From Pseudomonadota bacterium (GTDB lineage: Bacteria > Verrucomicrobiota > Verrucomicrobiia > Limisphaerales > SXTU01): a DNA stretch of 64,000 nt. The DNA lies in NCBI GenBank assembly GCA_009924135.1, contig RFSE01000006.1, forward strand, positions 1 to 64,000, read 5' to 3'. Position 1 is the stretch's first letter. Each line of letters opens with the position of its first letter. This document shows, piece by piece, positions 1 through 64,000 of this stretch. A program made the translations under genes and the position numbers. The notes below the pieces were generated by a model. The model was given only the letters and a program-made list of their open reading frames with translations. It was not told the origin of the DNA and ran no database searches.

Positions 1-194
1 TCGGGGCGCTTCAGGAAAGTTTGCGGGCGCCTCCGTGGCGCGGCGGCGAAAACGGAAGTCAAATTCTGAAACGGGGCGTTTTTTGACGGGCTGCTAACCA
101 CGATTGGACATATTACAAACTTGAGCCGCACAAGCTGGAGTTTCCAAACCGCGCGCGCGACTCCCAGTTTGGATTTACCATCACATTTCAAGTA

Positions 195-626
195 TTGGAG
201 AATGACACTCCGTTTCGCGACATCGTTGCCGAATGCATTCTGAAGGCTTTAGGAGACCGCAAGTTCACAGGTTCGTGCGAGTGCTACGAGCACGTAGGAC
301 TTTTCGGAGAACCGCCGATGGCGACACAACTCTATCGAATTGCTTTGTGCCTACGGAATGATAGTGGCCGTGATTTGAAGGCTTACGATTGGTGGAAGTT
401 GTTTGAATCCGATTTGGTAAAGCTTACGAGCGAGCGCACCAAAGGAATCGAACCAACGGATTTTTCCGAGCTATCCGAGATGACAGCTATTCGCATCGAA
501 CCCCTTTCTTGCGGAGCGTTGTTTGAGAACGGCGAACCCGAAGCAGTGACGCTCAGACAAGATGAGCAAGAGGAAACGCCGTTGTTGAAGCTAATTCAGG
601 AAAGAATCTATTGGCGCAACGCATAG
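195..626 (+). CDS. hypothetical protein (start uncertain; protein-like frame continues upstream to a stop at 84-86)
   Basis: 143 aa ORF from TTG; codons 87-194 in the same frame are open (WTYYKLEPHKLEFPNRARDSQFGFTITFQVLE), no ATG seen. Confidence 0.5.
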   Translation: MENDTPFRDIVAECILKALGDRKFTGSCECYEHVGLFGEPPMATQLYRIALCLRNDSGRDLKAYDWWKLFESDLVKLTSERTKGIEPTDFSELSEMTAIRIEPLSCGALFENGEPEAVTLRQDEQEETPLLKLIQERIYWRNA

Positions 627-631
627 CCCGT

Positions 632-735
632 TCAATTCGTGTTCCCAGCCAACTCTTTCTCAAAATCTCCGATCTCTTCAATTAGCACCAAGGAAAGTTG
701 AGAGGTCATGGTTGATGGTTGACGCCCGGAATCAG
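632..735 (-). repeat. carB-tail repeat copy D (tail segment 632-688 encodes VLIEEIGDFEKELAGNTN*, then a GTTGAxx heptad tract)
   Basis: aligns along its length with copy C at 1202-1305; reverse strand resembles the CarB end [18 protein letters not shown]. Confidence 0.8.
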
Positions 736-752
736 TCTTTTCGAACTGCCGT

Positions 753-932
753 TCATGCAGCCTCGTCCTCCGCGTATTCCTCAGTCGAATGCGGCACCGG
801 CACCGTCATGCCTCCCTCGCGCAGAACGGGGATGTGCTCTTCGATGGCCTCGTCCATGAGCTTTACCACCTCTTCCCGCGTGGTTGCCGCGGGCACGCCA
901 ACGGACTTGGGCAGGATGACGCGATACCTCAT
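753..932 (-). CDS. short toxin-antitoxin-related protein, 59 aa, HicB-like C-terminus (possibly a RelE/HicB chimeric remnant)
   Basis: MRYRVILPKSVGVPAATTREEVVKLMDEAIEEHIPVLREGGMTVPVPHSTEEYAEDEAA; ATG overlaps the stop of the upstream ORF (ATGA). Not in supplied ORF track. Confidence 0.6.
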   Translation of the reverse strand: MRYRVILPKSVGVPAATTREEVVKLMDEAIEEHIPVLREGGMTVPVPHSTEEYAEDEAA

Positions 933-1159
933 TTGCGCCGGGCGTTGCGTTTGAGCTGATAGTGCGCGAGGGAAACCACCTTCCCCGCCGCCACCTCGGC
1001 CTGCACCTTCGGCCGGGCGGTGTCGTAGGCGCGGAGATCGGCGAGTTCCTCCTCGGCTTCACGGAGGCGGTCGTAGGTGGCCATGTCCAGCAGCACACCC
1101 ACCCGCTTGCCCTTCGCGTCGGTCACGAACTGCTCAGGCTTCAAGGCTGGCGCTTTCAT
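929..1159 (-). CDS. Phd/RelB-like antitoxin family protein
   Basis: 76 aa; LKPEQFVTDAKGKRVGVLLDMATYDRLREAEEELADLRAYD pattern typical of prevent-host-death/RelB-like proteins; coupled to downstream ORF. Confidence 0.6.
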   Translation of the reverse strand: MKAPALKPEQFVTDAKGKRVGVLLDMATYDRLREAEEELADLRAYDTARPKVQAEVAAGKVVSLAHYQLKRNARRK

Positions 1160-1201
1160 GGCGGCAAGTTAGCAGCCCGCCCACCGGCCGGCAATGGGCT
1201 A

Positions 1202-1305
1202 CTAATTCTTCGCCCCGGCCAACACTTCTTCAAAATCCACGATCTCCTTGATCTGCACCGAAGCAGGTTGAGAGTTAATGGTTGAGAGTTGAGAGTCGGA
1301 ATCAG
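1202..1305 (-). repeat. carB-tail repeat copy C (1202-1258 encodes [18 protein letters not shown])
   Basis: same 18-residue tail plus stop as the end of the CarB half ending at 2275; followed by heptad tract gttgaga/gttaatg/gttgaga/gttgaga. Confidence 0.9.
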
Positions 1306-1430
1306 TTGTTGGCGGACGCGAGGACTTCTTCGAAGTCCACGATCTCCTTGATCTGCATCAGGAACCACCGGTCAGTCTTTGTGAGATTAAAAATCTACTC
1401 GATGGTGAAGCCGGCGCGCGCAGGGCGTGG
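1302..1430 (-). repeat. carB-tail repeat copy B ([35 protein letters not shown])
   Basis: about 129 bp near-identical to carB 2275-2401, with an internal TAG and a 2-bp insertion. Confidence 0.92.
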
Positions 1431-1440
1431 TGCTTTCCTT

Positions 1441-1650
1441 TCATTCGTGAACCGGCAAGGGCATGCCGTAAAGCCGCTCAAACAGGCGGCGCTTGCGTTC
1501 GCTTTCCGGCAAGTCACCGGGCAGCGAGGCCAGCACCATGCGGCGGGCCGCTTCAAACATCTCCACCCCCATGCGGAAGCGTTCCGCGCCGGAGCGGGCC
1601 ATCAACCGGGCGCGCACCATTTCGGCTACCTCGGGCGGCGTGTCGGTCAT
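1441..1650 (-). CDS. small hypothetical protein partnered with nucleotidyltransferase
   Basis: MTDTPPEVAEMVRARLMARSGAERFRMGVEMFEAARRMVLASLPGDLPESERKRRLFERLYGMPLPVHE; ATGA overlap with upstream CDS. Confidence 0.7.
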   Translation of the reverse strand: MTDTPPEVAEMVRARLMARSGAERFRMGVEMFEAARRMVLASLPGDLPESERKRRLFERLYGMPLPVHE

Positions 1651-2186
1651 GGCTGGCATTCGAGCCACAGGCTATGCAGCCCCAGTTCCCTCGTCCAGCG
1701 CTCGATGTAGGCCGTGTCAGCGCCGGTGCCGGCCAGGTTGCGGACATCGCGCAGTTGCAGTTCGGAATGGGAGTCCTTCGCCCACCACAGCTTGGAGATG
1801 ATGAGGTCTTCCTTGCTGGCGATCCAAGTGGAGAAGTCCTCGATGGTGATGCGTTGGCGGCGCTCGAACTCGACAAGGCGGTAGGGAGAGCCTTTGCGGA
1901 TGATGCAATCCACTTTGATGATGCTCTCCTGGTGGATGAGGTTGAAGAGGGATTCATGCGCGATGGAACTGCTGACGGCCTCGCGGGAGACGTAGTAATC
2001 GGGCGTGAACAGCCGAACGACGCTGTCCGTGTCACGCGGGGTGAGGGCGACCACCAGATCAATGTCACGCGTCATGCGGGGCTGAGCGTAGTAGTTCATC
2101 GCCATCGAGCCGGTGAGCATGTAGGCCATGCCGCCTTGCTCCAGCCTGGCGGACACGTCGCGGACGATGTCGAGTTCGTCATGCAT
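1647..2186 (-). CDS. nucleotidyltransferase-fold protein (AbiEii/DUF6036-like)
   Basis: MLTGSMAMNYYAQPRMTRDIDLVV nucleotidyltransferase motif; alternative start at 2225. Confidence 0.7.
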   Translation of the reverse strand: MHDELDIVRDVSARLEQGGMAYMLTGSMAMNYYAQPRMTRDIDLVVALTPRDTDSVVRLFTPDYYVSREAVSSSIAHESLFNLIHQESIIKVDCIIRKGSPYRLVEFERRQRITIEDFSTWIASKEDLIISKLWWAKDSHSELQLRDVRNLAGTGADTAYIERWTRELGLHSLWLECQP

Positions 2187-2274
2187 GGGAGCAAGGCTCG
2201 GCAGGCTTGTTCTCCCGAGAGCCACACCTGCGGGTCTGACTCAAGGTTGCACGCATGGATTGCCTGGGTTCCGA

Positions 2275-3825
<1,551 letters not shown>

Positions 3826-4013
3826 CTGAAAGTGGCTCGACCGGAACGTCGCCAGACCAACCCCCATGGCTGAGTCTGCCGCGCTCCGCAAAAGCTCGGT
3901 GAGTGAACGCAATCCCGCGCCGCTTGTCAGCGGTATTTTTTCGGGCGGTGAGCGCTTCGGCCCCGCTCGGTTTCTTGCAGGTGTCAGGGAAACGGAGCGA
4001 ATGCGCATGGCCG

Positions 4014-4089
4014 TGTAGCGCGGGCAGCCCTGCCCGCGCGTTGCCGCTGAACGGGGCCGGGATCGCGCGGGCACGGCTGCCCGCGCTAC
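4014..4089. repeat. palindromic element (gtagcgcgggca...tgcccgcgctac)
   Basis: inverted arms 4014-4039 and 4064-4089; related half-element at 36197-36224. Confidence 0.75.
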
Positions 4090-4165
4090 GATCAACCGCT
4101 TATCGGTCGGCTCAGGCATTCAGGCGAATGTCCGGGGGCGTCCGGCACGTCTATCCACGGAAGCC

Positions 4166-7100
4166 ATGAACATTTACCTTCGCGCGGCCCTCCTCGGGGT
4201 CCTCCTCGCCGCCCGTCCCTGCCCGGCCGGCCAGACCAATCTGAACGGCCGCACCTTCACGTTGCCCGATGGCTTCACGGTGGAACTCGTCGCCCGCGCG
4301 CCGCTCGTCAACCGGCCCGTGTCCATCGCCTTCGATCCGCATGGCCGGCTCTACGCGACGGATTCCTCGGGCTCCAGCGAGAAGGGGCCGACCCAGTACG
4401 AGCGCAAGGACCACCGCATCGTGCGGCTGGAGGACACGACCGGCACGGGCGTGTTCGACAAGTCGGTGGTGTTCGCGGACAAGATGATGTTCCCCGAGGG
4501 CGCGCTGTTTCACGACGGTTCACTCTACGTAGCCGCCCCGCCCCAGATCTGGAAGCTCACGGATACCGACGGCGACGGCATCGCGGACAAACGCGAGGTC
4601 TGGCACGATGGCAAGACATTGACTGGTTGCGCAAACGACCTGCACGGGCCGTACCTGGGACCGGACGGGTGGATTTACTGGTGCAAGGGCGCGTTTGCCG
4701 AGCAGCGCTACACGCTCCCGAATGGGAAGCCCTTCGTCACGCGCGCCTCGCACATTTTCCGCGCGCGGCCGGACGGCACGGGCCTCGAACCCGTGCTCAC
4801 CGGCGGCATGGACAATCCGGTGGGCGTGGCCTTTCACTCGACGGGCGAGCGGTTCCTGAGCTGCACGTTCGTGCAGCCCGGCGGCGGCAAGCGCGACGGC
4901 CTGCTGCACGCGGTGTACGGCGGCGTTTACGGCAAGGAGCAGTCCGCCCTCGACGGCCATCCGCGCACGGGCGATCTCATGCCGGTGATGACGCACATGG
5001 GCGCAGCCGCGCCGTGCGGGCTGACCACGTATCGCTCGCGCGTCTTCGGTGCTGACTGGTCGGACAACCTGCTCGCGTGCTACTTCAACCTGCACAAGGT
5101 CGTACGCCACGAACTGATCCCCGACGGCGCGACCTTCAAGACGAAGGACACCGACCTCCTCGCCAGCACCGACGTGGACTACCACCCGACGGACGTGCTC
5201 GAAGACGCGGACGGCAGCGTGCTCATCGTGGACACGGGCGGCTGGTACAAGATCTGTTGCCCCACCTCGCAGCTCGCCAAGCCCGACGTGCTCGGGGCGA
5301 TCTACCGGGTGCGCAAGACCGGCCAGCCCAAGTCGGAAGACCCGCGCGGCCTCAAGCTCAACTGGCCCGCCCTCCAGCCTGCCGACCTCGCCAAGCTTCT
5401 CGCCGATGAACGCCTCTATGTCCGCCAGCGCGCGATCCAGGAACTGGGCAAGCGCGGGGAAGCAGCGGTCCCGGCGTTGCGTGACGTGGTGGTAGCAGCC
5501 GACGTGAGGAGGCTCACTTCCAATCCGAAACCAGAAACAAAAAAGCAGAAACAGTTATCAGAGCCTCCTCACGTCGGCTGCTACCCGGGGGAAATTCGCC
5601 GCGACGCCGTGTGGGCGCTGTCGCACATTTCCGGTCCCGCTGCACGCGAGGCTGTGCGCACGGCCCTTAATGATACGGATGCCTCCGTCCGCCATGCGGC
5701 CATTCACGTGGCCAGCATCTGGCGCGATGGACACGCGGAAGGACGGCTCACGGCGATCAGCGAATCGGACGATGCCGCCCTGGCCCGCGCCGCTGCCGAA
5801 GGGCTCGGACGCATGAACGCCACCAACTCCGCAGCGGCCTTGCTGGCGGCAGCCGACCGGGCGCGCGCGAGCACCGCGACCATGTCGGACGCCCAGCGCG
5901 TCCTCTGGCACTCGCTCACCTACGCCGTCATTGAAATGGCATCGGGTGAAGCCATCGGCACGCAACTCACCGCCCGCGGGCCGACGGCCGCAACGCTCAT
6001 CGCCCTCGCGCACAGCGGGAGCACGGCACTCAAGCCGGAAGCCATCATCCCGTTGCTGCGTTCGCGCGACCCGGTGGTGAAGCAAACCGCACTGTGGATT
6101 GCCAGCCAGCGCTCAGACTGGGCTCCCCGGATTGCCAACACTTACTACCGAGACCTGTTTCATGACGTGATCCCAAAACCCGACCCGATCGATACGCCCA
6201 TGATTCTCGCCAAGCTCGCGAAGTTTCCTGAGGTCCAGGAATCGCTGGCGAGCCTCAGTGGGATTGCCCAAGTGCCACGTGACTCGCGGCTGATCGCATT
6301 GCGGGCGATGGCTGCATCCGGGGTGAAGGACACTCCAGCGCGCTGGGTTGCCACCGTCACTGAGTTGCTCACCAGCTCTGACAGTGAAATCCTCCGCCAG
6401 GCTGTTGCGACCTCGCGCACGTTCACGCCGCCGAAGACTACTTCCGTTGCGTTCATCCGCGCGTTGCAGGACGTCGGAGAGTCTGACTCCGGGCCAGCGG
6501 AAGTGCGTCTGGATGCCCTTGCCACCGCCGGCAGCCTGGCATCCGTTTCGGAACCGCTATTCTCCTTCCTGCGCACCAGCCTGGAGTCCACAAAGCCCAT
6601 GCTCACCCGCAGCGCCGCCGCAGGCGTGCTGGCCAAGGCGAAGCTGACCGGCACACAACAGCTTACCCTGGCCGACACGATGAAAGGCATTTCACCGCTG
6701 GATGCCCCGAAGCTGCTGCCGGTGTTTGAGAAGTCGCCAAACGAGGAGCTGGGCCTGAAACTCGTCGCGGCGTTGAAGGATTCCACCGGCTTGCGCGGGC
6801 TGCGCGTGGACCTGCTCAAGCCGCTGCTGGCGAAGTATCCGAAGTCCGTGCAGGACGCGGGCGCGGACCTGCTCACCCTGCTCAATGCCGACGCGGCAAA
6901 GCAACGCGCGCATCTGGAGGAACTGGTCCCGACGGTGCGCGATGGGGACGTGCGACGCGGGCATCAGCTCTTCAGCAGCCAGAAGGCCGCGTGCTCGACG
7001 TGCCACGCCATCGGTTACCTCGGCGGCAAGCTCGGGCCGGACCTCACGCGCATCGGGCAGGTGCGCACCGAGATGGATTTGCTGGAGAGCATCGTCTATC

Positions 7101-7360
7101 CGAGCGCGAGCTTCGTACGGAGCTACGAGCCGTTCACCGTCGTGCGCAAGGACGGCGAGGACGTGACCGGCATCGTACGCAAGGACGCCCCGGACGAGGT
7201 GATCCTCGCGAACGGTCCCGAGACCGAAGTGCGCATCGCCCGCGCCGACGTGGTGGAAATGCGCCCGGGCAAGGTGTCGCTGATGCCCGATGGTTTGGAG
7301 CAGGCGCTGACGAAGCAGGAGCTGGCGGATTTGCTCGCGTTTCTAAAGGCGGCGAAGTGA
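4166..7360 (+). CDS. PVC-type membrane-bound dehydrogenase/HEAT/CxxCH cytochrome protein
   Basis: signal peptide, beta-propeller N-half (FALDPHGRLYATDSSG-like), HEAT-like middle, C-terminal CSTCH heme motif. Confidence 0.88.
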   Translation: MNIYLRAALLGVLLAARPCPAGQTNLNGRTFTLPDGFTVELVARAPLVNRPVSIAFDPHGRLYATDSSGSSEKGPTQYERKDHRIVRLEDTTGTGVFDKSVVFADKMMFPEGALFHDGSLYVAAPPQIWKLTDTDGDGIADKREVWHDGKTLTGCANDLHGPYLGPDGWIYWCKGAFAEQRYTLPNGKPFVTRASHIFRARPDGTGLEPVLTGGMDNPVGVAFHSTGERFLSCTFVQPGGGKRDGLLHAVYGGVYGKEQSALDGHPRTGDLMPVMTHMGAAAPCGLTTYRSRVFGADWSDNLLACYFNLHKVVRHELIPDGATFKTKDTDLLASTDVDYHPTDVLEDADGSVLIVDTGGWYKICCPTSQLAKPDVLGAIYRVRKTGQPKSEDPRGLKLNWPALQPADLAKLLADERLYVRQRAIQELGKRGEAAVPALRDVVVAADVRRLTSNPKPETKKQKQLSEPPHVGCYPGEIRRDAVWALSHISGPAAREAVRTALNDTDASVRHAAIHVASIWRDGHAEGRLTAISESDDAALARAAAEGLGRMNATNSAAALLAAADRARASTATMSDAQRVLWHSLTYAVIEMASGEAIGTQLTARGPTAATLIALAHSGSTALKPEAIIPLLRSRDPVVKQTALWIASQRSDWAPRIANTYYRDLFHDVIPKPDPIDTPMILAKLAKFPEVQESLASLSGIAQVPRDSRLIALRAMAASGVKDTPARWVATVTELLTSSDSEILRQAVATSRTFTPPKTTSVAFIRALQDVGESDSGPAEVRLDALATAGSLASVSEPLFSFLRTSLESTKPMLTRSAAAGVLAKAKLTGTQQLTLADTMKGISPLDAPKLLPVFEKSPNEELGLKLVAALKDSTGLRGLRVDLLKPLLAKYPKSVQDAGADLLTLLNADAAKQRAHLEELVPTVRDGDVRRGHQLFSSQKAACSTCHAIGYLGGKLGPDLTRIGQVRTEMDLLESIVYPSASFVRSYEPFTVVRKDGEDVTGIVRKDAPDEVILANGPETEVRIARADVVEMRPGKVSLMPDGLEQALTKQELADLLAFLKAAK
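5491..5585. repeat. palindromic element inserted in frame within CDS 4166-7360
   Basis: perfect 25-bp inverted arms ggtagcagccgacgtgaggaggctc / gagcctcctcacgtcggctgctacc around a heptad-like loop; encodes VAADVRRLTSNPKPETKKQKQLSEPPHVGCYP. Confidence 0.9.
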
Positions 7361-7366
7361 TCGGGT

Positions 7367-7436
7367 AAGGTTTCAGGTTCAAGGGTTCAGGGTTCAGACA
7401 GGGTCGTTGAACTTCGAACCTGAAACCTGAAACCTT
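7367..7436. repeat. inverted repeat with 7-bp-period arms (ttcaggt/aacctga)
   Basis: aaggtttcaggttcaagggttcagggttcaga ... ttcgaacctgaaacctgaaacctt. Confidence 0.8.
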
Positions 7437-7453
7437 GCATCCTTAAACCTTTG

Positions 7454-7975
7454 CTAGGTTAGCAACACTCCCTCAACTGCCAACAACCTCCGCTTCCACT
7501 CCTGCCCGCCGGAGAAGCCGCCGAGGCGGCCGTTGGCGGCCAGCACCCGGTGACAGGGAATGAGCACCGGAATGGGATTGGCACCGCAACCGCCTCCAAC
7601 GGCCCGGGCGGCGCGGCGCTTGCCGAGGTCTTCGGCGATCTCGCCGTAGCTGCGGGTTTCGCCACGCGGGATACGTTGGAGCGCGTCCCAGACGCGCAGG
7701 CGGAACTTCGTGCCACCCGTGAGATCGAGCGGCGGGAGGGATGGTCGTCCGGTGCGCCGCGAAGTTTCGTTCAACGCGGCGAGCAGGGCGGTTTGCGTTT
7801 GCTCCGCCCACCGACGGAATGGAGCGGGGAGTTCATCGGCAGGCGTTGAAACGGGGCGCGTCCGCTTGCTGGGAAAATCCAGCCGGGCCAGACCTGCGGC
7901 CGAGAAGTGGGCGATGAACTCGCCGTGGGGCGTGGGGAGCGGCGCGGTGTGCAGGATTTCAGGTGGGCGTGGCAT
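7454..7975 (-). CDS. methylated-DNA--protein-cysteine methyltransferase
   Basis: IPVLIPCHRVLAANGRLGGFSGGQEWKRRLLAVEG: PCHRV active site. Confidence 0.9.
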   Translation of the reverse strand: MPRPPEILHTAPLPTPHGEFIAHFSAAGLARLDFPSKRTRPVSTPADELPAPFRRWAEQTQTALLAALNETSRRTGRPSLPPLDLTGGTKFRLRVWDALQRIPRGETRSYGEIAEDLGKRRAARAVGGGCGANPIPVLIPCHRVLAANGRLGGFSGGQEWKRRLLAVEGVLLT

Positions 7976-7978
7976 TAG

Positions 7979-8065
7979 GTGGATTAAGATTACGATTAAG
8001 ATGAAGCGCAAGAAGAGTCTGCCTGCCCATCTTGCCCGTAATCTTAATCGTAATCTTAATCCCGC
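7979..8065. repeat. inverted repeat gattaagattacgattaag / cttaatcgtaatcttaatc
   Basis: 19-bp perfect arms flanking about 40 bp. Confidence 0.8.
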
Positions 8066-8074
8066 TCCACCAGT

Positions 8075-8590
8075 TCACCGGTTGCCGACGATGGCCTTGA
8101 ACAGGCCGAACAGCACCGCGAGCAGCACGATGAACAGAAAAATGAAACGGTTGCGGGCGACGCGCCGCTCGTAACGCAGCGGACGCAGGCCCTGAATCTG
8201 GCCGGAATCGAGGAGTTTCACGAGTTTGGGGTTGCTGGAGTGTGTGAGACCGAAACGACGTTTGAAGCCCTGCACCTTCGCCGCGAAGTCGCGCGGGCGC
8301 GGGCCCAGCTCAGGGTGCAGCGCCGGAGCCGGGGCCGGAGCGGCGGTGGCCTTGAGACGATGCTGGTCCACCGGTTCGAAGACCGGCGCGGCGGGCGCGG
8401 GGGCGACGGCGGGGGCGGCTTCGGTTTTCGCCCCGTCCGGCAGCGCGGTGGAGCGGAGCTTCGGCTGACCCGGCCAGAGCGGCTGGCCGGACTCGGCCTG
8501 CTTGATTTGTTCCTGCAATGCCGCGATCTCGGCTTCGAGTGCCCGCGCGCGTTCCGAAAGGGGGTCGGACTTTTTGCGGAACAGGGACAT
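8075..8590 (-). CDS. hypothetical protein, coiled coil plus C-terminal TM helix
   Basis: LSERARALEAEIAALQEQIKQ; RNRFIFLFIVLLAVLFGLFKAIVG. Confidence 0.6.
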   Translation of the reverse strand: MSLFRKKSDPLSERARALEAEIAALQEQIKQAESGQPLWPGQPKLRSTALPDGAKTEAAPAVAPAPAAPVFEPVDQHRLKATAAPAPAPALHPELGPRPRDFAAKVQGFKRRFGLTHSSNPKLVKLLDSGQIQGLRPLRYERRVARNRFIFLFIVLLAVLFGLFKAIVGNR

Positions 8591-8709
8591 GGGAAGCTAC
8601 ACGATGCTGGATGCCGGATGCGGGACGCTGGAGGGAGCAGCACCAGGGCGCTCGCACCCATCGGCGTGCAGCCCGCCTGCCACCCACTTCAAGCATCTGA
8701 CATCCCGGA

Positions 8710-9387
8710 TCATTTTTTGAACAGTAGCAACAGCACGCTGCCCAGCAAGACCGCCACCGCCACGGGCCAGGTGAGCGCGAAGCCGAGGCGGCACAGTTCC
8801 GGGAAACTCTGCGCCCCGAAGAAGTGGCCTTGGATCTTTGCGGGACCGGTGTCGGGCGACGATGAGGAGGACGCGAGCGCGCCGTCGAGCACGGACCATT
8901 TGAGACGGGCCCCGTTCCATTCCATGCGGGCATTCTCGATGGCGGTGAGCGCGCGGGTGAGTTCCACGTTGTAATTGTCGGCGGTCCACGAATCCTCGTT
9001 TACGGCCTGGACCTTGGCGAGCGATTCGCGCAGGCCGGTCAGGGACTTCGCCATCTGCTCGGCGTCACGGCGGGACTTGAGTTCGGCCTCTTCGAGGAGC
9101 ACGAGGCCGCGGGCGAGGTGGTGCAGCATTTCCTCGCGGCCGGTCTGGAGTTCCACGCGGCGGCGGCGGGACTCCTCGAGGTCGGCGCGGGCGCGCTCCA
9201 GCTCGTCCTGGCGACGCTTGAGCTCCGCCAGTTGCTGTTGGGCGTCAGAGACCTTGAGGTCAAGTTCCTCACGGCTGGGCGGACGGCTGGTGGCGGGGTC
9301 GCTCATGGTGACTGGGCGGGCAACGGGCCGGGCGGTGGTGAGAACGTCGCTGTCAACAAACTCCGAATTGTCAAATTCCGAAGACAT
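8710..9387 (-). CDS. hypothetical coiled-coil protein with C-terminal TM helix
   Basis: long E/R/L-rich coiled coil; C-terminal LTWPVAVAVLLGSVLLLLFKK. Confidence 0.65.
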   Translation of the reverse strand: MSSEFDNSEFVDSDVLTTARPVARPVTMSDPATSRPPSREELDLKVSDAQQQLAELKRRQDELERARADLEESRRRRVELQTGREEMLHHLARGLVLLEEAELKSRRDAEQMAKSLTGLRESLAKVQAVNEDSWTADNYNVELTRALTAIENARMEWNGARLKWSVLDGALASSSSSPDTGPAKIQGHFFGAQSFPELCRLGFALTWPVAVAVLLGSVLLLLFKK

Positions 9388-9450
9388 GGCTCACTGTAAT
9401 CACGGCACACGGCGTGGAAAGGGAAAAGGAGCCGAAAGAAAAAAATCAAT

Positions 9451-9735
9451 AAGGAAAGCAGGAGCGCAGGAGAAAGGCGGAAGAAGGCCACGCCAGGCCA
9501 GATTCAACCCGAACTCCGCAGTCGAACTGGTGGGGCGGGCATCTTGCCCGCGAACCTAGGTTCAGAAATTGTCCGCCCCGCCCAGTTGGAAACGCGGGCA
9601 AGATGCCCGCCGAGACAGGCTGGAAGCCTGCCCCACTACGGCAATCGTTCGTTGGACTTCGGAGTTCGGGTTCAAATCGCAGTTGACCGCCCGGACACAA
9701 TTCCACCTCATTCCTGCCTTCCTGCATTCCTTATT
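9451..9735. repeat. nested palindromic region (outer aaggaaagcaggag / ctgccttcctgcattcctt; inner ggcgggcatcttgcccg / gcgggcaagatgcccgcc)
   Basis: multiple inverted arms read directly. Confidence 0.7.
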
Positions 9736-9747
9736 ACCCCCATCCGG

Positions 9748-11508
9748 TCAGTGCTCATAGTTCCGCAGGCGGCGCAGTGCGAGGCGGAGCGGCACGTAAC
9801 CGAGCGCCACGGAAAGCGCAATGAAGGTGACGAAGCAGGTGATCACCGGCGGGTCGCGCAGCTCGTTGTGCCAGCGCCAGGGTGAACCCCACGCCAGCAG
9901 CAGCACGCTGACGACGATGTAGAGGAAGCTCATCACCAGCGCGAAGGTGCCGCCAAAGCCGCTGACAATCTTGCTCGGATTTTCCTCGCGCAGGTTCGGG
10001 TAGAGCACGCCCAAGCCCAGCGCCAGGGCATTGAGCGTCAGGGTCATCACCGTGATGGCTCCGGCGAAGTAGGCAACCCGTTCGGCGGGCATTTGCAGCA
10101 TGTGACACGAGAGGGCGATCATGCCCAGCGTGATGACCAGCGAGGCGGTCGCGGTAAGGGCAAATTTGGCCCGGAGCACCTGCGGCAGCCCCAGCGGCGC
10201 ACGCCCCACGATCCAGAGGCGTTTGCCTTCGAGCGAGAACTGCGGGAATACGAACCGCGTGGTGAGCGTGGCGAGGTTGAGCGAGCAGGCGGCGAGGTTC
10301 AGGTAGGAGATGAGGTGCAGCCAGAAGGCGCTGCTGATCTGCGAGGTGAAATGCCGGAGGTTCAGGATGTAAACCCCCAGCAGGCCGAACAGCATCAACG
10401 ACTGGCCCCACTGCGAGGTGTCCCGCCAAAACATCCGCACGTCCTTGACCATCAACGCACGGACGTCAGCGGGCAGCCAGTAGAACAACCGGAAAAACCG
10501 CTCCAACGCGCCGACCGGGTAACGAAACTGCCGGCGGTGGTGCTGCCAGTTGCGAAACCATTCCCATTGGCCAAACACACTCGCCCGGCTGTGGACCGAA
10601 GAGGTGCCGTCATAAAACAGGTTGCCCATGCGGGTGAAGGCCAGCGAACCAAAGAACAGCACGTGACTCAGCAGCACGAGCAGGAAGAACCCGGCGGAAT
10701 CCCATGCTCCTTCGGCCCACTGCTGGACACTCGCGGAGAGCCAGTAGCTCGGGAGAAACGGGAACTGCGCAAAGCGGGTCTTCGCCAGCAACCGATCCAG
10801 CACGGCCAGCACGCGCGTCTCCAGGGATTCCTCGTCCACCTGTTCCGGGCGCAGATAGAATTTGATGGCAAAGAAGAGAATCGCCCCAATGACCAACGCC
10901 GCCGTCTGAAACGCGCGCCGGTCCAGAAACCGGGCCAGATTCACCGCCATCCAGGCGCCAAATACGGCGGGCAACATGATAAACAGCCCGACCAACGCCA
11001 CCGTGAGCACGTAAAAATGCCAGGGGACATTGCGCCAGAGGCCGTAGGCACCCAGCAGCGGGGCGATCAGGAAGAGGAATGCCCACGAGGCCAGCAGCGC
11101 GGACTCGACGAACTTCCACCGGAACACTGTCTGCGCCGGCACGGGCAGCGTGAGCAGAAAGGCGGTTTCGCGGTTGCGGAAGAAGTTCGAGTAGCTGATG
11201 ACCAGATTGCTGAAGAGCAGCAACATAAACAGGCAGGCGAAGAGCAGGAACAGCAATCGTTCGATCAGGAGTTCACCGATGCCGGGAAATACCCCAATGA
11301 ACTTCAGGCCCCGGTAAAACAGGCCAAACGCCACCACAATGTAGCCGCCGATGAAAAGGACGATGATGGCCGTCAGCAGGGTCGATTGCTCACGCACGGA
11401 GCAGAGCCGGCGCCACGATTGGAGGAGGTTCACCCGCAGCAGAAGCAGCAGGGGCGACACGGCGCGGTTTGAATCAGCAGGAGCCACGCACAAACAAACC
11501 GGAACCAA
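9748..11508 (-). CDS. putative ABC exporter permease-like multi-TM protein
   Basis: 586 aa, many TM segments; FFRNRETAFLLTLPVPAQTVFRWKFVESALLASW. Confidence 0.7.
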   Translation of the reverse strand: MVPVCLCVAPADSNRAVSPLLLLLRVNLLQSWRRLCSVREQSTLLTAIIVLFIGGYIVVAFGLFYRGLKFIGVFPGIGELLIERLLFLLFACLFMLLLFSNLVISYSNFFRNRETAFLLTLPVPAQTVFRWKFVESALLASWAFLFLIAPLLGAYGLWRNVPWHFYVLTVALVGLFIMLPAVFGAWMAVNLARFLDRRAFQTAALVIGAILFFAIKFYLRPEQVDEESLETRVLAVLDRLLAKTRFAQFPFLPSYWLSASVQQWAEGAWDSAGFFLLVLLSHVLFFGSLAFTRMGNLFYDGTSSVHSRASVFGQWEWFRNWQHHRRQFRYPVGALERFFRLFYWLPADVRALMVKDVRMFWRDTSQWGQSLMLFGLLGVYILNLRHFTSQISSAFWLHLISYLNLAACSLNLATLTTRFVFPQFSLEGKRLWIVGRAPLGLPQVLRAKFALTATASLVITLGMIALSCHMLQMPAERVAYFAGAITVMTLTLNALALGLGVLYPNLREENPSKIVSGFGGTFALVMSFLYIVVSVLLLAWGSPWRWHNELRDPPVITCFVTFIALSVALGYVPLRLALRRLRNYEH

Positions 11509-11532
11509 TGCCGGTCGGCATTCCCTTTAAAG

Positions 11533-11610
11533 TGGTCGGGGCGGTGAGATTTGAACTCACGACCTCTTGGACCCGAACCAAGCGCGCTAGCCAAACTACG
11601 CTACGCCCCG
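11533..11610 (-). tRNA. tRNA-Pro(CGG), CCA encoded
   Basis: acceptor CGGGGCG/CGCCCCG, anticodon arm CTTGG-TTCGGGT-CCAAG (anticodon CGG), T-arm GTGAG-TTCAAAT-CTCAC, discriminator A then CCA. Confidence 0.93.
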
Positions 11611-11656
11611 AACCAAGGGGCACGGAAACAAGACGCTCGAGCAGCGGAACTTTCCC

Positions 11657-12571
11657 GTGGGCAAGCTCACCTTGCTCGCCTCCGCGCGTTCCGTGGGCAA
11701 GAAACTCAAGTTTCGCGGCCACGACATCGCGATAACCGAGCTGACCAAGGATTCATTCAAGGGCATCGACATCGCCCTCTTCAGCGCCGGCGGCAGCATC
11801 TCCAAGGAGTTCGCCCCCATCGCCGCCAAGGCTGGCTGTGTGGTGGTGGACAACTCCAGCGCCTTCCGCATGGACCCGACCGTCCCCCTCGTCGTGCCCG
11901 AGATCAACGCCGCCGACTGCGCCAAGCACCAGGGCATAATCGCCAACCCGAACTGCACCACGGCCATCACGCTCATGGCGCTCTACCCACTGCACCAGGC
12001 CTTCGGTGTCACGCGCATCTTCGCATCGAGCTACCAGGCCGTGTCCGGCACCGGAGCCAAGGCCATTGAGGAGCTGGAACGCCAGGTGGACCAGATCGTC
12101 AAGCAGCAGCCGGTCACCAAGGAAGTGTACCCGCATCAAATCGCCTTCAACGTCCTGCCGCAGGTGGATTCGTTCCTCGACACGGGATACACCAAGGAAG
12201 AGATGAAGATGGAGAACGAAGGCCGCAAGATTATGCACCACCCGAAGTTCCGGGCGAGCGTGACCTGCGTCCGCGTGCCCGTGTATCGCGCGCACTCGGT
12301 GGCCGTCAGTGCGGAGTTCGAAAAGCCCGTGACGGTCGAGGCCGCCCGCGCTGTGCTCTTAAAGGCCCCCGGCCTGGACGTGGTGGATGACCCGGCGAAC
12401 AAGGTCTATCCCATGCCGCTCTTCACCGCCGAGAAATACAACTGCGCCGTGGGCCGTCTCCGGATGGACTGCGCGCTGGAAAACGGCCTCTGCTTCTGGG
12501 TCTCCGGCGACCAGCTCCTCAAGGGCGCGGCGTTGAACGCGGTGCAGATCGCGGAAGTGCTGGTGAAGTGA
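11657..12571 (+). CDS. asd: aspartate-semialdehyde dehydrogenase, apparently N-terminally truncated
   Basis: VGKLTLLASARSVGKKL...IIANPNCTTAITLMALYPLHQAF...ASSYQAVSGTGAKAIEEL; GxTGxVG N-terminus not found upstream. Confidence 0.9.
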   Translation: MGKLTLLASARSVGKKLKFRGHDIAITELTKDSFKGIDIALFSAGGSISKEFAPIAAKAGCVVVDNSSAFRMDPTVPLVVPEINAADCAKHQGIIANPNCTTAITLMALYPLHQAFGVTRIFASSYQAVSGTGAKAIEELERQVDQIVKQQPVTKEVYPHQIAFNVLPQVDSFLDTGYTKEEMKMENEGRKIMHHPKFRASVTCVRVPVYRAHSVAVSAEFEKPVTVEAARAVLLKAPGLDVVDDPANKVYPMPLFTAEKYNCAVGRLRMDCALENGLCFWVSGDQLLKGAALNAVQIAEVLVK

Positions 12572-12587
12572 AGCCGGGGAAAGTTTC

Positions 12588-12675
12588 CAGTAATCAGTGT
12601 TCAGTGTTCAGAACTTGCCCGTCCGGACGGGCTTTTGTTTCTGAATACTGAACACTGATTACTGAAAACTGATTT
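12588..12675. repeat. inverted repeat with heptad arms around a terminator
   Basis: cagtaatcagtgttcagtgttcag ... ctgaatactgaacactgattactg. Confidence 0.8.
12617..12640. terminator. bidirectional intrinsic terminator candidate between convergent asd and DUF374
   Basis: gcccgtccggacgggcttttgttt. Confidence 0.6.
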
Positions 12676-13369
12676 ACTCATCCCTCGTTATCGCCTTCAT
12701 CCGCGCCTCCAGCTCCCCGCGCAACCGCTCCCGTTCCTCGGCGCTCGTTTCGCTCGGAACCCGCACCGGCGGGCCGAGGTGCACTTCGCAGCGGGCGAAG
12801 GGCACGGGCACTTGGAAGCGGTCCCAGCTCTTCAACCGCCATTTCCAGCTCAGGCGAAACGAGGCGGGCACAATGGCCATGCCGGTGAGCTGGGCGAGGG
12901 ATACGATACCTTCCTGCACCACATAACACGGGCCACGCGGGCCGTCCGGGGTGATGGCCAGATCACGACCCCGCCCGCCCGCTGAAACCAGTTCGCGCAA
13001 GGCCTGCGAGCCGCGCCGGCTGGAGGACCCGCGCACCGGTTCCACATCGAACAGTTCCAGCACGCGCGCCAGCATCCCGCCATCACGGCTCGCACTGACC
13101 AACGCCGCGAGCTTGCGCTGTGGCTGTCGCGACTGCACGTAACGACGGAAGAGGATCAGCGAGAGTGCCAGCCGGTTGTGCCACAGACAGAAGATGACCG
13201 GCTCCTTGCCGCCGTTCTCGAACAGGTTCGTTTCATCGCGCCAGCTCCAGCGCAGCGTCGCGGCCACCGAGCTGGCGAGGAACCAGATGAGCCACGCGGC
13301 CAGCCGCCCATGCCACTTCGCCTGATGCGGAATGACGGGACCGGAAGTAAGAGGGCGGGGTTTGGACAT
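12674..13369 (-). CDS. lysophospholipid acyltransferase family protein (DUF374)
   Basis: VIFCLWHNRLALSLIL, ALVSASRDGGMLARVLELF, RGSSSRRGSQALREL, AITPDGPRGPCYVVQEGI. Confidence 0.85.
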   Translation of the reverse strand: MSKPRPLTSGPVIPHQAKWHGRLAAWLIWFLASSVAATLRWSWRDETNLFENGGKEPVIFCLWHNRLALSLILFRRYVQSRQPQRKLAALVSASRDGGMLARVLELFDVEPVRGSSSRRGSQALRELVSAGGRGRDLAITPDGPRGPCYVVQEGIVSLAQLTGMAIVPASFRLSWKWRLKSWDRFQVPVPFARCEVHLGPPVRVPSETSAEERERLRGELEARMKAITRDE

Positions 13370-13379
13370 CGGGGGTTAA

Positions 13380-13485
13380 AAGTCCAAAGTCCAAAGTCCA
13401 AGGTCCAAGGTCCAAGGTCCAAAAAACATTCTGCGCGCAGGCCCCGTCGATGGACGTTGAGCGTTGCGCGTTAAGCGTTGAACGG
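13380..13485. repeat. two adjacent 7-bp-period tracts (tccaaag/tccaagg and gttgagc/gttgcgc/gttaagc)
   Basis: direct reading. Confidence 0.8.
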
Positions 13486-13501
13486 TTTCCCCTTTCATCC
13501 G

Positions 13502-14104
13502 TTATCCCTTTTTCAACGAAGCCCGCACGAGTTCCTCCACCGTCGCTTTGTCTCCGAGCATCGCTTGTGCGGCGCGGACCGTTTCGTGCGCTTCGGGCTG
13601 CTTGAAGCCCAGGGCCATGAGGGCGAGCACGGCGTCGTTAACCCGTTGATCGCCGGCGGGCAAACCCCGGGCCGCGCTGCTGGCCTCCCACGCGCCGGCC
13701 GCGCCGACCTTGTCCCTGAGTTCCACCACGATTCGTTCCGCCGTCTTGCGGCCCACGCCGGAGATCGACGAAAGCGCCTTTACATCGCCGGTGGACACCG
13801 CGCCCCGGAAGGCAACGGGATTCATTCCGCTGAGGACGTTCAGCGCGGTCTTCGGACCGATGCCGCTCACGGTGTTGATCAACATCCGGAACAGCTCGCG
13901 CTCCTGCGTCGTCATGAAGCCATAGAGCACATGGGCATCCTCGCGCACGACGAGATGCGTGAGCAGCCGCACGTCGCCGCCCGGCGCGGGCAGCTTGTCA
14001 AACGACGACAGGGGAATGAGCACCTCGTAGCCGACACCATGGACGTCCACGGTGACTTGCGTGGGCAGCGCATCGACGAGTTTACCGTGCAGGAAAGCAA
14101 TCAT
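13502..14104 (-). CDS. ruvA: Holliday junction branch migration protein RuvA
   Basis: MIAFLHGKLVDALPTQVTVDVHGVGYEVLIP ... INTVSGIGPKTALNVLSGM ... SGVGRKTAERIVVELRDKV. Confidence 0.95.
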   Translation of the reverse strand: MIAFLHGKLVDALPTQVTVDVHGVGYEVLIPLSSFDKLPAPGGDVRLLTHLVVREDAHVLYGFMTTQERELFRMLINTVSGIGPKTALNVLSGMNPVAFRGAVSTGDVKALSSISGVGRKTAERIVVELRDKVGAAGAWEASSAARGLPAGDQRVNDAVLALMALGFKQPEAHETVRAAQAMLGDKATVEELVRASLKKG

Positions 14105-14166
14105 GCCGGGCCGTTGTAACGGAGAAACGCGCAGACAGGCAATGCGGAAGGCCGGAGAACGGGTGG

Positions 14167-14391
14167 TTATTCACCCTCACTGCACGAATCGGAGTCGGAA
14201 CCTGCAGCCGCGTCGTCCGAACCGCCGGAAAATATTCCCGAACGTTCTCCAGGCTCAACATCCGGCAAATCGTCTGTGTCACGGCAACGACTCCTGGTCG
14301 AATCATCATCGAACCATCCGAACAACCATGCCCAAAAGGACACGACCATGGCGATGAACAAGAGTGCAAGGAGATAGAATTTCCAATCCAT
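14167..14391 (-). CDS. small single-TM hypothetical protein
   Basis: MDWKFYLLALLFIAMVVSFWAWLFGWF then acidic Ser-rich tail. Confidence 0.5.
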   Translation of the reverse strand: MDWKFYLLALLFIAMVVSFWAWLFGWFDDDSTRSRCRDTDDLPDVEPGERSGIFSGGSDDAAAGSDSDSCSEGE

Positions 14392-14409
14392 CCGTTACGT
14401 AAATGTTTT

Positions 14410-14814
14410 CTAGCCACACCCCGAGCCATCCGAAGTCGAGCCGCAGGAAGAACTGCCCGAGTCAAACGACCCGCCCATGCTGCTCCCGCTGTCAAACGAG
14501 GACGGGCTGGGACTCGGTGAGGAATCGAACGACGGCGAGTGGCTCGTAGTCTGGTGCGCACTCGCATCGTGCGTGAACCCGCCCGGGTGATGGATGTGGT
14601 AGAGCGGATTGGCCGGGTTGGTGAGACTGTCGTCGCCAAGGACCGGCGGGACTGCCGCCCCGGTGAGGCTGCCGGCCTGGCTGTTAGGGTTGGACGAGGA
14701 TTTCGACGCCGCGCGGAAGATCACCACCAGCACCGCGATGAACACGCCCATGGTGCACAATGCAATGAAGACGATGGCGAGGAAAGCCCAGGCAGGAGGA
14801 AAGCCCGTTGTCAT
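14410..14814 (-). CDS. single-TM hypothetical with Ser/Gly/Cys-rich tail
   Basis: MTTGFPPAWAFLAIVFIALCTMGVFIAVLVVIFRA ... SFDSGSSSCGSTSDGSGCG. Confidence 0.5.
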   Translation of the reverse strand: MTTGFPPAWAFLAIVFIALCTMGVFIAVLVVIFRAASKSSSNPNSQAGSLTGAAVPPVLGDDSLTNPANPLYHIHHPGGFTHDASAHQTTSHSPSFDSSPSPSPSSFDSGSSMGGSFDSGSSSCGSTSDGSGCG

Positions 14815-14933
14815 GTCCGCACCTTGAGCACGACTGCGCGGAAAGGCAACTCTGCGGTGGCTACATTCCAAAGCGGTTTTTGCAGTTGATGGCCTGCCCG
14901 GCGTGCGGTTCACTGCGACGGAACTTCACCACC

Positions 14934-15959
14934 ATGCGCCTGCTTGATGCCATCCTGAACGCCAACTCCCGCGCCACCGACGGCAAGGCTCCTCTGGTCA
15001 CGCCGGATCAAGTTGCCGACAGCCTGCCACTCGTGGCGCTCTCGTGCATCGACGCCCGGCTCAACCGCTTCATCCCCGAGGCGCTGGGCGTGCTGGAGTC
15101 GCACTTCATCTGGCTGCGCAACGCCGGCAACATCATCACCGGGCCGATGAGCAGCACCATGCGTTCGCTCGCCCTGGCCTGCGCGGTGAAAGGCGGGAAG
15201 GAAATTCTCATCATCGGCCACACCGATTGTCTGGTGCGCAAGACCAGCACGCTGGACCTGCTGGGCAAATTCGCCGCCCTCGGGGTCGAGCGGTCCCGCA
15301 TGCCGGAGAACTTGCAGGAATATTTTGGCCTGTTCGCCAGCGAACGCCAAAACGTGCTCAAAGCCGTGGAACACGTCCGCGCCAGCCCGCTCATCGGCCC
15401 GCGTGTGCCCGTCCACGGCGTGCTGATGGACATCGAGACCGGCAAGCTCGAACTGCTCGTCAACGGCTATCAGACGCTCGAAGCCGCAACCTCCGCCGCA
15501 CCGAAAACCGCCGCCCCCGCGCAAACCATCCTGCCCTCCATCCCGCTGGCAGCGTCCAAGGACAACCAGTCCATCGGTGAAATGCAGTTCCCCCAGTTCA
15601 AGATCGGTGACGCGATGCAGCAGGTGAAGGCCATGGTAAACGAAATGTCCCCGCAGGCCACCAGTGCGACGCCCAAGCCTGCCAGCACACCCGCCAAGCC
15701 CGCCGGGCCGCCGCCGGTGCCGGCCGACGCCATCCCCAACCTCAAGCGCCTCGTGGATCTCTCGCGGCAATACCGCGTCATCGGCGGGGACGGCAAGCAA
15801 TATGGTCCCGTGCCCGCCTCGGTGCTGCTGCGGTGGATCGGCGATGGCCGCGCGGACGCCGAGACGCCCGTGCAGGTGGACGGCACCGGCACCTGGGTGA
15901 AACTCGCGCAGTTGGGTGATGCCCTCCGGCAGCACAGCCACGGTGCCCGGCGGAAGTGA
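14934..15959 (+). CDS. beta-class carbonic anhydrase with C-terminal GYF_2-like domain
   Basis: CIDAR and GHTDC zinc motifs, RNAGNIIT; C-terminal RVIGGDGKQYGPVPASVLLRWIGDGRADAETPVQVDGTGTWVKLAQL. Confidence 0.88.
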   Translation: MRLLDAILNANSRATDGKAPLVTPDQVADSLPLVALSCIDARLNRFIPEALGVLESHFIWLRNAGNIITGPMSSTMRSLALACAVKGGKEILIIGHTDCLVRKTSTLDLLGKFAALGVERSRMPENLQEYFGLFASERQNVLKAVEHVRASPLIGPRVPVHGVLMDIETGKLELLVNGYQTLEAATSAAPKTAAPAQTILPSIPLAASKDNQSIGEMQFPQFKIGDAMQQVKAMVNEMSPQATSATPKPASTPAKPAGPPPVPADAIPNLKRLVDLSRQYRVIGGDGKQYGPVPASVLLRWIGDGRADAETPVQVDGTGTWVKLAQLGDALRQHSHGARRK

Positions 15960-16029
15960 AGTGGCGGTGATCATCGGATCGTTCACTTGTTCCGGCTTGA
16001 TGATTGGATCGCGAACCTAAATTCCACCC

Positions 16030-16509
16030 ATGAGCACCTATCGGTTCAGGTCCAAGCATTCTTATACCCAGGCGGAGCTACTTGCCTTCCAGTTGGCATT
16101 CGCGGCCCAAGCATCGAAGTATCGCCACTACAAATGGCAATACGCGAAGGCCGTGGTTGCTGGACTGATTTTCGCCGGCGTCACGTTTTGCGTCGGCCGC
16201 TGGCTTCCAGAACCCTTTTATACGCCGGTATTTGCCGTGCTCCTGGTGCTGTTGGCCGGACCGCACCTTTACTACTTGATTTGCTTCCCCGTGCTACAGT
16301 GCCCCGCTTGCCTGCAAACGTTGGACTTGGACAAGGCTGAAGACTTTTGTCCGGAATGCGGTGGCAACCAAGGCTGGTCAACCCACTGGTTCAGCCAGGG
16401 CAAAAGATGCAACGCTTGCGGTACGACCTTGCAAGACGGTGAGGAGCGCAGTTGGAGCGTTCATTATTGCACACATTGCGGGGTGCATTTGGACGTCGAT
16501 GGCTTGTGA
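16030..16509 (+). CDS. hypothetical membrane protein with zinc-ribbon cysteine pairs
   Basis: two TM segments then CPAC, CPEC, CNACG, CTHC. Confidence 0.65.
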   Translation: MSTYRFRSKHSYTQAELLAFQLAFAAQASKYRHYKWQYAKAVVAGLIFAGVTFCVGRWLPEPFYTPVFAVLLVLLAGPHLYYLICFPVLQCPACLQTLDLDKAEDFCPECGGNQGWSTHWFSQGKRCNACGTTLQDGEERSWSVHYCTHCGVHLDVDGL

Positions 16510-16551
16510 ACTATCCTCCAACGTGACCGCTCTTCATGGCGATTGATCCTC

Positions 16552-17835
16552 CTAACCCTCCGCCTTCGGCTCCCGCCACAACAAGATCAACGCGGCATAG
16601 CCCACCAACGGGGCCAACCCCGCCAGCGCGATGCCTTCGTTAAACGACCCGGTCTGGTCCACCATTCGCCCGAAGAACTTTTGACACGGTGAGGACGTAG
16701 CCCACGCGACCGTGCCAAGGATGCCCGTGACCTTGCCCTGATGCTTCGTGCTGAGTTCCTGGCTGAAAGAGTAGTAGCACGGGAAAAGCCCGAGCGATCC
16801 CGCCGCCACCACCAGCAGCACGCCCAGCAGCGGCCAACCTTGTGGAAGAGCCGCCGCCAAAGCCGTCAACGAGGTCAGCAGCGCGCACACGCCAAAGACG
16901 GTCGCGCGCGAGCGATGTACCTCCCAGCCGCGCTTCACAAGCCACAGCGCCGCCGCGCCGGCTCCGAGGCAGCCGATGTCCGTGGCGATATAGTAGAGCG
17001 AATTGAACCCGAGCGCGTCGGCTTCGAGGTAGCCCTTGCCCTCGATTAGAAACTTCGGCAGCCACGCGCGCACGACCTGCCAGCAGATGTTGATCGCCGC
17101 CACCACCACCACAAGCGCCCAGAACCGGCGGTCACTGAAAATGGCGAAGAAACTTTCCTGCGGCTTGGACGCGGCCAACGCAACGGGGTCCGATTGCGAT
17201 TCTGACTTCTGACTCCCGGCTTCTGACTCCCTTCCCCCAAAGTCCCTCTCCTTCAGCATCGCAAACCACGCCACCACCCAGACCACGCCCACCGCCCCAA
17301 TCACGAGAAATGGCTCGCGCCACACGCCCGGCTCGGTCCGGCCCGCCAGCATGAACTTCATCACCAACGGGGTCATCACCGCGCCCAAGCTCGCACCACT
17401 TTGCAGCACGCTGTTGCCCAAGGTGCGTTCATCGCGGGCCAGCAGGCGCTGCGTCGTCTTGAGGGCGCACGGCCAGTGGCCGGACTCAAAGAAACCCAGC
17501 AGCGTGCGGCACACCAGCAGGCTTTCATAATCCTTCACTAGTCCCGTCAGGAAGCCCATCACCGACCAGGCGAGCACCAAAGCCGGATAGAGCCAGCGCA
17601 CGCTCCACTTGTCCGCCACACAGCCCCACAGGAACGCGCCGACGGCAAAGGCGTAGCCGAAATACATCTCCACGTCGCCGTACTGCTCCTGCCGCAGGTT
17701 AAACTCCTTCGTCACGCGCGACGCCACGTTGGGCAGCGTCTGGCGGTCCAGATAAAGCAGCACGGACGCGCACAGCAGCAGCCCGCAGACGAGCCACTTC
17801 CAGTGCGCGGAACGGGCGGTGTTCGTGGAAGTCAC
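16552..17835 (-). CDS. MFS transporter
   Basis: LLYLDRQTLPNVASRVTKEFNLRQEQYGDVEMYFGYAFAVGAFLWGCVADKWSVRWLYP; probable GTG start. Confidence 0.85.
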   Translation of the reverse strand: MTSTNTARSAHWKWLVCGLLLCASVLLYLDRQTLPNVASRVTKEFNLRQEQYGDVEMYFGYAFAVGAFLWGCVADKWSVRWLYPALVLAWSVMGFLTGLVKDYESLLVCRTLLGFFESGHWPCALKTTQRLLARDERTLGNSVLQSGASLGAVMTPLVMKFMLAGRTEPGVWREPFLVIGAVGVVWVVAWFAMLKERDFGGRESEAGSQKSESQSDPVALAASKPQESFFAIFSDRRFWALVVVVAAINICWQVVRAWLPKFLIEGKGYLEADALGFNSLYYIATDIGCLGAGAAALWLVKRGWEVHRSRATVFGVCALLTSLTALAAALPQGWPLLGVLLVVAAGSLGLFPCYYSFSQELSTKHQGKVTGILGTVAWATSSPCQKFFGRMVDQTGSFNEGIALAGLAPLVGYAALILLWREPKAEG

Positions 17836-17924
17836 GGAGAACGGACGGATGGCAGCGGCAAGTGTTCGGTAAAATGTCCGGCTCAAACGTAACTGCCCCG
17901 CGCCACCGCCGTCTCCTTGGCGTG

Positions 17925-19157
17925 ATGAACCGTGTTTTTCTCCTGCTGGTGCTGGCGGGCGGGGCTTCGTGCGCCGAGCCGACCGTCCAGCCCGGCACCC
18001 GGCCTCCCCGCGAGGTGGTGGAACGGGTGCAGCCAGCTCTCGAAGCGGGCCGGGCCGGGCTGGCCGCCAAGGATGCGGTGGCCGTCCGCGCCGCCGCAGC
18101 CCGCGCCGTCGCCGCGCTGGGACCATGGGCGGGCAACCCGGAAACCGCTACAAAGCACCATCCGCCAGCCAACCCGGCTGCACCTGACCTTGCCGGGGTG
18201 CGGAGCGGGTGGTTGAAGGAAATCGAGCGCAACCGAAAGAAGCTGCCTTGGTTCAGCAACCCCTCCGGCGATCCCAAAGTGATGACCGCCGGCCTCCGCG
18301 CCGCCGCCGTTCCCCTCAGCGCCCTGGCCCGCACCGCCGTCATTTTGCCCGACCAACGCGAAGCGCTCACCCCACTGGTCCGCACCGGAGCTGACTGGCT
18401 CGTCGCGCGCCAGCACGCCAGCGGCGTCTTTCCCTTCCCCGTCGGGCCGGGGCTGAACCCGCAGGAAAAAGTCGGACACCTCGTGGCCAAGGCGATCAAG
18501 GAACATCCCGAGATCGTCGTGGACGGCTGGATTCCCGATGACCGCACCGACGGCGGGTTGCAGTACGATCACGGCCTCTGCGGCACAGCCTTGATCGACG
18601 CGTGGGAGCTGACGCACGACGAACGTTACCTTGCCGCCGCCCGTCGCGCCGGGGACTGGGCTGCCGCGCGTCCGCTCGTGGTGAATTGGAACTACAATGC
18701 CTTCAGCGCCGGCTTCCTGGCCCGGCTGGCCCGCGCCACGGGCGATGCGAAGCATCTCACCGCCGCAGTGGAGAAGGCCGAGGTCGGCGTGTTGCCCGGC
18801 CAGCTCCCGACCGGCCGCTGGTTCGACGCGCACAACGCCTGCGCGGTCTATCACAACATCCTCCTGCGCGAGCTGTTGGAGGTGTTCGCCGCAGTGCCGG
18901 CGGAGCATCCGTTCCGCCCCACGCTCCGCGACGCCCTCGTGCGCGGTCTCGATCAGGCGGCCAACGAAACCCTCGCGCAAGGTTACACCGGCACCTGGAC
19001 CGAATGCTTCGCCCGCGCGCTGTCCGTGCTGGGCGAAACCCCGCTCTGGCGCAAGGCCCTGAACGTGAACCTCAACGCCGCCGGTCAACATGGCGCTCCC
19101 AACCTGGGCGTCGCGGTCGTGGCCGTGCTGGGACTCGGGTCTTCCACGATCAAGTAA
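17925..19157 (+). CDS. secreted protein, possible alpha/alpha-toroid fold, unknown function
   Basis: signal peptide MNRVFLLLVLAGGASCA; GADWLVARQHASGVFPFP, DHGLCGTALIDAWELTHDERYLAAARRAGDWA. Confidence 0.6.
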   Translation: MNRVFLLLVLAGGASCAEPTVQPGTRPPREVVERVQPALEAGRAGLAAKDAVAVRAAAARAVAALGPWAGNPETATKHHPPANPAAPDLAGVRSGWLKEIERNRKKLPWFSNPSGDPKVMTAGLRAAAVPLSALARTAVILPDQREALTPLVRTGADWLVARQHASGVFPFPVGPGLNPQEKVGHLVAKAIKEHPEIVVDGWIPDDRTDGGLQYDHGLCGTALIDAWELTHDERYLAAARRAGDWAAARPLVVNWNYNAFSAGFLARLARATGDAKHLTAAVEKAEVGVLPGQLPTGRWFDAHNACAVYHNILLRELLEVFAAVPAEHPFRPTLRDALVRGLDQAANETLAQGYTGTWTECFARALSVLGETPLWRKALNVNLNAAGQHGAPNLGVAVVAVLGLGSSTIK

Positions 19158-19187
19158 TGGCCCGACACGGCCTATACGGAACAGTGC

Positions 19188-19350
19188 AGTTGAGTCACGG
19201 ATGAACACGGATTAAACACGGAGCCAACCGTTCAGGGGCCGCCTCGCACCACTGCTTGGCCTGCCCCGTTTGAGGCAGACAGGCAACGTCGCCGAACCGC
19301 GCGCTCACCTCGTCCCCATCCGTGTTCCGTCCGTGTTTCATCCGTGGCTA
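19188..19350. repeat. dispersed ~165-bp repeat, copy 1 (cacggat...atccgtg arms)
   Basis: homologous to 31720-31884. Confidence 0.85.
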
Positions 19351-19378
19351 AAGAATCTTTCCGCCTCACGATTTCAGC

Positions 19379-21043
19379 TTGCCGCTGACCACCAAATCCC
19401 GGCCCAATCTCCGCGTGCTCCGTGCCTGTTATTTGATTGCCCTCGCGACTGCGTTGACCGCCACCGTTCATGCGGAAAGCCCAAGCCTCGCGCACACGGT
19501 TCCCGGCGCGTTGACGCCCGGCCAGACGACGGAGATGACATGTGCAGGCACCGGTCTCACCGGCGCAACGAACCTCTGGACCAGTTGCAGCGTGAAAGTA
19601 ATTTCGGCCACTGCCACCAATGCCGGGGCCGCCAAGTTTCGCGTTGCCGTCCCCACGGACACCCCGGTCGGCATTTACGCGGCCCGCGTCGCATCGAGAG
19701 AAGGCGTGTCCAACCCCCTGCTGTTCATGGTTGATGATCTGCCGGGCGTGGCAGACCCAGGCACGAACTTGAGCGCAGCCAGTGCCCAGCCGCTCGCCTG
19801 GCCCGTAGCAGTGGATGGCGCAACCGTGGCACTCGGCAGGAAAATTTACCGCGTATCGGTCAAGGCGGGCGACCGCCTTGCCATCGAGGCCGTGGCACAG
19901 CGCCTGGGCTCGAAGCTCGACCCCGTACTGCGCCTGCTGGATCTGCACGGACGCGAACTGGCCTTCTGCGACGACGAGTCCGGCCTGGGCGGGGACTGTC
20001 GGCTCGCGCATGTGTTCGCAACTGGTGGCGACTACCTGATCGAACTGCGCGACATCCACTTTGGCGGCGGCAGTGATTACCGTTTCCACCTGCGCGTGGG
20101 CGATTTCCCCTTCGCGAGCCTGCCATTTCCCGCAGCGGTACAGGCCGGTAGGCAGGGCACGTTTAGCTTTGTCGGTCCGCAGGTTGAGAAGGTGAAACTC
20201 GTCACGACCACCGCACCTACGAACGCAACTCGCCTGGCATTGTCAGCGAAATTTCCCGGCGGTAGCTCTTCGGCATTCGTCTCTGCGCTTGTGACGGAAA
20301 CCACCGAGTTCTCGGAAGTGGAACCGAACGACAACGCCGACAACGCCACCCCCTTCACGTTGCCGGCCGGACTGAATGGCCGCTTGCTCAAACCCAAGGA
20401 CCGTGACTTCTGGAAGTTCGACGCGAAGAAAGGCCAGCGCGTCCTCTTCACCGCGCAGACGCGCAGCATCGCCTCCGCGAGCGAAGTGATGCTCCAGCTC
20501 CGCGATCTGAAAGGCACGGCCATCGCCAGTTCCTCGCCTAACGACGCGGGCGAAGGCTCGGTGACCAACACCATCCCCGCAGATGGGACGTACTTCCTCG
20601 TCGTGGATGAACTCATCCGGCGTGGCGGCCCGCAACATGCCTACCGCATCGAGGCCGCGCTGCTTGCTCCCGGCTTCACGCTCGACACCGAAGTGGAAAA
20701 AGTTGAAGCCACGCCGGGCGGCAGTTTTACAGTGAAGGTCAATGCGACTCGAAATGATTACAGCGGCACAATCGCGCTCAGCGTACTGGGTTTGAATGAC
20801 GCCCAGCTCAGTGAAGCCGTGATCAAAGAAAAAGGCACGAATGGCACATTGAAGGTAACCCTGCCAGAGAGCGCCATGCCCGGTTCGCTCACCCACTTCC
20901 AAATCGTCGGCAAGGCCAAGGTCGGCGAAACGGAGATTCAATCGCTTACGCGCACGACACCGGCCCTGCGAAAGCTCTTTCCTTCCTTCCCGCCGCGCGA
21001 ACTGGATGGCTTCATCGCATTGGGAGTGAAGGCCCAGAAATAA
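19379..21043 (+). CDS. secreted protein with pre-peptidase C-terminal (PPC)-like domains
   Basis: signal peptide; GDRLAIEAVAQRLGSKLDPVLRLLDLHGRELAFCDDESGLGGDCRLAHVFATGGDYLIELRD. Confidence 0.75.
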   Translation: MPLTTKSRPNLRVLRACYLIALATALTATVHAESPSLAHTVPGALTPGQTTEMTCAGTGLTGATNLWTSCSVKVISATATNAGAAKFRVAVPTDTPVGIYAARVASREGVSNPLLFMVDDLPGVADPGTNLSAASAQPLAWPVAVDGATVALGRKIYRVSVKAGDRLAIEAVAQRLGSKLDPVLRLLDLHGRELAFCDDESGLGGDCRLAHVFATGGDYLIELRDIHFGGGSDYRFHLRVGDFPFASLPFPAAVQAGRQGTFSFVGPQVEKVKLVTTTAPTNATRLALSAKFPGGSSSAFVSALVTETTEFSEVEPNDNADNATPFTLPAGLNGRLLKPKDRDFWKFDAKKGQRVLFTAQTRSIASASEVMLQLRDLKGTAIASSSPNDAGEGSVTNTIPADGTYFLVVDELIRRGGPQHAYRIEAALLAPGFTLDTEVEKVEATPGGSFTVKVNATRNDYSGTIALSVLGLNDAQLSEAVIKEKGTNGTLKVTLPESAMPGSLTHFQIVGKAKVGETEIQSLTRTTPALRKLFPSFPPRELDGFIALGVKAQK

Positions 21044-21086
21044 GCATCCGGCGCTCACCCCAGAAAAGCTGCCTGGTCACTGGTGG

Positions 21087-21160
21087 AATTTATCAGGAAA
21101 GCAGGAATGAAAGAGAGCCGGGCTTCTGCACGTTCCTGCCTTCCTGCTTTCCTGATTCCA
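21087..21160. repeat. inverted repeat, ttcctgc-heptad family
   Basis: atcaggaaagcaggaatg ... cctgccttcctgctttcctgatt. Confidence 0.75.
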
Positions 21161-21165
21161 AACGG

Positions 21166-23646
21166 TCAATGGTTGAAGACGAATTCGGCGGAGTTCAGCA
21201 GCGCCCAGAGGATGTCTTCCACGGCGCTTTGGCGCGTCGCGTCTTTTGCAGAGAAGGCCTTTTTCGCCAGCGCCAGTTCCTCCTCGTTGGGCCGGCGGTT
21301 GTAGGTGCTCAGGTAGAGTTCCTTCACGATGTCGTCCTCGGTGGCCTTGCCGGCGGCGAGCTGGTGGGCGCGGCCCTCGGCAGCAGTCACCTTCGCATTG
21401 AGCTTCGTGGAGTTCATCATGTGGAGCGCCTGCACCATGCTGGGTTTGGCGTCGCGCTCGCAGGGGCACTCGGCGCTGCTGTTCGGGCGGCCGAAAGCAT
21501 CCATGAACTCGCTGCTGAGCATGTGGTTCCACGTCTGGAGCGCCCGTGAACCTTCGGCGAGCCCGTTGAACGTCTCGCGGGTGGCCGTCACCTGCATCAC
21601 GGCATCCAGCAACACCTCGGCAGGCAACCGGCGACGGTAGCTGCGGGAGTAGTTCTTCGTATCGCCGACGTTGGTCTCGTTCGCGGTGGAGCTGAGCTGG
21701 TACGTGTGCGAGTTGAGGATGGTCCGCATCAGGTGCTTGAGGTCGAACTTGTGCGCGACAAAATCCTTCGCCAGCCAGTCGAGCAGCGGCTCGTTCGTCG
21801 GCGGGTTTGACGCGCGGAAATCATCCACCGGGTCCACAATGCCGCGCCCGAAGAACTGCGCCCAGACACGGTTCACGGCGGCGCGGGCGAAGAGCGGGTT
21901 CTCGGGCTGGATCATCCAGTCCACCAGCACGGCACGCGGGTCGCGGTCAGTTGGGATGACGGCTTCGGGGCCATCGGGCGCTCGGGGCTTGAGGTCTTCA
22001 CCGGTGACCGGATGTTTCATGGCGACGCTCGACGTGGCCCAGATGTATTCCGGCTCGCCGCTGATGGGAGCGGAGATGCCCTGTCCCTTGCGCCGCGTGC
22101 CACTGAAGAAGGCGGCAAACTGATAATAATCCTTCTGGTCCCATTTCTCGCTCGGATGATGGTGGCAACGCGCACAGTCGAGCCGGACGCCGAGGAAAAC
22201 CTGGCTCACGAAACCGCTGGCGTCCTCGGGCGTGCGTTTGTCACGGAAGAGCGCGGGCGGACCGGTCTTGTGCGTGCTGCCCTGGGCGGTGAGCAGTTCG
22301 CGCACAAACTGGTCGTAGGGTTTGTTCTGGCGGAAGGAGTCGCGCAGCCACTGGTCCATGAGGAAGACCGGTTTCACTCCAACGCGGAAGGGGTTGCCAC
22401 GCACGAGATCGCCCCATTTTACGGCCCAGTGATCGGCCCACGCTGGATGTTCCAGCAGCCGGTCAATGAGCTTGGTCCGCTTGTCCGGCGACTTGTCATC
22501 CAGAAACGCGGTCGTCTCTTCGGCAGTGGGCAGCGTCCCGATGGTATCGAGCGACGCGCGGCGGAAGAATTCGGCGTCCGTGCAGCCGGCCGACGGCAGG
22601 TGACCAAGCTTTTGCAGCCGTTGATACACGAGCCGGTCAATGTCATTGCTCACCGGCAGCGCGGCGAACTGTTCCGGCGGCAACATGCGGTCGCTGGGCA
22701 CCATGATCGTGCTCACGGCCACGCGTCCGAGGAAGCGCGCGACCACCGCGCCTTCGCCGCTGAACTTGCCCACGCTCACGCGGCCCCCATCGTCCACGGT
22801 GGCGAGGGACTTTTCGTTGGACATGTATTCCGCGAGGTCGGTCACATCGCGCACCGCACCGTCCGAGTAGCGCGCCTGGATGAGCAACGGCTGGGCGGAC
22901 TCGCGGCGGTAACGGCGTTCCTTCGGAAACACTTCGATGCCCAGCAGATTCGGCTCGTTCGTGCGGGCGTACGGCATGCCCTGGGCAATCCAGTTCACCA
23001 ACGTGTGATAGTCCTCGGAGTCGCGCTCCAAGCGCAGCCCGCCATCGTGCGGCACGGCCAGCACGGACTTCTTGAGCAACAGGCTTTCCTCGGGGAAGGC
23101 CGGGAAAACGCGGCGGCCACGCGCACCCTTGATGATGCTGAGGTAGTCCGCGCGCGGGTCGTAGGCAAAGATGGTGAGCTTGAAACCGTTCTGGCCGTCG
23201 GACTTCGCATGGCAGGAACCGAGGTTGCAGCCGGCCTTGCTGAGGATGGGCAGCACGTCGTTGACGAAGCTCACTTGCTGACCCTCGGGCGCGGGGAGGA
23301 CCGTGACCTTCACGGTCGCGGACTTGCCGCCGAACGATGCGGTGATGGTCGCGGTACCGGGCGCAAGCGGCTGCACCTTGCCCTCCGGGCTGACCGCAGC
23401 CACGGCCGGTTTGTCGGAGGCAAACTTAGCCGGGGCGGGCACTTCAAAGCCGGCCTTGTCCGTGCCCGTCACCGCGAGCCGATGCGGCGTGGAGCCCGCG
23501 ATCAACGGCAGTTCAGCTGGAAAGACCGTGAGCGCGCTGACGGCGCGGAGTGGGGTCGGTGCGGACGAAGAAGCGGACTTCTGCGGCTGGGTACAGGCGC
23601 TCAGGAACACGGCCACGAGGCCACTGAGGAAGAAGTTTTTGGCCAC
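21166..23646 (-). CDS. DUF1549/DUF1553 domain-containing lipoprotein (PVC-type)
   Basis: GTG start VAKNFFLSGLVAVFLSAC; Big2-like repeat; VLPILSKAGCNLGSCHAKSDGQNGFKLTIFAYDPRADY. Confidence 0.85.
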   Translation of the reverse strand: MAKNFFLSGLVAVFLSACTQPQKSASSSAPTPLRAVSALTVFPAELPLIAGSTPHRLAVTGTDKAGFEVPAPAKFASDKPAVAAVSPEGKVQPLAPGTATITASFGGKSATVKVTVLPAPEGQQVSFVNDVLPILSKAGCNLGSCHAKSDGQNGFKLTIFAYDPRADYLSIIKGARGRRVFPAFPEESLLLKKSVLAVPHDGGLRLERDSEDYHTLVNWIAQGMPYARTNEPNLLGIEVFPKERRYRRESAQPLLIQARYSDGAVRDVTDLAEYMSNEKSLATVDDGGRVSVGKFSGEGAVVARFLGRVAVSTIMVPSDRMLPPEQFAALPVSNDIDRLVYQRLQKLGHLPSAGCTDAEFFRRASLDTIGTLPTAEETTAFLDDKSPDKRTKLIDRLLEHPAWADHWAVKWGDLVRGNPFRVGVKPVFLMDQWLRDSFRQNKPYDQFVRELLTAQGSTHKTGPPALFRDKRTPEDASGFVSQVFLGVRLDCARCHHHPSEKWDQKDYYQFAAFFSGTRRKGQGISAPISGEPEYIWATSSVAMKHPVTGEDLKPRAPDGPEAVIPTDRDPRAVLVDWMIQPENPLFARAAVNRVWAQFFGRGIVDPVDDFRASNPPTNEPLLDWLAKDFVAHKFDLKHLMRTILNSHTYQLSSTANETNVGDTKNYSRSYRRRLPAEVLLDAVMQVTATRETFNGLAEGSRALQTWNHMLSSEFMDAFGRPNSSAECPCERDAKPSMVQALHMMNSTKLNAKVTAAEGRAHQLAAGKATEDDIVKELYLSTYNRRPNEEELALAKKAFSAKDATRQSAVEDILWALLNSAEFVFNH

Positions 23647-23679
23647 AGATGAAACACAGATGGAACGAAGCAAAGATGA

Positions 23680-23765
23680 ATCAGGAAAGCAGGAAGGCAG
23701 GAAGTTAATCTGGCCCGAGCGGCGACCGCCCTTTCCTGCATTCCTGCATTCCTGATTAATCCGTT
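23680..23765. repeat. inverted repeat, ttcctgc-heptad family
   Basis: atcaggaaagcaggaaggcaggaag ... tttcctgcattcctgcattcctgatt. Confidence 0.8.
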
Positions 23766-23809
23766 TTTCCTGATCTGTGTCCCATCTGTGTTTCATCTGT
23801 GGCTAAAAA

Positions 23810-24990
23810 TTATTTGGCATCCAGTTTGACCGCCGTTTTCCCGGCTTCCCACATATAGACGCTTCCGTCGTGGCCGCCGCCGAAGACCGTCTTGCCATCG
23901 GCGGTGGCAGTCACGGAGTAGAGGACGTCGCCGACGGACGAGAGCTTGCGTTCGGTGCCGGGCGAACTGCTTTGCTCGCCGTTGTGCCGCTTGATCTCGG
24001 TAATGCTGGCCGCACTGCCATCCTCGCCCACCGCCAGCAAGGTCTGTCCGCCGGGCGTCCAATGCAGCGCGGTCACGCCAGCGCTGCGGCCCGAAAACGC
24101 GGACTTCTTTTCCTGTCCGGCGATGTCCCAGACCTTGATCTCCTTGTCGGCACCGCCCGTGGCAAGTTCGGCATCGTCCTTGCCGAAGGCGACGGCCTGC
24201 ACGTAGCTGGTGTGGCCTTCGAGCTTGGCGACTTCCTTCTGCGTGGCGAGGTTCCACACGCGGGCGAGCTTGTCCGCACTGCCGGTGGCGAGGGTCTTGC
24301 CGTTGGCACTGATCTTGAGGTCGAGGATGCTGTCATTGTGCGCGATCCAGGTGGCGTAAGGCTTTTCATCGCCCACCTTCCACAAATGCACCTGGCCCGG
24401 TGCACCGCCGGGACTGTCCGCCACGGCCAGCGTGCTGCCGTCCGGCGTGAACGCGACGGCGGTGGCACGACCCGCGAGCGGCTTGTCCAGAAACCCAAAG
24501 GGCTGGAGCGTCTTCGCATCGTACAGGAGGGGGCGAGCGCGACGGCGAGCACGGGCGTGTAACTGGCCGGGAGCGCCTTAAGCTCCTCCGACTTGGTCTC
24601 CCGCGTCAGCAGCTTGAGAACTCCGGCATCCCAGACGGCACCCGCGTCCACCCAGCCGCGCAAGGTGGCGATGAGCTTGTCCGGGAGCTGTTTCTTCGGC
24701 GGCATGTGCGGGTCCGCGCCGGGGACGAGGGACTTGATGAGCGGGCTGTCGGCGGCCTTGCCGGGCTTGAGCGCCGGGCCGTTCTCACCGCCCTTGAGGG
24801 CCGCCTCACGGGAGGTCAGATCGAGCTGGCCGCGTTTCTTCTCGACGTTGTGGCAACTGAAGCACTGCGCCCGGAGAATGGTCATCGCAGCGGCGGCGGA
24901 CTTGTCCGGCGCAGCCCCGTAAAGCACGGGCGGCAGGCTCGCGAGGAGAAACGCGAGGGTGCGGAGCAGCGGCCGTGTGAACATGCACAA
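23810..24990 (-). pseudogene. c-type cytochrome/WD40-repeat protein, frameshifted
   Basis: N-part (24990 down to about 24530) has CFSCH heme motif; WD40 repeats continue in another frame (23810-about 24530). Confidence 0.75.
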
Positions 24991-25153
24991 GAAATGACGC
25001 GGGGTGCAGGGGTGAATTCACAGTTGGCAGGTAAAACCCCGTGAAAACAACCGGAAGCGGCGCGGGCGAAACGACCTTCATTGTGGAGATGTAACAGGAA
25101 ACTCGCTTCGCTCGCCTCGCAGCGCTCGAAACTGGGTTCGACGGAGTCTCGCC

Positions 25154-25918
25154 CTACCGGTTCTGCGGTGCCGCCAGCGCATTGATCTGGCTCGCCGCGT
25201 AGCCGGCCCCGAAGCCATTGTCGATGTTCACCACGGTCACGCCGCTGCCGCAGCTCGTGAGCATGCCCAGCAGGGCTGCGACGCCACCGAAGGCCGCGCC
25301 GTAACCGATGCTCGTAGGCACGGCGATGACGGGCTTGGAGACGAGACCGGCGACGACGCTCGGCAGCGCGCCTTCCATGCCGGCACAGACCACGAGGACG
25401 TTCGCGCGCTGGAGGGTTTCCAACCTGGCCAGCAGCCGGTGCAGCCCGGCCACGCCCACGTCTGAAATGCGTTCGACGCGGTTGCCCATGATCTCGGCGG
25501 TGACGGCGGCTTCGTCGGCCACGGGCAGGTCGCTCGTGCCGGCACACAGCACGCCGATGAAGCCGGGGCGCTTGGGCAAAGGCTGCTTCTCAATGGTCAC
25601 GGCGCGGGCGGCCTCGTGCCAGACGGCGCGCTTGAACTTGCGTTTGAGCAACCGCGCGGCCTCGGGAGCCAGGCGGGTGACGAGGACGTTTTGCTCGCGC
25701 TCAACCAGTTTGCCCGCGATCGCGGCAATCTGTGCCGGCGTCTTGCCTGCACCGAAGATGACTTCGGGAAAGCCCTTGCGCAGCGCCCGGTGGGTGTCCA
25801 CCTGCGCGAAGCCGAGGTCCGCGACCGGGGCGGCTTGAAAGGCGCGCAGCACTTCGTCGCGCGTGGCACGACCTGCTTGGAAGGCATCGAGTAAGGCAGC
25901 GGCTTGTTCGGCAGTCAC
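25154..25918 (-). CDS. larB: nickel pincer cofactor biosynthesis protein LarB
   Basis: GFIGVLCAGTSDLPVADEAAVTAEIMG ... VCAGMEGALPSVVAGLVSKPVIAVPTSIGYGAAFGGVAALLGMLTSCGSGVTVVNIDNGFGAGYAA. Confidence 0.92.
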   Translation of the reverse strand: MTAEQAAALLDAFQAGRATRDEVLRAFQAAPVADLGFAQVDTHRALRKGFPEVIFGAGKTPAQIAAIAGKLVEREQNVLVTRLAPEAARLLKRKFKRAVWHEAARAVTIEKQPLPKRPGFIGVLCAGTSDLPVADEAAVTAEIMGNRVERISDVGVAGLHRLLARLETLQRANVLVVCAGMEGALPSVVAGLVSKPVIAVPTSIGYGAAFGGVAALLGMLTSCGSGVTVVNIDNGFGAGYAASQINALAAPQNR

Positions 25919-26053
25919 GGAGACAGCATGAGCAAGCGGCGCGCGGGATTGAAGTCTGAAGTCCAGAGCGGATCGTAACCGCGTCAACCGGCTCACTTCG
26001 CCGCCATTGCAGCGTGCTTGTTCGCCCGTGCTCGCCTTGCTAAATTCCCGGGC

Positions 26054-26656
26054 ATGAGTCTGACCGCCGCTGATTTGCAAACCCTGCCGGCCCGCCTGTG
26101 GCGCGAGCTTGATGCCGCCACCAGCGATGCCGCCAATCCCTTTCGCACCCCCGTGCTCGGCACCACGAACCTCTTCGAATGCTCCATGCGCGTGGTAATT
26201 CTGCGAGGGGCCGACAGCTCCAAGCGCCAGCTCATCGCCTACACGGATGCGCGGGCGCAAAAGGTGCACCAGCTCAAGCTCTGCGAGCAGGCGCACTGGC
26301 TGTTCTACGACCCGGTACGCCGCGTGCAACTCCGCATCAGCGCCGGCACGATGGTGCATCAGAACGACCGCATCGCCGCCGAGCACTGGCAGGCCCTGCC
26401 CGTGACGAACCGCAAGAATTACTGCGCCAACCTGCCGCCCGGCACGGACATCCATGCACCGGGCGATGCCATCGATCCGGCCCTGAAACTGCCGACGGCC
26501 ACGAAGAAGCAGTTGGAAATCGGCTACGAAAACTTCGCCGTGCTGGTCTCGACCGTGGATCAGATCGAGTTTCTGCAACTCGGGGACGAAGGCCATGTGC
26601 GGGCGGTGTTTAACTGGACGGCGGTTGAGTGGACGGGGCTGTGGCTGGTGCCGTGA
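26054..26656 (+). CDS. pyridoxamine 5'-phosphate oxidase-like FMN-binding protein
   Basis: NPFRTPVLGTTNLFECSMRVVILRGADSSKRQLIAYTDARAQKVHQL. Confidence 0.8.
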   Translation: MSLTAADLQTLPARLWRELDAATSDAANPFRTPVLGTTNLFECSMRVVILRGADSSKRQLIAYTDARAQKVHQLKLCEQAHWLFYDPVRRVQLRISAGTMVHQNDRIAAEHWQALPVTNRKNYCANLPPGTDIHAPGDAIDPALKLPTATKKQLEIGYENFAVLVSTVDQIEFLQLGDEGHVRAVFNWTAVEWTGLWLVP

Positions 26657-26723
26657 ATAGGGGTTAGGGAAGCGGGCGAGTTTCGGGTTTGGAGTTTGGG
26701 GTAGGGGGTTTTATGCTCGCCGC

Positions 26724-27503
26724 GTGTTCCGTCCCTGTATTGACCTGCACGAAGGCAAGGTGAAGCAAATCGTCGGCGGCTCGCTGCAGGACAGCGGGGC
26801 CGGCCTGCGTACCAATTTTGTCAGCGAACGCCCCGCCGCGTGGTTCGCTGACCTTTACCGGCGCGACGGGCTTACCGGCGGCCACGTCATCCAACTGGGA
26901 GCCGGCAATGAGACTGCCGCGCGCGAGGCCTTGGCGGCGTTCCCCGGTGGCCTGCATCTGGGCGGAGGCGTCAATCTCACCAACGCCCCCGGCTGGCTGG
27001 ATGCCGGAGCATCCCACGTCATCGTCACCTCCTGGGTCTTCCGGGACGGGCAGCTCGACTTCGACCGCGTGCGGGCGCTCGTCGCAGCCATCGGCAAGGA
27101 GCGGCTGGTGCTTGATTTGAGCTGCCGTCAGCGAGCCGGCGAATACTGGGTGGTGACGGACCGCTGGCAGAAGTTCACCGAGTTCACCGTGAGTGAAGCA
27201 GCCCTCGCGCGGCTGGCGGAGTGTTGCGCGGAGTTCCTCGTCCATGCGGTGGATGTGGAAGGCCTGTGTCAAGGTGTGGACCTCGAACTGGTGCAGAAGC
27301 TGGCGCGGTGGTCACCAATCCCGGTGACTTACGCGGGCGGCGCACGGTCGCTGGCCGATCTGGAGGCGGTCACGCAGGCGGGCAATGGGCGGGTACATCT
27401 GACCATCGGCTCGGCGCTGGATATTTTCGGCGGCAGCGGCGTGCGCTACGCGGATGCGGTGGCGTTTAACCAAGGGCAGACAACGGGCAGTGGTGGGCGG
27501 TGA
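26724..27503 (+). CDS. hisA: phosphoribosylformimino-5-aminoimidazole carboxamide ribotide isomerase, eukaryotic-type HisA
   Basis: FRPCIDLHEGKVKQIVGGSL ... HLGGGVNLTNAPGWLDAGASHVIVTSWVF ... LVLDLSCRQRAGEYWVVTDRWQKFT ... TYAGGARSLADL. Confidence 0.85.
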   Translation: MFRPCIDLHEGKVKQIVGGSLQDSGAGLRTNFVSERPAAWFADLYRRDGLTGGHVIQLGAGNETAAREALAAFPGGLHLGGGVNLTNAPGWLDAGASHVIVTSWVFRDGQLDFDRVRALVAAIGKERLVLDLSCRQRAGEYWVVTDRWQKFTEFTVSEAALARLAECCAEFLVHAVDVEGLCQGVDLELVQKLARWSPIPVTYAGGARSLADLEAVTQAGNGRVHLTIGSALDIFGGSGVRYADAVAFNQGQTTGSGGR

Positions 27504-27627
27504 GGTTCTTTCAATCCCGCTCCTTGTGGTTTCACTGCTGACCCTGGTGTTGCTGGGGCTGGCAGTGAAGACGTATCGGACGTCCACCCCGGCACCCCAG
27601 TCCAACCCGCCGGTGGCCACTCGCTGA
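27493..27627 (+). CDS. 44-aa single-TM small protein
   Basis: VGGEVLSIPLLVVSLLTLVLLGLAVKTYRTSTPAPQSNPPVATR*, GTG start; stop 1 nt before next ATG. Confidence 0.4.
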   Translation: MGGEVLSIPLLVVSLLTLVLLGLAVKTYRTSTPAPQSNPPVATR

Positions 27628-27628
27628 A

Positions 27629-28066
27629 ATGCAAAAATCGCTCAACTTCGAAGAAGTCCTCGAAACGATCCTGGCCAAGGACACGCGCTACCATCGGGAC
27701 GCCTATTTCTTCGTGCGGGATGCGCTGGATGTGGCGCAGAAAAAGTTCACCCAGACCGCCAGCCGGGCCGCGAAGGACAAGCCGATGCATGTGAGCGGCC
27801 AGCAATTGCTCGAAGGCATCCGGGCGCACGCCCTGGAACAATTTGGCCCGCTCACCATGATGGTGCTCGATGAGTGGGGCGTCCGCCGGTGCGAGGATTT
27901 TGGCGAGATCGTCTTCAACATGGTGGAGAGTTCGCTGCTGGGCAAAACGGACAACGACAGCCGTGAGGATTTCAAGGGCGGTTACGAATTCTACACGGCC
28001 TTCCGCAAGCCCTACCTTCCCACGGGCCGGACGGCGCTAAAGCCCTTGGCGGGCGAGCCGGGATGA
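27629..28066 (+). CDS. Verrucomicrobia/Planctomycetes-restricted conserved protein (Minf_1886/TIGR04138-like)
   Basis: LETILAKDTRYHRDAYFFVRDALDVAQKKF ... GPLTMMVLDEWGVRRCEDFGEIVFNMVE. Confidence 0.85.
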   Translation: MQKSLNFEEVLETILAKDTRYHRDAYFFVRDALDVAQKKFTQTASRAAKDKPMHVSGQQLLEGIRAHALEQFGPLTMMVLDEWGVRRCEDFGEIVFNMVESSLLGKTDNDSREDFKGGYEFYTAFRKPYLPTGRTALKPLAGEPG

Positions 28067-28075
28067 ACGCAAGGC

Positions 28076-28657
28076 TCAGCCCATCCCGGCGAATTCGTCA
28101 TCCGTCAGCAAATCGAGGCCCATCAGCACGTAGTCATGCGTGATGGCCTGCATGTCCTTCACGTAGGCCGGGATCCGGGCCAGTTCGCCGAAGCCGATCA
28201 GGCCGAAGACCTTGATCGCTCCGTTCTGCGTGCCGATGAATTCCGCCTCCAGTTTTTCCAGACTGCACGCCCGGGCGACATTCACGATCTCCGCGACCAT
28301 TGCCTGCGCCAGCCCGCGTCCGCGAAACAGTGGATGTACATGGACGCTCACGCGGCCAATGTGCCGTTTCCACCCGCCGAGACTCTGGTGAAGCGTACAG
28401 ACCCCGATGATGTTATCTCCATCCCAGGCAAGCAGCGGCAGGTTGCGGCCCAGATCAATGCTCTCGCACCACGCCCGCACCACTTCCGCCTCCGTCACCC
28501 GGTGCTTGATGTAAAGCAGTTCCGGCGCCGGCAGTGCGGTGAAGAAGCGATGAAAGGCCGCGTGGTCGTCAGGCTCCAGCGGACGCATCCGCACGTTCAA
28601 CCCGTCACGGAGCCGGATTTCCTTCGGGTATTCGTCCAGGGCGGATTCGAGTGACAT
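28076..28657 (-). CDS. GNAT family N-acetyltransferase
   Basis: IGRVSVHVHPLFRGRGLAQAMVAEIVNVA. Confidence 0.85.
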   Translation of the reverse strand: MSLESALDEYPKEIRLRDGLNVRMRPLEPDDHAAFHRFFTALPAPELLYIKHRVTEAEVVRAWCESIDLGRNLPLLAWDGDNIIGVCTLHQSLGGWKRHIGRVSVHVHPLFRGRGLAQAMVAEIVNVARACSLEKLEAEFIGTQNGAIKVFGLIGFGELARIPAYVKDMQAITHDYVLMGLDLLTDDEFAGMG

Positions 28658-28677
28658 AACGGGTATGGGTTGGGTGG

Positions 28678-29502
28678 TTACATGACGGAACGCGAGTTCA
28701 ATTCACCGACGATGCCACGGCCGGTGGTGAAATGACGTCCATCCAGCGAAGTGGGGTCCACGCTCCAGCGCGCAGCAAGCATCGGCAACCGGTCCAGGTT
28801 TTGGAGAATTGGGTCATGCGTCTGCCCCCAGGCCGGTTCCACGGTTTCCAGATATTCGAAGCACCGCAGGTCCAGGCCCAGCTCCGCCGGGCTGGGCGAA
28901 CCCTGATGCCACACGACGTGGCCCGCCCACGCATAGGCCCGCAACACTTCGCCGGCATCAAGCCGCGCCCAGGCGTGATGGCCAAGGGCCCGGTTGAGGC
29001 AGAAGAATTGGACGAGGCCCAGTTCGCGGCTCAGCTTCGTCAGCAGGTGGAAGCACGCGTCCACATCATCACCCGGGTCAGGCAGGCCGGGGCCGACGAC
29101 AAGCACCCACTCGCCGATGGGAGGCGTGATGAAGATCCGGCGGTCGCGGGCCTCGGCCAGGCCTTCGGCCCACGTGCAGATGGTGGCGTTGGCGAGTTTG
29201 AGGGCCTTTTGCACCGCGCGCGGTTCCGTGGTGCGGATGGCGATCCAGCGACAGGGCGAATCAAATATTTCCGGCCGGAACTGCTCGCTTCGTGCCCAGT
29301 TGGGCGGCGATTCAAACCCGCTCCGCATTTCCCTCCGCCGCAACCGGGCCTGACGGGTGGCCAGCCACACGAAGAGCGCAGCGATGCCAAGAATCGACAG
29401 CAGGAGCAGCACCATGATCAGCGCCACGTAATCACCACCTTGAACCAGTCCGGAGCTGTCGCCCGTGGCGCGCAACTGGAAAAAGTTCCCGAGGGTGTTC
29501 AC
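28678..29502 (-). CDS. hypothetical membrane-anchored protein
   Basis: N-terminal TM VALIMVLLLLSILGIAALFVWLAT; 274 aa. Confidence 0.6.
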   Translation of the reverse strand: MNTLGNFFQLRATGDSSGLVQGGDYVALIMVLLLLSILGIAALFVWLATRQARLRRREMRSGFESPPNWARSEQFRPEIFDSPCRWIAIRTTEPRAVQKALKLANATICTWAEGLAEARDRRIFITPPIGEWVLVVGPGLPDPGDDVDACFHLLTKLSRELGLVQFFCLNRALGHHAWARLDAGEVLRAYAWAGHVVWHQGSPSPAELGLDLRCFEYLETVEPAWGQTHDPILQNLDRLPMLAARWSVDPTSLDGRHFTTGRGIVGELNSRSVM

Positions 29503-29564
29503 ATGCAGGAATCTAGTCCCACTGCCCGCGAGTGCAATCCGAAAATCCCCGAGCCTGCGGGCGC

Positions 29565-29745
29565 ATGTTGACGCTGCTCCCGGAGCGCGCTGTGTCCCGC
29601 TCGGAGCGGGATAAGCCGTAGCAACGTTGGAATACCGAGGGGGTGGAACGCATCAACACCTCCAGCCAGGCGCAGCCGCTGCGGCTGGTCTCCGCGACAC
29701 AGCCGCGATCCGGAATGTTTCGTTCCTGCGGGGCAGTGTCGAGAT
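29565..29745. repeat. dispersed palindromic repeat, inverted relative to 34763-34955
   Basis: gcagccgctgcggctggtctccgcgacacagccgcgatccggaa matches reverse of 34763-34955. Confidence 0.75.
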
Positions 29746-29813
29746 GCGCTCCCGCCTTCGCGCATTCAGACTTACCCATCGCCAGTCAGGCTGTGACCGG
29801 GTAATGTCGCTGC

Positions 29814-31631
29814 GTGAGCAAGCGCATCCTCGCCCTGTTGGAGCGCGCGCTGGCGGTCGCGCGCCAGCTGGGCGCACGGCATTGGCGCAAGGTCTTGAAC
29901 GTGCGGTTGCGGTTGCGTTGGAACGAGGAAATCTTCCATCTCCTGCTCGCCGGTTCCGTGGGCATCCTCGGCGGCCTGGTCAACCTCATCTTCTACCACG
30001 CCATCGAAGGGGTGAAACACTTCGCCCTCCACCGGCCCGGTGACGTAATGGAGGTGGCTGAACTGCTCGACTGGTGGCAGCGGCTGCTCATTCCGGCGCT
30101 GGGCGGCCTGGCGGCCGGGCTGGTACTCCACTGGGGACTGCAACTGGTCAAGCCGGGCGCAACCAACATGCTGGAAGTCGTCGTGGCCGGAGATGGCCGG
30201 CTAAAATTCCGTCCGGGCCTGGTCCGCACATTGTCTTCGCTGGTGAGCATCGGCACCGGCGCCTCCATTGGCCGCGAAGGGTCCATCGTGCACATGGCCG
30301 CCACACTGGCCTCCAAGCTCGGCCAATGGTTTAACTGGCACCCTTACCGCCTCCGGTTGCTCGTGGGCTGCGGCGCAGCGGCGGGCTTGTCGGCCGCGTA
30401 CAACGCCCCGATCGCCGGCGCGGTCTTCGCCGCGCAAATCGTCCTCGGCAATTTCTCGATGACCTGCTTCGCCCCGTTGATCGTGGCGTCCGTGATGGCC
30501 ACCCTCGTGAGCCGGTCGTTTTTCGGCATCGCGCCGTGGTATGAGGTGCCAGCCCACGAGTTCACGTCGTTGGACCAGCTCGGTTGGTTCATGCTGTTTG
30601 GCGTGTTGTGCGGTGTATTTGGCGCGGGTTTCCTCCGGCTGTTGACCGCGAGTGAAGGGCTTTTCGCGCGCCTCCGTGGCCCCGTATATCTCCGGCTGGC
30701 GCTGGGCGGAGTCATCGTGGGTGCGATCGCCATCGGTTTTCCAGATGTCTGGGGCAACGGCTACGGGGCCACGAACAAGATTCTGCACCACTCGCTGGGC
30801 TGGGAATTTCTCGCGGGCCTGTTGCTCGCCAAGCTGGTGGCGACCCTGGCGGCCGTCGGGGCCGGCACGATTGGCGGCGTGTTGACGCCCACGCTATTTC
30901 TGGGCGCCGGACTGGGTTCGCTGCTGGCGAGCGGGCTGCACAGTGCGGGCATTGCGACCACGCTGCCCACCCACACCTTCGCGCTCGTCGGCATGGGGAG
31001 CGTGCTGGCGGCCACGACCCATTCACCGCTGCTCGCGATGATCATGATGTTCGAGATCTCGTTGAACTACTCGATGATGCCGCCCCTCATGCTCACCTGC
31101 GCCGTGGCCACCCTGGTGGCGCGGCAACTGCATCCCGACTCCGTTTACACGGCCACTCTAAAAGCCCGCGGGCTGGAAGCCGGGGCGGACAGTCCCCGGC
31201 TGGGCGCGGCGCACCAGCAGAAGGTGGGCGACCTGATGCGCGCACCGGTCAGCCCGATGCGCGAGAACACGCCCCTGCCGGAAATCTCCGCGTTTTTCCT
31301 CCAGCACACGTTCAACTTCCTGCCGGTGGTGGATGCGGAGCAGCGGCTGCTGGGGCTGGTCGCGCTCCAGGACCTCAAGGCGTATCTGAATGATGTTGAC
31401 CTGTTGAGCAGCGTCATCGCCAGTGACGTGATGCGCCCGGCCCCGGTGGTGCTCACGCCCGATCAACTGCTGACCGATGCGCTGCCCATGCTGCTCGCCA
31501 GCGAGCAGCGCAATGTGCCCGTCGTCAACAGCCTGTCCGAGCGCAGGCTCGTCGGCTCCGTCTTGCGGACGGAGGCGCTGGGCCTGATGGCCGAAGCCAT
31601 CGCTGCGCGCAGCACATGGGCGTCGCATTGA
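29814..31631 (+). CDS. ClC-family chloride channel with CBS domains
   Basis: GTGASIGREGSIVHMAATLAS; AAYNAPIAGAVFAAQIVLG; C-terminal CBS pair. Confidence 0.92.
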   Translation: MSKRILALLERALAVARQLGARHWRKVLNVRLRLRWNEEIFHLLLAGSVGILGGLVNLIFYHAIEGVKHFALHRPGDVMEVAELLDWWQRLLIPALGGLAAGLVLHWGLQLVKPGATNMLEVVVAGDGRLKFRPGLVRTLSSLVSIGTGASIGREGSIVHMAATLASKLGQWFNWHPYRLRLLVGCGAAAGLSAAYNAPIAGAVFAAQIVLGNFSMTCFAPLIVASVMATLVSRSFFGIAPWYEVPAHEFTSLDQLGWFMLFGVLCGVFGAGFLRLLTASEGLFARLRGPVYLRLALGGVIVGAIAIGFPDVWGNGYGATNKILHHSLGWEFLAGLLLAKLVATLAAVGAGTIGGVLTPTLFLGAGLGSLLASGLHSAGIATTLPTHTFALVGMGSVLAATTHSPLLAMIMMFEISLNYSMMPPLMLTCAVATLVARQLHPDSVYTATLKARGLEAGADSPRLGAAHQQKVGDLMRAPVSPMRENTPLPEISAFFLQHTFNFLPVVDAEQRLLGLVALQDLKAYLNDVDLLSSVIASDVMRPAPVVLTPDQLLTDALPMLLASEQRNVPVVNSLSERRLVGSVLRTEALGLMAEAIAARSTWASH

Positions 31632-31719
31632 ACCGGCAGCGGTTATGCTGTCAGTCCGAGCCGAACAAAATCAGACCGGCTTCAGCGCCCATTTGCAAAT
31701 CCGCTTCTACGGGACGATG

Positions 31720-31884
31720 CAGTTGAGCCACGGATGGCACACGGATTAAACACGGAGCCAACTCTGCAAAGGCCACCTCGCCCCTCTGCTTGACCCGCAC
31801 CGGTTGGTCCAAGCAGGCGACTTCGACAAACCGCGTGCTCAACTCGTCCCCATCCGTGTTTCATCCGTGTTTCATCCGTGGCTA
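31720..31884. repeat. dispersed ~165-bp repeat, copy 2
   Basis: homologous to 19188-19350. Confidence 0.85.
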
Positions 31885-32005
31885 ATGAACCGGCTCAGGA
31901 ACGTTGCCCACCACGGGAACAGAATTGACTCATTTGCCGGGTCGTGTCGAAATCGTGGGCGTTCCACCGCCCTCCGGCGCAGCAACACAAATACAGACAG
32001 ACATT

Positions 32006-33154
32006 ATGGCCAAGAAACAACTTCGCATCGGTCTTATCGGCTACGGCTTCATGGGCCGCGCCCACTCCAACGCCTTCGCCCAGGTCGGGCATTTCTTCCC
32101 CAGTGAACACGAAATCGTGTTGCAGGCCGTCTGTGGCCGCGATGCGACCGCCGCCCAGGCCTTCGCCGACAAGTGGGGCTACAAGTCGATCGAGACCGAC
32201 TGGAAGAAGCTCATCGCCCGCGAGGACATTGATGTCATCGACATCGCCACGCCGAACAACCTGCACGCCGAGCAGGCCATCGCCGCGGCCAAGGCCGGCA
32301 AAATGATCCTCTGCGAGAAGCCGCTCGCACTGAACGGCAAGGAAGCCGAGAAGATGGTCGCCGCGATCAAGAAGGCCGGCGTCGCGAACATGGTCTGGTA
32401 CAACTACCGCCGCTGCCCCGCCGTCACGCTCGCGAAGGAGCTGATCGATTCCGGCAAGCTCGGCCGGGTCTTCCACTACCGCGCCAACTTCCTCCAGGAC
32501 TGGACCATCAACCCGGAACTCCCGCAGGGCGGCACCGGGCTCTGGCGCCTTGATTCCAAGGTCTCCGGCAGCGGCGTCACCGGCGACCTCCTCGCCCACT
32601 GCATCGACACTGCGATGTGGCTCAACGGCGGCATCAAGAACGTCAGTGCGATGACCGAGACCTTCGTGAAGGAGCGCAAGCACAACCTCACCGGCAAGGT
32701 GGAGAAGGTCAGCATCGACGACGCGTGCGCGTTCCTCTGCCGCTTCAACAACGGCTCACTCGGCTTGTTCGAATCCACCCGTTACGCGCGCGGTCACAAG
32801 GCGCTCTACACCTTCGAGATCAACGGCGAAAACATGTCCCTCAAGTGGGACCTCCACGACCTGCATCGCCTCCAGATTTTTGATTACAAGGACGTCGGCA
32901 CCGAGCGCGGCTGGAAGAGCGTCCACGTCAGCGATGGTGACCATCCCTACTGCGGCAAGTGGTGGGTGCCCGGCCTCCAGCTCGGCTACGAGCACAGCTT
33001 CGTGCATGCGGTCGTCGAGTTCATCAAGGGCCTGGAAACCGGCACCGGTGCGAAGCCCGACTTCAAGGACGGCCTCGCGACGGATTACGTCGTGGACGCC
33101 GTGCTCGATTCCGGCAAGACCGGCAAATGGGTGAAGGTGAAGCAGGTCAAGTAA
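32006..33154 (+). CDS. Gfo/Idh/MocA family oxidoreductase
   Basis: [55 protein letters not shown]. Confidence 0.93.
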
Positions 33155-33280
33155 GTTTGCGTGTCGGCGGTTTAGGACCGCCGGCAGACCTGGTCAACGG
33201 GCTCAAAGCATCGCTGCCAACAAAACGGGCGGCCTGGGAAACCTGGCCGCCCTTTTTCTTTTCGCTCCGCTGTCTGCTGC

Positions 33281-34162
33281 TCAGAGTGCCGTCACGGCCG
33301 TCCAGGCGCTCGTGCCAAACTTGGATTGGAAACGTTCTAGCAGCCGGTCAGCGGCCGCGCGTCCGTTCGTGAGCGCGAACGTGGTTGATCCACTGCCGGA
33401 CATCAGCACGGCGGAGGCCCCGTTCAACCGCAGGAATTCCTGGTACAACGCGAGCAATGGATGCTTCGGCAGCGCGGGCGCTTCCAGCGAGTTGTAAAAG
33501 GCGCGACCGGCGGCGGCGAGGTCGTTACCCCGCAGCAACTGGAGAAGTTCTTCCGCACGACCGGGACGGCCGTTCAACGCCTCGGGATACCGGGCGAGCG
33601 ATTGATAGGCCCAAGCCGTGGAAATGCCGAACCCGGGATGGATCAGCAGCATGTAAGCCCCTTGCAGCGCCGGAAACGGGGCAAGCTGCTGGACTTGCTC
33701 GCCGCGTCCCGTGGCCAGGGCCGGCTGCGATTGGAGGAAGAACGGCACGTCGGAACCAAGGCTGGCCGCCAGGGCCTGGAGCTTCGCCGTGTTCAGGGGC
33801 AGGTCGAAGACCTCGTTGAGCGCGCAAAGCGTGTGCGCCGCGTTGCCACTGCCACCGCCCAAGCCGGCGGCCAGCGGGATGTTCTTTTCCAGGTGAATCT
33901 GGACGCCCTCGGTGATGCCCGCCACTTGGAGAAAGGCCACGGCTGCCTTGTGAACCAAGTTGGTTCCGTCCACTGGAAGGGTGGCGAGGTTGCACGTTAA
34001 CTGGATGCCAGATGAAGCCCGGCCCACGGTGAGCCGGTCGCTGAAAGGCACGGGCTGCATGATGGTCTCCAGCTCATGATAACCATCCTCCCGCTTGCGG
34101 AGGATGTTGAGCAGGAGGTTTACCTTGCAGGGCGACTGGCGGACGACGGTGTTCAAACGCAA
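33281..34162 (-). CDS. ispE: 4-diphosphocytidyl-2-C-methyl-D-erythritol kinase
   Basis: SPCKVNLLLNILRKREDGYHELETIM; KNIPLAAGLGGGSGNAA. Confidence 0.93.
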   Translation of the reverse strand: MRLNTVVRQSPCKVNLLLNILRKREDGYHELETIMQPVPFSDRLTVGRASSGIQLTCNLATLPVDGTNLVHKAAVAFLQVAGITEGVQIHLEKNIPLAAGLGGGSGNAAHTLCALNEVFDLPLNTAKLQALAASLGSDVPFFLQSQPALATGRGEQVQQLAPFPALQGAYMLLIHPGFGISTAWAYQSLARYPEALNGRPGRAEELLQLLRGNDLAAAGRAFYNSLEAPALPKHPLLALYQEFLRLNGASAVLMSGSGSTTFALTNGRAAADRLLERFQSKFGTSAWTAVTAL

Positions 34163-34204
34163 ACGCGCGTACCCATGGCAGGCCGCACGAAACGGAAAGT
34201 TCGT

Positions 34205-34681
34205 TCAATACTCGAACACGCGGAAACGGCTGCCCGGGACGATGGGCATGACCTCGCCACCAGAGAAGCCAATCCGTGAGTCGGTGTGGAACAGGGTGTC
34301 GCTGAAAATACGCGGCGCGTAGGCGTCCGGATAGGGCGGGTTCAAACTGAACGGCTCCCCTTTGAGCTTGGTCGTGGGATCCATGAACCACTTCTCCGGG
34401 AAGGCGTAGGGCGCGTAGGGCGGAAAGGGCGCGGTGACGATTTCGCTGAAGCCGATGGCCGTGCGGGCCATGGTGCGATTGAGGCCGCGGATAAGGCCGG
34501 TCGAGAACGCCGTCTCCGGTCCTTCAAACAGCCCGGCTTGCTCAATGGAGCGACGCATTTCACCGCCGCGGAAGATTTCCGTGGCATTGTTCATGCCCCG
34601 GCCCAGCTTGCGCTCCACACCTCCGCAGCCGGAGGCAAACACCGCAATCGCGGCCAGGGCGAGCAACATCGAGATACGCAT
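34205..34681 (-). CDS. exosortase system-associated protein, TIGR04073-like
   Basis: lipoprotein-like N-terminus; GVERKLGRGMNNATEIFRGGEMRRSIEQ ... GLNRTMARTAIGFSEIVTAPFPPY. Confidence 0.75.
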   Translation of the reverse strand: MRISMLLALAAIAVFASGCGGVERKLGRGMNNATEIFRGGEMRRSIEQAGLFEGPETAFSTGLIRGLNRTMARTAIGFSEIVTAPFPPYAPYAFPEKWFMDPTTKLKGEPFSLNPPYPDAYAPRIFSDTLFHTDSRIGFSGGEVMPIVPGSRFRVFEY

Positions 34682-34762
34682 AAGTCGTTGAAGTCGGGAC
34701 CACCCTAGCGCAGCCAGAGCGGGTGTAAAGATTGATTTGGCCTTTCAACCAGGCGCGGACGT

Positions 34763-34955
34763 TTCTTGACACTGCCCCCGAGGAGCGAAACTTTCCGGAG
34801 CGCGGCTGTGTCGCGGAGACCAGCCGCAGCGCCTGCGCCGGGCAGGAGGTGCTGCGGCGTAACGTTCCCGTTCAGCATTCTGACGTTGCTGCGGCTAATC
34901 CCGCGCCGGGCGGGACACAGCCGCGCTCCGGGGGGCATTGCCAAGTTGCGCCCGC
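34763..34955. repeat. dispersed palindromic repeat (cggagcgcggctgtgtcgcgg ... acacagccgcgctccgg)
   Basis: long inverted arms; inverted homolog at 29565-29745. Confidence 0.75.
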
Positions 34956-34962
34956 CAGGCGT

Positions 34963-35442
34963 TCAGAGCTGGAGCGGCACCACGAACTCGCCGGCCTTGT
35001 TGATGTAGCCGTAACCGCTCTTGATGATCCGGACCCGGGCGCGCCCGCCGCTGAACTTCTGCGCCTCGTCGAACTGCGGCGGCACCGCCAGCTTGCCGGT
35101 GCGGTCAATGTAGCCAAGCTTGCCCCCGATGCTGATGGCCGCCATGCCTTCGGAAAAGTCGTGCGCCCCGTCGTACTGGGCCGGGATCACGACCTGCCCT
35201 TTCAGATTGATGTAACCCCACTTCGTCGCCGGGAACTTGCCCAGCCCCACCACCGCCAGCCCCTCGCTGAAATCCCCCGCGTAGTCGAACTGCGGGTCGA
35301 TCACGAACTCCCCGACACGGTCGCGATAGCCGTATTTGCCCTTCTTGGGAAAGGGGGTCGGCGGTTCGCCCGCCTTTTGCGGTCCCTCAGCCGCAGCGAG
35401 CGCCAAAACGGCGGCCACGAGCAGGATAAACGGCAGTTTCAT
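34963..35442 (-). CDS. WG-repeat protein with signal peptide
   Basis: KYGYRDRVGEFVIDPQFDYAGDFSEGLAVV / WGYINLKGQVVIPAQYDGAHDFSEGMAAI repeats. Confidence 0.88.
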   Translation of the reverse strand: MKLPFILLVAAVLALAAAEGPQKAGEPPTPFPKKGKYGYRDRVGEFVIDPQFDYAGDFSEGLAVVGLGKFPATKWGYINLKGQVVIPAQYDGAHDFSEGMAAISIGGKLGYIDRTGKLAVPPQFDEAQKFSGGRARVRIIKSGYGYINKAGEFVVPLQL

Positions 35443-35567
35443 GCCCATTTGATAGCAAACCCCGCAGCACGGCGCAATCGAAGCCAAGAAAAAGTCGGTC
35501 TCCGCCAAAAAAAGGGCTTTGTTGTCACCCGGCTTACCCGTCTGTATGAATCGTATTCAACATACCT

Positions 35568-36140
35568 ATGAAACATATTGACGAACCCCGCCTCGAAATC
35601 GACCTCGGCTACCGCTTCCAGTACCTCACGGAATTCATGGGCTTTACCGAGGAAGACATCCAAACCATCCACGGCGGGGCCGCCTTGCTCGCTCCGCTCG
35701 TCCCCGCCCTCGTGGACGCCGTGTACGCCAAGCTCAACGCCTACGACGCCACTTGGCGGCATTTCGTCCCGCGCCAGGACGGCTACGCCGGCGAGATTCC
35801 GGTGAAGCTGGAAGACCTGACGATGGACCATCCGCAAATCCAGTTCCGCAAACAGCACCTGGCCCGTTACCTCGAAAAGCTCGTCACCGCCCCCTACGAC
35901 GGGAAGCTGGTGCAGTACCTCGACTTCGTCGGCAAGATCCACACACCCAAGGCCGGCAACTCCCACATCGTCGTGCCGCTGGTGCAGATGAACGCGCTCA
36001 TGGGCTTCGTCGCCGATGCCGTCAACGCCACCATCCTCGGCTCGGCGCTGCCCGCCGAGGCCAAGACCAAGGCCGTCCGCGCCTTCAGCAAGCTCCTCTG
36101 GCTGCAAAACGACCTCATCAACCGGCACTACGCGAAGTAG
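35568..36140 (+). CDS. protoglobin-family protein
   Basis: LEIDLGYRFQYLTEFMGFTEEDIQTIHGGAALLAPLVPALVDAVYAKL ... FRKQHLARYLEKLVTAPYDGKLVQYLDFVGKIHT. Confidence 0.85.
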   Translation: MKHIDEPRLEIDLGYRFQYLTEFMGFTEEDIQTIHGGAALLAPLVPALVDAVYAKLNAYDATWRHFVPRQDGYAGEIPVKLEDLTMDHPQIQFRKQHLARYLEKLVTAPYDGKLVQYLDFVGKIHTPKAGNSHIVVPLVQMNALMGFVADAVNATILGSALPAEAKTKAVRAFSKLLWLQNDLINRHYAK

Positions 36141-36555
36141 GCCGGCAGCACGAAGTTGGGGCGGGCCCGAATGTCGAAGCAGTGAGGATAGCCATGATCG
36201 CGCGGGCAAGGCTGCCCGCGCTACGTTCGCACGGCGTTTCAAAACCGCAATCCCCGCTCCCCGTCGGGGGAACCGGTCTGGTGGAGAAGTTCGCGCTTTG
36301 AACCCCTGAACCATGCTGCGCTGGGCGTATTCGCCGCAACTCGATGGCAGCCAGACGGAATTGGTCAGAAAAATAGGGTCAGAAATAGTTCAACTCTGTG
36401 CCTTTCCCATCTTTCTGACCCCATCTTTCTGATCATCTTTGGTTCATGGGGAGGAGAATTGCGCCGCCCGCCCCAGGATTCTCCAGTTGAAAACATCAAT
36501 CCTCCCCGCACTTTGCACTTTGCACTTGGCCCGGCGGCGGGCATAACGCGCCGCC

Positions 36556-37854
36556 ATGCATTCATTTCGCTACGTCGGGAAAGAGTTGAGTTGTGAAGAG
36601 GTCAGCGTCGCGGCGCTCGTAAAAAAGCACGGAACGCCGCTCTACGTCTATTCGCAGGGCACGCTCGAAGACCACTTCGGCAAGCTCCACGCCGCGCTCG
36701 CGCCGCTGGATCACCTGATCTGCTACGCGATGAAGGCCAACTCGAACCAGGCCGTCATGCGCGTGCTCGCCAACGCGGGCGGCGGCTTCGACACCGTCAG
36801 CGAAGGTGAACTCCGCCGCGTCATCGCGGCCGGCGGCGACCCCGCCAAGTGCGTCTTCGCCGGCGTGGGCAAGACCGAGGCCGAAATCGAGTTCGCGCTG
36901 AACGCGGGCATCTACTGCTTCAACTGCGAGTCCGAGCCGGAGTTGCAGCGCATCAACAAGGTCGCCGCGCGCCTCAAGAAAATTGCCCCGGTCGCCGTAC
37001 GCGTGAACCCGAACGTGGACGCCGGCACGCACGCGAAGATCACCACTGGCACCTACGAGAACAAGTTCGGCATCGCCTTCGAAGAGGTCGAGGGCGTGTA
37101 TGCCCGCGCGGCCAAGCTCAAAAACCTCCGCCTGCGCGGCATCCAGACGCACATCGGCTCGCAGCTCACGAGCGTGAAGCCGTTCGAGGCGGCGGTGAAG
37201 AAGCTCCTGCCGCTCGTCACCAAGCTGAAGGCGAAATACAACTTCGAGTTCTTCAGCATCGGCGGCGGCCTGGGCATCATCTACAATCCCGCTCTCGCCA
37301 GCAGCGACACCAAGTGGTGGCAGTCCGCCGCCGCGAAGGACATCCTCACGCCCGCCACCTACGCCGAGCGCCTCGTGCCCCTGCTCAAACCGCTGGGCCT
37401 GCGCATCCTCATCGAACCGGGCCGCTTCATCGTCGGCAATGCCGGCATCCTCGTCACACGCGTCGAGTACGTGAAGAAGACCGGCAAGAAGAACTTCGTG
37501 ATCGTGGACGCCGCGATGAACGACCTCATCCGCCCGGCCTTCTACGACAGCTACCACGAGATCGTCCCGCTCACGAAGAAAAGCGGCGCGACCGTCAGTT
37601 CCGATGTCGTTGGCCCCATCTGCGAAAGCGGTGACTACTTCTGCAAGGACCGTCCGCTGCCGAAGGTCGGCGAAGGCGACTGCCTCGCGCTCCTGAGCGC
37701 CGGGGCCTACGGCTCCGTGATGGGCTCCAACTACAACTCCCGCTCCCTGCCCACGGAGGTGCTGGTCCACGGCAAACAGTCCGCCGTCGTCCGCACCCGC
37801 CAGCAGGTCGAAGCCATCTGGGCCGACGAGAGCGTGGCGGAGTGGTTGAAGTAG
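36556..37854 (+). CDS. lysA: diaminopimelate decarboxylase
   Basis: CYAMKANSNQAVMRVLANAGGGFDTVSEGELRR; ESGDYFCKDRPLPKVGEGDCLALLSAGAYGSVMGSNYNSRSLPTEVLV. Confidence 0.95.
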   Translation: MHSFRYVGKELSCEEVSVAALVKKHGTPLYVYSQGTLEDHFGKLHAALAPLDHLICYAMKANSNQAVMRVLANAGGGFDTVSEGELRRVIAAGGDPAKCVFAGVGKTEAEIEFALNAGIYCFNCESEPELQRINKVAARLKKIAPVAVRVNPNVDAGTHAKITTGTYENKFGIAFEEVEGVYARAAKLKNLRLRGIQTHIGSQLTSVKPFEAAVKKLLPLVTKLKAKYNFEFFSIGGGLGIIYNPALASSDTKWWQSAAAKDILTPATYAERLVPLLKPLGLRILIEPGRFIVGNAGILVTRVEYVKKTGKKNFVIVDAAMNDLIRPAFYDSYHEIVPLTKKSGATVSSDVVGPICESGDYFCKDRPLPKVGEGDCLALLSAGAYGSVMGSNYNSRSLPTEVLVHGKQSAVVRTRQQVEAIWADESVAEWLK

Positions 37855-37879
37855 TTTTTGGACTGCGCCGGCAGAGCGT

Positions 37880-38757
37880 GTGGCAGGCAGGCATCCTGCC
37901 TGCCGTAAAGCCGCGGCTTCCAGCCCGGCGGACCAAAACGTCCGTCCACCCGATCACGCACGCACAACCCCGCGTCCCAGGACTCCTCACGCCTTTCCGG
38001 GCGGCAAGATGCCCGCCCTCTACGGCAGGCAGGATGCCTGCTGCCACAGGCGCGTCTATTTTTCCGAAGCAATCACCTAATCGGGCCGTGACGGGACTGT
38101 GCACGTAGTGAAATGCGGGGACTTGTCACCGCTTTCTCCAGGCGACTTGTCGCCGTCGAAGGCTGCTAACGTTAGAATGAACTCACGGGCCGGCACTCGC
38201 GCGAGCGCCGTGACGCACGTCAACCCGCACGCCAACATGACCTCGACGGCGACAAGTCGCCTGCGGAAAGCGGCGAGAACTCGCCGCACTCCAAAGGGCG
38301 CACGCCCACCCCTGTGGCGGCGGGCATCTTGCCTGCCGTAGAGCCGTGGCTTCCAGCCCGGCGGAACAAGCCGCCCGGCCACCCGATCACGCACGGACAA
38401 CCCCGCGTCGCAGGACACCTCACGCCTTTCCGGGCGGCAAGACGCCCGCCCTCTACGGCAGGCAGGATGCCTGCCGCCACAAGCACGTCTTTTTTCCGAA
38501 GCACCCACCCGATCGGGCTACCACAGGGTTTCGCACATTGTGGAGTGCGGGGACTTGTCCCCGCTTTCCGCAGGCGACTCGTCGCCGTCGAAGGCTGATA
38601 GGAATGGAAAGGCTGCACGGGCTGGCGCTCGCGCGAGCGAAGTGACGCACATCAACCCCACGTCAACATGACCTCGACGGCGACAAGTCGCCTGCGGAAA
38701 GCGGCGAGAACTCGCCGCACTCCAAAGGGCGCACGCCCCACCCCTGTGGCGGAGGCT
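37880..38757. repeat. two-fold tandem array of two palindromic elements (A1-B1-A2-B2, ~435-445 bp period)
   Basis: A: ggcaggcaggcatcctgcctgccgta...tacggcaggcaggatgcctgc; B: cggggacttgtc-ccgctttc-caggcgac-tgtcgccgtcgaaggct...gcggcgagaactcgccgcactccaaagggcgcacgcc; each occurs twice in order. Confidence 0.88.
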
Positions 38758-38840
38758 GGACAACCGGTGGGGTTGGGGACAAGATGCAAGCATCATCTGG
38801 AATGAACGCAATTAGGTGAGGCAAACTAGACGTCTGGCTC

Positions 38841-39521
38841 ATGAAAATGAAATGCCTTCTCGTGGTTCTCACCTTGGCACTTGCGCCGATCGCTCAGGCG
38901 AGGATGAACATGGGGGTGACGGTTCCAGAGCTGTTTGAAAAAGCCCCACTGGTCATCACCGGCGAAGTCACTGCGATTGAGCCGCTGGGTGTCGAAACGA
39001 CGCTGGTTTACCCCACTCTACGTGGTGCAACCTTTCATTGGTTACGTGTCACTCTGGTGGTGAGCACCGTGCTCAAAGGCGCGTTCACCGAGAAATCGAT
39101 CGATGTGGCCATGTTAGCGGTAAAGAAGGCACCAGCAGATGGACTGGATGACCCGCCGCGAATGCTTTCGCCGAGGAAATGGCATAAGTATGTGATGTTT
39201 CTCGCACCGAGTCCGAGGAAGGGTGTTTTCGTTTCGATTGGGGCTCCTTACAACGAAGTGGACGCCATTTTTATCCTGGACCGGCAAGCCAAGCTGACTA
39301 TGTCTTCGGTCGCAGGCCAAAAGGAGCTGGTTTGGGCGTTGATAACCTCTGATGGCGAATTCTCACAAAGCGGTGCGCAGGCCGTTGCACGTAAACTTGC
39401 AACGCAAATTGGCAAGCAGAACTCAAAGCTCATTCTTCCTCTTGAATATCGGGGCGAAACTAACGCTCAGGGGTGGTTTATCGACGTCCCTAAAAGCACG
39501 CCAGAGCCCAGCCGTAAGTGA
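38841..39521 (+). CDS. secreted hypothetical protein
   Basis: signal peptide MKMKCLLVVLTLALAPIAQA; 226 aa. Confidence 0.6.
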   Translation: MKMKCLLVVLTLALAPIAQARMNMGVTVPELFEKAPLVITGEVTAIEPLGVETTLVYPTLRGATFHWLRVTLVVSTVLKGAFTEKSIDVAMLAVKKAPADGLDDPPRMLSPRKWHKYVMFLAPSPRKGVFVSIGAPYNEVDAIFILDRQAKLTMSSVAGQKELVWALITSDGEFSQSGAQAVARKLATQIGKQNSKLILPLEYRGETNAQGWFIDVPKSTPEPSRK

Positions 39522-39609
39522 GGGTTTAGGTAACTCCCTCCGCCTCCCGCGCGTCTGTAGACTCATTGCAACGTCCCTTGATTCCGACATACTGCCTGCA
39601 CCTTCAGCC

Positions 39610-42600
39610 ATGAACTTGCTCCGTTTAACTCGGCCCATCACCACGCGATCCTCAACATTGGCAGGGCGCGGTGTCCTCACCACGCCGCTGAGGCGTCCGA
39701 ACGGTTGGGCGGCGCGCTGGGGACAGACGCGCCCTACCTTGCACGCCTTCCTCGCGCCTATCGCGGTCGCACTCGCACTGCAATTCAGTTCCGCCCCGCT
39801 CCTCGCCGCCCCCGCCGATGACGCGCAGCAGATCCTCCAGGCCGCCGGCGTCAAGGGCGGCCTCGTCGTCCAGCTCGGGTTGGGCGATGCCGCGCTGACC
39901 GCCGCGTTGCGGGCGAACAACAGTTATCAGGTCGTCGCGCTCGACGCGGACACGCAGAAGGTCACCGCCGCGCGTGAGGCGATCTTTGCACAGGGCAAAT
40001 ACGGCCCCGTCAGTGTCGAGCCGTTCACGGGCGCGCGGTTGCCGTTCATTGATAATCTCGTGAACCTCGTCGTCGCCGAGAACCTCGGCAGCGTGCCACA
40101 AGTCGAGGCGCTCCGCGTGCTGGTGCCCAACGGCGTGCTGCTCACCAAGGTCGCCGGCCAGTGGCAGAAGACCGTAAAACCCAAGGACGCCAATCTCGAC
40201 GAATGGACGCACTACTTCTACGACGCGAAGGGCAACGCCACCTCGAAGGACAAGGTCGTCGCGCCCCCCGAGCGGCTCCAGTGGGTCGGCTCGCCGCGCT
40301 GGTCGCGCCACCACGACCGCATGAGCAGCCTCAGCGCACAGGTGTCCTCCGGCGGCCGGCTCTTCTACATCATGGACGAAGGCTCGCGCATCTCCATCCT
40401 ACTCCCGGCCAAGTGGAACCTGATCGCGCGCGACGCCTTCAACGGCACGATCCTCTGGAAGCAGCCCATCGCCTCGTGGAACACGCATCTCTGGCCGCTG
40501 AAGTCCGGCCCCACGCAGCTCACGCGCCGGCTCGTTGGCGATGGCGACCGCGTCTTCGTCACGCTGGGCATCGAGGCGCCCATCAGTTGCCTGGACGGCG
40601 CGACGGGCCAGCCGTTGTTCACCTGCGAAGGCTCGCGCGGCGCGGAGGAATTCGTCGAGGCGAACGGGGTGATCTATGCCCTCATCAATCCGCGTCCGTG
40701 GGTGCTGGAGGAATTCGCCGTGAAGCAGCAGAGCGACCAAAACCGCGTGGTGAACGAGTACAACTGGGATCAGAAGCCGCGCGATCTCGCCGCGTTCGAC
40801 GCGAAGACCGGCAAGCTGCTCTGGCGGAAGGCCGATCAAAAGATCGCGCCCATCACGATCGCCTGTGACGGCGAGCGGCTGGTGTATCACAACGGCGATT
40901 CCATCGTTTGCCTCGATCCCACCAGCGGCGCGCAACGCTGGGCCAGCGAGAAGGCCACGAAGCGTTCACTCTTTGAGTTCAACTACGCACCGCGGGTCGT
41001 TCTCTCCGGCAAGACCATCCTCTACGCCGGCGGCGACGGGGCGCAGCGCGGCGTGGACGCCGAGACGGGCAAGGTGCTCTGGCAGGACACGCATGAGAAG
41101 TCCGGCTACCGTTCGCCCGAGGATTTGATCGTCGCGGGCGGCCTCGTGTGGAACGCCGGCACGCTGCAAGGGAACCAAAAGGGAGAGTTCAAGGGCCGCG
41201 ACCTGCGCACCGGTGAGGTGAAGAAGCAGTTCTCGCCCGACGTGCCGGACGGCACCTACTGGTTCCACCACCGCTGCTACATCGCCAAGGCCACGGAGAA
41301 TTTCCTCATCCCATCCCGCACGGGCATCGAGTACGTGGACATCAACAAGCAACACTGGGACCTCAATCACTGGGTGCGCGGCGCGTGCCTCTACGGCGTG
41401 ATGCCCTGCAACGGCCTCACCTACGCCGGCCCGCACAACTGCGCCTGCTACCCGGAGGCGAAGCTCGACGGCCTGAACGCGATGGCCGGCGGCGCAGGCA
41501 CACCGCACCCCATCCGCGCCGAAGCCACGCGGCTCATCAAGGGACCGGCCTTCAACTCCCCGCTCGAAGCCGAGGCCGACGCGAAGGACTGGCCCACCTA
41601 CCGGCACGACAACAAACGCTCCGGCTACAGCAACCAAGCGTTGTCCGAGGATTTGTCCAAGACCTGGGAACTCAAGCTTGGCGGGCCGCTCTCCACGCTC
41701 ACCATCGCAGCGGGCAAGGTCTTCGTCGCGCAGGTGGACGCGCACACCCTGCACGCACTGGATCACGCCACGGGCCAGCCGGTCTGGCATTTCATCGCCG
41801 GCGGGCGTGTGGATTCCCCGCCGACTTACTGGCAGGGCCGCGTTTACTTCGGCGGCATGGACGGCGTGGTGTATTGCCTCCGCGCGAGCGACGGGGCGCT
41901 GGTCTGGGAGTATCACGCCGCGCCGGGCGACCGCCGGCATTGTGCGTTGGAGCAGTTGGAGAGCGTCTGGCCGGTGCACGGCAGCGTGCTCGTCGAGAAC
42001 GGCCAGGTCAGCCTCGTAGCGGGCCGCAGCGTGTTCCTCGACAACGGCCTGCGGTTCGTGAAACTCGACGCCAAGACCGGCGCGCTGGTCGCGGAGCAGA
42101 CTTACAACCACATCGACCCCGAGACCGGTGGCGACTTTCAGAACCGCCACAAGACGCTCCAAATGCCCGTGGGTTTGAACGACATCCTCAGCAGCGACGG
42201 CAAGTGGACCTACCTCCGCACCCAGAAGATCGCCGCCGACGGCAAACGCGTGGACATCGGGCCCGTGAGCAACAACGCCGTTGAGCAGGGGGCAGCGCAG
42301 AAGGGCGAAGGCGCGCATCTCTTCGCGCCGATGGGCTTCCTCGATGATTCGTGGTTCCACCGCAGCTACTGGGTCTATGGCAAGAGCTTTGCCGGCGGGC
42401 ACAACGGTTACTACCAGGCCGGCAAGTACACGCCGTCCGGCCGCATCCTCGTGCATGATGACAAGAACGTTTATTCCTACGGACGCGAGGCGCAGTATTT
42501 CAAGTGGACCACCACGATGGAGCACCAGCTCATGCGCCAGCCCAAGGAAGCGCCCGACGTAAAACCCGACCTCGGGCAGGGCGGCCCGGCCGGCAAGCAG

Positions 42601-43612
42601 AAGGGCAAGGCTCCCGCCGCCACCGGCGCGCAACCACTCGTCGTCACCTATGCGCAGACCGAGAAGATCAACATCGCCGGCAGGCCCTTCACGCTGGAAA
42701 TCTGGGCGTTGCCGGATGGCAAGGACGGCGTGCTCATCAGCCACGGCGGCCCGCAGAACGGCGCGGGGCTGATCCTGGTGGAAGGAAAACCTGCCTTCGT
42801 CATCAACAGCAGTTCCACCCACGCCCGCGCGTCTGCTTCCGCTCCCTTGCTGGAGGGCTGGCATCACCTCGTCGGCGTGCTTGAGCCGGACAAGACGATG
42901 AAGCTCTACGCGGACGGGCAGATCGTGGCGCAGTCGAAGTCCGAGTTCGTCGCCGCGCAGCCCAAGCAGCCGCTGCGCCTCGGTGGCGATGGCAACAACA
43001 ACCTGGCGGGCGAGACGCTCACCGCACCCTACACCGGCATGATGGACCAGTTCGCGATTTACTCGCGCGCCCTCTCCGGCACCGAGGTGCAGGCCCGGCT
43101 CGCCGATCCCACCGTGAAGACGGACAAGACGATTGTGCTCTTCTCCTCCTTCGACAAGGGCGATGCCCGCGATGAGGCGGGGAACAACCACCGCTGCCGT
43201 CGCGCCGGCGAATCCGGCCCAACCCGGCCAGCCCGCCCCGGCTGCCGCGCAGAAGGGCACCTTCGTGCAAAACGACTGGCAGCGCTACGTCCCCATCATC
43301 ACGCGTGCGATGACCATGGCCGGCAAGACGCTCTTCGTGAGCGGCGCGGAGGATCTCGTGGACGAGGAATACGCCTTCGAGCGCCTTGCCGCGAAGGACA
43401 AGAGCATCCTCCAGCAGCTTCAGGAGCAGGACGACGCCCTCGAAGGCAAACGCGGCGCGATGCTTTGGTCCGTGTCCGTCGAAGACGGCAAGCAAGGTGC
43501 CGGACTGAACCTCGCCAGCCCGCCCGTTTGGGACGGCATGATCGTGGCGCAGGGCCGTCTGTATGTGTCCAGCTTGGATGGAGTGGTGCGGTGTTTTGGG
43601 AAGGGGAAGTAG
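39610..43612 (+). pseudogene. PQQ-type beta-propeller protein with N-terminal methyltransferase-like and C-terminal LamG-like domains, frameshifted near 43190
   Basis: GGLVVQLGLGDAALTAALRANNSYQVVALDADTQKV; propeller repeats; LamG-like VTYAQTEKINIAGRPFTLEIWALPDGKDGVLISHGG; real C-terminus FVQNDWQRYVPIITRAMTMAGKTLFVSG in a second frame. Confidence 0.75.
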
Positions 43613-43719
43613 ATGACAAAGCATCGTGCTTACATTCAGCAATGAATGCATCTGAGCAAATTGCTGCGGCGCTTAGCAGACGGGGTAATCCGTCCGGCAG
43701 CCAACCCGGGTGAATCCGG

Positions 43720-43835
43720 AAAGCAGGAATACAGGAAGGGGAACCTCCCGATGACCAAATCGCTCTCTTCCTGCTTTCCTGTTTTCCTGATTAGAGCAAT
43801 CTCTCTTCCTGCCTTCCTGCTTTCCTGATTAAAGC
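43720..43835. repeat. ttcctgc-heptad inverted/direct repeat region
   Basis: ggaaagcaggaatacaggaag ... cttcctgctttcctgttttcctgatt ... cttcctgccttcctgctttcctgatt. Confidence 0.75.
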
Positions 43836-43893
43836 AATCTCGGCCCTTGGAATTTTGCTTTGTTTTCGCGCGCCGCTCGTTTTGACTCCCTGC

Positions 43894-44943
43894 ATGATTA
43901 CACGTCCGCTCGTTCGCCGGGCCGCTTTGCTGGCCGCCGCGTTTGCCTTTTCCCTCTCGTTGCACGCCCATCCCGCCGCCGAGGCGATGACGGCGGCCGC
44001 AAACAAGTTCCTCGCCACGCTCAAGCCCGAGCAGCTGGCCAAGGCCCACTACGCCGACCTCAAGGCCGATGCCCGGCAGGCCTGGCACTTCATTCCCACC
44101 GAGATGGTCACCTTCGGCCGCAAGGGCCTACCCATGACGGAAATGACCGAGGACCAGCGCAAACTGGCCATGGCCATGCTCCAGTCCGCGATGAGCGAAC
44201 ACGGCTATGAAAAGGCCACCAGCATCATGGGCTTGGAAAGCGTCCTGCGCGAACTCGAGAAGAACGGCAAGGTGGACCGCAACCCCATCAAGTACTTCAT
44301 CAGCGTCTATGGCAAGCCGGACGCCAAGGGCACGTGGGCTTGGCGTTTCGAGGGGCATCACATGTCCCTGAGCTTCACCATCGTGGACGGCAAGGAAGTC
44401 GCCGCCGTGCCTTCCTTCATGGGCACGAACCCCGCCGAAGTCCTCGCTGGACCAAAGAAGGGCCTGCGCGTGCTGGGCGTGGAAGAAGACCTCGGCCGCG
44501 AACTGGTGAAGTCGCTCTCCGCCGATCAGCGCACCACCGCCGTGTATGACAAGACCGCGCCCAAGGACATCATCACCGGGGCCGATCGGGCCGCGAAACG
44601 CCTGTCACCGGACGGCATCGAGTTCGCCAAGCTGAACGCCGCGCAGAAGGACCTGCTTAAGAAGATCGTGGCCGAATATGCCAACCGCGTCCGCTCGGAC
44701 GTGGCGAAGACCGACCTCGCCAAGATCGACCAGGCCGGCTGGGACAAGGTCGCTTTCGCGTGGGCCGGCGGCCTGGACCGTGGCGAGGGTCACTACTACC
44801 GCGTCCAGGGTCCGACCTTCCTGCTCGAGTACGACAACACGCAGAACAACGCGAACCACGTCCACGCCGTCTGGCGCGATTTCACCAACGACTTCGGCGA
44901 AGACCTGCTCAAGAAGCACTACGAGCAGGCGCACAAGAAGTAA
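43894..44943 (+). CDS. DUF3500 family secreted protein
   Basis: HAVWRDFTNDFGEDLLKKHYEQAHKK; GHHMSLSFTIVDGKEVAAVPSFMGTNPAEV. Confidence 0.85.
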   Translation: MITRPLVRRAALLAAAFAFSLSLHAHPAAEAMTAAANKFLATLKPEQLAKAHYADLKADARQAWHFIPTEMVTFGRKGLPMTEMTEDQRKLAMAMLQSAMSEHGYEKATSIMGLESVLRELEKNGKVDRNPIKYFISVYGKPDAKGTWAWRFEGHHMSLSFTIVDGKEVAAVPSFMGTNPAEVLAGPKKGLRVLGVEEDLGRELVKSLSADQRTTAVYDKTAPKDIITGADRAAKRLSPDGIEFAKLNAAQKDLLKKIVAEYANRVRSDVAKTDLAKIDQAGWDKVAFAWAGGLDRGEGHYYRVQGPTFLLEYDNTQNNANHVHAVWRDFTNDFGEDLLKKHYEQAHKK

Positions 44944-45114
44944 CGCTGGCAAAGCTCCAAAGCCCAAGCTCCAAGCTCCAACGGCTTTCCGACCTCACGC
45001 TCGCACTGCATAGGTGGGCGCTGGGGTAATAACGAATTGCGGTGACGGCGAAGTGGAAACCCACGTCCAAGCCCAGCTTGAAGGCGCAGGCGAATCTTGC
45101 CCCTACCCCTGGAG

Positions 45115-45182
45115 CGCCGGTCACCGACCCGGCGCGAACCGATCTTAGCCTGAACGCGCCGGATCGGAGATCGGCGCTCCGC
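45115..45182. repeat. palindromic element ggagcgccggtcaccgacccggcgcg ... cgcgccggatcggagatcggcgctcc
   Basis: inverted arms; second copy at 62326-62400. Confidence 0.75.
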
Positions 45183-45193
45183 ACTGCTTCACC

Positions 45194-46051
45194 ATGAATC
45201 ATCTGCCATGCCCGTTAATCGCCTTCGTCGCAGCGGGGCTCACCGTCACCGGTGCTGCCGCCGTTGAGTATCCCTACCCCAGTGCCGAGCCGCAAAAGAC
45301 CGGCTGGCCGCTCACTGTAGAAGAGCGCGCTTACGTCGTCGAACGACCCGAATACGACCGCCGACCGGGCCGGGAGGCGAACAAACATTTGCCGCAGTTC
45401 TGGCCCGCCGTGCCCGCCGCCGGTCACTTTGGCGGCGACGCGTGGCTCAAACTCCACGAAGCCCACGTGAAGACCGTACAGGCCCATCAAGGCCCCCTCG
45501 ACGTGCTGCTCGTTGGCGACAGCATCACCATCCAGTGGGCCGATGCGTGGGCCACGCACTTCCCCGGCCTCAAAGCAGTCAATGTTGGCATCGGAGGCGA
45601 CAAGACCCAGAACGTCCTCTGGCGCCTCGACCACGGTGGCGTCGAAGGGCTTCAACCGAAGGCCATCCTGCTCATGATCGGCAACAACAACATGTTCTTC
45701 ACCCCCGAGACCGGCATCGAGGCCGCCGCCAAAGGCATCCAGATGTGTGTGGCCAATCTGCGCGAGAAGTTCCCCGCCGCCGAGGTCATTCTGGCGAAGA
45801 TTCTCCCGGCGCACAGGCCGGGAAACCGCTTCTACGAGGACATCAAAAAGACGAACGCCGCCCTCGGCCCGCTCAAGCTCGACAACGACCCCAAAGTTCA
45901 CGTGCTTGATCTCTGGAGCGATTTCACCAACGCCGACGGCACGCTGAAGGCCCCATTGTTCACTCCCGACAACATCCACCTGAGCAAGGCCGGCTACGCC
46001 ACCTACGCCAGCAAACTCCAGCCGCTTTTAGGCCCGCTGTTGAAGAAATAA
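45194..46051 (+). CDS. SGNH/GDSL-type esterase (PAF acetylhydrolase beta/gamma-like)
   Basis: LDVLLVGDSITIQWADAW; VNVGIGGDKTQNVLWRLDHG; LLMIGNNNM; DNIHLSKAGYATYA. Confidence 0.9.
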   Translation: MNHLPCPLIAFVAAGLTVTGAAAVEYPYPSAEPQKTGWPLTVEERAYVVERPEYDRRPGREANKHLPQFWPAVPAAGHFGGDAWLKLHEAHVKTVQAHQGPLDVLLVGDSITIQWADAWATHFPGLKAVNVGIGGDKTQNVLWRLDHGGVEGLQPKAILLMIGNNNMFFTPETGIEAAAKGIQMCVANLREKFPAAEVILAKILPAHRPGNRFYEDIKKTNAALGPLKLDNDPKVHVLDLWSDFTNADGTLKAPLFTPDNIHLSKAGYATYASKLQPLLGPLLKK

Positions 46052-46560
46052 CTGCGAGGGCCAAAGGGCACATCTCCATTTCTTTTCGTCCGCCCGAGAT
46101 CGAATCCCAACTACATACCGGTGCACCGCTAGGGAAAGGCTGATTTAACCACAGAGACACAGAGTTCACAGAGAATAGCCGTTAAAATTCGTTCTCTGTG
46201 TCCTCTGTGCCTCTGTGGTTAGTGCCTTGTTCAGACTCCTCTCCCTTCCTCGGAGGAAGGGAGAGATGATGGGAGCGGGCGAAGGTGGCCGGAGGCCGGA
46301 TAGGGGGTGCGTCCGCCCTCGCTCTCGCACGCAACCCCTCCCCATGAACCGGACCGCGACCGTCCCGGTCGCTGCGGCCACCCCGCCAACGAAAGGTTGC
46401 GGATTTCCTTACGTCCCACTTGCGCAAGTTGCCGCTGCGGCCCGGAGGGCCGCGGTCCGGTCCAAGGGCTCAAAGCGCGAACTTCTTGTTAGGAGAATTC
46501 TCACCCCGGCCCTCTCTCCCCTCATCCGATGAAGGGAGAGGGAGAAGACGGCGCGCGGGA

Positions 46561-49269
46561 CTAGGTGGCCGCGCACTGTTTTACAGCCTCGACGCACCGG
46601 GGACAAAGGGTCGCGTGCTCGGGGTTCGTGCCGACTTCGGTTTCCGTGTGCCAGCAGCGTTCGCACTTCGTACCGGCAGCCTTGCTGACCAGCGTTGAAC
46701 TGGCCGCATCACCGTTGGCGTGGATTTCGAGCTGCGAGGTGTTGAGCAGTTCGCGCAGGGCTTCGGCGTGAATCTTGCCGTCCACGTAGAGCGGACCGGA
46801 GCCATTCAAGGTCAATTTGGCCTCGAGGGACTTGCCAATTTCCTTGGCCTGCCGGGCCTTCTCCAGTTCCGGCAGGGTTTGGACACGGAGTTTGAAGAGA
46901 CCATCCCACGCCGCTGTTTCTGCGTCGGAACGGTTGAAGGGCTGCGGAGCCCACTCAGCAAGATGCACGCTGGGCGTGGGTTTGCCGGGGATGAATTCCC
47001 AGGCTTCGTCGGCGGTGAAAACGAGGACGGGGGCGAGCATCTGGCAGAGGCGCGTGACCATGCGGTGCAGCGCGGTCTGCGTGCTGCGGCGGCGCGCGGA
47101 GTTCGCGGGGTCGGTGTAGAGGCGGTCCTTCACCACGTCGTTCTTGAGGCGCTCCTCGCTCACGACGATGTCGTTGCGGTAGTCCTGGCTGGCGACCCAC
47201 AGGCGCAGCACGTCCGCGCCGTATTCGTTCACGTAACGGTCGGCGGTCTGGGGCTTGGTGTAGCCGCCCTGCCCTTGCTTGCTCTTTGAGATCTTCTCGC
47301 GGTCTTCGTCCACCATGAAGCCGTGCGTGAGCACGGTCTTGAACGGCGCAGCCCCGTTGCCGGCGAGGGAGAGGAGCAGCGAAGATTGAAACCAGCCGCG
47401 ATGCTGGTCGGAGCCTTCGAGATACACATCCGCTTGCCAGCCGAGTTGGGAGTTGGGAGTTGGGAGTTGGGAGTTGGGGGCGGCCGAGTCGACGTGCTGA
47501 AGTTCTGACCGGCGCATGAGGACGGCGCGGCTGGAGCTGCCGGAGTCGATCCACACGTCGAGCGTGTCGGAGGACTTGGCGACGGCCTCGCGGCCGGTCC
47601 AGTCAGCGGGGCGGCAGAGGGTCCAGAGGTCGGCGGCGGTCTTCTCGAACCACACGTTGCTGCCGTGCTGCTCGAAGAGGCCGGCGGCCTTGCGGACGAT
47701 GGCGGCGTCTAGGATCGGCTCGCCCTGCACGTCGTAGAACGCCGGAATGGGCACGCCCCAACTGCGCTGGCGCGAGATGCACCAGTCAGGCCGGGATTTT
47801 ACCGCGCCCTCGATGCGGTTCTTGCCCCAGTCGGGTATCCAGTTCACGCGGTTGATTTCTTCCAACGCGCGTGCGCGGAAGGTCATCCCCGTAGGAGACG
47901 AGGTGACGAGTCTCTGACTGGATTCCGCATTCCGCATTCCGAGTTCCGCATTTGAAGCGAGACTCCTTACGTCGTCTCCTACGTGATCAACTTTGATAAA
48001 CCACTGGTCCATCGCTCGGAAAATGATCGGGGTCTTGCTGCGCCAGCAGTGCGGGTAGCTGTGGTGGTAGTTCTCCTGGTGGAGCAACGCATTGCGCACG
48101 CGGAGTTCGTGGAGGACGGCGTCGTTGGCGTCGCTGCGACCGTGCTTTTCGAGGATGGACTTGCCGAGCAGTTCGGCGGGCATCTGCTGCTCCACCGGCA
48201 GGTCGGCGGTGTGGGCGAGACAGCCCTCGTCATTGACGGGCGAGTAGATCGGCAGGCCCTCGCTGCGACCGAGATTGTAGTCATCCGCACCATGGCCGGG
48301 CGCGATGTGCACAAAGCCCGTGCCCGTGTCCGCCGTGACAAACGCGGCCGCGAACAACTGGCCGGTGCGCGCACAGAACGGGTGCTCGTAGGAAAGCGAT
48401 TCGAGTTCCTCCGCCGAGACGGTGCGCTCGATCTGGTAGTTGCCCGCCCAGCCACACTTCTGCGTGACGCTTTCGAGCAACGAGTTGCAGATCAGGTAAA
48501 CGTTCCCGTCGGCAATGATGCGGGAGTAGAAGAGGTCAGGGTTGAAGGCCACGGCGAGGTTCGCGGGCAGCGTCCAGGGCGTGGTGGTCCAGATGAGGAT
48601 GAAGGTGTTCGGCTCGCCGACGAGCTTGAACTTCACATAGACCGACTGGCTGACGTGGTCGGCGTACTCCACCTCGGCCTCGGCCAACGCGGTGCGGCAC
48701 GGGATGCTCCAATACACCGGCTTCTTGCCGCGATAGACGAAGCCCTGCGCGACGAGATCCGCGAACAGGCGCAGTTCGTCGGCCTCGTACTCCTTGTTGA
48801 GCGTGAGGTAAGGGTTTTGCCAGTCACCAAAGACGCCGAGGCGCTTGAACTGCGTGCGCTGGAGGTCGATGTATTTGCGGGCGTAGGCATCGCAGGCGGT
48901 GCGGATGGTGGCGGGATCGCTCGCGGTATCGCCGGCCTTGCGCATGTCCTGCGAGACCTTGAACTCGATGGGCAGGCCGTGGCAGTCCCAGCCGGGGACG
49001 TAGGGGGCATCCTTGCCGCGCAGAGTCTGGTACTTGACGATGACGTCCTTGAGCACCTTGTTCAGCGCGGTGCCGACATGGACATCACCGTTGGCGAAGG
49101 GCGGGCCATCGTGGAGGACGAACTTCTCGCGGCCGGCCCGGGCCGAGCGAATCTGCGCGTAAATCTGGTCGGCCTCCCAGCGGGCGAGGCGTTGCGGTTC
49201 GCGCGCGACGAGGTCGGCCTTCATGGCGAAGTCCGTGCGCGGCAGATTCAGCGTGTTCTTGTAGTCCAT
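46561..49269 (-). CDS. ileS: isoleucine--tRNA ligase
   Basis: VLHDGPPFANGDVHVGTALNKVLKDVIVKYQTLRGKDAPYVPGWDCHGLPIE; KISKSKQGQGGY; C-terminal zinc motif CERCWH...CPRCV. Confidence 0.95.
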   Translation of the reverse strand: MDYKNTLNLPRTDFAMKADLVAREPQRLARWEADQIYAQIRSARAGREKFVLHDGPPFANGDVHVGTALNKVLKDVIVKYQTLRGKDAPYVPGWDCHGLPIEFKVSQDMRKAGDTASDPATIRTACDAYARKYIDLQRTQFKRLGVFGDWQNPYLTLNKEYEADELRLFADLVAQGFVYRGKKPVYWSIPCRTALAEAEVEYADHVSQSVYVKFKLVGEPNTFILIWTTTPWTLPANLAVAFNPDLFYSRIIADGNVYLICNSLLESVTQKCGWAGNYQIERTVSAEELESLSYEHPFCARTGQLFAAAFVTADTGTGFVHIAPGHGADDYNLGRSEGLPIYSPVNDEGCLAHTADLPVEQQMPAELLGKSILEKHGRSDANDAVLHELRVRNALLHQENYHHSYPHCWRSKTPIIFRAMDQWFIKVDHVGDDVRSLASNAELGMRNAESSQRLVTSSPTGMTFRARALEEINRVNWIPDWGKNRIEGAVKSRPDWCISRQRSWGVPIPAFYDVQGEPILDAAIVRKAAGLFEQHGSNVWFEKTAADLWTLCRPADWTGREAVAKSSDTLDVWIDSGSSSRAVLMRRSELQHVDSAAPNSQLPTPNSQLGWQADVYLEGSDQHRGWFQSSLLLSLAGNGAAPFKTVLTHGFMVDEDREKISKSKQGQGGYTKPQTADRYVNEYGADVLRLWVASQDYRNDIVVSEERLKNDVVKDRLYTDPANSARRRSTQTALHRMVTRLCQMLAPVLVFTADEAWEFIPGKPTPSVHLAEWAPQPFNRSDAETAAWDGLFKLRVQTLPELEKARQAKEIGKSLEAKLTLNGSGPLYVDGKIHAEALRELLNTSQLEIHANGDAASSTLVSKAAGTKCERCWHTETEVGTNPEHATLCPRCVEAVKQCAAT
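47445..47485. repeat. heptad repeat (gttggga)n inside ileS, encoding PNSQLPTPNSQL
   Basis: gagttgggagttgggagttgggagttgggagttggg read directly. Confidence 0.9.
47891..47982. repeat. palindromic element in frame inside ileS
   Basis: arms gtaggagacgaggtgacgagtctc / gagactccttacgtcgtctcctac around heptads attccgc; arm consensus shared with 5491-5515 and 50696-50719. Confidence 0.9.
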
Positions 49270-49434
49270 AAGCTGCTCAAAGAGCGGGGACGCTAGCAGC
49301 CGGCGCAGGGGCAATCAAGCAGCGCGCAGGCTCAGGCGGACGCCGGGCAGGGATAATTTGATTGTCGGCACGCCATTTTTTGGCTAGACACTCCGCGAAT
49401 TCGCCGGGCACCGGTCCCGGCCACAGCCACCTAA

Positions 49435-50022
49435 ATGAAGATTCTGATCGCGGACGATGACCCGATCATTCGCCAGGTTTTGATGAACCTGTTGTCGAAG
49501 TGGGGTTATGGCGTCGTTCCGACCACCAACGGCGCGGAAGCGTGGGAAGTGCTCCAGCACGATTCCACGCTGCGCATCGGTCTCTTCGACTGGTTCATGC
49601 CCGAGATCAACGGCATGGAGCTGACCCGCCGCATCCGCGATGCCAACATCGCCCCCTTCTACATCATCCTCGTCACCGCGCGGGGCGGGAAGGACAGCCT
49701 GCTGGAAGCCTTGGACGCCGGGGCCGATGACTTCGTCAGCAAGCCCTTCGACAAGGAAATCCTCCAGGCCCGCATCAAGGTCGGCGTGCGCTCCGTCGAG
49801 CTGCAATCGTACCTCATCCAACGCCTGTCCACGGCCGAGGCAGCCATGCAGGGCGTGGCCCAGTTCAAGAACTTCATCCCGCTGTGCAGCGTGTGTGGTC
49901 GGGCGAAGGATTTGAACGACCAGTGGCACAAGCTGGATCTTCCCTACCAGACGGGCACCGGTGACACCGCCTTCCACATCTGCTGCCCGGACTGCCGGGA
50001 GAAGATCAGCAAGGTGAGATAA
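49435..50022 (+). CDS. response regulator (REC) with C-terminal four-cysteine domain
   Basis: ILIADDDPIIRQVL, FDWFMPEINGMEL, VTARGGKDSLLEALDAGADDFVSKPF; CSVCGRAKDLNDQW...HICCPDC. Confidence 0.88.
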   Translation: MKILIADDDPIIRQVLMNLLSKWGYGVVPTTNGAEAWEVLQHDSTLRIGLFDWFMPEINGMELTRRIRDANIAPFYIILVTARGGKDSLLEALDAGADDFVSKPFDKEILQARIKVGVRSVELQSYLIQRLSTAEAAMQGVAQFKNFIPLCSVCGRAKDLNDQWHKLDLPYQTGTGDTAFHICCPDCREKISKVR

Positions 50023-50176
50023 GCCCGGTCGCAGCTGACCCATTTTCCCGGGCGAACTGCGGTGGAATTCATCGTCGTAAAATGGCGACTCTCAGGAACG
50101 AATCCCATCTTGGGAGCACCTCTTCAGTCGGAAGACGGGGTTCGCCGGAGTCTCATCCAGTCGTAACTCACCAGCC

Positions 50177-50392
50177 ATGAGCGTCCCCACCAACATCAAG
50201 TGCCCGTCGTGCAAAAAGGCCGGCGACTGGTTCGCCACGCCCTTTGGCCCGTTCTGCTCAAAACGCTGCAAGCTCGTGGACCTCGGCCAGTGGTTCAACG
50301 AGGAACACACCATTTCCGAACCGCTCCGCCCCGATCATTTCAAAGGCTACGACGAATTGCCTCCGGGCGATCATCTGGACCAGCCGGAGTAA
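50177..50392 (+). CDS. yacG: DNA gyrase inhibitor YacG (zinc-binding)
   Basis: IKCPSCKKAGDWFATPFGPFCSKRCKLVDLGQWFNEEHTI. Confidence 0.9.
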   Translation: MSVPTNIKCPSCKKAGDWFATPFGPFCSKRCKLVDLGQWFNEEHTISEPLRPDHFKGYDELPPGDHLDQPE

Positions 50393-50407
50393 AAAGCACG
50401 CACTCAT

Positions 50408-50575
50408 CCCGTGGCAGCAGGCATCTTGCCTGCCGTAGAGCCGGGCGTCCCGCCCGGCGGAAGGAAGGCCACCCTGCGAGAGACCCTGTGAACATCGCGG
50501 CACACCCACCCTGGGTTGCGTTTCTTCCGGGCGGCAAGATGCCCGCCCTCTACGTCAGGCGGGACGCCTGACGCC
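50408..50575. repeat. palindromic element of the A family (see 37880-38757)
   Basis: gtggcagcaggcatcttgcctgccgtagagccgg ... ggcggcaagatgcccgccctctacgtcaggcgggacgcctgacgcc. Confidence 0.8.
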
Positions 50576-50695
50576 ACCTTGGTAGGGCGAGCATCTCAGA
50601 CAGCACACAGAAACTCGCTCCGTTCGCGCTTCATTCGTTGGCAGATGGGGTTCGACGGAGTCTCACTCCACCGCTCGACAGGCGTACACAAGCCA

Positions 50696-50769
50696 GTAGG
50701 AGACGACGTGAGGAGTCTCTATCTAAAATGTGGGACTCAAGTGCGAAGACTGAGACACTCTGCACCTAC
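50696..50769. repeat. intergenic copy of the gtaggagacgacgtgaggagtctc palindrome (degenerate right arm)
   Basis: left arm matches elements inside ileS and CDS 4166-7360. Confidence 0.75.
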
Positions 50770-50781
50770 TCCCGCAAATGG

Positions 50782-53436
50782 CTACTTATTCGCCGTGGCG
50801 GCTGGTGCAGACGGTGACTCGGCTGTAAGCGTGTAGATGCGGCTGCCGAAAGTGTCAACGAGTGTGGAGGTCAGAAAGAGCACTCGGCGTGGAGGTTGGG
50901 CTCGCGGTTGAGCATTTGCTGTGGCAGGCTCCGAGAGTTTCAGCATCACTGTCTGTGCGTCCCAGGCGACACACTCCGCGCGAGAGATCGTCTTGCCATC
51001 ACGCGTGACGGCCAAGTCCATGCTGATGTATCCATCAAAACGTGCAATTGGCCGGACCTCCAATATCAAGCCCTGTGCGAAACCGCCTTCGGTCTTGATC
51101 TTTGGAAGTTCGATTACAGCCTGTTCACCGGATCGGGTCGTCACCTTGGGCAAGGACCTTACACTTCCTGTTTCGAACTGTTCCAAGGTGCGCATGGTCG
51201 CAGCGAACTGTCGCGTGTTGAAGATGCCGGTAATGACCGCCAATGGCACGGCATTGGCGCGCACTTGTTTATTGGTCACGCTCCCCGAGGAGGCGAATGG
51301 GCTGTCGGGCAACGCGGATCGTGGGAGGGAACAGTTTGGGATTGTTGGGTTCGGCCCGTTCGATGCCGAAGGTTGGTTGATAACGGCATTTGCATTGAAC
51401 CAGTCACAGCCCACCACCTTGTCATTGTTCTCGTCCACCACCACAAACCTAGCCTGAATCATTACTTGCGGCGGCTTGATGTTAAGCGACTCAGGGATGC
51501 GGTCCAAATCCTCCAACGATGCGCGGATGAGAAGCTGGCCAGTGCGGTCATTGAAGTAAACCTGTGTGGCATCCGACTCATCAAACCGGTTGGTTACAAC
51601 GATATCCTTCCTAATTACGTCCCGGAGGTAATCGCGCATAAAGAGATTCACTTGGTCCGTGTAATTTGCAGCCCCGGCTACGCTCGAAGGCCCGTGTACA
51701 GTTCGATTGCCTATTGGCCGGATCCTGCTTGTGACCGAGTTAGCCACAGCACCGGCCATTTTCTGGAGGTCTTGCACAAAAGCATCCGGATCCACTTTAA
51801 ACGTCCGCACGAATACGTTCGGCTTCTCCGGCAGCCAGGGCGTGAGGACGACACCATGATCCTCGACGGTGTATTTCATTCCACCGATCCGCCAATGCTC
51901 TTTCGTGTACACTGGTGTCGTCAGGCAAATCAAATCCAAGGCCTGGCGGAGGGATAAATTCTTGATCGGTATATTGCTGCCAACCAACGTAGTATTGAAG
52001 TCGGAGTCCGGTTGATTCGTGGCGGATTTAACAGTTTCCCGGGACGTAGCCGCCCGGACGGTTTCAATTGCCAGCTTGTTGAAAAATAATTTCACCCCCT
52101 GCTTCTCCGGGTCAAACAGCCTCGCCTCGTGGTTGAGCACTTTGACGACATCTGGCAACGGCAGACCGGCGCAAGAGAATTCCGGCAAGATGATTTCGTC
52201 GAGCTTGCCCTGAATGCGCTCCGTGCCCTTGCTGCTGGGCTTGGGATAGGGGGCAGAGTTGTTTGTGCGGTCATTGACAATTGGGTTAGGCAGAGAATTC
52301 GTTGGAAGTGTCGGCGCGGCGTTGGTTCCGTTCCGCACGGGCGACGGCAACTTCTGAATCGCCTGCTCGATGGCGTGCAGGTCGATAGTGGTGCCGCGGG
52401 CGAGAAGGAGGCCATTCTCCGGATAGTACGTCACGCGTGCGCTGGCGTTCGATTCGCTGAGGCTGGTGACGCCGGCGGACTGGAAGTATTGGCGGACGAG
52501 CGCATTGACCTCGGTGAGCGTGCGCTGGGTGGCTGGGGCGGTCGCGGCGATCGCCGCCCGCACGGGACCGGTGGTGGAGGAGGCGGGCTGGTTCTGACCG
52601 GCGGCACCGGTGCTGTTGCCGCCATTGGCGGTCGCGCCCAGCACCGGACTGCCCACCACGCCTTGCAGGCCTTGCATAAACGTGTTCGGGTCCAAGCGAA
52701 ACATCCGCGTGTAGTACGCCACCGGCCCGCGCGGGATGAAGGCGATGGCGTACTCCTCCACGCTGAACACCATGGGCACCTCCGCGGTCTTGCAGATGAC
52801 ATCCAGCGCATGACGCAGCGTGAGCTCCTTCAGCGGCCGGCCCACGCGGATGAGGCCCTCGCTCAAGGCCACGGGGCGAGCCACGGGCACCGGATTGCCA
52901 TTGGCATCGAGCAATGGCAACTGCGGCGACACGTCGTTGATCAGGAAATTCAGGCCCTTCTCCTCCGGGTCGAATTTCTTCGCATCCTCCGAGAGCCGCT
53001 TGACCACCTCCGCCAGCGGCACGCCGTCGAAGTGGACTTCGGGCAGGATGATTTCATCGAGCTTGCGGCTGAGGCGATGCGCGCCTCCACTGCTCCAAGT
53101 CAGGGACGGTCGCGCGCCAGGGTTGCGCACGGCGGGATTGGGTCCGGTAGTTTCTTGGGGGTTAGGCGAATCAGCGGCCAATTGCGTCCCGGTTACAACC
53201 GACGACAGGAGGCCCCGGGTCAATTCTAAACTCCGAATTCCGAATTCAATATTGGGCAGCGGGCTGCCCAATGCGGTGCCTGCGCCCTTCTTTGGCAAGT
53301 CGGCTTGGGACTGTGGTTGCCCGGCAATGACGACAAGTTCGGTGACGGCAAACAGCCAGGTAAATGTCTTGGCCCAACGGACTAAGCGGAAGCAGAGTGG
53401 GTGCTTGGCCATGCGATGGAATTTGGGAGTGCGCAT
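50782..53436 (-). CDS. secretin-like protein with duplicated N-terminal STN-like modules
   Basis: two homologous modules KLDEIILPEVHFDGVPLAEVVKRLSEDAKKFDPEEKGLNF / KLDEIILPEFSCAGLPLPDVVKVLNHEARLFDPEKQGVKL; C-terminal PPQVMIQARFVVVDEN and SLPKVTTRSGEQAVIELPK. Confidence 0.75.
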   Translation of the reverse strand: MRTPKFHRMAKHPLCFRLVRWAKTFTWLFAVTELVVIAGQPQSQADLPKKGAGTALGSPLPNIEFGIRSLELTRGLLSSVVTGTQLAADSPNPQETTGPNPAVRNPGARPSLTWSSGGAHRLSRKLDEIILPEVHFDGVPLAEVVKRLSEDAKKFDPEEKGLNFLINDVSPQLPLLDANGNPVPVARPVALSEGLIRVGRPLKELTLRHALDVICKTAEVPMVFSVEEYAIAFIPRGPVAYYTRMFRLDPNTFMQGLQGVVGSPVLGATANGGNSTGAAGQNQPASSTTGPVRAAIAATAPATQRTLTEVNALVRQYFQSAGVTSLSESNASARVTYYPENGLLLARGTTIDLHAIEQAIQKLPSPVRNGTNAAPTLPTNSLPNPIVNDRTNNSAPYPKPSSKGTERIQGKLDEIILPEFSCAGLPLPDVVKVLNHEARLFDPEKQGVKLFFNKLAIETVRAATSRETVKSATNQPDSDFNTTLVGSNIPIKNLSLRQALDLICLTTPVYTKEHWRIGGMKYTVEDHGVVLTPWLPEKPNVFVRTFKVDPDAFVQDLQKMAGAVANSVTSRIRPIGNRTVHGPSSVAGAANYTDQVNLFMRDYLRDVIRKDIVVTNRFDESDATQVYFNDRTGQLLIRASLEDLDRIPESLNIKPPQVMIQARFVVVDENNDKVVGCDWFNANAVINQPSASNGPNPTIPNCSLPRSALPDSPFASSGSVTNKQVRANAVPLAVITGIFNTRQFAATMRTLEQFETGSVRSLPKVTTRSGEQAVIELPKIKTEGGFAQGLILEVRPIARFDGYISMDLAVTRDGKTISRAECVAWDAQTVMLKLSEPATANAQPRAQPPRRVLFLTSTLVDTFGSRIYTLTAESPSAPAATANK

Positions 53437-53746
53437 GCCGGAGCCGGCCGGAATTGGCGTTTCGCGTTACGGATTACGCGTTAAGAATAACGCTTCTTGG
53501 TGGTATTAGTGCTCTGATCAATACTCCCCTGCCCGTTAAATGATCAAGCATCAGTTTCCGGGCTGACTCTGGGCTTGTTTCCGAGGGTTGATGGACTAAC
53601 CTTGGGGCACTGAAATCCCGCCGCTGTCCGGCGTGGTTCGATATCGTGGTGATGTTGCATCCATTGCGTTCACGCCGGTTTCACTGGCTGCTTCCGGCCG
53701 CCCTCGTCCGCGTCCGGGTGGACGCCGGGCCGTGTCCCCGTCCAGC

Positions 53747-55354
53747 ATGAAGACCATCACGCTCATCCAACGGCTGCGCCGGGGCTTCGGGACGTTGTTT
53801 CTGGTGGCCGTGTTGTGCGGGACCGCCGTCGCCTGGCAGGCTTGGCGGTCCGTGGACCGGCAATTTGAGGCGGAACGGCTGCGGGGCCAGGCGACGACCC
53901 TGGCGGAGCGGATGCGGTTTGCGACCCTGCAAATGGGCGAGGCGTTGCTTGGCGTGCTGCTGGAGCCGCAAAACCAGGCGGAGCGGGGTCGCAAACTCAA
54001 GGCCGACGAGGAATTGCGCCGCACCATCGCCGAGTTGCGCACCTTGCTGCGGAACCAGCCAGATGCGTTGCGCAAGGCGCTGGAAGACGTCAGCGACCTG
54101 GACACCCGGGAACTGAACATAATCGAGAACCGGGTGCTGGCGCTGGTTTTGACGAATCCGGCGCAGGCGCGTACGGAATACACTGAACAATACCTGCCCA
54201 CGCGCCGGCGACAGGAACAATTGCTGGATGAGTTTATCAACCGCGCGGGCCGGATCGGCGCGGGCGAACTGGACTGGTATCGCATTGCCCTCGGTGCGCT
54301 GGGGGCGCTGCTGGTGGTGGCAGCCACGGGGACGTTCCTGACCTACCGGACCGAAGTGGCCTTCAACAACTCGCTGGAGGCCCTGTGGCAAGGCGTGGAC
54401 CGGTTACGCACCGGCGTGCTGAATGAACCGATCCGGTTAAACGAACGCAACGAATGCACCTTGCTGGCTGAGAGTCTCAACCGCCTGGGCACGGAGATGG
54501 CGGAACTGGCCGGGCAACTGCGCCAGTCGGGAGGCGAGGTGCTGACGGTGAACAACCGCCTGGGAGCCGCGTTGGGCACCACCAAACAGCACGTCTCGGA
54601 AATGGGAAACTCTGCGGTCCAGCTGGCCGCCTCCGCCCGGCGCGTGCTCAACACCGCCGGCGAGCTGTCCCGCACCATCCATTCCGTCTCCCTCGTCGCC
54701 GATCAAACCGCGATGCTGACGGATTCCAGCCAGATAGGACTCACGCGCATGAGCCAGAAGATGGAAGCCATCCACCGCGCCGCCGATGGCATCAACGCGA
54801 AGCTTGGCATCCTCAACGAAAAAGCCGCCAACATCAGCCAGGTCATCACCACGATGGCGAAGGTGGCGGACCAGACCAACCTGCTCTCGCTGAACGCCGC
54901 CATCGAGGCGGAAAAAGCCGGCGAGTACGGCCGCGGCTTCGCGGTGGTCGCCACCGAGATACAACGGCTGGCCGACCAGACCGCCGTGGCCGCCGAGGAC
55001 ATCGAACAGACGGTGCGCGAGATGCAGGCCGCCGTGACCGCCGGCGTGATGGGCATGGACAAATTTGCGGACGAGGTCCGGCAGGGCGTGGGCGACGTGC
55101 ACAAGGTGGGCGAGCAGTTGGGCCGGGTTCTCCAACACGTGCAGGCCATCACCCCGCAGATCGAGTCCGTCAACACCACCATGAACGCGCATACCGAGAG
55201 CGCCCGGCAGATTTCCGAGGCCACCACCAAGTTCGGCGACTTCTCCCGGGCCACGACCGATTCCCAACGGCAGGCTTGGGTGGCGTTGGGCGAGTTCGAG
55301 TCCGCCGCCCGCCGCATCCAAGAGCGGACCGCCCGTTTCAAACTCAATACCTGA
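53747..55354 (+). CDS. methyl-accepting chemotaxis protein
   Basis: LLSLNAAIEAEKAGEYGRGFAVVATEIQRLADQTAVAAEDIEQTV hairpin tip. Confidence 0.92.
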   Translation: MKTITLIQRLRRGFGTLFLVAVLCGTAVAWQAWRSVDRQFEAERLRGQATTLAERMRFATLQMGEALLGVLLEPQNQAERGRKLKADEELRRTIAELRTLLRNQPDALRKALEDVSDLDTRELNIIENRVLALVLTNPAQARTEYTEQYLPTRRRQEQLLDEFINRAGRIGAGELDWYRIALGALGALLVVAATGTFLTYRTEVAFNNSLEALWQGVDRLRTGVLNEPIRLNERNECTLLAESLNRLGTEMAELAGQLRQSGGEVLTVNNRLGAALGTTKQHVSEMGNSAVQLAASARRVLNTAGELSRTIHSVSLVADQTAMLTDSSQIGLTRMSQKMEAIHRAADGINAKLGILNEKAANISQVITTMAKVADQTNLLSLNAAIEAEKAGEYGRGFAVVATEIQRLADQTAVAAEDIEQTVREMQAAVTAGVMGMDKFADEVRQGVGDVHKVGEQLGRVLQHVQAITPQIESVNTTMNAHTESARQISEATTKFGDFSRATTDSQRQAWVALGEFESAARRIQERTARFKLNT

Positions 55355-55366
55355 TCCCGCCTGGCC

Positions 55367-57421
55367 ATGAAAAAACTCAAAGTCCGGCAAAAACTGATGC
55401 TCTTGGGGGGGTTGTTCTCCCTGCCGTTTCTGGCTGTCCTGATTTATGATCTGGCCTTCAAAAAGGCCCGGCATGACTGGGTTATACCGAAGGCCGAAAT
55501 CGCGGCCGTCAGCGTCCAGCCTGCCCTGCTCAAGTTGTGTCACGAGTTGCAGGTTTATCGGGATCTCGGACACGCCGTTGCCAACACCAACGAGGTGCTG
55601 CGGCCGCTGTTTGACCTGCAGCCAGAAGTCGTAAAACAGGCCATCAGCAGCGCGGACCTGGCGATCAGTCCGACCAACAACCCGCCCACCGAATTGATCG
55701 AAGGACTGGAGGATGAGTGGCGCAAACTCAAGGAGCAGATCGAGACCACGCTCAAACGCCCCGCTCCGGACAAGCCGGCGCAGGCCTACGCCGAACGGTC
55801 CAAGCTCATTGACGACACCCGGGCCCTGGCGAGTTTTGTCGGCGACAAATCCGGCCTGAGCGACGAATCCAGCGAGGCCCGGTATCACCTCATGACCGCG
55901 ATTCAATGGCGCGGCCCGGACCTGCTCGTCGCGTTGGCCAATGCCCGGGGAATTTGCAACGGACTGGCCTCGCGGGGCACCACGGTGGCGCAAACGGACA
56001 ATCAGAAGGCGGAGTTCGAGGAGCTGGCGCGGAACCTGCAAAACATCGAAAACGCCCTGACCAGTTCTGAAGGGACGCTGTTCACGGCGGTGGCCTGGGT
56101 CATGAACAAGCGAATTGGCCTGAAGCCGCGCTTTGAAAGCGAGTACCGCGTCGCGCTGGATACGGTGGGCGACGCTGCCAAAGACATCCGCCACACCTTG
56201 TCGGAGAAAAGAGCGGACCTGTCGGCGAAAGATTTCCACGAGAAGCTCACCCGGGCGACCACCGCAGTGCTCCGGCTGGAAGACAAGGTCGCCCAGACCC
56301 TGATCGAGGAGTTTAAGACGCAGATCGACCATTTCAAAGTGGATGCCCTGCAAGAGGTGGCCAAATTCACCCTGAGCCTGACGGTCGTGCTGGGTTTCAT
56401 CTGGTCCATAAGCAATGGCATTACCGGGCCGCTGGACGAAGTGGTCGAGGCGGCCGACCAGATTGCCGAAGGTGACCTGACCGTCAACGTCTCTTCGCAG
56501 GACCGCGGCGACGAAATGGGCAACCTGCTCCGGGCGCTCCAACGGATGGTGCGCAGCCTCAATGACATCGTCGGGCAGGTGCAGAAATCCGGCCTGCAAG
56601 TCAACACCTCGGTCAACCAGATTTCCGTGACCGGAAAACAGCAGCAGGCCACGGCGAACGAGATCGCTGCCACCACCACCGAGATCGGGGCGACCGCGAA
56701 GGAGATTTCCGCCACCTCGCTGGAACTGGTGAACATGATGAAGGACGCTACCGACGTGGCCGAGGACACCGCCGCGCTGGCCAACAAGGGGCAGGAAGGA
56801 TTGTCCCGCATGCGCGAGACCATGACCCAGCTCACGGATGCCGCCGGCCTCATCCAGGCCAAGCTGGCCGTGCTCAACGAAAAGGCCGCCAACATCAACC
56901 AGGTGGTCACGGCCATCACGAAGATTGCCGATCGCACCAACTTGCTGTCCCTAAACGCCGCCATCGAAGCGGAGAAGGCCGGCGAATATGGCCGTGGGTT
57001 CTCGGTCGTCGCCACCGAGATCCGCCGGCTGGCCGATCAGACGGCTGTGGCCACTTATGACATCGAGCAGATGGTGAAGGAGATGCAGGCCGCCGTGTCG
57101 GCCGGCACGCTGGGGATGAACCAGACCGCCGAGGACATTCGCAGCGGCGTCAAAGAGGTCCAGGCGGTCGGCGCCCAGCTCGCCCAGATCATCCAGCAGG
57201 TCCAGGCCCTGGCCCCGCGCTTTGAGTTGGTCAACTCCGGCATGCAATCGCAGGCCACGGGCGGCCAGCAGATCAGCGATTCCCTGACCCAGCTCACCAA
57301 GGCCGTCCAACAAACCGCCCAGTCGCTGGACCAATCCAACCAGGCCATCGAACAACTCAAGAGCACGGCCTACGCCCTGCGCGAAGGCGTGGCGCGCTTC
57401 AAACTGCCGGGGGGAAGATGA
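55367..57421 (+). CDS. methyl-accepting chemotaxis protein with HAMP
   Basis: GPLDEVVEAADQIAEGDLTVNVSSQDRGDEMGNLLRAL; LLSLNAAIEAEKAGEYGRGFSVVATEIRRLADQTAVA. Confidence 0.93.
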   Translation: MKKLKVRQKLMLLGGLFSLPFLAVLIYDLAFKKARHDWVIPKAEIAAVSVQPALLKLCHELQVYRDLGHAVANTNEVLRPLFDLQPEVVKQAISSADLAISPTNNPPTELIEGLEDEWRKLKEQIETTLKRPAPDKPAQAYAERSKLIDDTRALASFVGDKSGLSDESSEARYHLMTAIQWRGPDLLVALANARGICNGLASRGTTVAQTDNQKAEFEELARNLQNIENALTSSEGTLFTAVAWVMNKRIGLKPRFESEYRVALDTVGDAAKDIRHTLSEKRADLSAKDFHEKLTRATTAVLRLEDKVAQTLIEEFKTQIDHFKVDALQEVAKFTLSLTVVLGFIWSISNGITGPLDEVVEAADQIAEGDLTVNVSSQDRGDEMGNLLRALQRMVRSLNDIVGQVQKSGLQVNTSVNQISVTGKQQQATANEIAATTTEIGATAKEISATSLELVNMMKDATDVAEDTAALANKGQEGLSRMRETMTQLTDAAGLIQAKLAVLNEKAANINQVVTAITKIADRTNLLSLNAAIEAEKAGEYGRGFSVVATEIRRLADQTAVATYDIEQMVKEMQAAVSAGTLGMNQTAEDIRSGVKEVQAVGAQLAQIIQQVQALAPRFELVNSGMQSQATGGQQISDSLTQLTKAVQQTAQSLDQSNQAIEQLKSTAYALREGVARFKLPGGR

Positions 57422-57423
57422 GG

Positions 57424-57540
57424 GGAGAATCCAGTATCCAGAATCAAGAAGTCAGGAGTCAGAAGACAGGGCTTCGGCTAGCTTCGGCTTCGGGCTTCCT
57501 CCCCCTGACTCCTGAATTCTGACTCCTGAATCTCCCCCCC
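57424..57540. repeat. inverted repeat with heptad arms between MCP and CheW genes
   Basis: ggagaatccagtatccagaatcaagaagtcaggagtcag ... ctgactcctgaattctgactcctgaatctcc. Confidence 0.75.
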
Positions 57541-57541
57541 G

Positions 57542-57985
57542 ATGCTCTTCCTCGTCTTCCAAGTCGGTGCCGATCGCTACGCGCTGGAGGCGGTGCGGAT
57601 CATCGAGGTGCTGGCCATGGTGGAACTGCAAAAGATCGCCGGGGCACCAGTCGGCACGGCGGGTGAATTTGTCTATCGGGGCGAGTCGGTGCCAGTGCTG
57701 GACTTGTGCCTCCTGACGCTGGGCCGCTCGTCCAACCTGCGCCTGAGCACGCGCATCATCCTGCTCCGGCACGAAGCCCAGGGCGGCGGGCAAAAGCCGC
57801 TGGGCCTGATCGCCGAACACGCCACCGAATTGGTGACCAAGGGGCTCGGAGAATTCACCTCCGTGGGGGACGCGCTCGTCGCGTCGGATCCGCGTGGCCG
57901 GCTCCGCCTGCTGCAGCTCGACAAGCTGCTCAGCCCCGAGTTGCGCGACCTGCTGGCGGTGTATTATTTCACCCAGACACTTTAG
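57542..57985 (+). CDS. cheW: CheW-family protein, WspB-like
   Basis: MLFLVFQVGADRYALEAVRIIEVLAMVELQKIAGAPVGTAGEFVYRGESVPVLDLCLLTLGR. Confidence 0.88.
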   Translation: MLFLVFQVGADRYALEAVRIIEVLAMVELQKIAGAPVGTAGEFVYRGESVPVLDLCLLTLGRSSNLRLSTRIILLRHEAQGGGQKPLGLIAEHATELVTKGLGEFTSVGDALVASDPRGRLRLLQLDKLLSPELRDLLAVYYFTQTL

Positions 57986-57988
57986 TCG

Positions 57989-58738
57989 ATGCTCGCAGAC
58001 TTCAAAACCCGTCGCCGTAGCGAGGCCGCCGTCACGGCTCCGCCCGCCCCGAGCACGCAGGCCGTGGCCTTGGATGCGCCCCGGCCAATGGTGGACTGCT
58101 GGCAACACATCGGGGTCTGGGGCAACGGTTCATGCGTGGAGCTGAAGACGCATCTGCATTGCCGCAACTGCCCCACGTATGCGGCAGCGGCCATGCGTTT
58201 TCTCGACGCCCGCCCGCCCGCCGGCTACCGGCGGGAGTGGACCGAGCACCTGGCCGAAACCACGACCACCGTCGCTGCAGGCACGGCCTTGCTCGTCTTC
58301 CGGATTGGCGATGAATGGCTCGCCCTGGGCATCGGAGTCATGGAGGAAGTCGGCGAAAGCCGGCCCATCCACTCCCTGCCCCACCGGCGCGAAGGGGTCC
58401 TGCTCGGGGTGGTAAACGTCCGGGGCGAACTGCTCGCCTGCGTGTCCGTGGGCCGGCTGCTGGGCATCGATCGCGGCGTGGGCAGAGGCAGCGCCCTGCC
58501 TGATAAATCTTCCGGCCGGTTGCTGGTGGTGCGTCACGCCGGTGAACGCTACGCCTTTCCGGTTACGGAGGTGCGCGGCGTCCAGCACCTCGTCCTGCCC
58601 GACGCAGCGCCCGCACCCGCGCCGGATGATCAGGTCATGGGAGCTGCCGGCCGGGGCCGGGTCGAGTGGCGCGGCCGGAGTGTCTGCTGCCTGGATGAAG
58701 CGAAGCTGTTCGCCACCTTGAACCGGAGCCTCGCATGA
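57989..58738 (+). CDS. cheW: CheW-family protein with N-terminal cysteine cluster, WspD-like
   Basis: DCWQHIGVWGNGSCVELKTHLHCRNCPTYAAAAMRFLDA then CheW domain. Confidence 0.88.
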   Translation: MLADFKTRRRSEAAVTAPPAPSTQAVALDAPRPMVDCWQHIGVWGNGSCVELKTHLHCRNCPTYAAAAMRFLDARPPAGYRREWTEHLAETTTTVAAGTALLVFRIGDEWLALGIGVMEEVGESRPIHSLPHRREGVLLGVVNVRGELLACVSVGRLLGIDRGVGRGSALPDKSSGRLLVVRHAGERYAFPVTEVRGVQHLVLPDAAPAPAPDDQVMGAAGRGRVEWRGRSVCCLDEAKLFATLNRSLA

Positions 58739-61098
58739 GCAACTCCCTGCCCGAAGACCTGAGCAGTTTCTCGATGCTCGACCTGTTCAAGGCCGAGGCC
58801 GAGACGCAACTGGCCGTGCTCAGTCGCGGGCTGCTCGATCTGGAAAAAGGGGCCACTCCTGAGCACCTCAAGGAGTTGATGCGCGCGGCCCACTCCCTCA
58901 AGGGGGCGGCCCGTCTGGTCAGCCTGGACACCGCTGTCCGCGTCGCCCACGTCATGGAGGACGCCTTGGAGGCGGCCCAACACAGTCCCGTGCCGCTGGC
59001 TCAGAAGCCCGTCGCTGGATTGCTCGATCGCGAGGATCTGTCACCCAAGTTCCGTGGCCAAACCGCCTATACCACGCTGCTGGTGGACATGATGCTCGAA
59101 GGCGTGGACCTGCTCGACCGCATAGCCCACACCCCGGAAGCCGAGGTGGAACAGTGGAGCAGTGACCACTCGACGGAAGTCGAAACCTACCTCCGCAATG
59201 TCGGGGTGCTGATGGAGGTCCACGCGCAGGCCGAGAAGTTTGCCCAGGCCGGGGGCGGGGGCGCCGTCGCCAGGGGCACGCCATCCGGCAAGCCTGCGCC
59301 GGCCTCCGTCGAAGAACTGCCGGGGACCGGAGCGGGCCTGACGAAAGAGGATGCCGACCGCTCATTGCGCATCACGGCGGACAGTCTGAACCGGCTGCTC
59401 GCACTGGCCGGCGAATCGCAGTTGCAGGCGCACCGGCTCCGTCCGTTCGCCGGGACCTTGTTGCGTCTGAAACGTCAGCTCACCGATTTGAGCACCGCCT
59501 TCGACCATGTCCGGGACGCCATCCCCACGGAGGTGGTCACCGGCCAGTTGCGCGACCAGTTGCATACGTTGCAACTGTGCGTGGCTGACTCACGGCAGTT
59601 TCTCGGCGACCGGCTGGTGGAGCTGGAGAATCTGGGGCGGGGCTCCTCGACACTCTCCGGGCGCATGTATGACGCGGCGCTCGCGTGCCGGATGCGGCCC
59701 TTTTCTGATGGCATCCAGGGGTTTCCCCGGATGGTACGGGACCTCTGCAAACGCCTCGGCAAGGAGGCCACGCTCGTAGTCCTGGGCGAGGACACCCAGG
59801 TGGATCGAGATATTTTGGAAAAGCTCGAACCGCTCATCACGCAATTGCTGCGCAATGCGCTGGATCACGGCCTCGAATTCCCCGATGACCGCGTGGGCAA
59901 GGGCAAGCCGCGCTCAGGCCGGTTGACGCTCGAAGCCCGGCACAGCAACGGCAAGCTGCTGGTCTCCGTGGCGGACGACGGTCGCGGCGTGGACAACCAC
60001 CGGCTGCGCGAATCCGTCGTCTCCAAAGGTCTGACCTCGCGCGAGACGGCGGCGCAGCTGAGCGAACAGGAGCTGCTGGAATTCCTCTTCCTCCCGGGTT
60101 TCTCCACCAAGGAAAGCGTCTCCGAACTTTCCGGGCGCGGCGTGGGGCTGGACATCGTGCTGAATACCGTCAAGAGCGTGCGCGGGTCCGTGCGGGTGAC
60201 GTCCACCCTCGGCGAGGGCACGCGCTTTCAACTCCAGCTACCCCTCTCGCTCTCGGTCATCCGCGCGCTGCTGGTGTCCATCGCAGGCGAGCCGTATGCC
60301 GTGCCGCTGACGGCGGTGAGCCGCACGCGCAAGCTCGCCCGAGACGAAGTGGAGACCAAAGAAGGCCGGCGCTTTCTCGTCCATGAGGACCGGCGGCTGC
60401 CGCTGGTCACGGCGCATCAGGTGCTGGACCGCGGTGAGCCGCCCGTCTTGGAAGGCGACCTGCCCGTCATCGTGCTGGGCGAACGCGAGCAGAGCATCGG
60501 CCTGCTCGTGGACCGCTTCATTGGCGAGCGCGAGCTGGTGGTGCTGCCGTTGGACCCCAAGCTGGGCAAGGTGCAGGACATCGCTGCCGGCGCGCTGATG
60601 GAGGACGGGGCACCCGTGCTCATCCTCGATGCCGACGACCTGCTGCGCTCGGCCGAACGCAGTCTGGCAGTCAGTGCCGCCACCGGCGTGCGCCAGGAAC
60701 TGCCCGCCACCAGTGCCCGCCAACGCCAGCGCGTGCTCGTCGTGGATGACTCGCTCACCGTGCGTGAACTGGAGCGCAAGCTGCTCGTCGAACGGGGATA
60801 CGAAGTCGAGGTCGCCGTGGATGGCATGGATGGCTGGCACGCCGTGCGGGCAGGCCGGTTTGACCTGGTCATCACCGACATGGACATGCCGCGCATGGAT
60901 GGTTCGGAACTGACCCGGCTGATCAAAACCGATGTCCTGCTGCGCTCCTTGCCCGTGATGATGATCACCTACAAGGAGCGCGAGGAAGACCGTCAGCGTG
61001 GTCTGCGTGCGGGGGTGGATGTATTCCTCACCAAGGGCAGCTTCCAGGATGCAACGTTCCTGCGGAAGGTCGGGGAGCTGATTGGCGAACCGGCCTGA
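58735..61098 (+). CDS. cheA: hybrid CheA histidine kinase/response regulator, WspE-like
   Basis: HPt AAHSLKGAARLVSL; RNALDHGLEFPDDR; SGRGVGLDIVLNTV; CheW-like domain; C-terminal REC VLVVDDSLTVRELERKLL. Confidence 0.93.
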   Translation: MSNSLPEDLSSFSMLDLFKAEAETQLAVLSRGLLDLEKGATPEHLKELMRAAHSLKGAARLVSLDTAVRVAHVMEDALEAAQHSPVPLAQKPVAGLLDREDLSPKFRGQTAYTTLLVDMMLEGVDLLDRIAHTPEAEVEQWSSDHSTEVETYLRNVGVLMEVHAQAEKFAQAGGGGAVARGTPSGKPAPASVEELPGTGAGLTKEDADRSLRITADSLNRLLALAGESQLQAHRLRPFAGTLLRLKRQLTDLSTAFDHVRDAIPTEVVTGQLRDQLHTLQLCVADSRQFLGDRLVELENLGRGSSTLSGRMYDAALACRMRPFSDGIQGFPRMVRDLCKRLGKEATLVVLGEDTQVDRDILEKLEPLITQLLRNALDHGLEFPDDRVGKGKPRSGRLTLEARHSNGKLLVSVADDGRGVDNHRLRESVVSKGLTSRETAAQLSEQELLEFLFLPGFSTKESVSELSGRGVGLDIVLNTVKSVRGSVRVTSTLGEGTRFQLQLPLSLSVIRALLVSIAGEPYAVPLTAVSRTRKLARDEVETKEGRRFLVHEDRRLPLVTAHQVLDRGEPPVLEGDLPVIVLGEREQSIGLLVDRFIGERELVVLPLDPKLGKVQDIAAGALMEDGAPVLILDADDLLRSAERSLAVSAATGVRQELPATSARQRQRVLVVDDSLTVRELERKLLVERGYEVEVAVDGMDGWHAVRAGRFDLVITDMDMPRMDGSELTRLIKTDVLLRSLPVMMITYKEREEDRQRGLRAGVDVFLTKGSFQDATFLRKVGELIGEPA

Positions 61099-61161
61099 AA
61101 GCCTGCCTGAGCGCATTTCTCCGCTCGACAAGCCGGCGTGCGGCAGCGGACATTTTCAGCC

Positions 61162-62013
61162 ATGTCACAACGCACGTTGACGCTTGGCCACTCGCCGGAC
61201 CCGGATGACGCCTTCATGTTCTACGCGCTGGCCAAGGACTTGATCCCCCAGCACGGCTATCACTTCGAGCACATCCTTCAGGACATCCAGACCCTCAACG
61301 AACGCGCCACGCGCGGCGAACTGGACATCTCCGCCGTCAGCATCCACGCCTACGCTCATGTGAGCGACAAATATGCCCTGCTGCCCAGCGGCGCGAGCAT
61401 GGGCGATGGCTACGGACCGATGCTCATCGCCAAGCGCCCCCTCACGCGCGACGCCATCGCCACGCGCCGCATCGCGGTGCCGGGCCGCATGACGAGCGCG
61501 TTCCTCGCGCTCCAGTTGTACCTCGACAAGCCGGCGCGGGAGTTCGAGCACGTCATCGTGCCGTTCGATTTGATCTTCGAGGCCGTTCAAAATGGCGTCG
61601 CGGACGTGGGCCTCATCATTCATGAAGGCCAGTTGACCTTTGAGAAGCACGGTTTTCAGTTGTGCGAGGACCTGGGTGCCTGGTGGAGCCGGGAGAATGA
61701 CGGTCTGCCGCTGCCGTTGGGGGGCAATGTGATCAACAAACGCATCCCGCCCGCCGAGCGCAAGGTCATCTCCGACCTGCTCACCGAAAGCATCCGCTAC
61801 AGTCTCGACCACCGGCCCGAGGCGGTGGCGCACTCCCTGCGCTGGGCGCGCGGGATGGGACACGACCTCGCGGACAAGTTCGTCGGGATGTATGTGAACC
61901 ACTGGACGCTCGACTACGGTGAGCGCGGGCGCGAGGCCATCCGGCGGTTTCTCGGCCGGGCGGCGATGAAGGGATTCATCCCGCGCCAGCCCGACCTGGA
62001 ATTCGTGGTCTGA
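61162..62013 (+). CDS. mqnD: MqnD-like 1,4-dihydroxy-6-naphthoate synthase (futalosine pathway)
   Basis: LTLGHSPDPDDAFMFYALAKDLI ... ELDISAVSIHAYAHVSDKYALLPSGASMGDGYGPMLIAK. Confidence 0.88.
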   Translation: MSQRTLTLGHSPDPDDAFMFYALAKDLIPQHGYHFEHILQDIQTLNERATRGELDISAVSIHAYAHVSDKYALLPSGASMGDGYGPMLIAKRPLTRDAIATRRIAVPGRMTSAFLALQLYLDKPAREFEHVIVPFDLIFEAVQNGVADVGLIIHEGQLTFEKHGFQLCEDLGAWWSRENDGLPLPLGGNVINKRIPPAERKVISDLLTESIRYSLDHRPEAVAHSLRWARGMGHDLADKFVGMYVNHWTLDYGERGREAIRRFLGRAAMKGFIPRQPDLEFVV

Positions 62014-62325
62014 AGCCGGAACGCCCGGTTGGCACGCCGCCTCGATTTTGCCAGGCCTTGATGAAGCCCAGGGGCACCCTAAACTCGGCAATTATTTTGC
62101 CGCGCAAGAGCGCAAAGGACACAAAGAGAAACCCTTCCTTCATGGAAGTTGCCGGTTAACGTTTCACTCGTCCGGTGAACAGAATTGAAAAGACTATTTC
62201 AGACAGTGACGAAATCGGGAGATAGCACTGCGAAAGGTCCCTTCCATGACTTCTCACCCCCAGTCCGGGCGGCAGGATGCCTGCCGCCACATCGCACCCC
62301 GCACTGGGCGCATCTTGACACTGCC

Positions 62326-62400
62326 CCCGGAGCGGCGGTCTCCGACCCGGCGCGAACAATCGTGGTTCGGAACGCGCCGGATCGGAGATCGGCGCTCCAC
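62326..62400. repeat. palindromic element, second copy of the 45115-45182 family
   Basis: ggagcggcggtctccgacccggcgcg ... cgcgccggatcggagatcggcgctcc. Confidence 0.75.
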
Positions 62401-62453
62401 AAGGCCTGCGGTCGCGGCTTGCGCGGAAGGACCGGCCTGCGCATGGTTAAACC

Positions 62454-63953
62454 ATGCGCCTGCTGTTCCTCCTTTGCTTCACCGGCCTGCTCGGCGTTGC
62501 CCCTGCCTTCGCCGCGCCCCGCCCGCCGAATGTCATCTTCATCATCGCCGATGATCTGGGTTACGGTGACCTCGGCTGTTACGGCCAGAAGATCATCCAC
62601 ACGCCGAACCTCGACCGCATGGCTGCCGAGGGGCTGCGCTTCACCCATCACTACGCCGGCAACGCCGTCTGCGCGCCCTCGCGCTGCGTGCTGATGACCG
62701 GACGGCATCCGGGCCACGCCTATATCCGCGACAACCGGCAGTTCAAAAAGGACGAGGAAGGCCAGGAACCAATCCCGGCAGCGACGGTCACGGTCGCCAG
62801 GCTCTTCCAGCAACGCGGCTATGCCACGGGCGGTTTCGGCAAGTGGGGCCTGGGCGGCCCGGGCACGTCGGGCGAACCCTTGAAGCAGGGGTTCACCCGC
62901 TGGTTCGGCTACAACTGCCAGGCCGTCGCGCACAATTTTTACCCCACCTATCTCTGGGACAACGACCACAAGGTGCCCACGCGCAACACCGAGTTCCCTG
63001 CCCACGACAAGCTCAAGCCCGGCGAAGACCCGAACGACCCCAAGACCTACGCCCGCTTCATCGGCAAGGATTACGCGCCGGACCTCATCGCCGAGCAGAC
63101 GCGGGCTTTCATCCGCGATAACAAGGACAAACCGTTCTTCTGCTACGTGCCCACGACGGTCCCGCATCTGGCCTTGCAGGTGCCGGAGGATCCGCTCGCC
63201 GAGTACGCCGGCAAGTTCCCCGATCCGCCCTACGCCGGGGGCAAGGGCTACCTGCCGCACTTCAAGCCGCGCGCCGCCTACGCCGCCATGATCACCCGCA
63301 TGGACAAGGAGATTGGCACGCTGATGAAGCTCGTCGCCGATCTGGGCCTGGAGGAAAACACGATCTTCGTCTTCACCTCGGACAACGGCCCGCTGCACGG
63401 CTTCCACGAGGGCCTGGCCGGCACGGATGCAATCTTCTTCAACTCCAGCGGCGGCCTGCGTGATGGCAAGGGCACGCTCTTCGAGGGCGGGTTCCGCGTG
63501 CCAGGCATCGTGCGCTGGACGGGCAAAATCAAACCCGGCCAGACCAGCGACCGCGTGACGGGGTTCGAGGACTGGCTGCCAACCTTGCTCGAACTGACCG
63601 GGGCCGCCGCGGCCGCGCCCAAGGAGATCGACGGCGTGAGTTTTGCCCCGACGTTGCTGGGCCAACGGCAGCCAGAGCGGGCGTTCCTGTACCGGGAATT
63701 TCCCGGCTACGGCGGCCAGCAGAGCGTGCGCATTGGCGATTGGAAGGGACTGCGCCGCAATCTCAAGCCCGCGCCCGCGAAGAAGCAGTCACCAGACTTC
63801 ACCATCCAGCTTTACAACCTCCGCGACGACCCGGCGGAAACGACCGACGTGGCCGCGAAATACCCCGACGTGGTGAACAAGCTCGCCGACGTGATGCGCG
63901 CCCAGCACACCGCCTCCGCCGAATTCCCGCTCCCCGCGCTGGACCGGCGGTGA
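62454..63953 (+). CDS. sulfatase (arylsulfatase A-like)
   Basis: NVIFIIADDLGYGDLGCYGQKIIHTPNLDRMAAEGLRFTHHYAGNAVCAPSRCVLMTGRHPGHAYIRDN (CxPSRxxLMTG). Confidence 0.94.
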   Translation: MRLLFLLCFTGLLGVAPAFAAPRPPNVIFIIADDLGYGDLGCYGQKIIHTPNLDRMAAEGLRFTHHYAGNAVCAPSRCVLMTGRHPGHAYIRDNRQFKKDEEGQEPIPAATVTVARLFQQRGYATGGFGKWGLGGPGTSGEPLKQGFTRWFGYNCQAVAHNFYPTYLWDNDHKVPTRNTEFPAHDKLKPGEDPNDPKTYARFIGKDYAPDLIAEQTRAFIRDNKDKPFFCYVPTTVPHLALQVPEDPLAEYAGKFPDPPYAGGKGYLPHFKPRAAYAAMITRMDKEIGTLMKLVADLGLEENTIFVFTSDNGPLHGFHEGLAGTDAIFFNSSGGLRDGKGTLFEGGFRVPGIVRWTGKIKPGQTSDRVTGFEDWLPTLLELTGAAAAAPKEIDGVSFAPTLLGQRQPERAFLYREFPGYGGQQSVRIGDWKGLRRNLKPAPAKKQSPDFTIQLYNLRDDPAETTDVAAKYPDVVNKLADVMRAQHTASAEFPLPALDRR

Positions 63954-64000
63954 ACGCCGCGCTCCGGTAGGGTGAGACTCCGGTCGAACCCCATTGCGAG

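Follow-up and report, generated by a model that had tools for sequence, protein, structure and literature searches.

The window, i.e., the whole stretch of 64,000 nucleotides analysed here, contains a gap of 93 nt between the convergent genes 4166-7360 (+) and 7454-8011 (-), within which lies an inverted repeat whose two arms are built of tandem heptads. The earlier note on this DNA had described this locus and five others as heptad tracts paired as inverted repeats. Inverted repeats are indeed found at all six loci, but heptads form the arms at just three of them (7367, 12588, and 57424), the units being 8-mers at 21087 and 23680 and 6-mers at 7979. Genes were called with a custom script and named from Pfam and NCBIfam, and the repeats considered here are the following:

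7365-7438, no strand: heptad hairpin TTCAGGT/GGTTTCA, left word GGTTTCAGGTTCAAGGGTTCAGGGTTCAG, in the 93-nt convergent gap; the locus on which the earlier note was centred
7981-8062, no strand: hexad hairpin GATTAA/GATTAC (GATTAAGATTACGATTAAGATG and its inverse), with tandem genes on either side
12582-12670, no strand: heptad hairpin GTGTTCA, AGTAATCAGTGTTCAGTGTTCAG, in the gap separating two convergent genes, a semialdehyde dehydrogenase gene and a DUF374 gene
12617-12632, + strand: GCCCGTCCGGACGGGC followed by TTTTG, in the loop of the 12582-12670 hairpin, recognised by direct reading and folding
21092-21156, no strand: octad hairpin ATCAGGAAAGCAGGAA, between convergent genes
23675-23761, no strand: octad hairpin CAGGAAAGCAGGAAGGCAGGAA, enclosed by the arms of an 11-mer inverted repeat (23636-23809)
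43713-43830, no strand: octad hairpin with a single left arm and two right ones; its start coincides with the stop codon that ends gene 39385-43713 (+)
47440-47483: heptad tract GAGTTGG x5 inside ileS (gene 46561-49314, - strand; TIGR00392), compared among relatives
47890-47983, no strand: second variable insert in ileS (variable site 47884-47983), an inverted repeat around heptads ATTCCGC
57422-57537, no strand: heptad hairpin CAGGAGT/CAGAATC, occupying a 120-nt gap that is flanked by the gene of an MCP-type receptor (55367-57421) and by one with a CheW domain (57542-57985)

The 8-mer words of the hairpins at 21092-21156 and 23675-23761 are CAGGAAGG/CAGGAATG. When predicted RNA folds are compared with those of dinucleotide shuffles, z values of -6.0 (7365), -9.8 (7981), -13.3 (12582), -5.3 (21092), -5.9 (23675), and -2.3 (57422) are obtained; no shuffle was as stable as the native fold at the first five loci, while 5 of 200 were at 57422, where the effect is moderate. 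Among tandem-repeat lags from 4 to 19, those of 7, 8, 11, and 14 are prominent in the window, with three to six tracts each compared with 0.0 in local shuffles. A scan of the window against Rfam gave no match for the hairpins, no rRNA, and a single tRNA.

Other repeats are present in the same DNA. The 11-mer inverted repeat at 23636-23809 (CACAGATGAAACACAGATGG) encloses the octad hairpin as if one element had been inserted into another, and positions 37879-38756 contain two tandem copies (period 433) rich in REP-like inverted repeats (GTGGCGGCAGGCATCCTGCC). Moreover, a second 11-mer hairpin family (CACGGATGAA) is represented at 19190-19352 and 31726-31883; its two copies resemble each other in their 96-nt loops and in their flanks.

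Genomic Placement of the Hairpins

Across 450 kb of the genome to which the window belongs, 69 hairpins reach a score of at least 14, compared with none in block shuffles. A gapped search at this threshold places such hairpins in 19 of 45 convergent gaps, 25 of 128 tandem gaps, and 4 of 48 divergent gaps (0, 0, and 1 in shuffles, respectively). Among gaps of 25-400 nt, all 25 short-period hairpins lie in convergent or tandem ones, while the 56 divergent gaps have none; the hairpins mostly span the entire gap and start at most about 10 nt from the stop codon.

This location at gene 3' ends, together with the absence of short-period hairpins from divergent gaps, would suit bidirectional transcription terminators or 3'-end stabilisers, whose arms would be remade by selection at gene ends and whose repeats would be a by-product of slippage. 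The pairing of the arms also persists while their words change, and the small GC hairpin in the loop at 12617-12632 looks by itself like an ordinary intrinsic terminator, although it constitutes a separate exception. However, a U-tract directly after the stem (at least six T in 9 nt) was found at none of the 25 short-period hairpins, a result on which termination was rejected as the whole explanation. Since U-tracts are missing and some hairpins are located inside operons (a BMC operon and the MCP/CheW pair), these structures are not ordinary terminators; similar repeat inserts even occur within ileS. Moreover, termination does not explain why a single gene family is framed by this architecture in many phyla or why homology stops at the arm edges (both described below), and it is thus an unlikely account of the hairpins.

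The octad family of CAGGAAGG occupies about 28 loci in the window's own genome, with near-identical arms and, at almost all of them, unrelated loops. This combination of the same arms with unrelated loops is not explained by simple transposition of the arms together with their loop.

Orthologous Gaps and an Empty Site in Related Genomes

Ten genomes of the genus of the window's genome were used for comparison. In these relatives, the orthologous gaps are either empty or occupied by a hairpin with a different word in both arms. The gap at 57422-57541 carries a hairpin in seven of eight species, belonging to three or four word families, and measures 27 nt in G003. A gap of a microcompartment operon that lies outside the window in the same genome (L007:12530-12622) contains hairpins with a score of at least 9 in seven of nine species, with several unrelated words. 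The hairpin at 7981-8062 is missing from most relatives, whose genes abut there, and the equivalent of 21092-21156 in G004 is a 46-nt gap devoid of a hairpin.

At the site L007:14499-14625, six species read TGAGCC (or TGAGCG/TGAACC) followed by ATG, i.e., a stop-start junction without insert, while inserts of three word families are present in the other four (the window's genome, G005, G008, and G009). The insert of G009 is complete and consists of heptad arms around a full gene of the IVP family (TIGR02436, PF05635). The insert of the window's genome exhibits similar arms around a shrunken loop that retains stretches resembling both ends of the IVP gene, and is the one gene-deletion intermediate seen. 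Thus, the hairpins at this site are insertions and not a single ancestral hairpin that changed gradually.

Variation among relatives also extends to coding DNA. The heptad tract of ileS at 47440-47483 is replaced by GTTGAAG in G010 and by GTTTGGA in G002, and nothing similar is found in G004. The second ileS insert corresponds to 8-mer inverted arms (GGTGGGCAGGTGGGAGAG) in G010 and is absent in G004, with an in-frame difference of 84 nt.

Architecture of IVP Elements

IVP (or S23p) proteins are the 23S-rRNA-intervening-sequence protein family, four-helix bundles described by PF05635 and TIGR02436, with 16 hits in the window's genome. Many of these genes lie between inverted tracts of 7-mers or 8-mers, with a word particular to each gene. 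The same architecture occurs in many phyla, with words that are private to the element and common to its two arms: inverted tandem repeats of 7 or 8 nt with private words bracket 110 of 155 IVP loci (the other 45 being below the arm criterion), compared with 1 of 87 controls, which are genes of comparable size. Within the phylum (72 loci), arms of the same locus reach a score of 14 in 45 cases, whereas left and right arms taken from different loci do so in 8 of 432 pairings; the pairing therefore lies well above the chance level between tracts that the earlier note had set against its own reading. In the set from other phyla, whose loci were drawn from the 80 best pattern matches and are not a random sample, matching arms are found at 62 of 78 loci as opposed to 22 of 468 mismatched pairings, and all 62 have a period of 7, 8, or 14. 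The scan for IVP genes across collections was performed with a narrow alignment, the broad IVP alignment being too diverse. Among the genes located between far-apart periodic arms, no cargo other than IVP recurs with any consistency.

Several rules characterise these elements. Firstly, the 5' arm comprises about 31 nt and is poor in C (11% vs. 28% in the flanks). Secondly, AG is phase-locked within the units of 65 arms, compared with 41.8 ± 3.1 when unit positions are permuted, and AGT is phased in 26 arms (6.9 ± 1.7 permuted); in gene-less hairpins, too, AG is phased more often than any other pair (21 of 25). Thirdly, a same-strand open reading frame ends at the left arm in 90 of 107 elements, at a median distance of 1 nt, compared with 280 of 1100 random positions. 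In addition, two elements (L114 and L154) encode proteins that are 84% identical and lie in unrelated flanks, and their DNA alignment spans exactly from arm to arm. Since homology is bounded by the arms, the mobile unit is defined here as arm-to-arm. Arms of different elements rarely align with one another, and the alignment across loci revealed unrelated words and no conserved end sequence.

Unusually long arms of about 60-70 nt, with eight to ten units, occur at IVP elements L177 (G078), L208 (Candidatus Hydrogenedentota), and L168 (G064). At L007 7078-7449, heptad inverted arms (AGTAATTAGTGGTTAGT) enclose an open reading frame of 123 amino acids that matches no Pfam or NCBIfam model and for which no ortholog was found at the same place in relatives; it is possibly a second cargo gene. 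The 11-mer family CACGGATGAA mentioned above represents a dispersed element of another kind, conserved in its loop and never found around IVP genes here.

Relationship between the Window Hairpins and IVP Elements

The left arm at 7367 (AAGGTTTCAGGTTCAAGGGTTCAGGGTTCAG) aligns almost from end to end with an arm from a gene-bearing element of the same genus (L132 in G004, with L112 as the ortholog in the window's own genome). The two arms are near-identical, with a score of 26 of 31 compared with 12 for the reversed control. The arm at 12582 finds its best IVP counterpart in L153 (TTCAGTGTTCAG; 15.5, control 7), and that at 57422 matches IVP arms weakly (9.5). No clear match to IVP arms was obtained for the 6-mer, 8-mer, and 14-mer hairpins; hence, in the window, hairpins with 6-mer or 8-mer units are assigned by architectural analogy, and the hexad hairpin at 7981-8062, akin to IVP elements by shape only, may represent a related class. 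Elsewhere in the window, a single gap at 13370-13501 contains unpaired heptad tracts (AAAGTCC x6 and CGTTGAG-type), whose word family matches the arms of IVP locus L111 in the same genome.

The window hairpins themselves enclose no open reading frame. Across nine genomes of the phylum, the density of hairpins shows no clear correlation with that of IVP genes (Spearman coefficient 0.33, p 0.38). Two IVP-rich genomes exhibit no gene-less hairpin in 100 kb each, and G001, a genome 82% complete, has no IVP hit and yet contains heptad hairpins. On the whole, we regard it as likely that the heptad hairpins of the window, and probably its 8-mer hairpins as well, are gene-less forms of a small insertion element resembling the rRNA intervening sequences (IVSs).

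Concerted Change and the Origin of the Arms

The earlier note had taken the presence of heptads in both arms as a sign that arms are copied, for instance through template switching or snap-back synthesis, and had proposed a comparison of the arms for concerted changes. This comparison gives a divided answer, since orthologous gaps do carry a new word in both arms but one-sided changes are commoner than double ones. The gene-bearing orthologs yield 87 double changes that restore pairing, compared with at most 17.4 expected if the two sides were independent (about fivefold), and one-sided changes amount to 271 against 116 double ones. In a second set, composed mostly of gap hairpins, 234 one-sided changes stand against 72 double ones, 43 of which are pair-restoring. 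Since each species pair enters these counts in both directions, their cells are not independent. Thus, concert between the arms is present over longer times and weak over short times. This pattern is consistent with selection for pairing combined with the replacement of elements by new copies and is no proof that one arm is copied from the other. Continuous arm copying was rejected, as one-sided changes dominate.

The idea of the earlier note would have the arms of a hairpin arise in place, with heptads expanded by slippage as the substrate for template switching during replication or for snap-back synthesis. It accommodates words that are private to a locus and common to both of its arms, as well as the excess of pair-restoring double changes over the independent expectation. 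However, it is at odds with the clean empty site and the insertion of whole units, with the recurrence of one word at about 28 loci whose loops are unrelated, and with the predominance of one-sided changes, and it does not predict the strict period of 7-8, the C-poor polarity, or the phased AG. The empty site, the arm-to-arm homology, the word with about 28 loci, and the one-sided excess render arm copying unnecessary and partly contradict it, and we consider an origin of the arms on the spot improbable. Most likely, the two arms arrive together as the ends of one inserted element.

Comparison with Known Repeats

A close anatomical parallel is the IVS of 23S rRNA. In Coxiella, this sequence forms a 28-bp stem and contains GACAGAT heptamers before the S23p ORF, in numbers that vary between strains, and it is excised by RNase III (PMC4990558). 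The IVSs of Coxiella burnetii and Leptospira share with the elements described here a terminal inverted-repeat stem of about 28 bp, the same protein family, tandem heptamers before the ORF (GACAGAT also has AG once per unit), the existence of ORF-bearing and ORF-deleted forms, and presence or absence among relatives (PMC4990558). The elements found here differ in lying between protein genes at stop codons and in their many word variants. Whereas IVSs are located in 16S or 23S rRNA genes, the window hairpins are intergenic and the window contains no rRNA; seven short 23S motifs are absent from the IVP loci L186-L265. A long stem formed by terminal inverted repeats is present, and the S23p/IVP ORF of long forms occurs in the related elements and not in the window hairpins themselves. 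Thus, the window hairpins are not IVSs by rRNA location, and they resemble IVSs by anatomy.

In Xanthomonas, GGGAATC heptads are intergenic and close to a neighbouring ORF, with 70 in inverted pairs, and have been interpreted as G-quadruplexes (Rehm et al. 2015, PMC4692102). The same species encodes an IVP member, Xcc0516. In contrast to the elements described here, one word per genome is reported, and the accessible part of PMC4692102 makes no link to IVP genes. A Xanthomonas member of the IVP family crystallised as a pentameric torus (Lin 2006, cited in PMC4990558), and PDB entry 2GSC has five chains.

It could also be proposed that the hairpins are REPIN- or MITE-like and moved by a transposase encoded elsewhere (e.g., Y1/RAYT), with IVP genes as mere passengers between the arms. 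The REP ends of REPINs have a conserved sequence, while the copies found here carry private, unrelated words without a conserved end sequence and have only the period and the phase of AG in common. The dispersal of copies within one genome, the hairpin shape, and the excess of gene-less over gene-bearing forms do recall the small, dispersed, mostly gene-less inverted-repeat elements of the REPIN/RAYT system (PMC3116915). However, IVP is the sole cargo found with any consistency between periodic arms, and an unsystematic look revealed no linked transposase, so that this alternative appears very improbable.

Proposed Mechanism and Implications

The mechanism of mobility and the role of the IVP protein can be outlined as follows for an inserted, IVS-like element. 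The RNA of the element would fold into a long stem and, by analogy with the 23S rRNA IVS of Coxiella, would be cut by RNase III, and the element would therefore be tolerated between operon genes without harm. More speculatively, the ring-shaped IVP protein might bind the AG-phased units, one per subunit, and might either aid movement of the element or protect its RNA, while gene-less copies might be mobilised in trans or be decayed complete elements. Word turnover would result from slippage and selection on pairing, plus replacement by other copies. In the ring-shaped trp RNA-binding attenuation protein (TRAP), each subunit binds one of a series of NAG triplets at regular spacing. The likeness to TRAP is one of idea only, that of a ring reading spaced units, since TRAP is a protein unrelated to IVP, its spacing is about 5 as opposed to 7-8 here, and binding by IVP is putative. 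A homologous four-helix bundle is present in Avd of diversity-generating retroelements, and a TIGR02436 member also matches the Avd model (the homology is noted in PMC10053308); in passing, neither a reverse transcriptase nor a pair of template and variable repeats was noticed at these loci.

A broader and tentative proposal, which we hold to be possible but doubtful, is that IVP/S23p proteins belong to a class of mobile elements spread throughout bacteria, in which period and phase, and not sequence, would mark the ends for recognition. The pentameric ring would read one AG-bearing unit of 7-8 nt per subunit, would target translation stop sites, and would tolerate free change of the words as long as the arms pair; the IVSs of 23S rRNA would then be a few copies that landed in rRNA. 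In the open literature searched, i.e., outside subscription journals, no paper linking IVP genes, inverted heptad arms, and IVSs was found.

What S23p/IVP proteins do, and where rRNA intervening sequences come from, are questions that date from the 1990s. The IVP family is here tied, in many phyla, to a fixed DNA architecture outside rRNA, for which a repeat period, a rule for the phase of the units, a site of insertion, and a comparison with the empty site are given. These features make both the function of IVP and the origin of IVSs directly testable. Moreover, these elements offer a possible explanation for some of the inverted heptad repeats that have been described separately in other bacteria.
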